Below, piece by piece: positions 1 to 43,831 of a stretch of DNA of 43,831 nt. Position 1 is the first letter of the stretch, and each line of letters opens with the position of its first letter. The position numbers and the translations under genes are program-made. Location: the NCBI GenBank assembly GCA_016199065.1, contig JACQHK010000047.1:1-43831 (forward strand), written 5' to 3'. The notes beneath the pieces were generated by a model that had not been told where the DNA came from, did no database searches, and worked only from the letters and a program-made list of their open reading frames with translations. This stretch comes from Candidatus Microgenomates bacterium (GTDB lineage Bacteria; Patescibacteriota; Microgenomatia; JACPZF01).

Positions 1-96
1 TCCTGATCCGGCACCTGCCAGAATCATTTCCGGACCTTCTGTATAACAAACAGCCTCTTTTTGCTCTTTGTTTAATTCTTTTAAAATATCTTCCAT
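1..96 (-). CDS. UvrD/PcrA/Rep-family DNA helicase, N-terminal fragment (runs off window start)
   Basis: Reverse complement of 96..1 reads MEDILKELNKEQKEAVCYTEGPEMILAGAGSG, matching the Q-motif/Walker A start of SF1A helicases (LNxEQxxAV ... AGAGSGKT). Confidence 0.85.
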   Translation of the reverse strand, partial: MEDILKELNKEQKEAVCYTEGPEMILAGAGSG

Positions 97-176
97 CGGT
101 GATAAAATAGGTAAGTTAAGAAAGCACTGGAATATTAAATACTAACACATTTTAACTATTAACCAACAGAAAAAAT

Positions 177-875
177 ATGTCAGAAATTCTTGTCGTCGCT
201 AATTGGAAATCCAATAAATCGGCGGAGGATGCAAAAAATTGGCTCACAGAATTTTCCCAGTTGGCAAAATCAGTAAATCCCTCCCGGCCGGTTAAAGTAG
301 TAATTTGCCCACCCTTTATCGATCTTCCTTATTTATCCTGGGCGCTAACAACTCTAAAAGTACCCTTTCCCGTTGAATTAGGAGCACAAAATGTTTCTCC
401 GTATGGCGAAGGTTCCTTTACCGGTGAAGTTTCTGCCGCACAACTAACCGGCTTAGTTAACTATTGTTTGGTCGGTCATTCAGAACGAAGAATCAATTTC
501 CATGAGACCAATCAGGAAATTTATTCCAAAATAAACAATTTGGTTACTAATAAAATTTCTCCCATTCTTTGCGCTCAAAATCTGGAAGAAATACCACAGG
601 AAGTCGGTAAATTACCTGCGCAGGAAATTCTCGTTATGTTTGAACCGGCCAAGGCCATCAGCAGTGAAGGTGTCTACAAGGCAGAATCACCACAAACAGT
701 GAAAGAAACTGTCAGTTTGTGGCAGGAAAAAATCGGTGAATATCGATATCTTTACGGTGGAAGCGTGAATGAAAATAATTGTCGGGAATTGCTTGACTCT
801 GGGATAAAAGGTTTTGTGGTTGGACATGCCAGTCTTTCTCCTTCTTCATTTTTAGGCATTATCAAGAATGTTTAA
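177..875 (+). CDS. tpiA: Triosephosphate isomerase (short, 232 aa)
   Basis: VANWKSNKS, LVGHSERR, FEPAKAIS (catalytic Glu region), YGGSVNENN and GFVVGHASL motifs. Confidence 0.93.
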   Translation: MSEILVVANWKSNKSAEDAKNWLTEFSQLAKSVNPSRPVKVVICPPFIDLPYLSWALTTLKVPFPVELGAQNVSPYGEGSFTGEVSAAQLTGLVNYCLVGHSERRINFHETNQEIYSKINNLVTNKISPILCAQNLEEIPQEVGKLPAQEILVMFEPAKAISSEGVYKAESPQTVKETVSLWQEKIGEYRYLYGGSVNENNCRELLDSGIKGFVVGHASLSPSSFLGIIKNV

Positions 876-1977
876 TAATTATTTTTTTCTTAGATTTAAA
901 CGGAAATATGTTCCGTTCGTCTCTAAATACAAGTCTGTTTTTATCGTCTTGGCTTTTGTCTTTATTTCCTTTATTTTTTACCGTTTTGCATTCCCGCAAA
1001 TCCTTAATCTTATTTCCCCCAAGATTATCTTAAATTTAGCAGCTAAAAGCTCCACGCCGGTCAGACAGGACAACAACCAGGTAAATATTCTGATGATGGG
1101 AATCGGCGGTGGCAATCATGAAGGACCCCAATTAACGGATTCTATCATCCTTGTTAATTTAAATCTGCTGACCAAAAAAGTTTCTTTTGTGCCTCTGCCA
1201 AGAGATATTTGGGTGGAAAATGCAAAAGGAAAAATTAACTCAATTTACGTAACTGGCGAAGAAAAAAAACCTGGTACCGGATTAATATTGTCTAAAGCAA
1301 CCATTGGGGAGCTTTTGGGAGTACCGGTGCATTATGCTCTGTTGGTTGATTTTGATGCTTTTGTGAAAATCGTTGATCTCTTGAACGGGATAGAAGTTAA
1401 TGTGGAAAATACCTTTGATGATTTCATGTATCCCATTGAGGGTAAAGAGAATGATTTATGTTCAAAAACCGAGGAAGAATTAAAAGAAGTAAAAATTACC
1501 GATCAAAACGTCCTGGAAATTTTTCCCTGTCGCTTTGAACACCTTCATTTTGATAAAGGCATACAGGTTTTAAGCGGAACTCAGGCTCTAAAATTTGTCC
1601 GTAGTCGACACGCCAGCGGAGATGAGGGAACCGATTTTGCCAGATCAAAAAGACAAATAAAAGTCATCACGGCAATCAAAAATAAACTTACGAAACCGGA
1701 GGTTTTTTTAAATCCCAGCTATTTGATCAAGATGTCGGAAGAATTAAAGGGTAATCTTTTTACTGATCTGGGTGTCGACCAGCTTATCTTTTTAGGAAAG
1801 GATTTTATCTCCACCGATTTATCCTCTGTTAAAACTCTAAGCTTAGACATCGGAACAGATGATAAACCAGGACTTTTAACTAACCCACCCTCGTCACAGT
1901 ATGGTAGCTATGTTTTAATACCAACCGCAGGCAACTGGAAAGAAATTCAGGAGAAAGTTAGGGAACTTTTCAATTAG
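868..1977 (+). CDS. LytR-CpsA-Psr (LCP) family membrane-anchored glycopolymer transferase
   Basis: N-terminal TM; NILMMGIGGGNHEGPQLTDSIILVNLN, SFVPLPRDIWV and FVRSRHASGDEGTDFARSKRQ motifs; overlaps tpiA by 8 bp. Confidence 0.9.
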   Translation: MFNNYFFLRFKRKYVPFVSKYKSVFIVLAFVFISFIFYRFAFPQILNLISPKIILNLAAKSSTPVRQDNNQVNILMMGIGGGNHEGPQLTDSIILVNLNLLTKKVSFVPLPRDIWVENAKGKINSIYVTGEEKKPGTGLILSKATIGELLGVPVHYALLVDFDAFVKIVDLLNGIEVNVENTFDDFMYPIEGKENDLCSKTEEELKEVKITDQNVLEIFPCRFEHLHFDKGIQVLSGTQALKFVRSRHASGDEGTDFARSKRQIKVITAIKNKLTKPEVFLNPSYLIKMSEELKGNLFTDLGVDQLIFLGKDFISTDLSSVKTLSLDIGTDDKPGLLTNPPSSQYGSYVLIPTAGNWKEIQEKVRELFN

Positions 1978-1980
1978 CCA

Positions 1981-2002
1981 TTGGCCATTAGCTAATGGCC
2001 AA
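1981..2002. terminator. Perfect 22-bp palindrome between convergent genes; possible bidirectional terminator
   Basis: TTGGCCATTAGCTAATGGCCAA is its own reverse complement and fills the gap between stops at 1977 (+) and 2003 (-). Confidence 0.55.
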
Positions 2003-3052
2003 CTAGAACACCAGCCCAAACCCTAAAATCATTAATCCTATTCCTAAAACAGACATCAGAATAGTCGGATTGATAGAAGCCGCTGTTGGTGTTTGGGGAG
2101 TAATGGGTGCCTCCTGACAGGAAACATCACTTTGGCAACCATCTACCCCTGCTCCTTCTACAACCACACATTTTTTGTTATCGTCGCAGGATTTGTGGGT
2201 AAGACGGACAGTAACACAATCGTTATCTTGTGTACAACTGCTGTCACAAGGTTCATCGGAAGGTGAACATTCTTCCTCAACACATTTATTCCCTTCTTTG
2301 CAGGACTTATGTCTAAAGGCCACTTTGTTGGTAGGTGTAGGTGTTTGAGTAATCGATGGGGTTTGGGTAACAGTAACAGTCTCTGTTACGCTGGGAGTAA
2401 TCGTTAAAGTACCTGTTGGAGTGTTAGTGGGGGTATTGGTAATAGTCACCGTTCCTGTTGGTGTGTTTGTAGGAGTTTTTGTAGGAGTTATGGTTTGAGT
2501 TAAAGTACCGGTGGGTGTATTGGTAGGTGTTAATGTTCCGGTAGGAGTGGGTGTTTTGGTTTTAGTTGGTGTGGGAGTCTCACAACCGGAACAATTAAAA
2601 GCGATTTGTCCTCCCCAGCCCATTCCGGCTATAGTACAGTCGTACTGCACCACGGAACAGGAAGGAATTGAAGTAGTCATGGAACAGAAATAGTCTCCGT
2701 CTTTTCCCTGGCGGTCATTGGCAGTACACGATCCTGCCTTAGTACAAGTAGCTGTTTTACCACAGGTATCCATGGTGCCTACTAACTGTTTGGCACGCTC
2801 TGAGCCTGGTTCTGCCTGATCTCTTAGACATTCTTCAAGGCTGTCATATCGATGTGTAAGTAAATCACCTTGAAAAGGAGTTCCAGGCTTGGTATCGGAA
2901 CAGCTCGTACTGACGGTCTCTGCAGCCTTGCTCGGTACCGGCGTAACTTGTTTGGTTTTTTGCAATTGGCTGGCCGTAAAAACTGAAATCAGAGCCAGTA
3001 CTGCAGTGGCGACAAAAACGATTAGCGGTAAATAATTCTTAAATTTACTCAT
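2003..3052 (-). CDS. Cys-rich surface protein with TPT-rich stalk and C-terminal TM segment
   Basis: N-terminal signal/TM, many Cys, long [17 protein letters not shown] tract, C-terminal hydrophobic segment. Confidence 0.7.
2335..2580 (-). repeat. Degenerate Pro/Thr-coding low-complexity tandem repeats
   Basis: Repeated GTnGGnGT-type units on + strand, encoding TPTNTPTGT repeats of the 2003..3052 protein. Confidence 0.75.
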
Positions 3053-3788
3053 TTACTTTTCCGAATGTGTATTTAAAAAGCGTCTTACCAAAAATTCCTG
3101 GAGCACCTTCCGGTAAATCGAGATTTAATCCCAGAGAATATTTGTCTTTTACTAAATTCGCTTGAATAGCCAGATAATAAGTTTTACCTTCTTCTAAATT
3201 TTCTGCGACAAAAACAGGACTTTTGGTAAATGAGCCCAAAATCGACGGATCAACAGTTTCTAAGGCAGGGTCCTTTTCGCCAAAATAAACAAAATATCCT
3301 CTAACCGTAGCATCCTGTATGGAATCCGAAAGCGACCAGGAAAAATTCACTTTATCATAAGGATAGGTCTCTTCTGAATGTAACTTAACCGGCGTAACGC
3401 CCGAAGAAGATTCGGCGTCAACTACCACCAGGTTATTTTTTCGGTTCCCCAAAACTTTTTGTTGTGTTTCAATAAGACTCGTTGCTTGTTGTTCTTCGGC
3501 CATACTGCGTACATCCTGGTTCCCCGCAGGAGCTAAAACCGCGTTTAAGGAATAAACCATAGAAGCTGCCAAAACCGCAGGACCGGCAAGAAGAAACATG
3601 AGCTCTGACCTTTTAAAATAGGAAACTTTTTGTTTGGTCGATACTACCTGAGCTTCCGGATAGGCGCTGCGATGAAGTTCATCAAATCTTTTTTCCACCA
3701 TTTTATTGATGATATATTTCACCACCACTCCGAAGACTACCAAAAATTGGAGAAAGAGAAATCCTATAAAAATATATTCCGGTTTCAT
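3045..3788 (-). CDS. Membrane-anchored hypothetical protein with an Ig/FN3-like extracellular domain
   Basis: Two hydrophobic segments, then a beta-rich region with [32 protein letters not shown]; overlaps next gene by 8 bp. Confidence 0.55.
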
Positions 3789-3854
3789 AAATTTAACAGA
3801 CTTATTTCAGTATAAGTTTATTTTTAAGAAAAAGTAAAGAGGATATCCCCTTAA

Positions 3855-5174
3855 TTATTTTTTAAACGATGCTGAATAAAAAATTGTTCCGCTTACGATA
3901 ATTAAAGCCAAAGAAAACAATAACAAGGTAATTGTGGAAGTAAAGTCTCCGCTTACCGGAATAGGTGATGGCGACGCAGTAATCTCCGGTTCCAAAGTAG
4001 GCGTAGGAGTAAAGGTTGCTGACGGAGTGGCATTTTCGGTGACCGAAGTACCGCTGGCCAAAACTAAAAATGTATGGGAAACCGCTTGCTCCTTACCGCT
4101 CTCGTCTTTTACTTTCATCGTTACTGTATGCTCGCCCGGTGCCAAATCTGCCGGAGGCGTCCAATTCCATTTTCCATTCTCACCCACCACCACGCTGGCG
4201 GAATATTTATTTTCTGATTCAACCGTAATTTGTATCACCTGGCCGGGTTGTCCGGTTCCTTCAAAAGTCGGTCTCATGTCAGAAAGAGTTGCTTCATCCG
4301 AAGGTATAGTAATCTTGGGGCTGGTAGTAGCTTCAGTCGTTTTCTCGTTACCAAAAGTCTCGTCGCGTTGATCTTCTTGTGCTAAAACTTTTGTCGGTGT
4401 CGGGGTAGATGTTGGCTCCTGTGCGAGTTGATCCTCTTTAGTAAAATCAAAATTGCCCCCGATCGTAATGTTGGGAACCGGAGTTTCGTTACCGGTAAGA
4501 GTCTTTGCCTGTGCCACGCCTTCTTTTGCGCCCTGGACAAAAATATTGATCGGATCACCTTGGCTGTTAAAACTAAGTAGACTCTTTAAATCGGGAGTAC
4601 GTGCCAGATTTAAAGAAACCAGCCAGCTTCCGGAAGATTTGGTTAACGAAGAAAGTAAAGAGGAATTATTTACCGTAACATAAACTATGCTGTTTTCCAG
4701 TGGAACACCGGCTCTTTTTTCCACTACGCCGTAGGCAGGAATCGTTACCACGTTGTCCTGTGATTTAACCGGTGTAATCAGTGTATACTTTGGGTCAGAA
4801 TACTCCTTACTTCCGGAAATTATCTTAAAAGTATAATTAGTCGAAGGCTTCAAAAACCTTAGACTTACGTGATGAACAAAAAATTTATCAGTCGCAGGCG
4901 TTGCTCCTTGTACTCGATCATCCAGAACTGGCTGGCTAAACCCCTGGCCGGCTGATTGATACACTACGGCACCGGAAACCGCTTCGTCGGTTATCCAGGA
5001 AACAGAAAAGGAAGAATCTGTCAGGTTGCTTATTTTTACTTCTTTGGGTTCCGCGGTAACACTGGCTTTAGTAAATAAAGTCTGTGCAAAATTTGTCGCA
5101 AAGGCGGTCACAGTTAAACCGACCAAAAGAACAACCACGGCAATAAGTGTAGGGATTTTAAATTCTTTCCTCAT
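3855..5174 (-). CDS. Secreted FN3/Ig-like surface protein with C-terminal TM anchor
   Basis: Signal/TM; EPKEVKISNLTDSSFSVSWITDEAVSGAVVY (FN3-like); PTFEGTGQPGQVIQITVES...APGEHTVTMKVKDESG (bacterial Ig-like); TPTPT linker; terminal hydrophobic helix. Confidence 0.7.
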   Translation of the reverse strand: MRKEFKIPTLIAVVVLLVGLTVTAFATNFAQTLFTKASVTAEPKEVKISNLTDSSFSVSWITDEAVSGAVVYQSAGQGFSQPVLDDRVQGATPATDKFFVHHVSLRFLKPSTNYTFKIISGSKEYSDPKYTLITPVKSQDNVVTIPAYGVVEKRAGVPLENSIVYVTVNNSSLLSSLTKSSGSWLVSLNLARTPDLKSLLSFNSQGDPINIFVQGAKEGVAQAKTLTGNETPVPNITIGGNFDFTKEDQLAQEPTSTPTPTKVLAQEDQRDETFGNEKTTEATTSPKITIPSDEATLSDMRPTFEGTGQPGQVIQITVESENKYSASVVVGENGKWNWTPPADLAPGEHTVTMKVKDESGKEQAVSHTFLVLASGTSVTENATPSATFTPTPTLEPEITASPSPIPVSGDFTSTITLLLFSLALIIVSGTIFYSASFKK

Positions 5175-5206
5175 AAAACTACTCTACCAAAGATCAGTAA
5201 ATTCTT

Positions 5207-5398
5207 TCAAGGCGCTTGACGATCTTTAAGTATTTTTATAACCTGAGTATCAAAAGTAGGAACGATCGGTTTAATTTGTTGCTGTAAAACAGGACTGATC
5301 GTACTTTTTTGTGAAGTATGCAAAACTTCAGTAATCATCCAAAAGACTACAGTCATTAATGTCAAAACGCCTAATACAGCAAGATCCTTACTTCTCAT
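5207..5398 (-). CDS. Small single-TM protein in the pilus-associated cluster
   Basis: 63 aa with N-terminal TM (LAVLGVLTLMTVVFWMI), tightly packed after the PilO-like gene. Confidence 0.5.
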   Translation of the reverse strand: MRSKDLAVLGVLTLMTVVFWMITEVLHTSQKSTISPVLQQQIKPIVPTFDTQVIKILKDRQAP

Positions 5399-5400
5399 TT

Positions 5401-6054
5401 TTATTGTTTTGGTAAATAAAAGGCATTAAATCTAATGCTGCCAATAATTTTACCTGAGCTCTTTAAGATTATTACGTTTTGGGTTGTTACAACTCTGGGA
5501 AGATTCGTGACCCGTTTAATCAAACCGGCGATGTCGGTGTATCCTCCTTCAACAGTAAAAAGAAATGAGACGGGAATTGCCTGATCAGTAACCACTGTTT
5601 TTTCTTCTTTCTTTCCTGACGTTTCCGATAATAACGCTTCTCCTATCTGCAGAGCAGACAAGGAAGCATTATTCTCTGAGGCCAGTGATTCGAGACTTTT
5701 AATTAAACTAACAACCTCTGATTTGGTTGGCAGTGCCGTATCTATCAGGGGCAAATCGGGTTGTAAAACATCAAGCTCGGCCTGAATTTGAGATAAGGCG
5801 TTAATCTTGTCCTGTAGCTTGGCATCGACTATTTGATCGTCTTCTATTTGTTTTCTTAAACCAATAATCGTATTAACAGTGGGGCGGATGGCAAAAAAAA
5901 CAAAAAAGGCAACTGTAAAAATTGAAAGAATCAAAAAGGTGTAAGCTCTGGTTTGGGGTTTTTTCAATAAAGGACCAATCCAGGTATAGTATCGGTTGTA
6001 CCTTCTTTTCATTAATTCTTCTTCAATTAGGTGTTTTGTGTTTTTTATTTCCAT
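5401..6054 (-). CDS. pilO: PilO-like type IV pilus inner-membrane assembly protein
   Basis: One N-terminal TM, coiled coil, then a PilO-like domain; directly follows a PilN-like gene. Confidence 0.65.
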   Translation of the reverse strand: MEIKNTKHLIEEELMKRRYNRYYTWIGPLLKKPQTRAYTFLILSIFTVAFFVFFAIRPTVNTIIGLRKQIEDDQIVDAKLQDKINALSQIQAELDVLQPDLPLIDTALPTKSEVVSLIKSLESLASENNASLSALQIGEALLSETSGKKEEKTVVTDQAIPVSFLFTVEGGYTDIAGLIKRVTNLPRVVTTQNVIILKSSGKIIGSIRFNAFYLPKQ

Positions 6055-6056
6055 AG

Positions 6057-6614
6057 TTATTTATACTTTGCCGAAAGAGTAAAAATGATTTCACCCTGCT
6101 GTCTCTTGTTTTTTTCCACACTATCTAAATTAATCGCAGTAAAGACATCGGAATTTCTTAAATTCGTGACAAACAGCGCCAACGAGGCTTCAGAATAAGT
6201 AGAGGCTGAAATCACCATATGGTTCGTATCGATAGTCAAATTGTCGTAGATAATATCGGTGGGAGTAATTTGTCCTAACAGAACTAATATTTCATCTGCG
6301 CGCAATGAAGAATTAATCAACTCGCCAATTTTCAACAGTCTGGCCTGTATCGATCTGGCTTCGGTTTCAAGTTCCTTCGCGCTCTCTACTATTGCCTGCT
6401 TTTGCTTGATACCCTCTCTTAAATCGGCCAGGGTTCTATCCAGCCAGAATCTTGAACCAAACGCCACTAAGACAACAAGTTCGGTAAAAATCACAATATA
6501 GCGGCCGATGGTTAAAGCCCACTTCAGAAATCGCCCAGCCGGAGTTTTGTCTAGATCTTCGCTGGGTAAAAGATTAATATTTAATTTTTGAATTTTTTGA
6601 GGTTGGGCAGACAC
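6057..6614 (-). CDS. pilN: PilN-like type IV pilus assembly protein
   Basis: Starts KLNINLLPSEDL (PilN-type INLLP), one TM, coiled coil and small ferredoxin-like C-terminal domain. Confidence 0.7.
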   Translation of the reverse strand: MSAQPQKIQKLNINLLPSEDLDKTPAGRFLKWALTIGRYIVIFTELVVLVAFGSRFWLDRTLADLREGIKQKQAIVESAKELETEARSIQARLLKIGELINSSLRADEILVLLGQITPTDIIYDNLTIDTNHMVISASTYSEASLALFVTNLRNSDVFTAINLDSVEKNKRQQGEIIFTLSAKYK

Positions 6615-6703
6615 GTAATTTAGATCATTTTATAAATGATATGTCTATCATACTAATAAAGTAAAGAAAAGCAAAGAGGAAGAACTGATGGAAATTTATA
6701 AGA

Positions 6704-6994
6704 CTAAGACTTTTTGGCTTTCGGTTTTTTCTTCTCAGTTTCGATTTTTGGAGTTCTCTCTTTTTTTATCAATTTATACAACTGGGATATCAGCCTGGCA
6801 GCCTTATTCTTGTGAATTATGTTTACTTTGGAAAGCTTAGCAACTGCGCTCTGTGCTTTTTTGACACTTTCCGATGTTTTACTTTTTTTAGCAAGGCCGA
6901 TGAGTTTTTTAACTTCTTCCTTTCGCTTTTTGTTCAAAAGCGTTCTCTTTTTATCTTTTCTCATCTTTTTTTCCGCAGAGGCAATTACCGGCAT
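6704..6994 (-). CDS. rpsT: 30S ribosomal protein S20
   Basis: MPVIASAEKKMRKDKKRTLLNKKRK...AVAKLSKVNIIHKNKAARLISQLYKLIKK. Confidence 0.9.
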   Translation of the reverse strand: MPVIASAEKKMRKDKKRTLLNKKRKEEVKKLIGLAKKSKTSESVKKAQSAVAKLSKVNIIHKNKAARLISQLYKLIKKERTPKIETEKKKPKAKKS

Positions 6995-7128
6995 ATTCTT
7001 TCTCCTTTAATATTTATTATTGCTTGTTAATAAGGGCAGTGTTATATTATATCCCGTCTAACGAGACAAAGTCGCGCTATAATAATCTAAACAGGCACTA
7101 ATTATAACAAAGCAATAAATACTGCGCA

Positions 7129-8784
7129 ATGGTAAAGAATTTTATCAATAAAGGCGTTTCTCTTCTTTCGGTTCGGCAAACCAATATCATCTCCGCCGCA
7201 ACCGTAATCATGCTCACCATCGCCATCTCCAAACTTTTGGGCGTTATAAAATTACGCATCCTTTCAGCAAGATTTACCCCGGAGGAGCTGGGTGTTTTTT
7301 TAGCGTCTTTCAGACTGCCCAATCTGCTTTTTGATTTCCTGGTCCTGGGAGCACTCACAAGCGCTTTTATTCCCGTTTTTACGCGCTACCTGGCCAAAGA
7401 CAATAAAGACGAGGCCTTTTCTGTTTCTTCGTCAATTATCAATATTTCTATTTTATTAACCATCATTTTTTCTGTACCCATCCTTTTTTTCAGCGAAGAC
7501 ATTTCCCGTCTTCTAGCTCCCGGTTTTAGCACCGAGGAAATTATCAAAATGGCTAGTTTTACCAGAATCATCGTTTTGGCACAGGTTATTCCCCTTTTAA
7601 TCGGAACTTTTTTTACCGGAATTCTGCAATCTTTCAAAAATTTTTTGATACCGGCTCTGGCTCCTGTGGTTTATGACGTGGGAATTATCATCTGCATATT
7701 GATCTTCTCGCCTTCTGCGGGGCTTTATTCGGCAGTCTATGGTGTCGTCGTCGGAGCCGTACTTTTCCTGTTAATTCAGTTACCCACAGTCTTATCCTTC
7801 GGTTACCGGCCAAGATTAACCATGGACTATAAACATCCCGGTGTAAAAGAAATAGGAAAACTTATGGCGCCGCGCACGGTTGGTTTAATGGCCTACCAGC
7901 TTGATTCTACCATCGATTTAATTTTAGCTTCCTTAATCGGGGCAAGAGCAGTAACTATTTTTACTTTTGCTCAAACCCTTCAGCAACTGCCGATTCTTTT
8001 ATTCGGTTCAACCATTGCCCAGGCTTCGTTGCCTACTCTGTCTGAAGAAAGTACGTCGGATCCGGAAAAATTCAAAAGCACTCTTTTAACCAGCCTGCAT
8101 CAGATTCTGTTTCTCGTTTTTCCCGCCAGCGTGATTTTAATTGTTCTAAGAATTCCTATCGTCCGTTTAGCTTATGGAGCAAAACTCTTTGACTGGGAAG
8201 CAACTATTTTGACTGGTAAAACTCTGGCGCTTTTTGCTGTTTCTGTTTTTGCCCAAAGTGCGGTTGCTCTTTTAGCCAGAGCGTTTTATGCCTTACACGA
8301 CAGTAAAACTCCTGTGGCTATCAGTATCGTTTCTGTGGCAGTAAATATCGTCGCCAGTATCACCTTTATTAATTTTCTTCAGCTGCCCATCTGGGGACTG
8401 GCTCTGTCAACCAGCATCGCCAGTCTGTTAAACGCTTTTCTCTTGCTCTTTTTTCTTAATAGGAAGATTAAATCATTTTCCGTCAATGAACTTCTCATTT
8501 CGCCGCTAAAAATTTTCCTGGCATCTATACTGACAGGAATCTGTCTGTATATTCCCATGAAAATATTAGACCAGCTGGTTTTCGACACTACCAGAACTAT
8601 TAATTTAATCATGTTAACCACGACCGTTTCTCTCATTGGTTTTACCGTTTATTTCCTATTGGCGGTGATCTTAAAAATTAAGGAAGCGTCCCTGATTCTT
8701 AGCGGTATCCAAAGATTAGGCAACTTCCGAAAAGAATTAACCAGAACACCGGAGATTATCGATGGAGAAAAACCAAATCCGTAA
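7129..8784 (+). CDS. murJ: Lipid II flippase MurJ (MviN family)
   Basis: Multi-TM protein with SKLLGVIKLRILSARF, LGALTSAFIPVFTRYL, APGF and PVVYDVGIIICIL MviN-type motifs. Confidence 0.92.
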   Translation: MVKNFINKGVSLLSVRQTNIISAATVIMLTIAISKLLGVIKLRILSARFTPEELGVFLASFRLPNLLFDFLVLGALTSAFIPVFTRYLAKDNKDEAFSVSSSIINISILLTIIFSVPILFFSEDISRLLAPGFSTEEIIKMASFTRIIVLAQVIPLLIGTFFTGILQSFKNFLIPALAPVVYDVGIIICILIFSPSAGLYSAVYGVVVGAVLFLLIQLPTVLSFGYRPRLTMDYKHPGVKEIGKLMAPRTVGLMAYQLDSTIDLILASLIGARAVTIFTFAQTLQQLPILLFGSTIAQASLPTLSEESTSDPEKFKSTLLTSLHQILFLVFPASVILIVLRIPIVRLAYGAKLFDWEATILTGKTLALFAVSVFAQSAVALLARAFYALHDSKTPVAISIVSVAVNIVASITFINFLQLPIWGLALSTSIASLLNAFLLLFFLNRKIKSFSVNELLISPLKIFLASILTGICLYIPMKILDQLVFDTTRTINLIMLTTTVSLIGFTVYFLLAVILKIKEASLILSGIQRLGNFRKELTRTPEIIDGEKPNP

Positions 8785-10570
8785 CTTTGCCATTATCGCC
8801 CATATTGATCACGGAAAATCTACTCTTGCCGATCGCCTTTTGGAATTTACCGGAGCAGTTTCCCAAAGGATCATGCAGGAACAATTTCTGGATCAAAACC
8901 CCATCTCCCGGGAACGCGGAATTACTATTAAACTCGCACCCGTACGACTCTTATATAAATATCGGCAAAAAGAGTACGAATTAAACATGATCGATACTCC
9001 GGGACACGTTGATTTTTCCTATGAAGTATCCCGTTCTCTTTCCAGCTGTGAAGGAACCATTTTGTTAGTTGACGCCACTCAGGGTATTCAGGCACAAACT
9101 CTGGCTCACGGAAAACTTGCGCAAAGTTTGGGTCTGACGATCATTCCGGTTTTGAATAAAGTCGATTTGCCTCAGGCAAGAATCGAAGAAGTAACCGCTG
9201 ATTTATCGGAAGTTTTTGGTTTTTCTCCCGACGAAATTTTTACAATCTCGGCTAAAACCGGGGCAGGTGTGGATAATGTTTTAGAAAAAATTATTACCAG
9301 AATTCCCCCTCCTGACGGTGGGGAAAATAATAGGTTGAGAGCTTTAATTTTCGACTCAATTTACGATGAACACCAGGGGATCATCGCTTACGTTAAGATT
9401 GCCGACGGAAAAATAGAAAGTAAAGAAAAAGATAGATTCCGCTTGAAATTTCTGGCAACCAAAACAGAAAATAATTTCTTGGAAATCGGCTATTTCACTC
9501 CGGAACGAACTGTTTCTTCGACTCTTTCTACCGGGGAAGTCGGTTTTATCGCTACGGGATTAAAAGATCCTACTAAAGTAAGAATCGGCGATACAATCAC
9601 AGTGATTAATAAAGATTTCCCGTTGCCTTCGAATTTTTCACCGCTTCCTGGATATCAGGAATTAAAACCGATGGTTTTCTTCGGTTTTTTCCCAAAATCG
9701 GGCAATGATTTTGAGAGATTAAAAGTTGCGTTGGAAAAACTTCATTTAAATGACTCCTCTTTTTCATATTCTCCGGAAAGTTCCAAAGCCCTAGGAAATG
9801 GTTTTCGCCTGGGGTTTTTAGGTTTATTGCACGGGGAAATTATTAAAGAACGACTTTTTAGAGAATTTAATCTTGATTTGATTGCCACAACGCCCAATGT
9901 CGAATACCAATGCCTGATTAACAATAATCTTATTGAGATCAAAAACATTGACGATATTCCTCCTTTATATACTGAATTGCGAGAGCCTTGGATGAAATTG
10001 GTAATTTTTACTCCGGAAAATTATGTAGGATCGATTATCACTCTCTGTCAGGAAAAAAGGGCGGTGATGTCGGACATGATTTATCACCAACAGCAGCATA
10101 CTGAAATGCATTGGGAAATGCCTTTGTCGGAAATGATTATCAACTTTTATGATCGTTTAAAATCCGTTTCGTCGGGTTTTGCCAATCTGGATTACAGTTT
10201 TTGGGATTTTCGAAAATTTGAAGGGAAGAAACTTACTGTCCTAATTAACCAGGAACCGGTAGATGCCCTATCTGTCATCGTAGCCAAGGAAAAAATGGAT
10301 TATTACGCAAGAGTTATGGCGCAAAAATTAAAATCGATTATTGATCGCCAACAATTTGAAGTACGTATTCAAATTGCCAACAACGGAAAAATTTTAGCCT
10401 CCGAAACCGTCTCGCCTTTTAGAAAAGACGTCATCCAAAAACTGTACGGGGGAGACAGAACCAGAAAAGATAAATTATTGGAAGCCCAGAAAAAAGGCAA
10501 GAAAAAAATGAAACAAATTGGCAAAATCAGTTTACCCGACGACGTTTTTGTGAGTTTTTATAAGATATAG
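8762..10570 (+). CDS. lepA: Elongation factor 4 (LepA GTPase)
   Basis: [58 protein letters not shown]; C-terminal [22 protein letters not shown]. Overlaps murJ by 23 bp. Confidence 0.97.
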   Translation: [602 protein letters not shown]

Positions 10571-10585
10571 AGTTTACCACGCGTA

Positions 10586-10602
10586 GCCAAGTCAGACTTG
10601 GC
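10586..10602. terminator. Hairpin between convergent genes, possible terminator
   Basis: GCCAAGTC-A-GACTTGGC perfect 8-bp stem between lepA (+) and the GH gene (-). Confidence 0.5.
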
Positions 10603-10609
10603 CGTAGTT

Positions 10610-12589
10610 TTAGCGAAGTGTGGTTCCGTCGAAATGGCGTAAAAAGAGGGTGTCTCCAGATAATTCATAAGGTTCTGTCGGTACGCTTAAAGAATTAACC
10701 TGCTTACCCACGATTCGCAATTCATCAATCACACCTCCGAAATTAGCAAAAGAAAATACGCCGTTTAAAATTATATCAACACCACTACTGCTTTCCTGGA
10801 TTTTCTCTCCGTCGACAAAAATTGCTAATTTTTCTTTACTCCAGGTTAAGCCAAGATGGTGCCATTGACCTTTACTCCACTCAGAAATTGAAGCTAAAAC
10901 CGTATTCTGCGCCAAACCATCTTTATATACACCAAAGGACAGTCTTTGACCAAAACCAACCTTTTCCCGTTTTAAAGCAAGCTCTTGTCCGTTATCTAAC
11001 TGTATTGAAAAAATGTTGACGGTTTCTTCCTCTTCTTCATTCCACAACTGCTTTATGAAGAAATCCATCGAACCGTTACCAACTAGTGTAAATTGTTGAG
11101 CGCTTAATTTTAGGGGTAAATCTTTATCCGTTAAGGATAATCCGCGGTTTTCCGGAAAGCCGAAATAACCCAAAGAAAAAGAATGCTCGGGTGCCATTTT
11201 CGTCATTTCTACTAAAACGCTGGATTGCGGACCAAGAGAAATGGTTTTTCTTAAAAAACCGTTTTTTCCGGAAAGAATTTCTTCCCTAGTGGAACCAAAT
11301 AGGTAAGTTGTCTTTACTTGATAATTAGCGTTCGGTAAATTGTTGATAGTCAAAGGCACATTCTCGCTGTGTGATCCATACGGATCGTAATTAACTAAAA
11401 TTATTTTTATTTTGTCGGCAGCTTTGGTGGCTATAGCAGTTACCCATGACCCTTCTCCGTCAATTTTTAACCGGTCGCCTGATAAATTGTTTAAAAATTT
11501 TAGGGCAAAATATTTAGGTTTTTTATTAAGTCCGTATTTTTCGTGCGTTAAAATTCCCCACCTGCCCCAGTATTCGCGATCGGCAGGACCGTCTTTTATT
11601 TCAAAAGAAAAAGCCCACTTTACTCTGTCTAATAATTGTCTCATCGCAGCAATGGTATGAGCAGAATCAAATACTCCGTCGTGGTTGGGCGAATTTTCCG
11701 CATCAGAACCCCACTCAGAAACTATAATTTCTAAATTTTTGTAGGCGGGAAAGGAATCTAAAATATCCTGTATTCCTTTCCAATCGCGGGAAAAAACTTC
11801 CGTGTCTTTGCTATATCGGTGGTAGGAAAGAAAATCTAAACGCAGATTATTGTTCCGGGAGTATTCAACCAAAGACCGAATCCAATTAGGATACATACCT
11901 GTCGTCACCGGTCCGCCTATTTTAAAAGCATTTGCGTTTTGCGCAGTCTGCGCACCAATGACTGAATGATAATATAATTCCAGATAATTCTTACCCCCAT
12001 TAATACTCCACCTGCCAAATAAATCGGGTTCATTCCAAACTTCATAATACAACCCTGCCAAATTTCTTCCGCTTCGACCGGAATAATGTTCCACGGTCGC
12101 CCGCACTAAATTACTCCACTCCTGCCAGTTCCTGGGTTTTTCCACCACATCTCCATCGGCGATATCAGGCGGCATGTAAGACAAAGCGAAAAAGGGTAAG
12201 GCCCCAGCCTGAAGAATGTTGTCTACCGTTCTGTCTAACTGAGAAAAATCATAATTTATTCTTCCGTCGGGACTTCGGGACACTATGTCATACAAATCGT
12301 AGAGATGATCAATCCTGATATATTGGGGTGAAAGTGATCTTATTTCGTTTACCGCCGGAGCCAACATCTGAGCTTTTTCTTCACCACCCTGAGCTAGGGC
12401 CTGCCAAGCAGGTTGAATTTGTCCTAGGTTTGAATTGTAATCAATCACCAAATTAGCAGGACTACCTGAAGCACGACCAATAATATTAATAACCAACTGA
12501 CCGGCAAAAACCAAAATGGGCAATGAAACCAAAAGAAAAACAAATAACAGAACTTGCTTGAGCGGATTTTTTGAAAGCTTTTTTTTCAT
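10610..12589 (-). CDS. Secreted GH39-like (clan GH-A) glycoside hydrolase with C-terminal LamG/concanavalin-like domain
   Basis: Signal/TM; YYEVWNEPDLFG (acid/base), IIVSEWGSD (nucleophile); C-terminal WHHLGLTWSKEKLAIFVDGEKI and IDELRI typical of LamG. Confidence 0.75.
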   Translation of the reverse strand: MKKKLSKNPLKQVLLFVFLLVSLPILVFAGQLVINIIGRASGSPANLVIDYNSNLGQIQPAWQALAQGGEEKAQMLAPAVNEIRSLSPQYIRIDHLYDLYDIVSRSPDGRINYDFSQLDRTVDNILQAGALPFFALSYMPPDIADGDVVEKPRNWQEWSNLVRATVEHYSGRSGRNLAGLYYEVWNEPDLFGRWSINGGKNYLELYYHSVIGAQTAQNANAFKIGGPVTTGMYPNWIRSLVEYSRNNNLRLDFLSYHRYSKDTEVFSRDWKGIQDILDSFPAYKNLEIIVSEWGSDAENSPNHDGVFDSAHTIAAMRQLLDRVKWAFSFEIKDGPADREYWGRWGILTHEKYGLNKKPKYFALKFLNNLSGDRLKIDGEGSWVTAIATKAADKIKIILVNYDPYGSHSENVPLTINNLPNANYQVKTTYLFGSTREEILSGKNGFLRKTISLGPQSSVLVEMTKMAPEHSFSLGYFGFPENRGLSLTDKDLPLKLSAQQFTLVGNGSMDFFIKQLWNEEEEETVNIFSIQLDNGQELALKREKVGFGQRLSFGVYKDGLAQNTVLASISEWSKGQWHHLGLTWSKEKLAIFVDGEKIQESSSGVDIILNGVFSFANFGGVIDELRIVGKQVNSLSVPTEPYELSGDTLFLRHFDGTTLR

Positions 12590-12684
12590 CTTACATTTTA
12601 ATTTTTAGTCTAATAAGCCTTATAAACCATATTAGACTTAGTATAAGATGAAAATCAAAAATGATTCAATCGGAAGAGAAGATC

Positions 12685-13929
12685 TTACTCCAAATAGTCT
12701 CTCAATTTTTTGCTTCTTGAAGGGTGTTTGAGCTTACGAATAGCTTTGGCTTCTATTTGACGGATTCTTTCGCGAGTAACGGAAAATTCGCGTCCTACTT
12801 CTTCTAAGGTTCTTGGTTTTCCGTCATACAAACCAAATCTTAATACCAAAACTTTTTTTTCTCGGTCGGATAAAGTTCCCAGGACTTCTTCCATCTGCTC
12901 TTTTAAGAGCTGTTTGGAAGCGCTGTCGTATGGAGAGGGTTGACTCTGGTCCTGAATAAAATCACCCAACAGACTATCTTCGTCATCGCCTACGGGGGTT
13001 TCTAAGGAAGTTGGTTCTTGGGAAACTTTAACAATTTCCCTAACCTTGGCTACATCAACGTCCAAAGCTTTGGCAACTTCTTCAGGAGTCGGCTCGCGAC
13101 CCAATTCCTGCATTAATTTCCGGGCGGTTCTTAAATAGCGGTTAATGGTTTCCACCATGTGCACCGGAATTCTGATGGTTCTGGCCTGATCGGCAATGGC
13201 CCGAGTAATTGCCTGTCTGATCCACCAAGTGGCATACGTAGAAAATTTAAAGCCCTTTCGCCAATCGTATTTTTCTACTGCCCTGATTAATCCCTGATTC
13301 CCTTCCTGAATTAAATCCAACAGGCTCATTCCCCGGCCGATGTACTTTTTGGCAATGGAGACTACTAAACGAAGATTAGACTCGACAAGTTTTTTCTTGG
13401 CTTTTTCATCGCCTGCCTCAACTTTTTTTGCTAAATAAATCTCTTCTTCGAAAGTAAGAAGGGGAACTCTGCCTATTTCTTTTAAATACATTCTGACCGG
13501 GTCAGTAATAAAGGTTTGATTAATTTCAGACAGTACTTCGATTTCTTTTTCGAGTTCCGCAACGCTTTTGGCACCTTCCTCGTCTTCTTCTGAGGTCGAC
13601 TCAAACACATCGATCTTTTCCTTCATTAATTTGTCGTACAATAAATCGATCTCATCAATGTGTTGTTCGGTTTGAGGAAAGGCTTCCAGAATTTCATCCT
13701 GTGTCAGAAAGCCGTTTTTCCTGCCTCTCTCCAATAGCAACTTTATCGCTTCAGGGTATGAAGATTTTTTGGTCGGTGGTTGTTTTTCTCCTATTTTGAC
13801 CTTTGTTGGAGAGGAAATTTTAGTTTTTGGAAGAGCAGGTTTGACCTTGACCGCTTTGTTTTTAGCTGAAAGTTTACTTTCTAAAATGATCTTTTTACTT
13901 TTAGCTTTAATTTTGGTTTTTGATTTCAT
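12685..13929 (-). CDS. rpoD: Primary sigma-70 factor RpoD/SigA
   Basis: [90 protein letters not shown]; follows dnaG. Confidence 0.97.
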
Positions 13930-13970
13930 AAGCCTCTATTTTATATTTTTTGATTCAAACAGACAATAAC

Positions 13971-15743
13971 TTACCTGCTCAATTCCTTCATTTCGGTCGT
14001 AGTCTTCTCAAATTCCAAGGTCAGTTTATTTAACATTTTTTCTTCGGTTGTTTTTTCAATTTCCTTGCTGATTTTTTGCATCTTATTTTTTAGAGTGTTT
14101 ATTTTAATTTCCCTTATTGTTCGTCGAAAATCACTGTCTTTTTCTTCTTCACTGTCTATTTTTAAATCTTCTAAAAACAGGCGGTCAATTGTCGGAACCA
14201 GTTCAATCGGTGAAATCTTGGCAAATTTTTTGATATCCCAGTTTTTTTGTTGAGTTAAAAAGTTTGTTACATTAACCAGAATTTTTTTTAGCAGGTCGTT
14301 TTGATAATAATTTTTTAGAACATCCAGTTCCTTTTCGTATATCCCAGGGTTGAAACTTTGCATTAATAATGACAACAGATGTTCTTCCAGCGTTACTTCC
14401 CGAGGTCTTTCTGCTATCTGTACTACCTGATTAGTCGTTAAACTATTAAGTTTTAATGCTTTTTCAAAAACTTCTATTTCTTTGAGCAGTAATTCAACGG
14501 AAGCGTTTAATTTTGCAGAAAGAATTTTCAAATAATGGTCTTTAACAATCAGATTCTCTATTTTAGCCAGGATTGGTAATACTTCCTTAACAATAGCTTT
14601 TTTACCATCGGCTTGTGAGACATCGTATTTTTCTAAAGCTTTATTAATATAATAATCATAAATCGGTAGGGCTTTTTTAATTGATTCTTTCCAATACTGC
14701 ACGCCTTCTCTGACGCACTCATCCGGATCCTTACCTTTGGTTAAGATCACTACTTTTAGGGAAAAACCAAGTTTTTCAGCCAATTCAATTCCCCGGCGGG
14801 CTGCCAAATCACCTGCCAAATCGGCGTCCAGCGAAATTAACAAAGTATCACAGTACCTTCTCAAAAGTTCCAATTGTCCCTGGGTCAGAGCTGAACCTTT
14901 AATGGCCACCACGTTTGATACTCCGGCCTGAAAGGAGGCAAGAGCGTCGATTTCGCCCTCTACCACAATTGCCTTTCCTTCTTTTCTGATGGTTTCTTTG
15001 GTAACATCAAGTCCATACAAAACATTTCCTTTAGTGTAAACCGGGGTCTCGGAAGTGTTAATATATTTAGCTTCATTATCCTGGGCATCGGCAAAAATTT
15101 TCCTGCCAGCAAAACCCACCACCTGTCCGCGGTGGTTTTTAAGGGTAAACATCAACCTTCCCCGGAATCGGTCATAATATGAATCTCGCTGGGGATTTTT
15201 GATCACCAAACCAGCCTCAACCATTTCCTGAGCAGTAAAACCCTTTTTCTTTAAAAACCTCAGAACACTTTCCCAGCTGTTAGGGGAATAACCTATTTTA
15301 AAAGTCTCCAAGGTCTTTCTGTTTAGTTCCCTCTTTAAAATGTAGTCCAACGCCTCTTTACCGATCCGATGATTTAACAGCAGGTAGTGATAATATTCAC
15401 TGACTAAATGGTTCATCTGATAAATTCTGTCTTTTTTTGCGCCTTGAGCCGAATCGTATTGAACTCTTTCCAGTTTAACGCCGGCTTTGTCCGCCAACAT
15501 TTTTAACGCTTCACCAAAATCCATACTCTCAATTTTTTCCATAAATTCAATGGCATCTCCCCCTTCCCCACAACCAAAACAATGCCAAATCTGACGCTCG
15601 GGAGACACCATAAAAGACGGGCTTTTTTCGTTGTGAAAAGGACAGTTGGCTTTAAAATTACGACCGGCTTTTTTAAGAGGAACGTATTGACCAATCAAGT
15701 TCACAATATCAGTTTTTTGCTTAACCTGCTCTATCTGATCCAT
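13971..15743 (-). CDS. dnaG: DNA primase
   Basis: VPLKKAGRNFKANCPFHNEKSPSFMVSPERQIWHCFGCGEGGDAIEF zinc finger; VVEGEIDALASFQAGVSNVVAIKGSALT TOPRIM. Confidence 0.97.
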   Translation of the reverse strand: MDQIEQVKQKTDIVNLIGQYVPLKKAGRNFKANCPFHNEKSPSFMVSPERQIWHCFGCGEGGDAIEFMEKIESMDFGEALKMLADKAGVKLERVQYDSAQGAKKDRIYQMNHLVSEYYHYLLLNHRIGKEALDYILKRELNRKTLETFKIGYSPNSWESVLRFLKKKGFTAQEMVEAGLVIKNPQRDSYYDRFRGRLMFTLKNHRGQVVGFAGRKIFADAQDNEAKYINTSETPVYTKGNVLYGLDVTKETIRKEGKAIVVEGEIDALASFQAGVSNVVAIKGSALTQGQLELLRRYCDTLLISLDADLAGDLAARRGIELAEKLGFSLKVVILTKGKDPDECVREGVQYWKESIKKALPIYDYYINKALEKYDVSQADGKKAIVKEVLPILAKIENLIVKDHYLKILSAKLNASVELLLKEIEVFEKALKLNSLTTNQVVQIAERPREVTLEEHLLSLLMQSFNPGIYEKELDVLKNYYQNDLLKKILVNVTNFLTQQKNWDIKKFAKISPIELVPTIDRLFLEDLKIDSEEEKDSDFRRTIREIKINTLKNKMQKISKEIEKTTEEKMLNKLTLEFEKTTTEMKELSR

Positions 15744-15781
15744 AGCAGCCGCATTATAACATGCGGCCAGAATGAGTTTGA

Positions 15782-16975
15782 TTAATTTTTTGAATGAGAT
15801 TTACTGAAGTTATCAATGTCTCTCGTGGAATTATAAATTCTCGTTGATTTACCAAGAATCAATTTTTCATCTTGCCGAGCCCGTTCTAAATCTTCGCTTC
15901 TACTACTTAAGACTATTTCCTTCATCTTCTTATTCTTATCCCATTTTATAGTGCAGATATAATCTTGGTCCCAATTACCGAAGTCTACTTCTTTAATTTT
16001 ACTTTTTACGTCTTTTAATAAACACAGGCGAACTCTTATGCTCGCCTGTAAATGTAGTTTAATATGTTCCCTAAGAATTTTTCGATTTAACTCCGATAAG
16101 TTTTTAATTAAAAAAACAAAGGTCATGTTTTTAAGTCTTTTCGCTGCCTCTCTGCAATCCTGATAATATTGACCTCTGGGATTCCAGTCGTCAACCCAGG
16201 TAGGAAATGTACCAAATCCGCTATAGGTCAGGTTAGAAAAATGAAATCTTCCTTCATCAAATATTTCTTCGGGTTTTAAGTGAATAATTTTTTCATTATT
16301 TTTCTTTAAATAGTCTGAAGCATATCGTTCACTTCGGTGTTTAATATATCTCTGATACATTGATAAATCCAATCTGGTAAGGCATAAATCAAGAACCAAA
16401 GGAAATTCGTTTAAGTTTACCGCCGAGTTCATGTGTCCAGCTTTTTTAACGAAGATTAAAGAGCTGTCCAACATTTTTGCAAACAATATTGGGTGGCTTT
16501 TGGAAACATAAGGGTCGTTTTCGGAATACAAGACATAGGAAACCGGAATTAACTTTTTTAATTGGTCGAAATCAAAATCTGTTTTATAAAAAGTTTTATT
16601 AACAAGATCGAACTGCCAAAGATTATTTAATTTTTCCATGAACGGACTCACAAATATGGCGCAATCAAGCCTTATATTGTATTTTGATACGACGTGTAAA
16701 ATAAAAAGCGGGCCTAGCGAATGACCAATAAAACAAAGTTTTTCGCCTTTTTTTAAGGCTGGTAAAACTTCTTTTTCAAAAACTTTAAACCAATTTTCTA
16801 AACTTTGACGGGAAGGCACAATATTTTTCCCCAACTTGGTTATTTCTTCAAAATCCTCACTGGGAAACTCGGGTACTAAAACGTCTTGGCCCAAAATCTC
16901 TAATTGTTCCCTAAGTCGAGGAAACCAATTTTCCTGCGGATGACCGAAAGATCCATGAAATAAAATAAATTTCAT
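15782..16975 (-). CDS. RBBP9/YdeN-like alpha/beta hydrolase fused to an unidentified ~190-aa C-terminal domain
   Basis: FILFHGSFGHPQENWFPRLREQLE, FIGHSLGPLFILH nucleophile elbow, ENDPYVS, KKAGHMNSA; unassigned domain after ~residue 205. Confidence 0.7.
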   Translation of the reverse strand: MKFILFHGSFGHPQENWFPRLREQLEILGQDVLVPEFPSEDFEEITKLGKNIVPSRQSLENWFKVFEKEVLPALKKGEKLCFIGHSLGPLFILHVVSKYNIRLDCAIFVSPFMEKLNNLWQFDLVNKTFYKTDFDFDQLKKLIPVSYVLYSENDPYVSKSHPILFAKMLDSSLIFVKKAGHMNSAVNLNEFPLVLDLCLTRLDLSMYQRYIKHRSERYASDYLKKNNEKIIHLKPEEIFDEGRFHFSNLTYSGFGTFPTWVDDWNPRGQYYQDCREAAKRLKNMTFVFLIKNLSELNRKILREHIKLHLQASIRVRLCLLKDVKSKIKEVDFGNWDQDYICTIKWDKNKKMKEIVLSSRSEDLERARQDEKLILGKSTRIYNSTRDIDNFSKSHSKN

Positions 16976-17058
16976 ACGCTTATCAATTTCTTTAATCGTA
17001 TTTTACCCCACTTCAACAATTATTTCCCATTCTATTTCTTAATATTGTCAGTATATTT

Positions 17059-17664
17059 TTATGTAACCTTTTCCAGATTGATAACGATATGTTTACAAAA
17101 CCATAAAGAATTGACATATTGATACTTTACTGTCGGTCTCAAACCCAAATCCTCAATTATTTCCTCCCACTGATTAAGTCTCAAATAATTATAGGGCAGA
17201 CTTATACCATATGGTTTATTTCCGATATAGTCAGAAACTTTCAACGCCAGAAAGTCGAAACGATTATCCCAATAATGATCTTTTATCAAAACGTTTTTCC
17301 GAGCGACCCTTTTTGCCTCTCTCAACAACTCATCGGGTTTCAAATCGTGGTGTAAAACATCAATAATTAGAACAGAATCGAATGAATTATCTTTAAAAGG
17401 AAGTCTTTTTCCGTCATACTGATAGGTTTTTATGTACTGTTTTGTTTGCAAAACGGTATCTATCCCAACAAACTTCACGCCGGGAAGCCTGTTGGACATC
17501 AAATAGGCAAGACTCCCATCGGAACATCCAAAATCAAGAACACTACGGCTTCCCCTCAAATACGGTACCAGTTTTTTCACCAAGTCTGTTTTTCTCCTGG
17601 GAAATCCCACTCTTTCGTTATGCTGACGAAGTAAGTACAGAATGGGTGTTTGGAGATTAATCAT
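17059..17664 (-). CDS. Class I SAM-dependent methyltransferase
   Basis: VLDFGCSDGSLAYLMSNRLPGVKFVGID and FDSVLIIDVLHHD. Confidence 0.8.
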   Translation of the reverse strand: MINLQTPILYLLRQHNERVGFPRRKTDLVKKLVPYLRGSRSVLDFGCSDGSLAYLMSNRLPGVKFVGIDTVLQTKQYIKTYQYDGKRLPFKDNSFDSVLIIDVLHHDLKPDELLREAKRVARKNVLIKDHYWDNRFDFLALKVSDYIGNKPYGISLPYNYLRLNQWEEIIEDLGLRPTVKYQYVNSLWFCKHIVINLEKVT

Positions 17665-18760
17665 AAGTTATTATTTTTTCTGATGATTCTCTCATTTTTT
17701 CCAAAATTTTCTTTGCTTCTTTTTCATCAGCAAATCTGGGTTGTGCATAGTCTTCAATAATCACCGGGTAAAAGCGTACAGATTCTAAATATTTATCGTT
17801 AAAAGTATAAACTCCTACCACTCCCTCTCTGGTTTCCCGAGACCACATCTGGTCGAAAACAAAATTGCCGTGGGCGTAGGTAATTAATTTATCTTTATAA
17901 ATTTCGACACCCTGTACCCAATGAGGATGATTACCGATAATCAGATCCGCTCCTAAGTCGATGGCCTTTTGCCCTAATTCTCTTTGCCTGTCTGATGGAT
18001 CATAGACATATTCTACCCCCCAATGAAACTGCACAATCAGAAAATCAACTTTTGGCCTTAACTGCTTAATTTCTTTTTCCATTATTCCCATATCTGCCCA
18101 AGAGACTCCTTGTTCTTCGGCACCAATATCGTTGTATCCTAAAAAGCCAAACTTTTTATCGTTAACGGTTAATATCGCCGGTGAATTATTACCGGTAACA
18201 CTGATGCTGTTTTTTTGTAAAATTTCTTGGGTTTCTTTTACACCCTCTAGACGATGGTTTCCCGTGTGATTGTTGGCTAAATTCACAATATCCACCCCGG
18301 AAAAAATTAAACCCTCCACGCTTCTTCCATCACCGCAAAAAATCATTCCTTCCTGAGTTGTAGGACAATCTTTTAACAGGGGTGTTTCCAGATTAGTAAA
18401 AGTCAGGTCACCTGATTTGAGTAATCCAACTGTTTTTTCAAAGGGAAAGGTAAAGTTATTTTTACTCACCATTTTATAATTTACCGTTCTGGCAGGAAGC
18501 ACGTCTCCGGTGGCAACTAAAATATATTTTCCTTCTTCTTTTTGCGGCAGGACCTGAGGGTCCTGGTAGGAAAAAATTTCTTCAGGGGTAAAGTCTTTAA
18601 TGTTTTGATAATCCTGTGGTTTTGAGGTTACCACAATTTTTGCAGGAGAAAAAATATTCAATTGTCTCTCTTGTAAGAGTTGACTTTTAAAAAAATTAGC
18701 AGAATAAATTACAATTATCACTACCAGCAAAACCGGAATGAGTAAGAATCCTTTTTTCAT
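17657..18760 (-). CDS. CapA-family (PGA_cap) metallophosphoesterase-like protein, membrane anchored
   Basis: ATGDVLPARTVNYKM, FTNLETPL, VDIVNLANNHTGNH, IVQFHWGVEY, LIIGNHPHWVQGVE. Confidence 0.88.
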   Translation of the reverse strand: MKKGFLLIPVLLVVIIVIYSANFFKSQLLQERQLNIFSPAKIVVTSKPQDYQNIKDFTPEEIFSYQDPQVLPQKEEGKYILVATGDVLPARTVNYKMVSKNNFTFPFEKTVGLLKSGDLTFTNLETPLLKDCPTTQEGMIFCGDGRSVEGLIFSGVDIVNLANNHTGNHRLEGVKETQEILQKNSISVTGNNSPAILTVNDKKFGFLGYNDIGAEEQGVSWADMGIMEKEIKQLRPKVDFLIVQFHWGVEYVYDPSDRQRELGQKAIDLGADLIIGNHPHWVQGVEIYKDKLITYAHGNFVFDQMWSRETREGVVGVYTFNDKYLESVRFYPVIIEDYAQPRFADEKEAKKILEKMRESSEKIITYD

Positions 18761-18774
18761 AAAGTAATTTATAC

Positions 18775-19926
18775 TTAGGCGCTGTGGTAATCCATTTTTA
18801 TAACATCCATCACTCTCTGTAAGGGAGACATCTTAAATCTTTGATTAATCATTTCTGCATGGTTCTGAAATTGGGCTTCGAAGCCTGGGCGGATACCAAT
18901 TTTTACCACCTGGTCAAAGTTGGTACCGTTTCTTACCTGTCTTCCAAAACTCCTCGCATCTATCTCATCAGGGCTGGTAAAGTAGGTTAAGACAGAAGCG
19001 GCAGTTGCCGAAGTTATAAAAGGTAAATGCTCTGTAGCCGGAATGCCTAAAACTCTTCCGATCTGAAGGACAGAAGAAACTGCCATTCCGGCTGCAAGCG
19101 GAACACCCATCTGATAAGCTTTTGATAAAACAGTGTGTCTGTTTTTTTGAGCAACGTGCCTTGTTTCATGACCCAAATATTCTTTAAAACGCTGAGCAAC
19201 AGTTTCGTGATATAACCCGGCATCCATCTCTTTTGACCCAAATAAATCGTCGCTTTTAATCTGATGTGTAACTAAACGATAAGCCTGATGAGGAAAAAAG
19301 ATAATTCTGTTTTTAGATAAATTCACCGGTCCATAGGCAGCAAAGGACAGAGTTTTATCAATAAACCAGGAAGAATAATAAGAAACTGCTTCTTTAAGAT
19401 TTGTAAACCCGTGTGATATTTTTTCCCGGGAAATATTTTTCCGTAAAAAGGAGGCAGCTCTTATTCTCCGGTTCTTGTTTAATACTTTTGTTTTAACACC
19501 ATCTGTTGGTTCAACCCCCATCAAAAAATCTTTAAAAGCGGCCAATGTTTCATGAACGCGATGAGAAATTTCCGGCAGTTTTACATCCATCAATGGACTG
19601 CCCGAGGAAAGCGTCTGACCGGCCATCTCCTGAAAATCCTGATAATCAATAATCAAACTCAAACCATTTTTAGGAAGTTTTACTCCCATTTCGCAAACGA
19701 AATCGTAGAGTCTTTCGGCGTCGACTTCCATCACGATGGGGCAGTTTTCCTGGTTTCCTCTTTGTTCAACACTTACTGCTCCGTTTTTGCCGCGAAATGT
19801 TTCTCTTATAAAGGGAATAGGATCATAGGCAGGGCCAACCGTTCCTTCTTCAAGAATTACACCGCTAGCTCTTCTTGGGGAAAACCGTTGTTCTATTTCT
19901 GTTAACCCAGTTTTATTCTCTGACAT
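18775..19926 (-). CDS. Putative integral-membrane zinc metallopeptidase (HExxH)
   Basis: FKEYLGHETRHVAQKNRH (HETRH), hydrophobic segments, then SPDEIDARSFGRQ (possible third ligand). Confidence 0.5.
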   Translation of the reverse strand: MSENKTGLTEIEQRFSPRRASGVILEEGTVGPAYDPIPFIRETFRGKNGAVSVEQRGNQENCPIVMEVDAERLYDFVCEMGVKLPKNGLSLIIDYQDFQEMAGQTLSSGSPLMDVKLPEISHRVHETLAAFKDFLMGVEPTDGVKTKVLNKNRRIRAASFLRKNISREKISHGFTNLKEAVSYYSSWFIDKTLSFAAYGPVNLSKNRIIFFPHQAYRLVTHQIKSDDLFGSKEMDAGLYHETVAQRFKEYLGHETRHVAQKNRHTVLSKAYQMGVPLAAGMAVSSVLQIGRVLGIPATEHLPFITSATAASVLTYFTSPDEIDARSFGRQVRNGTNFDQVVKIGIRPGFEAQFQNHAEMINQRFKMSPLQRVMDVIKMDYHSA

Positions 19927-19947
19927 GAAATCATTTATTCACCTTTG

Positions 19948-20364
19948 CTATTTCCGGCAATCTTTACATAAACCATAAAATTCCAGTGAGTGATGTTTAA
20001 TCAGAAATTCTGAGCGCTTGGTAATTTTTTCTTCCAGAGTCTCTAAAGAACAATTTTCAATATCTTCAATCTTTCCGCAATTTTGACAGACCAAATGATG
20101 GTGATGCTTTAACGAGGATAACTCATAACGATATTTGCCTTCATGAAGCTCCAGTTTTTTTACCAAACCGACCGTTAAAAATGAGTCCAAAACCCGATAC
20201 ACGGTTGTCAGATTGGTTTTTAAATCTTTCTTTTTTAAATAGTTCATGATTTCCAAAACATCCACCGGTTCAGAATTTTTTTGTAAAAATTCCAAAATCG
20301 CCACCCTTGCAGCGGTGTTTTTTAGGTGATTATTTTTAATCAGTTGTATCGGCTCTATTTTCAT
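19948..20364 (-). CDS. Fur-family transcriptional regulator
   Basis: TAARVAILEFL winged-helix start, TNLTTVYRVLDSFL, HHHHLVCQNCGKIEDI, CxxC at C-terminus (GLCKDCRK). Confidence 0.9.
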   Translation of the reverse strand: MKIEPIQLIKNNHLKNTAARVAILEFLQKNSEPVDVLEIMNYLKKKDLKTNLTTVYRVLDSFLTVGLVKKLELHEGKYRYELSSLKHHHHLVCQNCGKIEDIENCSLETLEEKITKRSEFLIKHHSLEFYGLCKDCRK

Positions 20365-20424
20365 ACCCCGTATTTTAGCAAATTATCATCCACATTGGAG
20401 GCTGTAAGAGATTTAGAGGTCAAA

Positions 20425-21054
20425 TTATTTATAGATCACCATTAAATGATCGCTGGATTGGGCAGCATTGATCGACCAGGCGGGTAATAATTTTTCCCAG
20501 GGAATTTTATATCGGGTGTCTTTTTTGTCACGATCAGGGTTTATTACGAAAGCGTTTTCTTCGTCATAACCTTCAATAATATAATAGTGTCCGTTGTGCC
20601 AGTTCTTCCAATAAGTATTTAACGAAGCAGTGTTGGCAGAAATAAAAACCGGATTTTTCTTATCAAGCCAGGATTGCACACGACTGATTTTGGGCTGTTC
20701 CCAGATTAATTCTCCACCTTTTTCTACGTAATTTTTACAGGTTTGAAAGGTAGATTTATGCCCAGGAGAAAGCTTAATCTTGCGGAAATAATCAAGTGTA
20801 ATTCTGGTACCGAAGGGTAAATTTAAGGAAGCAAAAAGAGGAAGGTGTAAAGTGTACGCAGTTGCTTTGTAACCTTTTTCCATCGCCAACACCGCCAGGT
20901 CCGTTGAATAAGTACCAAAACTATGCATCTTTACTTTTTTGGCAAGTTCTTTCTCAGTAACTTTTTCTCCGTAAAAACCAAGGATCATCCGCAAAACTGC
21001 CACACCGCAAGTCAGACTGCGTTCCTGTTCAAAAAAGGGAACGTTGAGAATCAT
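20425..21054 (-). CDS. C39-like papain-fold cysteine peptidase, no evident signal peptide
   Basis: VPFFEQERSLTCGVAVLRMIL (Cys), NGHYYIIEGYDEENAFVINPDRDK (His/Asp). Confidence 0.75.
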   Translation of the reverse strand: MILNVPFFEQERSLTCGVAVLRMILGFYGEKVTEKELAKKVKMHSFGTYSTDLAVLAMEKGYKATAYTLHLPLFASLNLPFGTRITLDYFRKIKLSPGHKSTFQTCKNYVEKGGELIWEQPKISRVQSWLDKKNPVFISANTASLNTYWKNWHNGHYYIIEGYDEENAFVINPDRDKKDTRYKIPWEKLLPAWSINAAQSSDHLMVIYK

Positions 21055-21057
21055 AAA

Positions 21058-22431
21058 TTACTTGTTCTTTGCCACAATCTTGATTTGGGTTACTTCGGCA
21101 AAACCGTATTTTCCGTGTTCTCTGCCGAAACCAGAGTTTTTGTATCCCCCGAAGGGATTAAAGGGCATAATGTAGTTGACCCCGTTCACACTCACCATTC
21201 CCGCTTCGAGAGCAGAAGAAACTCGGGTGGCTTTTTCTTTATCTTTAGTAAAAACATAAGAACCCAAACCATAAGCCGTACCGTTGGCCAAGGCCACCGC
21301 TTCTTCTTCTGTATTAAATTTTACAATCGGCAAAACCGGCCCGAAAACTTCCTCGTTCCAGATCCTCATGTCTTTGGTCACACCGGTTATCACCGTGGGT
21401 TCAAAAAAAGCACCTCCCAATTTTTTCTCCAAAGAATGTCCGCCCGTTTCAATTTTGGCACCCTGCACAAAAGCGTCCTTAACTTGTTCAAGAAGTAAAT
21501 CGAGTTGCCTTTTGGCCACCAAGGGACCAATCTGCGTTTCTTTATCATCGGCTTTCCCGATTTTTTTAGAACTAAAAATCTTGGTTACTTTTTTAACCAC
21601 TTCGTCAAAAACTTCTTCCCCAACAATCAATCTTTTTAACCCGTCGCAACACTGACCCGCGTTTAATAATCTCTGCTCACACACCCCGCTGGTTGCCTGA
21701 TCCAAATCGGCATCGCTAAAAATTATTCCCGGGGCAGAACCACCGAGTTCCATCACCGCCTTGATAAATTTCCTGCCCGCGGTTTCATACAAATATTTTC
21801 CGGTTTTGGTACTGCCCGTAAAGGCAATCATATTAATGTTGTCATTAACCAGAAGTTTCCCAACTTCACCATTTCCATAAACTTCGTTAAAAACTCCCGT
21901 GGGCAGATGGTGGTTTAACACGTACTCGATAAATTTTCCAGACAGTGGGCATTCTTCCGAGTGTTTAAAAACCAAGGTGTTGCCGGCGACCAAACTTTGC
22001 AATCCTCCCCAAACAAAATTAGCAAAGGGGAAATTCCAGGGAACAATCACTGCTGCCACACCGATAGGTTCATAAAAAACCTGGTGAATTTCTGTGTCGT
22101 TTTCAAAAGTGGTTTCGGGGGATAAATATTTTTCGGCGTTGTCGAAATACCAATTCGCGTAATCCATCGTGCCGTCCACGTCAATCAAAGCTTCCGACAA
22201 AGGCATTCCCATTTCGCGGCTTTCCAGAAGCGCCAATTCTTTTTTCCTCTCCAAAAACTCACCAAAAGCTTTTCTTAACATCTCCACCCTTTTTGCTACT
22301 CCTAATTCTCTCCATTCTTTTCTCATCTGTTGCGCGAGTGCTACTTTTTGCGAAACTTTTTCTTTGGTCGATACAACCACTTCTCCGAGAAGTTCATAAG
22401 TTGAGGGATTTATGGATTTTAGGGTTTGCAT
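21058..22431 (-). CDS. NAD(P)-dependent aldehyde dehydrogenase (succinate-semialdehyde dehydrogenase-like)
   Basis: VIVPWNFPF, FTGSTKTGKYL, MELGGSAPGI, NAGQCCDGLKRL, EVFGPVLPIVKF, PFGGYKNSGFGREHG. Confidence 0.95.
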   Translation of the reverse strand: MQTLKSINPSTYELLGEVVVSTKEKVSQKVALAQQMRKEWRELGVAKRVEMLRKAFGEFLERKKELALLESREMGMPLSEALIDVDGTMDYANWYFDNAEKYLSPETTFENDTEIHQVFYEPIGVAAVIVPWNFPFANFVWGGLQSLVAGNTLVFKHSEECPLSGKFIEYVLNHHLPTGVFNEVYGNGEVGKLLVNDNINMIAFTGSTKTGKYLYETAGRKFIKAVMELGGSAPGIIFSDADLDQATSGVCEQRLLNAGQCCDGLKRLIVGEEVFDEVVKKVTKIFSSKKIGKADDKETQIGPLVAKRQLDLLLEQVKDAFVQGAKIETGGHSLEKKLGGAFFEPTVITGVTKDMRIWNEEVFGPVLPIVKFNTEEEAVALANGTAYGLGSYVFTKDKEKATRVSSALEAGMVSVNGVNYIMPFNPFGGYKNSGFGREHGKYGFAEVTQIKIVAKNK

Positions 22432-22469
22432 GTGATGAAATTATAGCAAAAAATTTATGAGATGATCTG

Positions 22470-23636
22470 TTAAGAATTTTGGTTGATAATATTTTTTGCG
22501 CGCTGGTATATTTGATCAAATGTAATAATCTCTGGTCTAAACAAATTTTTTCTAAAATATTCGAAGCACGATAATTTATCGGTATTACCAATTTCCCCGT
22601 TTTCATCTGTAAATTCGTCTCTCATGCTCCCCATCAGTAAAAAGCATTTTGGTTCGAAGCAAAATACCTCCTCTCCTGTTCTATTACCATTGTCATCCTT
22701 TATCTCTATTAGTTCAGTAATATTACCAACTGTTATTCTTATATATTGTTGACACTGGGCAATTGCTCCAGTAAGTTCATCGCTTACTTGCCAAACATTA
22801 CTTATTCTATACATTTTATCATTCATCAATCTCTTTTTGTGTGTTTTTATTTCGACAATATTAAAAAACTGTGCAATCCCCAAAGTTTTCAATATACCAT
22901 CAGGTTTTTTCCCATGACTTAAAAAATCGTTTCCTTTTAATACTTGTTGTAGTTGTTCTTTCTTGATTGCGGCATTGAATACATACTCAAGACCATAACC
23001 GAAAATCCATTTATTGTCTTCAAAAAATTGTTGCCAAACATCTTCGTCTCTTTGCTTTTTCCACTCACTTTTTATTTTAGCAAAAGCGTTCGCGTCTTCT
23101 AATAAATTTTTAAAAAAATCAAGTGATTTTCTTTTTTTCGAAATATTTCCAATATCTCCCATATTAATTAAACCCCTGGACTCTGCTAGCTCGGCAATAA
23201 TTTTAAACCCTTTCTCATCAGACAAAATCGTTGTTAAATGCTTCTTTAATTTTGTCTCGTCCTTAATCACGCCCGCATCTAATATAAGACTTCTATTTGA
23301 TACTGAGGTAAGATCTAGAGAGGAAAAGATTTGAAGCAAATTCAATACACCTTTAAATCCTAATGTAGATAAATTAATTTTCTCAACCAATTTTCCGTTT
23401 GATAGTTTTGATATTTGAACCCCCGTAATTGCTTCATCGTGCGCGATGTAAGTAAGACGAACTTCTATTTTGGGAGATATAACCAGTCCTACGTCATAAT
23501 AAAGATCTTCTTCATTAAAAACAGTACTTACATATTTACCTTCACCCTTAGGAAAATCTGCTACGTAAATTTTCCCAATTTTTTTATTAGCTATGATAGT
23601 AGACTCGTCTGCTTGAAAAAAATCAAAAATTCCCAT
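22470..23636 (-). CDS. sduA: Shedu (SduA)-like anti-phage nuclease, DUF4263-type
   Basis: DVWQQFFEDNKWIFGYGLEYVFN ... DFLSHGKKPDGILKTLG...FFNIVEIKTHKKRL ... ELTGAIAQCQQYI: order (W-Q-x-F-F ... D ... EIKT ... Q) fits the Shedu PD-(D/E)xK core. Confidence 0.75.
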   Translation of the reverse strand: MGIFDFFQADESTIIANKKIGKIYVADFPKGEGKYVSTVFNEEDLYYDVGLVISPKIEVRLTYIAHDEAITGVQISKLSNGKLVEKINLSTLGFKGVLNLLQIFSSLDLTSVSNRSLILDAGVIKDETKLKKHLTTILSDEKGFKIIAELAESRGLINMGDIGNISKKRKSLDFFKNLLEDANAFAKIKSEWKKQRDEDVWQQFFEDNKWIFGYGLEYVFNAAIKKEQLQQVLKGNDFLSHGKKPDGILKTLGIAQFFNIVEIKTHKKRLMNDKMYRISNVWQVSDELTGAIAQCQQYIRITVGNITELIEIKDDNGNRTGEEVFCFEPKCFLLMGSMRDEFTDENGEIGNTDKLSCFEYFRKNLFRPEIITFDQIYQRAKNIINQNS

Positions 23637-23707
23637 TGTTTTTGGTTAAAGCATGTTAATATAGGCATATTTTACACCAAGGAAATTAGTAAGCAAAAAA
23701 TATTTAT

Positions 23708-23760
23708 CTCACCTTAAACAATTCTCTATCAGGATAAACCGAACCCAAAGATTCCGTACG
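23708..23760 (-). pseudogene. Possible remnant of a gene 3' end ending ...LGSVYPDRELFKVR*
   Basis: Short open stretch ending ELFKVR-TAA beside hairpin copy A; weak resemblance to the A2M tail GGWFEVR*. Confidence 0.25.
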
Positions 23761-23762
23761 TA

Positions 23763-23796
23763 AGTAATTCCCACACTCCAGTGCGCGAGAATTACT
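23763..23796. repeat. 34-bp palindromic element, copy A
   Basis: AGTAATTCCCACACTCCAGTGCGCGAGAATTACT; 33/34 identical to copy B at 25901..25934. Confidence 0.9.
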
Positions 23797-23838
23797 GACA
23801 AACAAGTTTTCTCCCAATTAGTCCCACATTTCCAACTA

Positions 23839-24723
23839 TTAACATTTCGGAAAATTTATTTGCTCTAATGTAAAATTAAAGTTTTCGCTTTCATCTTTGA
23901 GCCTTTTGACAGAAGTAAAGCAATAATCAAGATTATTATCCACAAGAATTGCATTTCTCCCTAAACGAACCGCAGCAATCGCTGTTGTTCCCGAACCCCC
24001 AAAAGGATCCACTATGGTACCACCATTAGGTGATAATAGTTTAATAAAAAAAGATGGCAATCCCACTGGGAAAACGGCGGGGTGATTATAATTTTTTCCA
24101 ACAAGAGGAAGCACTATTACGTTTGAAGGCAACACGTCTTTTTTTCCAATCCATCTCGAAAGGTCTCTACCGAATCCGCTGTTATTTTCGGAATTATGCC
24201 TGGCGAGATCTTTTCCATTTAATTTTGAGAGACGGGATTCCGCCCAATCACCTAGCGATATTTTTACAGCGTTCTGATTGATATAAGGTTTTGTAGTTTT
24301 AGCTAAATGAAAACAATACTCCCAACCATCCCTTAATCGTGTTGGCCAATAACCCGGCATTGGATTTGTTTTGTACCAAATATAATCTTCAATCGCGAAC
24401 CATCCCAGTTCTGACAGTTTTTCGATAGTTTTCCAAACGTATCTATTTCTTACTCCATTTTCTACCTTATCTTTTATGTTAATTACCAAACTACCATTTG
24501 GTTTTAGAATATGGAAAAATGCATTGTGAAAGCTTGAAAACCATTCTACAAATTCGTCCGGGCTTATACTATCATAATGCTTCTTGCGAGCATCTGCGTA
24601 TGGTGGAGAAGTTATAATTAAATCAGCTATTTGACCTAATGGAGGCAAAACACTTCTGCTATCGCCAAAGATAATATTACACTTTACTTTTGTCCTCTTT
24701 ATACTTTTAGACTTGTTAACCAT
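23839..24723 (-). CDS. Type II DNA methyltransferase (beta-class, N6-A or N4-C)
   Basis: IITSPPYADARKKHYDSI (motif IV) precedes GTIVDPFGGSGTTAIAAVRLGRNAILVD (motif I). Confidence 0.9.
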   Translation of the reverse strand: MVNKSKSIKRTKVKCNIIFGDSRSVLPPLGQIADLIITSPPYADARKKHYDSISPDEFVEWFSSFHNAFFHILKPNGSLVINIKDKVENGVRNRYVWKTIEKLSELGWFAIEDYIWYKTNPMPGYWPTRLRDGWEYCFHLAKTTKPYINQNAVKISLGDWAESRLSKLNGKDLARHNSENNSGFGRDLSRWIGKKDVLPSNVIVLPLVGKNYNHPAVFPVGLPSFFIKLLSPNGGTIVDPFGGSGTTAIAAVRLGRNAILVDNNLDYCFTSVKRLKDESENFNFTLEQINFPKC

Positions 24724-24729
24724 TTTTAA

Positions 24730-25668
24730 CTAATTAGTAGCAATAAACTTCATAAATTTAATTTTATCTATCTTCCTTTCTTCGTTTAATAAATTAAGTT
24801 TTTTAAATCTTTCTTTTAATAAGAGTGAGCATTCTTTTCTGTTTTTCAACGTGTAAAATGGCAAATACTTGCTTACTAGAGACATTGACAATTTATATAT
24901 ATCAGTAGCCGGCCGACCTGTTATATATGGGAATAAAAATCCTGGTTCCCACGATTCACAGTTTGGAGAGTATGGTAGTCCTTGATTGTTTAATTTTATG
25001 TGTCTGCTTTCCTTATATTCTTTAACTTTCCCATTTGGAGGAGTCGCATAACCAAACACACAAATATATGGCCTTGTAACATTAATCTCTGATTTTGCAA
25101 TATTTTCTAGTCTTAAAATAACTCCTGGTATATCTTGTCCACCAACAGTATCTGATGATTTTTTTACTGATGCATATAATCTCAATCCCGAAGAATATTT
25201 TGGAGTTTTTAAATCAGCAACTAGATCACCTTCTCTTGACCCATCAAAAACCGCTTCGATATTTGAATTTTTTGCATTTGAGCTTATCCTCATCAACTCG
25301 ATGGCCAGATATTGATAAAAAACACCAATCTTCATTCTTTGACGTTGCATTTCGTGAGGAATTGCATCTAAATCAAATATCTCGTCGACTTCGCAAGAAG
25401 AATAAAAAAAGGGCGAAAGTATGGGGCAACTTCTTAGTTTCAAATGTTTTATACATAAATCAACGAGTTCTTTCGGGGAAGAATTAACTCGTCTAAGACT
25501 TCCTTTTTTGTCTGTTATTGTTCTCTTAAAAGCAATTTCTACCGCTACTAATACTTCCTTATCTGTTAATGGAAGGTCTTGTTTTGGAAATAGACCATGT
25601 GCTGACAAAAGAGTATCTCCTTCTCTGGGATATGGTTGTAATGTAAATTTATTTCTACTCGAAGGCAT
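24730..25668 (-). CDS. Probable cognate type II restriction endonuclease
   Basis: Located 6 bp upstream of the methyltransferase; EAVFDGSREGDLVADLKT...LRLYASVKKSSDTVGGQDIPG resembles a PD-(D/E)xK core. Confidence 0.65.
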   Translation of the reverse strand: MPSSRNKFTLQPYPREGDTLLSAHGLFPKQDLPLTDKEVLVAVEIAFKRTITDKKGSLRRVNSSPKELVDLCIKHLKLRSCPILSPFFYSSCEVDEIFDLDAIPHEMQRQRMKIGVFYQYLAIELMRISSNAKNSNIEAVFDGSREGDLVADLKTPKYSSGLRLYASVKKSSDTVGGQDIPGVILRLENIAKSEINVTRPYICVFGYATPPNGKVKEYKESRHIKLNNQGLPYSPNCESWEPGFLFPYITGRPATDIYKLSMSLVSKYLPFYTLKNRKECSLLLKERFKKLNLLNEERKIDKIKFMKFIATN

Positions 25669-25812
25669 TTATTTTTAATATACAAATTAAATAATTAAGT
25701 GAATTGCTAAAAATATATTCGTATTAAATTACTTCACAAGAAAAAAAGCAACATAGGCGATTGCCACCCACCTGCAAGGCGCGGTAGATTCATATCTGTA
25801 GAATAAACACCT

Positions 25813-25881
25813 CTATCTTACCTCAAACCATCCCCCATCAGAATTGCCAGAATCACACTGTCTGAAAAGATGAATATAAAA
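25813..25881 (-). pseudogene. Remnant duplicate of an A2M 3' end
   Basis: Encodes FYIHLFRQCDSGNSDGGWFEVR*; SGNSDGGWFEVR matches 11/12 residues of the intact A2M C-terminus SGHSDGGWFEVR*. Stops immediately upstream. Confidence 0.75.
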
Positions 25882-25900
25882 CTATTAGCAATAAAAGTGA

Positions 25901-25934
25901 AGTAATTCCCACACTCCAGTGCGCGGGAATTACT
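25901..25934. repeat. 34-bp palindromic element, copy B
   Basis: AGTAATTCCC-ACACTCCAGTGCGC-GGGAATTACT; perfect 10-bp stem with inner CACT/AGTG; near identical to copy A. Confidence 0.92.
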
Positions 25935-25990
25935 GCAATAATTACTTCTACCTACGTGTTTTATAACGCCTGTATAAAAAATTAATTCCG

Positions 25991-28900
25991 CTATCTCACC
26001 TCAAACCATCCTCCGTCGGAGTGGCCGGAGACATCGGGAGTGTACATTTGATAGGCAGAGGCTGGCGGATGATGATAGCGGCCGGGAGTTGTGGCGCGGA
26101 CTCTGTAGGTAAATTCATAAACTCCCGCAGGCAAATAGTCTGCAAATAAAGACGTTCGATCGTCGTGATATTCTTTGTGTTCAAAATACAAATTCCGGTC
26201 GCCTTTTTCTTTCAATTTGGGTGACTTGGCCGACAAAACACTGGAAGTTTTGAGACTTTCATTGACTGATTCCAAACCGGCCGGCAGGATATCTTCAATC
26301 ACCACAAAATGCCGTTCTTCCGGAGCAACGATAATCAACCTAACCCAGGCTTCGGAATTTTCAGGAAGCGACCCGCTCGGCAAAATATTACCTTTACTAT
26401 CAACCAGTTCTCTTACCACCACCATTCCTTGCTCCAACGGTTTGATTTCAGTAAACGGCAGGAAATATTTTAAGTTGACGTTGTAATACAGATTTCCTTC
26501 TCCGCTTTTGGCAAAAGTCAGAGAGTTTTCTGTGCCGATTTTTAATTGCGTAATACCCAGTGTCAAATCCTCCACACGCAACAAATCTTCTTTAACAAAT
26601 TTTCCTTCTTTGATTGTTTTTCCGTTTAACGAAAATCGATAATCTTCATTTAATTTTTCGTCGCCTTTTAACAACAGTTGCGTTGCAATAGTTTTAATTA
26701 CTGCTGCAGTATCTCTCGTTGATGCCCAATGACCATCACGTCTGGTAGTCATTAAATAACGAATCACTTCCGAAATTAAGGGATTGTTTTTGTTGTAAGA
26801 CATAATTGATTCTAAGACCGCAGCGGTGGCTGTGGTATTGCTACCCATGTAATAACCATAGTTTGTTTGCTGTTCCTCCCAGTGAGTAGTGGTCGCAGTT
26901 TTTTTGGCTAAAGAAATTAATTCGTCATTAAGTTTTTTACCTCTCCCAGAAGCTGTAGGAATTGCACTCATTGCCACTGCCAGGTTAGCCCGTGATTCTA
27001 AACTCATCTCAAAACGTCTGGTATAAAGATTTGAAGTATATGATGCCAAATTTACCCCGCTGTCTTTTAAGACATAAAGAATAAATGCTTGGGTGTTTAA
27101 TGAAGGCGGCGTGACTGAAGAAAGATGCTGCACTAAATAATCCCTGGCTTTAGTCAAAGTCTGATCAGCGACGCTGAACTTGTCTTTTTTAGCTTCAGAA
27201 AGACCAAGGTAAGCATAGGCTGTTACAAACGGGTCGCTTTGCAGTTCCGGCCACCAACCCCAACCGCCATCGGCATGCTGCTGACTGTTTAATCTTTGTA
27301 CGCCATCGCTAATAATCATCGTTAATTCTTTGGCGCTGATTAAACCGCTTTTTTCAATACCGGCTTTCGTAAAAACCCGGTTGGCAAAAACCGCCGGCAG
27401 GAAACGGCTGGTAATTTGTTCAACGCAGTTATAGGGGTAGTCAATTAAATAAGTTAAGGCATTAATACTGGCTGCTCCTAAAGAAGGAGAAAGTGAAATT
27501 GCCGCTGACCCCTGAGTTTTATCAACATCGTTTGGCAAAAGAATTTTTTCTTCTTTATTACCCTGGGAATTTCCGGCTGTGGCAACCGTCTCGGGAACCG
27601 AGTAGGATTTGACCGGCAATTTAATTTCTACAACGTCGCGGGTCACACCATCGCTTCCCGCAACTGAAATTTTTATTTTTGCTTCTTTTACGTCCTGTGC
27701 TTGAGTCTTCCAGGTTAATTTTGCCTGTGCGCCGTCAGCTAAAACTTGCTGTTTGGTGTTTGGTTCGTTGATCTTTATACCTTCAGTCTCGATTTTTACT
27801 GTCGTGTTTTGCTCTTCACCGCTGGTGTTGGCCACAATGGCTCCCAACTGGGCTTCGTCACCAACGGATAAAAATCTCGGTAAGAATGGTCTGATTAATA
27901 AATCCCTGCTGACAATCACTTCAGAAACTGCCGATCCAACCGCTGTGTCTTTGGAATTGGCAATGGCTCCCAGTCTCCAGGTTGTCAAATTGTCCGGCAG
28001 TTTAATTTGTACTGAGATTTTGCCGTTTTGATCAGTCGTTAAATTAGGATTCCAATAGGTGGTATCAGGGAAATTGACGCGGGAAGTATCATTTCCTCCG
28101 CCTTTTTGGTTATGAACATAAACGTCCTTGGCAAAATACGTGTGGTATTTTTCCGTTTCTAAATTGTATACGTCAAAGTCTTTTCCAAAAACATATTCCT
28201 TGGAAGTCACTTTTACTGGTTGATTATTTTTGTCTAATAAATAATCGCCTACCTGAATTTCTCCGGCAGTTTTCCACTCTCCGTTAACCAGCATCCTATG
28301 AACGGCAGTCACTTCGATTTCTCCGTTTAATATTAAATAGTCGTTGACCAAGTGTTTAAAAGTCTTGATAACTTTGGCTTCTACAAGTTTTGAGGAATTT
28401 TCCGATTCTCTGGTCAGAATCACGTCTCCTGTTTTAACGTCTTTAATAGATTTATAACTGTAATCTTTCATTAAGATCGGTGTTTCTGCAGTAAAACACC
28501 CGCCGCTGCCGCCCTTGGCTCCCAGGTTTAAATTGGCATTAATGCGGTCTAAAGAAATTGTTAAGAGTTGTGCCGTATCTACGTCTAAATTACGCGGCTG
28601 ATAAAAAGTTTTGTAAATATCGGCTAGTTCTATTTGTGCCAAATCCCAAACCGCCTTATCAACCAAACCAACTGCTAACTGGGTAGAAACCGGATGGCCT
28701 AATAGGTCCTTGGTTTGAATGGTAGCCTTTAAGGTTTCTTTAGGTTTATAGCGTTTTTTGTCAGTGGTGATAGCCACCTCAACTTGCTGTTTCTTGTCTG
28801 TTACTTTGATTTCGGTGTATCCCATCTTAAACTCCGGCGGTTTTTTAAGGTCGTTACCGCCCCTGACTAAAACTGCACTGATAAACGCATTGGGAGCAAA

Positions 28901-31900
28901 CTTGGGAGGAATAGCAATCGGGAAATTATTTGACGTGTCTGACGTATCAACCACCTGATAATCAAGAACATTCCCCCGCTCTGCAGTTAATAAAGTCTTT
29001 GCTGAATCAGTCGCAAAGGGCGTAGCCACGAAAACGGAAACTGTCTCGCCTACCAAATAATCTCTTTTGTCGGTAACCAGAACTATCCGGTCGTTGTTTT
29101 CCCTGGCCGTAGAAAATCCGTAGCCTGAGACCCACAGAAAACTACCACTAACGTTTTGTTTACCGTTCTTGTCAGAAACTCGGGCAACGACTTTAACAGT
29201 TCCCCCCTCAACAGGAGTAAAAGAGGCCTTTGCATAACCTAATCTATCAGTCGTAACTCTGGTGCTGATTAAAAGAGTATCTGTGGGTTTGGCAACGTAA
29301 TAAAATTCTCCGTCGTCAGTATTTTGTTCACGAACCGTTTCCCAGGTACGTTTGTAAAAGGAAACTTCAACAGGGGTCTCGGGAACTTCCAGACCTTTAA
29401 GATCAACCGTGACAATTTCTACCTGCACTTCTTTACCGCTTTGGTTAGCATACGAAACCGGATGAATACCGGCATAAATTTCTCCTTTATGAACTGTAAA
29501 ATCTGTCGAGGCGGCAATTGACTGATTACTGATGTCATTAACCACTGCTTCAACCCTCATTTTTTGACTGGTTTTATATTTGGCAATATCCAAAGGCAGA
29601 GAAAGCTCTAAATCACCTTTGGTGTTAGTAATACCCTTACCCTGAGTTACTTCTGTTCCGGAATAATAACTGGAACCAGAATAGTACCACCAGGGCCTGG
29701 ACCAATAAGAATCCGGGTCGCCAAATTCATATCGCCAGTCTTTGTCCCATCTAAAAGAATAATCCTCTGTTTGTAAGGTCCAGGTCACCGGAGCTTCAGT
29801 CACTGGTGCACCAAAATAATAAGAGGCGTTAATTGCGGCTTGGGCAATTTCACCTTGGGTATAGGCTGGTTTATTGGTAGTGACGGAAACTGCTAATTCA
29901 GGTTTACGATATTCTTCGACCTGAAACTGTTGAATAGATCCGTTACCTTTAAAATCCACACCCAATTCGTAATTACCCAAGCTGGCATTTTTGCTTAAAA
30001 CAAACTCACTCCAGAAAGAACCAAAGGAGTCGATCGGCAGGACCTGGGTAAAAATTGCCCGGTTTTGCGCATCGGTAATTTTTACGGTAACTTTTTCTCC
30101 GGGTTCCAGGTTTTGGTAAGCTCCGTCATTATCTTTTTTAATGACACCTTTAAAATAAACTTTTTGACCCGGACGGTAAATCGGGCGGTCCAATGTCAGA
30201 TAACTCTTGTAATTTTTTTCGGCATAATAATCGTTTCGTTCATTCGGATCATAATAAGAAGGTAATCCGAAATCATAACGGTTTATACCTTCGCTCCAGG
30301 CACTGGCAGCAACAACCGCATCATCATTGTTTTTACCAAACACAAAGAGATCGTTTTTCTGCAACAGATTTACTTCTTTTTGCCAAACACCATCCTGGTT
30401 AGAAACTCCCTCGGCTAATTTATTGTTGAACATATCTGCCAGCTCCAGTTTCATTCCGGGAATAACCTGCGCCGTTGACTGGTTAACAGACCAGGTAAAA
30501 ATCTGGTTATTGCTTTTTTTTACAGTTAAGGCTGATTTACTGACAATCATAACCATATTGTCATGAGCACCCTGGGGAATTTTTACCTCTAAAAAGTAAA
30601 ATCCCGCGGGAAGATTTTGGCTGTTTTGATCGGTTACTTTAGTTACCACCTGCACCGGAGTATTTAGATCGGCTTCGTAATTTTCGCTCCAGGAACGTAC
30701 TTTGGTTAATTTAGAAGTGTCGTAGTCCTGCCAATTGGCACAACCTACGTTTTGTCTTCCCTGACAATCATTACCATATCTTCTCCGATAAAGTTCCAAA
30801 AGATTTTCCCTGCTTAACCGATACAGCGAATAATCGACACGGTTAGTATTTACCACTTGTGTCACCACCCTGGGAATAATTTCCTGATTAAAAGAGGCAA
30901 AATAAGTTCCTGAGGGATAAATGCTGACGGCCGGTTTGTAGGGAGCGGTGGTAAAGGAAAAAGTGTAGGGCTTTCCGAGCGCTACTCCATATTGATCTTT
31001 AACGTTAGCACCGATTGTCACTTGGTATTCTTTCGAGGGTCCGAAATACGAACTTACGTAAAGTGAATTTTGGTTATTGTAGCTCGAAAAAGAAAAGTAA
31101 GGCTTGGTCGCAGGCTTGGGAATAATTGTCACATTATCGGCAAAGGAGTCCTCATCCATGGGAGTTTTAAAATAAACCTGCAGATTATAAAGTTCACCCG
31201 CAGTTGTTTTGGCTTTATTCTTAGGCTCTGTAGAGATTACTCCGGGAAAATCGGTGGTGGTAAAATTCCAATAATAATCATCTTCCAGACCATTCGGCCC
31301 GTCTGTGCTTTGGGCACCGTTTTTAACTACTGCTTCGTAATTTTCCAATCTGGCCAAAGGAGTTAACGGATAAAAACCCACCACCTTACCATTTACGACT
31401 ACTTTTCCGGGTATTTCCGTTTTGTTTTTATCCAAAACTTTAAAGGAATTAACCAAAGAGGAATACTCCATGTTCTGGGTAAAAAAGGCCGCAATTGAAG
31501 CAACTGGCGAAGCAAATCTTTCTCCTAAAGACGGTGAAACGTCTTCTACTCGGGGACGTGCACTGGAAAATTGCCACTGATAATTTTGTTTTAAGACACC
31601 TCCGTCTTGTGATTTAAGTCCGGAAAAAACAGTAACCTGGTAGGTCGTGGCTTTCTTAAATGGCAGGCTCGGCCGAAATTGATAAGAAGTAGTTCCCAAC
31701 CAACGTCCTTGACCAACGAGCGGCGGATTAATTTCGAAAGCCGGTTGTTTAACAGCACTATTGGTAGCTGTTGTTAAGGGTATCATCGGCCTATCGAAAA
31801 CCACCGTCACCGGAGTTAAATCTTCCAAGGCCTCGTTTTGCGGAGCTGCCAGAATAACCTTTGGCTCTCCGAGAGTCGAAAAATCAATGTTTTTAAAACC

Positions 31901-32653
31901 CACCATGGGTATAAAAAACTTCGAAAGAACCAGACCGTCAAATCCTACCTGGTAATGATTATCTCTTTGTAGAGGCTCTTGCGGAGTAAAAATTAGTTTC
32001 TGCTCACCCTCCCAGGAAAAACTGCCCGGAATCGGTGGTTTAATCCGAAAACTTTTTTCCGCTGTTTGTTTAATAACTTCTTTGTCAAAAATAACTTCGA
32101 TTTTGGTTTCTAAGGGATTTTCCAGGCTATTTTGACCGGGAAAACTCGTTAACACAACGGGTGGGTGAAAAAACGGACCGAACTTGAGCAATAAAAAAAT
32201 TATGAGAACGAGAAACAGAGGTAACCGGGCGATTCGCCATTTTTCTCCGGGAGTAGACGTTTGAAATTTGTTCCCCCAGGAAGATATTTTTTGGGTAAAA
32301 ACGTTTAAAAAGTAAAAAAATTTATCAATGACCAGGATTAAGTATTTTTTAACAAAGTCAGCAATCACCGACAAAAACTGTGGCTTTGTAAGAACTACAA
32401 CTATCACTGTACCGATAGCCAAAATGCCCACAATTAAGGCCTGCATGGTTAAAACCGGTCTTATCACCAACTGCTGTTGGATAAAGGTGTAAGCTTTCCA
32501 CAAAACGGTAATGCCGATTAAAACTATGGCCACCCAAAAGAAAATTTGATTTCGTAAGCGCCGGATTTTACTCAAAAGAGAAGCGGGATAAGATGACGAA
32601 GGAGGTAAGTCCCCGGCAGAAGGATTATTATTTAAGGAATCGTTTTCTGGCAC
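25991..32653 (-). CDS. Membrane-anchored bacterial alpha-2-macroglobulin-like protein (thioester CVEQ) with internal Hint domain
   Basis: 2220 aa; N-terminal TM helices; macroglobulin Ig-like repeats; LDRPIYRPGQKVYFKG; FPDTTYWNPNLTTDQNGKISVQIKLPDNLTTWRL; YPYNCVEQITSRFLP; DGGWGWWPELQSDPFVTAYAYLGL. Confidence 0.95.
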   Translation of the reverse strand: MPENDSLNNNPSAGDLPPSSSYPASLLSKIRRLRNQIFFWVAIVLIGITVLWKAYTFIQQQLVIRPVLTMQALIVGILAIGTVIVVVLTKPQFLSVIADFVKKYLILVIDKFFYFLNVFTQKISSWGNKFQTSTPGEKWRIARLPLFLVLIIFLLLKFGPFFHPPVVLTSFPGQNSLENPLETKIEVIFDKEVIKQTAEKSFRIKPPIPGSFSWEGEQKLIFTPQEPLQRDNHYQVGFDGLVLSKFFIPMVGFKNIDFSTLGEPKVILAAPQNEALEDLTPVTVVFDRPMIPLTTATNSAVKQPAFEINPPLVGQGRWLGTTSYQFRPSLPFKKATTYQVTVFSGLKSQDGGVLKQNYQWQFSSARPRVEDVSPSLGERFASPVASIAAFFTQNMEYSSLVNSFKVLDKNKTEIPGKVVVNGKVVGFYPLTPLARLENYEAVVKNGAQSTDGPNGLEDDYYWNFTTTDFPGVISTEPKNKAKTTAGELYNLQVYFKTPMDEDSFADNVTIIPKPATKPYFSFSSYNNQNSLYVSSYFGPSKEYQVTIGANVKDQYGVALGKPYTFSFTTAPYKPAVSIYPSGTYFASFNQEIIPRVVTQVVNTNRVDYSLYRLSRENLLELYRRRYGNDCQGRQNVGCANWQDYDTSKLTKVRSWSENYEADLNTPVQVVTKVTDQNSQNLPAGFYFLEVKIPQGAHDNMVMIVSKSALTVKKSNNQIFTWSVNQSTAQVIPGMKLELADMFNNKLAEGVSNQDGVWQKEVNLLQKNDLFVFGKNNDDAVVAASAWSEGINRYDFGLPSYYDPNERNDYYAEKNYKSYLTLDRPIYRPGQKVYFKGVIKKDNDGAYQNLEPGEKVTVKITDAQNRAIFTQVLPIDSFGSFWSEFVLSKNASLGNYELGVDFKGNGSIQQFQVEEYRKPELAVSVTTNKPAYTQGEIAQAAINASYYFGAPVTEAPVTWTLQTEDYSFRWDKDWRYEFGDPDSYWSRPWWYYSGSSYYSGTEVTQGKGITNTKGDLELSLPLDIAKYKTSQKMRVEAVVNDISNQSIAASTDFTVHKGEIYAGIHPVSYANQSGKEVQVEIVTVDLKGLEVPETPVEVSFYKRTWETVREQNTDDGEFYYVAKPTDTLLISTRVTTDRLGYAKASFTPVEGGTVKVVARVSDKNGKQNVSGSFLWVSGYGFSTARENNDRIVLVTDKRDYLVGETVSVFVATPFATDSAKTLLTAERGNVLDYQVVDTSDTSNNFPIAIPPKFAPNAFISAVLVRGGNDLKKPPEFKMGYTEIKVTDKKQQVEVAITTDKKRYKPKETLKATIQTKDLLGHPVSTQLAVGLVDKAVWDLAQIELADIYKTFYQPRNLDVDTAQLLTISLDRINANLNLGAKGGSGGCFTAETPILMKDYSYKSIKDVKTGDVILTRESENSSKLVEAKVIKTFKHLVNDYLILNGEIEVTAVHRMLVNGEWKTAGEIQVGDYLLDKNNQPVKVTSKEYVFGKDFDVYNLETEKYHTYFAKDVYVHNQKGGGNDTSRVNFPDTTYWNPNLTTDQNGKISVQIKLPDNLTTWRLGAIANSKDTAVGSAVSEVIVSRDLLIRPFLPRFLSVGDEAQLGAIVANTSGEEQNTTVKIETEGIKINEPNTKQQVLADGAQAKLTWKTQAQDVKEAKIKISVAGSDGVTRDVVEIKLPVKSYSVPETVATAGNSQGNKEEKILLPNDVDKTQGSAAISLSPSLGAASINALTYLIDYPYNCVEQITSRFLPAVFANRVFTKAGIEKSGLISAKELTMIISDGVQRLNSQQHADGGWGWWPELQSDPFVTAYAYLGLSEAKKDKFSVADQTLTKARDYLVQHLSSVTPPSLNTQAFILYVLKDSGVNLASYTSNLYTRRFEMSLESRANLAVAMSAIPTASGRGKKLNDELISLAKKTATTTHWEEQQTNYGYYMGSNTTATAAVLESIMSYNKNNPLISEVIRYLMTTRRDGHWASTRDTAAVIKTIATQLLLKGDEKLNEDYRFSLNGKTIKEGKFVKEDLLRVEDLTLGITQLKIGTENSLTFAKSGEGNLYYNVNLKYFLPFTEIKPLEQGMVVVRELVDSKGNILPSGSLPENSEAWVRLIIVAPEERHFVVIEDILPAGLESVNESLKTSSVLSAKSPKLKEKGDRNLYFEHKEYHDDRTSLFADYLPAGVYEFTYRVRATTPGRYHHPPASAYQMYTPDVSGHSDGGWFEVR
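27416..27427 (-). other. Predicted thioester motif CVEQ of A2M (Cys1743)
   Basis: TGC GTT GAA CAA in frame within YPYNCVEQ. Confidence 0.88.
28109..28498 (-). other. Hint (intein / bacterial intein-like) domain within A2M, residues Cys1386-Asn1515
   Basis: CFTAETPILMKD...SIKDVKTGDVIL...EVTAVHRMLVNGEWKTAGEIQVGDYLL...DVYNLETEKYHTYFAKDVYVHN; flanked by GGSGG and QKGGGND. Confidence 0.9.
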
Positions 32654-32735
32654 AAAAATTTTTTTTATAAAGCCTTTATACCTTAATTAAAACAACTCTA
32701 CCTGCTTAAATCAATTACGCAATTTAAGCTCTTTT

Positions 32736-35156
32736 TCAGAAACCTTCTTTGTAGTCAACGACCGAAAATTCTACATCCTCACTTTCCACCTTTTCACCGT
32801 TTCTCAATTGACCAACAGCTTTTACCCTGTGTTTCCCCTTTACTAATTTCCAGGAAGTACTAAAAGGAAAAGTCTTTGTTTCGGTATATTTCTTACCATT
32901 TACCAACCAGGTAACATTAGTAACAGCAGATGATACATTGGCTTCAAAAACAACGGCCTGATCGCTAACCAGCCAGGGAGCATTTTCAAAAACGGCCTTG
33001 GCCTTTGGATTGGTAATCGAGAGAAACGCTAAATCTCCCAAGCTGTCATCACTCTCGCAGAAGGGAGAATAATTATTGGGAATAAAAGGCTGGTCATTTT
33101 GTACAGCCCAACTGTAAACTTCGGAAGGATAATCGACCAGAACTTTTTCTGTCACAAATTCATTCGGACAGGAATCGTTGGCCAGCAGGTTGTTGCGTAA
33201 ATCGATTTTGACTTTTTTATGCAGTGTAGATATTACTCTGGGTTCAGTTTTATTAATAAATTTTTCAAAATATCGCTCAGGACAAAGATCATCGTAGAGC
33301 TGACCCGATAATTTACAAATCTCGATTTCTTTTATTCCTTCCGGTTTTATAAATTGTTCTTTCGGTTTGCCTTTTAAGAATTCTTCAAAAAACTGGTTCC
33401 ATAAAGGAGCCGCGCCTACCACACCGGTAATCTGTTTCATTGGATGATTGTCGTTATTCCCCATCCAAACTCCTACAGTAAAAGAAGGGGTGTATCCTAC
33501 TGTCCAGTTATCATGCCAGTCCGTAGTCGTTCCTGTTTTAACTGCTGCAGGACGGGACAAAACCAGCGGATTCTTTTCGCCAAAACCCAAAATCCTGGCT
33601 TTCGGATCAGATAAGATATCCGTAATTAAATAGGCGATTTGTTGATTTTGTTCTTCAAAAACCGGACGCGGTTTTTCTCTTTTATGTTGAAAAATAGTTT
33701 TTTCTTGGTCGGTGGTAATTTTTTCTATGGCATATGGAGGAAGAAATTGCCCTCCTCTGGCAAAGGAGGCATAAACATTTGTCAGATCAAGCAAAGTCAC
33801 TTCTCCTCCTCCCAGGGTAATAGCCAGATCATATCTTTCTTTTTGGGTAAAGGTGGTAATACCTAACTTCTCTGCCGTCTGTAAAAATTTTTCTAAGCCG
33901 ATGCGGTGCAAGATCTCCACAGCCGGAAGATTTAAGGAAGATGCTAAGGCTTCCCTGGCCAAAACCAACCCATGGTATCTGCCGTCATAATTATTGGGAG
34001 TAAATCCTTCGCCCTTTTTGGTTTTATAAACGGAAGGTACGTCATAAATTAAAGTTGCCGGAGTAAAACCCTGGCTAAAAGCCGCAGCATAAGTAACGGG
34101 TTTTAGTGCCGATCCGGGTTGGCGCAGAGCCGTTGTTAAATTTACTTCACCGGAATTAGTAGCGTCAAAATAATCAATTCCTCCCAGCATGTTGAGAATT
34201 TCACCCGTTTTGTTATTGATTAACACCAAAGAGCCATTACTTAAGTTGTGTTGTGTTTTTAACCGTTCAATCCAAAGTCGTGCCAAGTCCTGGCTCAATT
34301 TAAAAACCGGATAATCAAGAGTGGTATAAACATTAAAACCGTTCGTGTTTTTTATTCCCATTTTGTCTATTTCTTCTAATACGAAATGAACGAAATGGGG
34401 GGCCTTTATATTATTATTAATAGGGGTAAAAACCAGAGGTTCAAGTTTTGCTTCTGTCACTTCTTCTTTTTTTAGCAGGTCGTTTTCGTATAACAGATTC
34501 AAAACATATTCCTGACGTTTCTTGGCTGCGGAAAAGTTTGTGTAAGGATTTCTTTTCTCCGGTGACGAAATCAGTCCGGCCAAAAATGCGCTTTCGGCGA
34601 CCGATAATTGACTGGCGTCTTTTCCGAAATATAAAATCGAAGCCGCCTGAACACCGTAGGTTAGATTACCAAAATACATTTGATTGAGATATTTAGTCAA
34701 AATATCTTTTTTCGAATGTGTCACAGAAATTCTTAAGGCCATCAGAATTTCTCGAATCTTGCGCAGAAAACTCCGTTTTGAGATTTTTCCGGGAGAAATA
34801 ACCGAGGCCCTGGCTAACTGTTGGGTAATCGTACTGGCACCGCTGACAATTTTTCCTTCTTTTAGATTTAAATAAAGAGATCGGGTGATGGCAGAAAAAT
34901 CCACGCCCGGATTGTGCCAAAAACTTTGATCCTCAGAAACAATTACAGCCTCGATTAAGTGTTGAGGAAATCTCTCATAAGTTACTGTTTGCTTACTGCC
35001 GATTATCCCAGCTTGCTCATAAAGTAAGATATTATTTCTGTCCCAGATTTTAATCGTTCCTGACTTGTCAAAGTTAGGATAAGTCCAGAAATAAAGAAAA
35101 ATTAATAGAAGAAAAAATAGAAGAGGGATTTTGATCCGGAAAAATTTGGTAAGCAT
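32736..35156 (-). CDS. pbpC: Penicillin-binding protein 1C-like bifunctional glycosyltransferase/transpeptidase
   Basis: AVIVSEDQSFWHNPGVDF, GASTITQQLAR, RQPGSALKPVTYAAAF, VKTGTTTDWHDNWTVGYTPSFTVGVWMGN; C-terminal BiPBP-like domain; next to A2M as in pbpC-yfhM loci. Confidence 0.92.
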   Translation of the reverse strand: MLTKFFRIKIPLLFFLLLIFLYFWTYPNFDKSGTIKIWDRNNILLYEQAGIIGSKQTVTYERFPQHLIEAVIVSEDQSFWHNPGVDFSAITRSLYLNLKEGKIVSGASTITQQLARASVISPGKISKRSFLRKIREILMALRISVTHSKKDILTKYLNQMYFGNLTYGVQAASILYFGKDASQLSVAESAFLAGLISSPEKRNPYTNFSAAKKRQEYVLNLLYENDLLKKEEVTEAKLEPLVFTPINNNIKAPHFVHFVLEEIDKMGIKNTNGFNVYTTLDYPVFKLSQDLARLWIERLKTQHNLSNGSLVLINNKTGEILNMLGGIDYFDATNSGEVNLTTALRQPGSALKPVTYAAAFSQGFTPATLIYDVPSVYKTKKGEGFTPNNYDGRYHGLVLAREALASSLNLPAVEILHRIGLEKFLQTAEKLGITTFTQKERYDLAITLGGGEVTLLDLTNVYASFARGGQFLPPYAIEKITTDQEKTIFQHKREKPRPVFEEQNQQIAYLITDILSDPKARILGFGEKNPLVLSRPAAVKTGTTTDWHDNWTVGYTPSFTVGVWMGNNDNHPMKQITGVVGAAPLWNQFFEEFLKGKPKEQFIKPEGIKEIEICKLSGQLYDDLCPERYFEKFINKTEPRVISTLHKKVKIDLRNNLLANDSCPNEFVTEKVLVDYPSEVYSWAVQNDQPFIPNNYSPFCESDDSLGDLAFLSITNPKAKAVFENAPWLVSDQAVVFEANVSSAVTNVTWLVNGKKYTETKTFPFSTSWKLVKGKHRVKAVGQLRNGEKVESEDVEFSVVDYKEGF

Positions 35157-35176
35157 AAAATCATTATCTCACCAAA

Positions 35177-35530
35177 TCATCCAGCACAAATACCGTTGGG
35201 CACCGGTTTTTCCGGCATAGCCAGTACGGGAATCAGGTCATTAGCATAACCAATATCAAAAATCATTCCTTCGGAATACTCATCCATCATCTTGCGCGGC
35301 TCAAGATTTACCACAAACAAAGCTTGTTTCCCCTTAATTTCTTTTGGATTTTCCCGCTCTTTTTTCATTCCCACCAGGATTTTTCTGGTAAAGTCTCCGA
35401 AATTTACTGTCAGACGAACTAATTTGTCAGATTTTTCTACATCTTCAACTTTTTCAATTGTCTCCACGCGGATGTCAATTTTTTCCAAATCGGAAAATTT
35501 GATGGTTGGTTTAACCGGTAAGTTTTTCAT
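35177..35530 (-). CDS. tRNA-binding (OB-fold, MetG C-terminal/CsaA-like) protein
   Basis: IKFSDLEKIDIRVETIEKVEDVEKSDKLVRLTVNFGDFTRKILVGMK...ALFVVNLEPRKMM. Confidence 0.9.
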   Translation of the reverse strand: MKNLPVKPTIKFSDLEKIDIRVETIEKVEDVEKSDKLVRLTVNFGDFTRKILVGMKKERENPKEIKGKQALFVVNLEPRKMMDEYSEGMIFDIGYANDLIPVLAMPEKPVPNGICAG

Positions 35531-35531
35531 T

Positions 35532-36473
35532 TTATTGAAATGGAATTAACTGTTTTAAACTACCGGTTTGCATGTCGAAAAAGGCAATTGAAGATAAGTA
35601 TTCAAGATCAGAACCTGCGCTTTCAAAACCCCCCACCTCTACGATCATCGTTGGTTTTTCTATTCCATAAATCCCCCTTAAGCGTCCCATTGCATTACCG
35701 CTTTTAGTAACTGCTGGTAATTGATTTCTGCGCTGTAGAAAATCTCCTGTCAGTTTAATTTTTTTACCGTCCGTTAAACCATACACTGAAACTGACTCGC
35801 CCCCACCATAACCCCGGCACTCTGAATACAAAATGACATATCCGTTTTTATCCTGTAAGTTTAGTACTGGCCCATAGAACTGCGTTCCTACTGTTTGAAC
35901 GTTTCTTAAATCACAAAAATCGTTTGCGTCTTTACTATTAGAGCTCATGGCATTAATTAGCTCTATTTGTTGAGTTTTTGATAAAAGGAAAACGGAATTA
36001 TATTCCGACATTGTCTCAACCTCAATAATCCATCCACTTTGTGGAATATATTTACTTGTATTTGTCGCTTCTTTTAATTTAATGTTAAAAGCATCTTTAA
36101 TTTTTTCTTTGGGAAATTTTTCCTTAAATTCGGGGAAGTGGGCTAAATTATTATTGTCTAAATTTATATCCTCAGTTAAGAACGATTCCGTTCTTTTTTC
36201 TATTTCTCGTTCTTTCTCTGACAAGCGTGGGGTAGGGCTATATTTAATAGGTTGTATTGTAATAGCTTCATTGGTGTATGAAACTACTGGCTGGGTTATT
36301 CTGGCTGACGATTGATAATTTGATTGTTTTCGAGAAGGGTAATTATTAACAAAATAGTTAATGAGAAAAAAAATAAAAAATCCTATGAAAATTCCACCCG
36401 ATAGGATTAAAAACAATTGGAAAAAATTTTTATTATTAGAAATACCTGAAAAATCTTGTTCTAATTCATTCAT
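35532..36473 (-). CDS. Hypothetical single-TM secreted protein
   Basis: N-terminal TM (FLILSGGIFIGFFIFFLINYF) and soluble domain; no recognised family. Confidence 0.6.
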   Translation of the reverse strand: MNELEQDFSGISNNKNFFQLFLILSGGIFIGFFIFFLINYFVNNYPSRKQSNYQSSARITQPVVSYTNEAITIQPIKYSPTPRLSEKEREIEKRTESFLTEDINLDNNNLAHFPEFKEKFPKEKIKDAFNIKLKEATNTSKYIPQSGWIIEVETMSEYNSVFLLSKTQQIELINAMSSNSKDANDFCDLRNVQTVGTQFYGPVLNLQDKNGYVILYSECRGYGGGESVSVYGLTDGKKIKLTGDFLQRRNQLPAVTKSGNAMGRLRGIYGIEKPTMIVEVGGFESAGSDLEYLSSIAFFDMQTGSLKQLIPFQ

Positions 36474-36588
36474 GATTAGACGAAAAAAATAATTATTTTA
36501 TAATACCATATAATGACTGTTTTAAATTTATCCTGATTGTAAAACCTCTAACGACAATCTTCTAAATATTTTTAGTGTATTGAAAAAA

Positions 36589-37056
36589 TTATATCATTAC
36601 CGGCTCTTCCGTTTTTACCAATTCTTTTGGGCTCATGATAAAAGAGATGTCGTTTTTACCCACGTTAAGATAAATCTCGTCTTCGTTTAAGAAATCTTTA
36701 TCCAAAATTAACCTGATGTCAAAAACCTTACCCAAGGAAGGAACTTCTCCATAAATACATCCCGTCACTGATTTTAATTCTTCTAAATTCGCCATTCTTA
36801 CCTTACGTGCGTTTAGTATTTCTTTAATTTTATCAAGGTCTGCTCTTTTTTGTGCCGGAATGGCGAGCATGGCGAAATATTCACCTGTTGAACCATACAC
36901 TTTAATCAATAAACTTTTTGCCTGTTGTTCATACCGGCATTTGAGGGCATTGTGATATTCTTCGGCTGATGCTCCCGGAGCATGCTGTACTTCCCTGTGG
37001 GGAATTTGTTTTTCCTCGAAATATTTTTTGATTTTTTGATAGGTTATCTCTGACAT
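36589..37056 (-). CDS. YbaK/EbsC-ProX family aminoacyl-tRNA deacylase-like protein
   Basis: VQHAPGASAEEYHNALKCRYEQQAKSLLIKV, AIPAQKRADLDKIKEIL, GCIYGEVPSLGKVFDIRLILD. Confidence 0.85.
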   Translation of the reverse strand: MSEITYQKIKKYFEEKQIPHREVQHAPGASAEEYHNALKCRYEQQAKSLLIKVYGSTGEYFAMLAIPAQKRADLDKIKEILNARKVRMANLEELKSVTGCIYGEVPSLGKVFDIRLILDKDFLNEDEIYLNVGKNDISFIMSPKELVKTEEPVMI

Positions 37057-37068
37057 TTTGTCTCCTTA

Positions 37069-37122
37069 TAAAAAAGAGCCTCTCGCGGGAGAGGTTTGAT
37101 TTAAAATTATTTCTTTCTCTCC
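37069..37122 (-). promoter_or_regulatory. Putative transcription attenuator in the leader of the ybaK-like gene
   Basis: Minus strand: CCTCTCCCGCGAGAGG + CTCTTTTTT (intrinsic-terminator form) just before SD AAGGAG; upstream GGAGAG (37117..37122) could pair with CTCTCC and disrupt the stem. Confidence 0.5.
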
Positions 37123-37262
37123 GGCACTAAAAACCAACTCCGAGAAGGAGAAGATTAAGGCTTAAAAGAGAAAGTGATTGAAACATCAGAAGAATTTTAA
37201 CAAACAAATATAGATGTTGCAAATGTGCATTTTTTTGATCTTAGAGCTAAAATACAATCCAT

Positions 37263-37886
37263 ATGTCAGCGGAACTAGAAAAACTATTGGCAGATTATCG
37301 CACGGGACTTTCCGGCTTTGCCATTCCTGATGTGGCACCTGACATTGATGCTGCCAAAGAAATGGATAGGCGATTAGTAACGGCCATCATTGCTCTTCAA
37401 AAATCTTTACAGCCGAACCAACGGTTAATATTAATGGCAAAATTGTCAGCCGAAAACTTTGATGATGATGAAAGAAACAAAGTCAATCGATATGCCGATG
37501 AAGTAAAATGGGCGCCTGTTGATTTTACACAACATTTAAAACAGTTGGTTGAAAAGGGGAAAGCTGCCTTGGAAGAACAAGTAGATTGGGATAAACCTCC
37601 TGCGGAAATAGAAGTTGTTATTCCTCCTAATATGTATCCAGAAATGGAAGTGGACGGGGATTCTTCCAGAAGAGACCAATACAATTTTTTAGCTGCGTCA
37701 CAAATTTTTTTAAGACCGGTTGATTTTCGCGTACCCTTGCTGGGAATTAATCCAACGGGAGGATTTCCTGCAATGGACGAGTTGTGTCTTCATCCTTCTG
37801 TTATCACGGGCTTTCGTATCGAAACAACAAATAACGTTAGCGTCACTTCCCAGGTACAATTTCGCCTGCCGCAACCAGCAAGTTAA
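37263..37886 (+). CDS. Hypothetical protein
   Basis: 207-aa ORF of soluble composition; no recognised family. Confidence 0.55.
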   Translation: MSAELEKLLADYRTGLSGFAIPDVAPDIDAAKEMDRRLVTAIIALQKSLQPNQRLILMAKLSAENFDDDERNKVNRYADEVKWAPVDFTQHLKQLVEKGKAALEEQVDWDKPPAEIEVVIPPNMYPEMEVDGDSSRRDQYNFLAASQIFLRPVDFRVPLLGINPTGGFPAMDELCLHPSVITGFRIETTNNVSVTSQVQFRLPQPAS

Positions 37887-37888
37887 TC

Positions 37889-38737
37889 TTATTTCCCTTT
37901 TTTATTATCGATATATTTTTTGGCAACTTTAACAGCAATACTTCCTCCGGGAATTAAAATCCCGGCCGCATCGGCTCCTAAATCAAAAAGGAAATCCTGG
38001 TCAAGCACTTTGCCGAAATACTCTTTAAAAGTCCGGTTGCCGGAACGGAATTCTCCGGTTAATCCGTCAATTTCAATAATTCCTTCCTTTCCTTTTGATT
38101 TCCAGCGATACTGAAATGCATAAACAGGACGATAGTAAAGATCAACGCATTCTACTTTTACCTCTTCCTCCAAAATTTTATCAGCCTGAATCCCTTTAAT
38201 CATTTTGGAAAGTGAATCGCGCATAATCGCTGAAACTCTGGCCTGGGGAGGAACTAAAATAGATCCTTCAGGAACGCTTTTTTCCAATTTTCCCTTAACT
38301 ACTGTTGGCGAAAGCGAAAGGTATTTGCGTAACTCCGGCTGTGTGTGACCGGAAACTCCGCTGACAAAAACTTCCTCTTCTTCATCCTGTTGGCAGTGTT
38401 CTAAAACAGAAGTATGAAAATGTCCGTTAGTTACTTCATATTTAGTTTTTTGCAGCGTTACGGCTTTTACTTCCGGACCACTCACTTCCACCTGGTAATC
38501 TGCAGTTCTTTCATAAACATATCGGGCTTTAGCCACCACATGCCAAAATGGCTGATAACGATGCTCCTGATAAACCAGCTCAAAATCTTCATCCTTGGGA
38601 CGGGATAAAAAACTGGTTACCTTACTGATAGCATCAAAGGCCATGGTCTTTTTCTCCCATGACTTCTGCTTGGCTTCTTCCGGAGTTAACTGATCAGAAA
38701 AAAGAAGTATTCTTTGGTCTGCAACGTTAATTTGCAT
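37889..38737 (-). CDS. Hypothetical protein
   Basis: 282-aa ORF, convergent with preceding ORF; no recognised family. Confidence 0.6.
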   Translation of the reverse strand: MQINVADQRILLFSDQLTPEEAKQKSWEKKTMAFDAISKVTSFLSRPKDEDFELVYQEHRYQPFWHVVAKARYVYERTADYQVEVSGPEVKAVTLQKTKYEVTNGHFHTSVLEHCQQDEEEEVFVSGVSGHTQPELRKYLSLSPTVVKGKLEKSVPEGSILVPPQARVSAIMRDSLSKMIKGIQADKILEEEVKVECVDLYYRPVYAFQYRWKSKGKEGIIEIDGLTGEFRSGNRTFKEYFGKVLDQDFLFDLGADAAGILIPGGSIAVKVAKKYIDNKKGK

Positions 38738-38888
38738 AAATTAGAAATTATCAAAAAGTATTTATTTATTACTTATTATAATATACTTTTAAAAATCCTC
38801 GATAACTATAATTTTGTTATAATAACGATGTTAATGGGGTAATTTTGACGTTGTGTCAACCCTAACCTGACTGTCACGTTTTATAAAT

Positions 38889-38961
38889 GCGCCCGTAGCT
38901 TAATGGATAGAGCATCAGCTTGCGGAGCTGGCGGTTGCGAGTTCAACTCTCGCCGGGCGCG
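38889..38961 (+). tRNA. tRNA-Arg (anticodon GCG)
   Basis: Acceptor GCGCCCG/CGGGCGC; anticodon arm TCAGC-TTGCGGA-GCTGG; T arm GCGAG-TTCAACT-CTCGC. Confidence 0.9.
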
Positions 38962-39070
38962 CCTCACTTCGTTCGGCGTAAACGCCTTCTGTCATTTGGA
39001 AATAAGACGTAAGCGCTGGTTTACCCTGAGGAGTGAAATGAGCGAACACATTCGCTACGCTCAGTGTAAA

Positions 39071-39156
39071 GGAGGGTTGGCCGAGCGGTTCAAGGCGACG
39101 GTCTCGAAAACCGTTCTCCCGTAAGGGAGGCACAGGTTCGAATCCTGTACCCTCCG
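39071..39156 (+). tRNA. tRNA-Ser (anticodon CGA)
   Basis: Acceptor GGAGGGT/ACCCTCC; anticodon arm ACGGT-CTCGAAA-ACCGT; long variable arm. Confidence 0.93.
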
Positions 39157-39179
39157 CATTAACATTTACGAATGAAATT

Positions 39180-39632
39180 ATGCCATTACAACAAAGACAT
39201 ACTTCCCGGGAATTCTCTGCCGGAGGGATAGTTTACAAAAAAAAAGATAGCGAAGTTAAATGGCTGGTAGTACAGCATTCTTTACACAAGCGCTGGATCT
39301 TTCCCAAAGGTTTGATTGGCGATAACGTCGATGGCGAAACTAAAGAACAAACTGCCTTGCGGGAAGTTGAAGAAGAAGGCGGAATTAAAGCGAGGATTGC
39401 TTTGGATAAACCTTTTACCACGACCTATTTTTATATTTTCAAAGGTACCAGAATTTTCAAAACAGTCTATTTTTACTTGATGGAATATGTCTCGGGCGAC
39501 ATTAAAGACCACGATTTTGAAGTTTCTGAAGCGAAATGGTTGACGGAAGAAGAAGTTTTAGAAACTCTTAGCTTTCCGGCTGATAAAAAAATGTTTTTAG
39601 AAGCAAAAGAGTTTGTTAAAGAAAAAGTGTAG
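39180..39632 (+). CDS. NUDIX hydrolase
   Basis: GLIGDNVDGETKEQTALREVEEEGGIKA Nudix-box-like motif. Confidence 0.88.
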   Translation: MPLQQRHTSREFSAGGIVYKKKDSEVKWLVVQHSLHKRWIFPKGLIGDNVDGETKEQTALREVEEEGGIKARIALDKPFTTTYFYIFKGTRIFKTVYFYLMEYVSGDIKDHDFEVSEAKWLTEEEVLETLSFPADKKMFLEAKEFVKEKV

Positions 39633-39647
39633 GGAAAATCGTTGGGA

Positions 39648-39664
39648 ATCCCGCTGAGCGGGAG
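39648..39664. terminator. Hairpin downstream of the Nudix gene
   Basis: TCCCGCT-GAGCGGGA inverted repeat between the Nudix stop and the next tRNA; no strong T-run. Confidence 0.35.
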
Positions 39665-39673
39665 TCCTAAATA

Positions 39674-39745
39674 GCTCCTGTAGCTTAACGGATAGAGTAC
39701 CGGCCTCCGAAGCTGGTGATACCAGTTCGATTCTGGTCAGGAGCG
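39674..39745 (+). tRNA. tRNA-Arg (anticodon CCG)
   Basis: Acceptor GCTCCTG/CAGGAGC; anticodon arm CCGGC-CTCCGAA-GCTGG. Confidence 0.9.
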
Positions 39746-39773
39746 CCGCAGTAGGTTAAAATACTTCATTCTA

Positions 39774-39860
39774 GGAGAGGTCGCATAGCGGACTAGTGCG
39801 CGCGCTTGGAGAGCGCGTGTGGCTGCAAGGCTACCGCGGGTTCGAATCCCGCCCTCTCCG
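39774..39860 (+). tRNA. tRNA-Ser (anticodon GGA)
   Basis: Acceptor GGAGAGG/CCTCTCC; anticodon arm CGCGC-TTGGAGA-GCGCG; long variable arm. Confidence 0.93.
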
Positions 39861-39951
39861 CAGCGTAAGAACGTTAATTTTGTTTCACAAAATTTTACGT
39901 TCAACGCTACTGTCGCGTTTAAATTGGAAAGTAATTTATAACGTGATGCTG
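39861..39951 (+). repeat. ~91-bp structured repeat, copy 1, immediately 3' of tRNA-Ser(GGA)
   Basis: cagcgtaagaacgttaattttgtttcacaaaattttacgttcaacgct...; about 80/91 identical by eye to the reverse complement of 43528..43618. Confidence 0.9.
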
Positions 39952-39988
39952 AAGAGGATAAGGCAGCCAATCTACTTGGAGATAGTCT

Positions 39989-40546
39989 TTAGCTCGTTTT
40001 TTCCAGAGGTACTTTGCGGGAAAGCCAATCGGCTGCATTATCAATCCAGGTCATAACCGGTTTTTCTCTAAAAGAAAGGTGTTTTCCTAACTCCGCTTTA
40101 ATCTTTTCTTTTTCTGTTTCGGGAATCAAAATAATTAATCTTCCGGGAAATTTCAATTTAGTATTAACATTAAGAATCGAGGCCCCCCAATGGGAAGAAA
40201 AATAAAAGTCCTTCAGCTCTGTCCAAAGATAGCTTTTACTTCCGGTGTTTATTCCCTCGGTGGTGATTTCATGTTCTACTTCTTCGGGAGGAACGGTGGC
40301 TAAAACGTAACTTACAAACATCAAGGCTAAAATAACTCCGATTAAAAGAAATTCTTTTATAAAAAGAAGAATTACTCCGATCAAAAAAACGATGGCGGCT
40401 ATGGTAGTAAAATAATCCCTACTTCTTCTTTTAAAAGGTCTCGAAGGGCTTCTCCAGGTAAGCAAGGTTTTGATCTCTTTGGGTTCCTGAGAAACAGCCG
40501 TTGGGCGAAACTCAGCAACCGAAGGTTTTTTGTTTAATCCAAACAT
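39989..40546 (-). CDS. Hypothetical two-TM membrane protein
   Basis: Two adjacent TM segments (YFTTIAAIVFLIGVILLFIKEFLLIGVILALMFVSYVLA) plus a PH-like soluble region. Confidence 0.6.
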   Translation of the reverse strand: MFGLNKKPSVAEFRPTAVSQEPKEIKTLLTWRSPSRPFKRRSRDYFTTIAAIVFLIGVILLFIKEFLLIGVILALMFVSYVLATVPPEEVEHEITTEGINTGSKSYLWTELKDFYFSSHWGASILNVNTKLKFPGRLIILIPETEKEKIKAELGKHLSFREKPVMTWIDNAADWLSRKVPLEKTS

Positions 40547-40603
40547 TAATTTTTCCTTTCATCTAACAGAATATATCAAACTGAAAAATCTGTAAATCAG
40601 TTG

Positions 40604-41782
40604 TTATTTTTTCTTAACTGTTTTTGAAACATGACTGGTCTTTAAAGAGGCCAAAAAACCCCCCAATCCCCAGGGAAGAGTAAAAAACGAAATTAAAAAA
40701 CCCAGAACCGGAATCCAAGTCAATAAATAATAAAGCACCGATCCCAGAACTAAAGACCAGGCAAGCGATTCGCTTTTTTCTCTTGCAAACTGTTCCAAAA
40801 GTTTTTTGCCTAAGAAACAAAAGACGTAAATTCGACCGGCAAAAAGACAAAGGAGAAAAAGCAAAATGGCGAAAATCGCAAAGGGTATACCGATAATGGT
40901 TAAAATACTAAATACTATGGCGATGGGCACGACCAAAATGACTAAAACACCCAGAAAAAAAGTAGCTAGGGGATTTTGTATCATCTTTTCTTGACCGATT
41001 CTAATTTTTCCCGACAAGAAATAAAGAAGAACAAGACCAAAGACTAACGAAAGGAGAAAAGAAATGAGACGTGATGTGTCCTGAAGGCGATTTGTAGACA
41101 CAAACTTTGTCGGTTGCTGATCGGTTTCGGCAAAAGGTTTTGACCAGGTTACTTTTCCGGCAATTTTTGTTTGATCAGAAATTTCGGCTTCTTTTTCGCT
41201 TTCGTAAGAAAAATTTCCTAGAATTCTTGCCTTGTCACCAACCCTAACAGATTGTGCCTTTATCTCAACATCCTGATTGGCACTTCCGTTAAAAAATAAG
41301 TCCTGCGCCCATCCGGAAACTTTTTTACCCAACAATCCGGAGATTTCTGCTTGTTGTACGCCGAAAAATGATTCACCTTCAACCGCAGAAGTGTTATATA
41401 AAATAAGTCTTTGGGCAAAAACCGTTAAATTCCTGGTTACCTGCTGAAAAATCTCTACATCCTGAGCAACGGCCCGGACACTGCCGCTTACACTTCCCTG
41501 AACTTTTAAGTCTTGAGCCAAACATAAAATATCACCATTAACATTGCCTCTAACGATAACGTTTTGACCTGCACAAAAAAGATCTCCGTTAACGTTAGAG
41601 TCAATAGTGAGTGACTGTCCGGTGATTACTAAACTCTCGTTGACTGCTTCGTTGGCAGAAACATCTACTACGTCACCCTTTTTCACTTCTACTGCAAAAG
41701 AATAAGTTGTGCTAACTAAAAAAAGCAAAACAAAAATTAAGGAAGTAAGAAAGAGAATCACAATATTTTTGTTCATAGCCAT
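40604..41782 (-). CDS. Membrane protein with bactofilin/polymer-forming-like beta-helical ectodomain
   Basis: Repeats SLTIDSNVNGDLFCAGQNVIVRGNVNGDILCLAQDLKVQGSVSGSVRAVAQDVEI; C-terminal TM helices. Confidence 0.65.
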   Translation of the reverse strand: MAMNKNIVILFLTSLIFVLLFLVSTTYSFAVEVKKGDVVDVSANEAVNESLVITGQSLTIDSNVNGDLFCAGQNVIVRGNVNGDILCLAQDLKVQGSVSGSVRAVAQDVEIFQQVTRNLTVFAQRLILYNTSAVEGESFFGVQQAEISGLLGKKVSGWAQDLFFNGSANQDVEIKAQSVRVGDKARILGNFSYESEKEAEISDQTKIAGKVTWSKPFAETDQQPTKFVSTNRLQDTSRLISFLLSLVFGLVLLYFLSGKIRIGQEKMIQNPLATFFLGVLVILVVPIAIVFSILTIIGIPFAIFAILLFLLCLFAGRIYVFCFLGKKLLEQFAREKSESLAWSLVLGSVLYYLLTWIPVLGFLISFFTLPWGLGGFLASLKTSHVSKTVKKK

Positions 41783-41809
41783 AAATATTATACATCCCCA
41801 CCCTAGCCT

Positions 41810-43477
41810 CTATTTAACACTAGCTATTAAATATGAATATGGTTCAAGCGTTAGGGATAAACTTCCTTTTTGGGCAGTATAGAAACGACTGCTTAACAAA
41901 TCCGTCACTGTACCCAAAAGTTTATCCCCCATAACTGTACCACTCCAACTGGTTTCTGACAGATTAACTACCACTATTATTTTTTCTTTGTCTGTACTTC
42001 TTAAGTAAGAGATTACTTGGGAAGGATTATTTGACGAATACCAAATTGTTGTTCCTGAATTTAAGGCAGGATGACTTTTACGAAGGGAAATTAGTTGTTT
42101 ATAGATGGAAGTATTTTCCGGATGAGGAGGCCTCGACCAGGAGATGTATCGTTGATTGGCAATACTGGTAGGATTTAAATCTCCTATCTCCTGACCGTTA
42201 AAAATAAAAGGTAAACCATCGAGTGTAAAATTTATGGCCATGGCCGCCAGCATAGCTTTGTTTCTCCCAGACAGCGCGGCCGCGCGCGGATGCTGGTCGT
42301 GATTGTCGATGGCCCGATAGAGATTGAGGTCCGGTAAGGGTTTTCCCTTTCCCTGTTCAGGTCGTTCCCAGGCAAGTTGAATAACGTTTGCTTCACGCCT
42401 GTTATTTATTACTGCTCTTAACGCCTGCATGTACGTTACTCCATACAAGGCATCAAACCCGTAAACGCTCTGATATTTTTCTCCGTTGCTTCCGGCACCA
42501 GTATAAGGAGATCCGTATTCCTCCAGCTTAGAGGAGGTCTCTGCTACCATTAACCATGCCGGCTTCATTTTTTTTAATTCATTATTAAGAGATGCCCAAA
42601 AAGAAAGGGGTACATCTATTGCCACATCTGATCGACACCCGTCAATGCCAACAGTCTTTGCCCAATATTTTGTCATTTCCATCATGTAGTTTTGAACCTG
42701 GGGATTAGAGTAATCAAGCACCGAAAATCCATAGCGATTTTTTACAATTTGCCCACCTTTTCGCAAATAGAAGTCGGGGTGGCTGTTGACTAAAACGTTG
42801 TTCGGATCAGTACTGTGATAAACACAGTCCATGATAACCTGCAAACCTAAACCGTGCGCCGTGTCTATGTAATTTTTTAAAGCTGATATGCGCGCATCGC
42901 GTGTTCCTGCATCATCTTTCGGATTGGTAAAACCAGCGTAACCTGGATTAACATCATAGAAATCTTTTATTCCATACGGAGAACCAATTGTCGTAAGGCG
43001 TCCGAACGGATGAACTGGTGAAAGTTGAATAGTAGTAATTCCCATGTCAGCTAACTTCGGTAGGTGATTTGCGGCGTTGACAAAGACGTTGGAACTTGGT
43101 TGTTGGTTCTGGGAATTTTGCGCGTAGTAGTTTAGCCAGACTTGGTAAATGACTAAATTTCCGGTATTTACTTTTCTTTGCGCAGGAAAACTGTTTGAAA
43201 CCGGGTATCCCTGGGTAGGTTCATTGTTAACAGAGTCAACGCTCGAACCATTGCCTGTTGTTGGTCGCGGGGACTGACATTTGTCACCAACTTTTCCTAT
43301 TACATTAAGTAATTTACATTTCAAGCCAGAAATATCCAGAGTCCGACTTAACGATACTTTGTTCTGAAAAACCGCATAGACTGGAGCATCGAAGGAGGAA
43401 GAGAAAACCTGCCTGATTATAAGTGAAGCAAGAATGATTATCCCCGATATTAATAAAATCTTAGTTAACCTGCTCAT
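41810..43477 (-). CDS. Secreted GH13-family alpha-amylase-like glycoside hydrolase
   Basis: IQLSPVHPFG, YGIKDFYDVNPGY, LGLQVIMDCVYHSTD, VGIDGCRSDVA, WLMVAETSS, RAIDNHDQHPR. Confidence 0.85.
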   Translation of the reverse strand: MSRLTKILLISGIIILASLIIRQVFSSSFDAPVYAVFQNKVSLSRTLDISGLKCKLLNVIGKVGDKCQSPRPTTGNGSSVDSVNNEPTQGYPVSNSFPAQRKVNTGNLVIYQVWLNYYAQNSQNQQPSSNVFVNAANHLPKLADMGITTIQLSPVHPFGRLTTIGSPYGIKDFYDVNPGYAGFTNPKDDAGTRDARISALKNYIDTAHGLGLQVIMDCVYHSTDPNNVLVNSHPDFYLRKGGQIVKNRYGFSVLDYSNPQVQNYMMEMTKYWAKTVGIDGCRSDVAIDVPLSFWASLNNELKKMKPAWLMVAETSSKLEEYGSPYTGAGSNGEKYQSVYGFDALYGVTYMQALRAVINNRREANVIQLAWERPEQGKGKPLPDLNLYRAIDNHDQHPRAAALSGRNKAMLAAMAINFTLDGLPFIFNGQEIGDLNPTSIANQRYISWSRPPHPENTSIYKQLISLRKSHPALNSGTTIWYSSNNPSQVISYLRSTDKEKIIVVVNLSETSWSGTVMGDKLLGTVTDLLSSRFYTAQKGSLSLTLEPYSYLIASVK

Positions 43478-43527
43478 GTCTATATTATTGGAATGTCTTT
43501 CAAAAGTAGATTAGCCACCTTACCGTA

Positions 43528-43618
43528 CAGTGTCGCGTAACAAATTACTTCCTAATTTAAACGCGACAGCAGTGTTGAACGTAAAATTTTGTGAAACAAA
43601 ATTAACGTTCTTGTGCTG
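43528..43618 (-). repeat. ~91-bp structured repeat, copy 2, immediately 3' of tRNA-Ser(GCT)
   Basis: Reverse complement cagcacaagaacgttaattttgtttcacaaaattttacgttcaacactgctgtcgcg... matches copy 1. Confidence 0.9.
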
Positions 43619-43705
43619 CGGAGGGTGTGGGAGTCGAACCCACCGACCGCTTTAAGACGGTCACGGTTTAGCAAACCGCTCCTTTAGCCGCTCAGGCTAC
43701 CCTCC
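43619..43705 (-). tRNA. tRNA-Ser (anticodon GCT)
   Basis: Reverse complement GGAGGGTAGCCTGAGCGGCTAAAGGAGCGGT-TTGCTAA-ACCGT...GGGTTCGACTCCCACACCCTCCG. Confidence 0.92.
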
Positions 43706-43764
43706 ATTAGACGCAAAACATTATAACAAATAACCTTTTTGTTTTATAATAGATTTGTGGTTTG

Positions 43765-43831
43765 GGAGGGTTCGCCTAACGGCATGGCACTAGTCTTGAA
43801 AACTAGCGGGAGAAATCCCTTACAGGTTCGA
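43765..43831 (+). tRNA. tRNA-Ser (anticodon TGA), truncated by window end
   Basis: GGAGGGTTCGCCTAACGGCATGGCACTAGT-CTTGAAA-ACTAGCGGGAG...GGTTCGA. Confidence 0.85.

Follow-up and report, generated by a model that had tools for sequence, protein, structure and literature searches.

Converging tRNA-Ser genes carry two copies of a structured repeat

The window analysed here, the whole 43,831-nucleotide stretch of DNA from a Candidatus Microgenomates bacterium, contains two converging tRNA-Ser genes, and between them three genes on one strand encoding a DUF5673-like protein (a match below the cut-off), a bactofilin and a GH13 amylase. Each tRNA gene is followed by one copy of an inverted repeat (copy 1, 39861-39951, plus strand; copy 2, 43618-43528, minus strand). 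The original prediction had these copies starting at the base after each tRNA, matching at about 80 of 91 bases and enclosing three genes, GH13- and bactofilin-like ones among them, and this description was borne out: the tRNA ends given by ARAGORN and Rfam place the first base of both copies directly 3' of the discriminator base, and the identity is exactly 80/91. A repeat search gave 87% identity over 114 nt, including the T-arm and acceptor end of the tRNA, and a further 19-nt block beyond the element, TAAGGYRGCYAATCTACTT, is common to both copies with at least 14 of 19 positions matching.

The two hairpins foreseen in each copy are both real, as judged by DNA folding (z = -6.1 and -7.3; none of 200 shuffles folded as well), but the AACGTT...ACGTT hairpin proposed as one of them proved to be the inner part of a longer hairpin 1 (Table 1). 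In copy 1 the linker region is the reverse complement of C72-G73 of the tRNA, with a T bulged, and the T/TT loop typical of the family is slightly changed in hairpin 2. In copy 2 the outer stem of hairpin 1 has partly decayed, and AC is found at the right end instead of GC.

Table 1. Positions of the host tRNA genes and of the parts of the two element copies in the window.
Feature	Position	Strand	Details
tRNA-Ser(GGA), host gene of copy 1	39774..39860	+	discriminator G at 39860; ARAGORN, Rfam
Double-hairpin element, copy 1	39860..39949	+	discriminator G to right-hand GC repeat; covariance model R1, 61.2 bits, E=5e-12
Hairpin 1, copy 1	39860..39910	+	outer stem GCAGCGT/ACGCTAC, AA/A internal loop
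Inner T/TT-loop hairpin within hairpin 1, copy 1	39869-39902	+	enclosed by outer stem
One-base linker T, copy 1	39911	+	between C (D') and G (x')
Hairpin 2, copy 1	39912..39947	+	GTCGCGTTTAAATT...AATTTATAACGTGAT; DNA folding, family pairs
Right-hand GC, copy 1	39948..39949	+	direct repeat of tRNA G73-C74
tRNA-Ser(GCT), host gene of copy 2	43619..43705	-	discriminator G at 43619; ARAGORN, Rfam
Double-hairpin element, copy 2	43530..43619	-	covariance model R1, 49.6 bits, E=4.2e-9
Hairpin 1, copy 2	43569..43619	-	covariance model, DNA folding
Hairpin 2, copy 2	43532..43567	-	GTCGCGTTTAAATTAGGAAGTAATTTGTTACGCGAC; covariance model, DNA folding

Architecture and distribution of the element

A genome-wide search for further copies at tRNA genes, proposed together with the original prediction, was performed with a covariance model and took in the last 7.7 kb of contig C62. 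It returned three copies, all at tRNA 3' ends: those after tRNA-Ser(GGA) and tRNA-Ser(GCT), and a third after tRNA-Leu(UAG) on contig C49. Across genomes, the element measures 70-90 bases and consists of two imperfect hairpins that are inverted relative to each other, with a single linking base between them. With x standing for tRNA position 72, D for tRNA position 73 and slashes separating the parts, its consensus at a tRNA 3' end reads x-D / C-N-N-CGT-AA-stem-loop-stem-A-ACG-N'-N'-G / D'-T-x' / NNN-CGT-T-TAAATT..loop..AATTTA-TT-ACG-NNN / x-D. Common to both hairpins are the fixed core CGT/ACG and an internal loop of asymmetric form (AA/A or T/TT); the distal stem and loop vary, with compensation. 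The covariance analysis that had also been suggested gave a clear outcome: in 40 aligned elements 97.8% of the cells are paired and 146 are compensatory (double-changed), neither of which was reached by any of 500 shuffles. The inverted hairpin pair with a 9-nt core-to-core gap was found in 66 of 79 parsed elements.

Of the 374 genomes sampled from the class, 85 (23%) had elements detected by the covariance model, with 1-13 matches per genome when both strands are counted. In a class-wide pattern search the core hairpin was present in 55/374 genomes, its reversed control in far fewer, and inverted pairs with the fixed 9-nt core-to-core gap were frequent. A pattern scan of 84,980 genomes yielded, among the matches listed, almost exclusively Patescibacteria, Parcubacteria-type records also carrying the element; the exact pattern of the inner hairpin seen in the window, which varies on hairpin 1, had no match in these 84,980 genomes. 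Pattern matches outside the Patescibacteria (Neptuniibacter, Orbaceae, Sodalis, Frischella) were not recovered by the covariance model at the cut-off and were set aside as chance or another family. The match in one Rhodobacteraceae MAG (L203), situated at a contig end, is a genuine element, which a binning error may explain, and a repeated hairpin in another genome (G315; CGTTTAAATTTCTTAATTTATTACG) was discarded as lying inside a different repeat. Only one of five pattern matches in viral contigs was also a covariance-model match, and a weak one, so a phage carrier was rejected. Several copies lie at contig ends; assemblies are therefore probably broken there and the elements under-counted. 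Neither copy in the window gave an Rfam match downstream of the tRNA, even at E values up to 5. Rfam has no family for the element, conserved and bound to its structure though it is and carried by roughly one in four of the genomes sampled from this candidate-phylum class.

Placement at tRNA ends and target-matched flanks

Among 115 elements in named records, 88 abut the end of a tRNA or tmRNA gene, 79 of them at the 3' end of a tRNA or tmRNA and nine at the 5' end of a tRNA; the 3'-end offsets are almost only -1 and -3. Similarly, a tRNA lies no more than 60 nt from 91 of 135 raw hairpins, the figure for random positions in the same loci being 7.5%. The remaining 27 elements lie away from recognised tRNA ends, several of them with an apparent tRNA 3' fragment upstream. 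By landing at tRNA gene ends, the element alters the 3' trailers of tRNAs that are essential and single-copy.

The flanks of the elements were analysed with the hairpin geometry held fixed. D pairs with D' in 68/79 elements (shuffle mean 37) and equals the right-hand base in 66/79 (shuffle mean 36); three-base flanks are identical in 57/68, compared to 29 by shuffling, tRNAs with an unusual base 72 (Trp, Arg-UCU) included. At three sites lacking a tRNA (L186, L210 and L247) the T at x is likewise repeated, and in one genome identical hairpin-1 cores occur at hosts with different discriminators, D' being switched to match. The target dinucleotide (tRNA positions 72 and 73) is directly repeated on the two sides of the element, with its reverse complement placed between the hairpins, and the middle is thereby able to pair with either of them. 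The D-D' match by itself could come from selection for pairing. In a literature search no known relative was found for which a middle reverse-complementary to the target dinucleotide had been reported, and such a middle offers a sharp, testable clue to the insertion reaction.

Evidence for mobility and alternative explanations

In each of two genera one species carries the element and its congeners are empty at that tRNA; a short direct repeat marks the insertion. In Shapirobacteria it separates tRNA-Arg(UCU) from tRNA-Arg(UCG) in one of eight congeners, the others having a short spacer there; at tRNA-Arg(CCU) one species has a filled site, and the six congeneric loci examined lack the element. 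We infer that gain, not repeated precise loss, lies behind these empty sites. The terminal inverted repeats CGTAA...TTACG, the two- to three-base direct repeat and the empty sites are features shared with MITEs; no full-length autonomous transposon with the same ends came to notice in passing. On the observed structure, covariation, tRNA-end placement, presence or absence at orthologous sites and target-matched flanks, we consider it likely that the repeats in the window belong to a small palindromic element of Patescibacteria which is mobile, non-autonomous and specific for tRNA ends, and of which this genome has three copies. A mobile element of this kind was one of the options originally offered, and it is the one favoured by the abutting tRNA ends, the empty sites and the target-matched repeats. 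Insertion seems to take place mostly directly after the discriminator base at the tRNA 3' end, and to have been repeated across Patescibacteria, a very large assemblage of tiny bacteria that are uncultured.

It appears unlikely that the element spreads chiefly through gene conversion or duplication of tRNA 3' regions, its copies travelling with recombining tRNA-Ser genes, and not through transposition. Ser tRNAs are indeed the commonest hosts (33/79), and a short stretch past the element matches between Ser copies both in the window and in one other genome (G305), but the hosts comprise many isoacceptors and tmRNA with unrelated flanks, D' and the right-hand bases fit the new host, and the empty sites at Arg tRNAs are clean, with a short direct repeat. 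The second Ser copy in the window may have spread by recombination between tRNA-Ser 3' regions, because some sequence past the element also matches.

Another scenario is that the hairpins form a selected tRNA trailer that sets or shields the 3' end of particular pre-tRNAs, stacked on the acceptor stem, as proposed because the first pair uses the discriminator base. Helix 1 begins exactly at position 73 and co-varies with it, the placement is mostly at 3' ends, and the stems are conserved across long distances, which could mean that an RNA function in maturing the tRNA 3' end has been kept. As the explanation of the element a trailer is nevertheless distinctly improbable: only three of about 30 tRNA genes in this genome and fewer than a quarter of the sampled genomes have it, it is missing at the same tRNA in congeners, 5' ends and non-tRNA sites follow the same rules, and the right-hand direct repeat of the target is given no role. 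The small share of tRNA genes and genomes with the element, its 5'-end and non-tRNA sites and the sequences following hairpin 2 (GCTGAAGAGG / ACTGTACGGT), in which there is no T-run, also speak against a terminator or processing unit as its primary nature, an option of the original prediction. An intrinsic terminator or ordinary conserved trailer, suggested by stable hairpins directly downstream of tRNAs, is very improbable, as neither hairpin is followed by a T-run and the element is absent after most tRNAs and restricted to some genomes; a conserved terminator after every tRNA is excluded. Hardly any probability attaches to a substrate for site-specific inversion of the DUF5673-bactofilin-GH13 segment, another early option: two inverted copies do surround three genes on one strand, but the pair is inverted because two tRNA genes converge, each with a copy, and in other genomes most elements stand alone at tRNA ends, without necessarily enclosing anything. 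A second orientation was not seen; both family mates compared lack the GH13 gene.

Comparison with known elements

A literature search found no description of a tRNA-end double-hairpin element, and the 70-90 base two-hairpin element is apparently undescribed. Non-autonomous elements derived from IS200/IS605 resemble it in their imperfect hairpins with unpaired bases and in an internal sequence complementary to the flanking site, the role of guide sequences in IS200/IS605. IS200/IS605 insertion is not known to cause a target duplication, whereas the present element repeats x-D(-C) on both sides, and a companion Y1 gene is inconsistently present.

REPs and REPINs are likewise short imperfect palindromes, often in inverted pairs, intergenic and probably non-autonomous; they fall into GTAG and CGTC families, CGTC REPs being without a dedicated transposase, and occur inside some tRNA-modification genes, none being reported at tRNA gene ends in the available text of that account (PMC3733652). 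The present element differs in having no GTAG (or CGTC) tag, its foot being the tRNA-derived x-D-C-N-N-CGT in the 40-sequence alignment; in its copy number, three here and few per genome as against tens to hundreds; and in its tie to tRNA ends, an internal sequence that fits the target and a geometry constant across the phylum.

Two joined hairpins or merged palindromes, sporadic and with no known enzyme, are also described in the available text on the Allomyces mtDNA double-hairpin elements, the repetitive hairpin elements of sponge mtDNA (PMC2800124) and the yeast mitochondrial GC clusters, the last with short direct repeats of AG or ACT at the insertion (PMC4478555). The present element shares with the mitochondrial ones two joined hairpins and a sporadic presence at orthologous sites. 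Those elements are not tRNA-end specific, and a reverse complement of the target between the hairpins goes unreported in the same texts (PMC2800124, PMC4478555). The element is set beside the fungal and sponge ones by description; common ancestry is unlikely across such a distance. Finally, tRNA-targeted integrative elements and T4 Seg-type GIY-YIG homing genes also use tRNA genes as landing sites, but the present element is 70-90 bp long and gene-less, and GIY-YIG genes are rare beside elements at non-Ser tRNAs.

Possible insertion mechanism and candidate enzymes

Of the possible mechanisms we favour one, at somewhat less than even odds: the acceptor stem would be nicked at its foot by an enzyme of the HUH/Y1 type, or by another that recognises hairpins, and two template switches would accompany the joining or copying in of the hairpins. 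Direct, inverted and direct copies of the target would be the result. Independently of this model, an enzyme presumably acts in trans, and what is recognised is presumably single-stranded DNA, folded, where the acceptor stem opens, whichever the strand. A tRNA bearing the element would remain functional, since neither its body nor its discriminator is disturbed and CCA can be attached once it has been processed. A broader proposal, speculative and somewhat doubtful, is that of a phylum-wide, gene-less mobile DNA that would land where a folded tRNA gene is open, on either strand, and whose insertion would write the target dinucleotide three times (direct, inverted, direct), with a strand switch at each hairpin, by a so far undescribed transposition mechanism.

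No dedicated enzyme was found when Y1 transposases and GIY-YIG nucleases were considered. A Y1 match is present in 67/85 element-bearing and 180/289 other genomes (counted by eye), a modest enrichment, and a comparison by eye of the Y1 loci and hairpins listed revealed no Y1 locus flanked by hairpins. A Y1 transposase as required partner was rejected, being weakly associated with the elements and absent from one genome (G041) that has many of them. GIY-YIG nucleases are nearly absent beside elements at non-Ser tRNAs, which argues against them as partners; they remain a lead, and the GIY-YIG domain was confirmed in small genes right after several Ser-tRNA elements.

The double-hairpin element and its conservation

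The original prediction placed two inverted structured repeats of about 91 bp behind two tRNA-Ser genes. This placement was confirmed, each copy starting directly after the discriminator of its tRNA, with identity at 80 of 91 positions; the proposed hairpins were supported by single-strand folding, far better in both copies than in shuffled sequence (z -6.1 and -7.3). When the whole genome of origin was searched with the 91-mer, these two were the only good copies. A covariance model of the element (70-90 bases, two hairpins) identified three there, each following a tRNA: Ser(GGA), Ser(GCT) and Leu(UAG).

Parsing of 79 distinct tRNA-3'-linked sequences gave one geometry throughout. Hairpin 1 starts at the tRNA discriminator (position 73, D) with D-C-N-N-CGT; an AA/A internal loop and then a variable stem-loop lead to ACG-N'-N'-G-D', where D' is the position opposite D. 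A one-base linker, usually T, leads to hairpin 2, in which four paired bases and CGT precede a T/TT internal loop and a variable stem-loop, with ACG and four bases on the far side; directly to its right D-C recurs. The core-to-core gap is exactly 9 in 66/79. The pairing was borne out by covariance analysis of a 40-element alignment, with 97.8% of cells paired and 146 changed on both sides; 0/500 shuffles reached either value, and slid versions were less than 47% paired. Both window copies follow this canonical plan and have an inner T/TT hairpin inside hairpin 1; similar nesting was seen in L243 and, within hairpin 2, in L177 and L185 (L-numbers denote named-record loci).

Coordinates of the features described. 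The small GIY-YIG nuclease genes, given as examples from several genomes, begin directly after elements at tRNA-Ser genes and one tRNA-Asp gene
Feature	Location	Coordinates	Strand
Copy 1, after tRNA-Ser(GGA)	window	39861-39951	+
Copy 2, after tRNA-Ser(GCT)	window	43618-43528	-
GH13 amylase gene	window	41810-43477	
tRNA-Ser-like gene at contig end	window	43765-43831	
2220-codon open reading frame	window	25991-32653	-
Two elements 1.5 kb apart	L151	2972-3052; 4439-4519	
GIY-YIG gene	L097	1581-1856	
GIY-YIG gene	L178	2157-2408	
GIY-YIG gene	L187	7175-7402	
GIY-YIG gene	L228	4307-4564	

Association with tRNA ends

Among the 115 elements identified by the covariance model in the named records, 79 lie at a tRNA or tmRNA 3' end, nine at a tRNA 5' end and 27 elsewhere, several of the last preceded by an apparent tRNA 3' fragment ending ...CTCC. 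The 3'-end elements occupy almost only two offsets, because ARAGORN counts C in some tRNAs and CCA in others. Host tRNAs include Ser, Arg, Ala, Asp, Leu and Lys, among others, and tmRNA once.

In the genome of origin, many element-less tRNA genes are followed by discriminator-C-A, not discriminator-C-C-A, with CCA-encoding ones mixed in. tRNA-Ser(UGA) was not found in the stretches read; the contig itself ends inside a tRNA-Ser-like gene, and this assembly break may represent a further element copy.

The element matches its target

D pairs with D' in 68/79 elements (about 37 in shuffles) and is identical to the base on the right of hairpin 2 in 66/79 (about 36). Bases 72-73-74 are repeated on the right side in 57/68, compared to 29 expected, and this holds for tRNA-Trp in L148 and tRNA-Arg(UCU) in L188, both with an unusual T72. 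At the tRNA-Pro of L239, with G72, GAC is found on both sides once a linker shift is allowed for, and at the tRNA-less sites of L186, L210 and L247 T precedes D on both sides. With target-matched bases at the flanks and the centre, the middle of the element is therefore, apart from one bulged base, the target dinucleotide in reverse complement. Two genomes each have one hairpin-1 core at hosts with different discriminators (tmRNA/Ser; Asp/Met), and D' and the right-hand base change to fit. Such host matching could have arisen by templating during insertion or by fast selection for pairing, and the data favour neither.

Filled and empty sites were compared in two genera. In one, a Shapirobacteria genus, the tRNA-Arg(UCU)/tRNA-Arg(UCG) interval is a spacer of ~5-16 bp in seven species, whereas an eighth has the element there, flanked on either side by AC; in the other, a single species has the element behind tRNA-Arg(CCU), and the six congeneric loci read lack it. 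Gain is the simpler reading.

Candidate partners and distribution

Y1 transposases, tallied by eye, occur in 67/85 element-bearing genomes versus 180/289 others (p = 0.02 in an earlier pattern-based comparison); sampled genome G041 has a dozen element matches, counted over both strands, and no Y1 match. Pfam-confirmed small GIY-YIG proteins begin just past the element at many tRNA-Ser genes and rarely elsewhere. Neither is convincing as the single partner.

In G001, a sampled genome of the same family, the block NUDIX, tRNA-Arg(CCG), tRNA-Ser(GGA) recurs, and two hairpins follow tRNA-Arg and none tRNA-Ser, the opposite of the window. The hairpins are built on one core, CGT-T-TAAATT...AATTTA-TT-ACG, in which the internal loop is asymmetric. 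A core pattern scan of 374 genomes of the class found it in 55 (few matches for the reversed control), often in inverted pairs with a constant 9-nt gap; the covariance model found the element in 85/374. A scan of 84,980 species genomes of bacteria and archaea gave at least 114 stretches. The matches listed, a sample and not a census, were nearly all Patescibacteria: Gottesman-, Levy-, Shapiro-, Davies-, Roizman-, Woese-, Beckwith- and Chisholmbacteria on one side, Portnoy-, Nealson-, Staskawicz-, Zambryski- and Wildermuthbacteria on the other. Away from tRNAs, this hairpin core is also part of another dispersed repeat, GTCATTGCGAGGAAATCACG-hairpin-CGTGACGACGTGGCAATC (L128, L129 (genome G315), L143, L233, L249, L250).

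Relation to known elements and alternative explanations

IS200/IS605 elements insert without target duplication, a rule that this element breaks. In its workings it resembles REP/REPIN elements, yeast mitochondrial GC clusters, for which short direct repeats are described (PMC4478555), and mitochondrial double-hairpin elements (PMC2800124). Unlike REPs (PMC3733652), it carries no GTAG tag and also falls outside their copy-number criterion. We file it with palindromic miniature elements, set apart by its tRNA-end specificity and target-matched middle.

An RNA role in tRNA maturation may have been retained, and it could coexist with mobility. A 19-nt block beyond the element is common to both window copies, and recombination between tRNA-Ser 3' regions may therefore have made copy 2. 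The two elements of L151, 1.5 kb apart, have an identical 40 bp upstream, unrelated to tRNA; larger element-containing units can thus duplicate. Nothing was found in support of the inversion switch initially proposed for the enclosed segment.

The GH13 amylase gene between the copies is absent from both family mates (both incomplete genomes), which suggests that this segment was recently gained or lost. Elsewhere, the window contains a 2220-codon open reading frame (see table).
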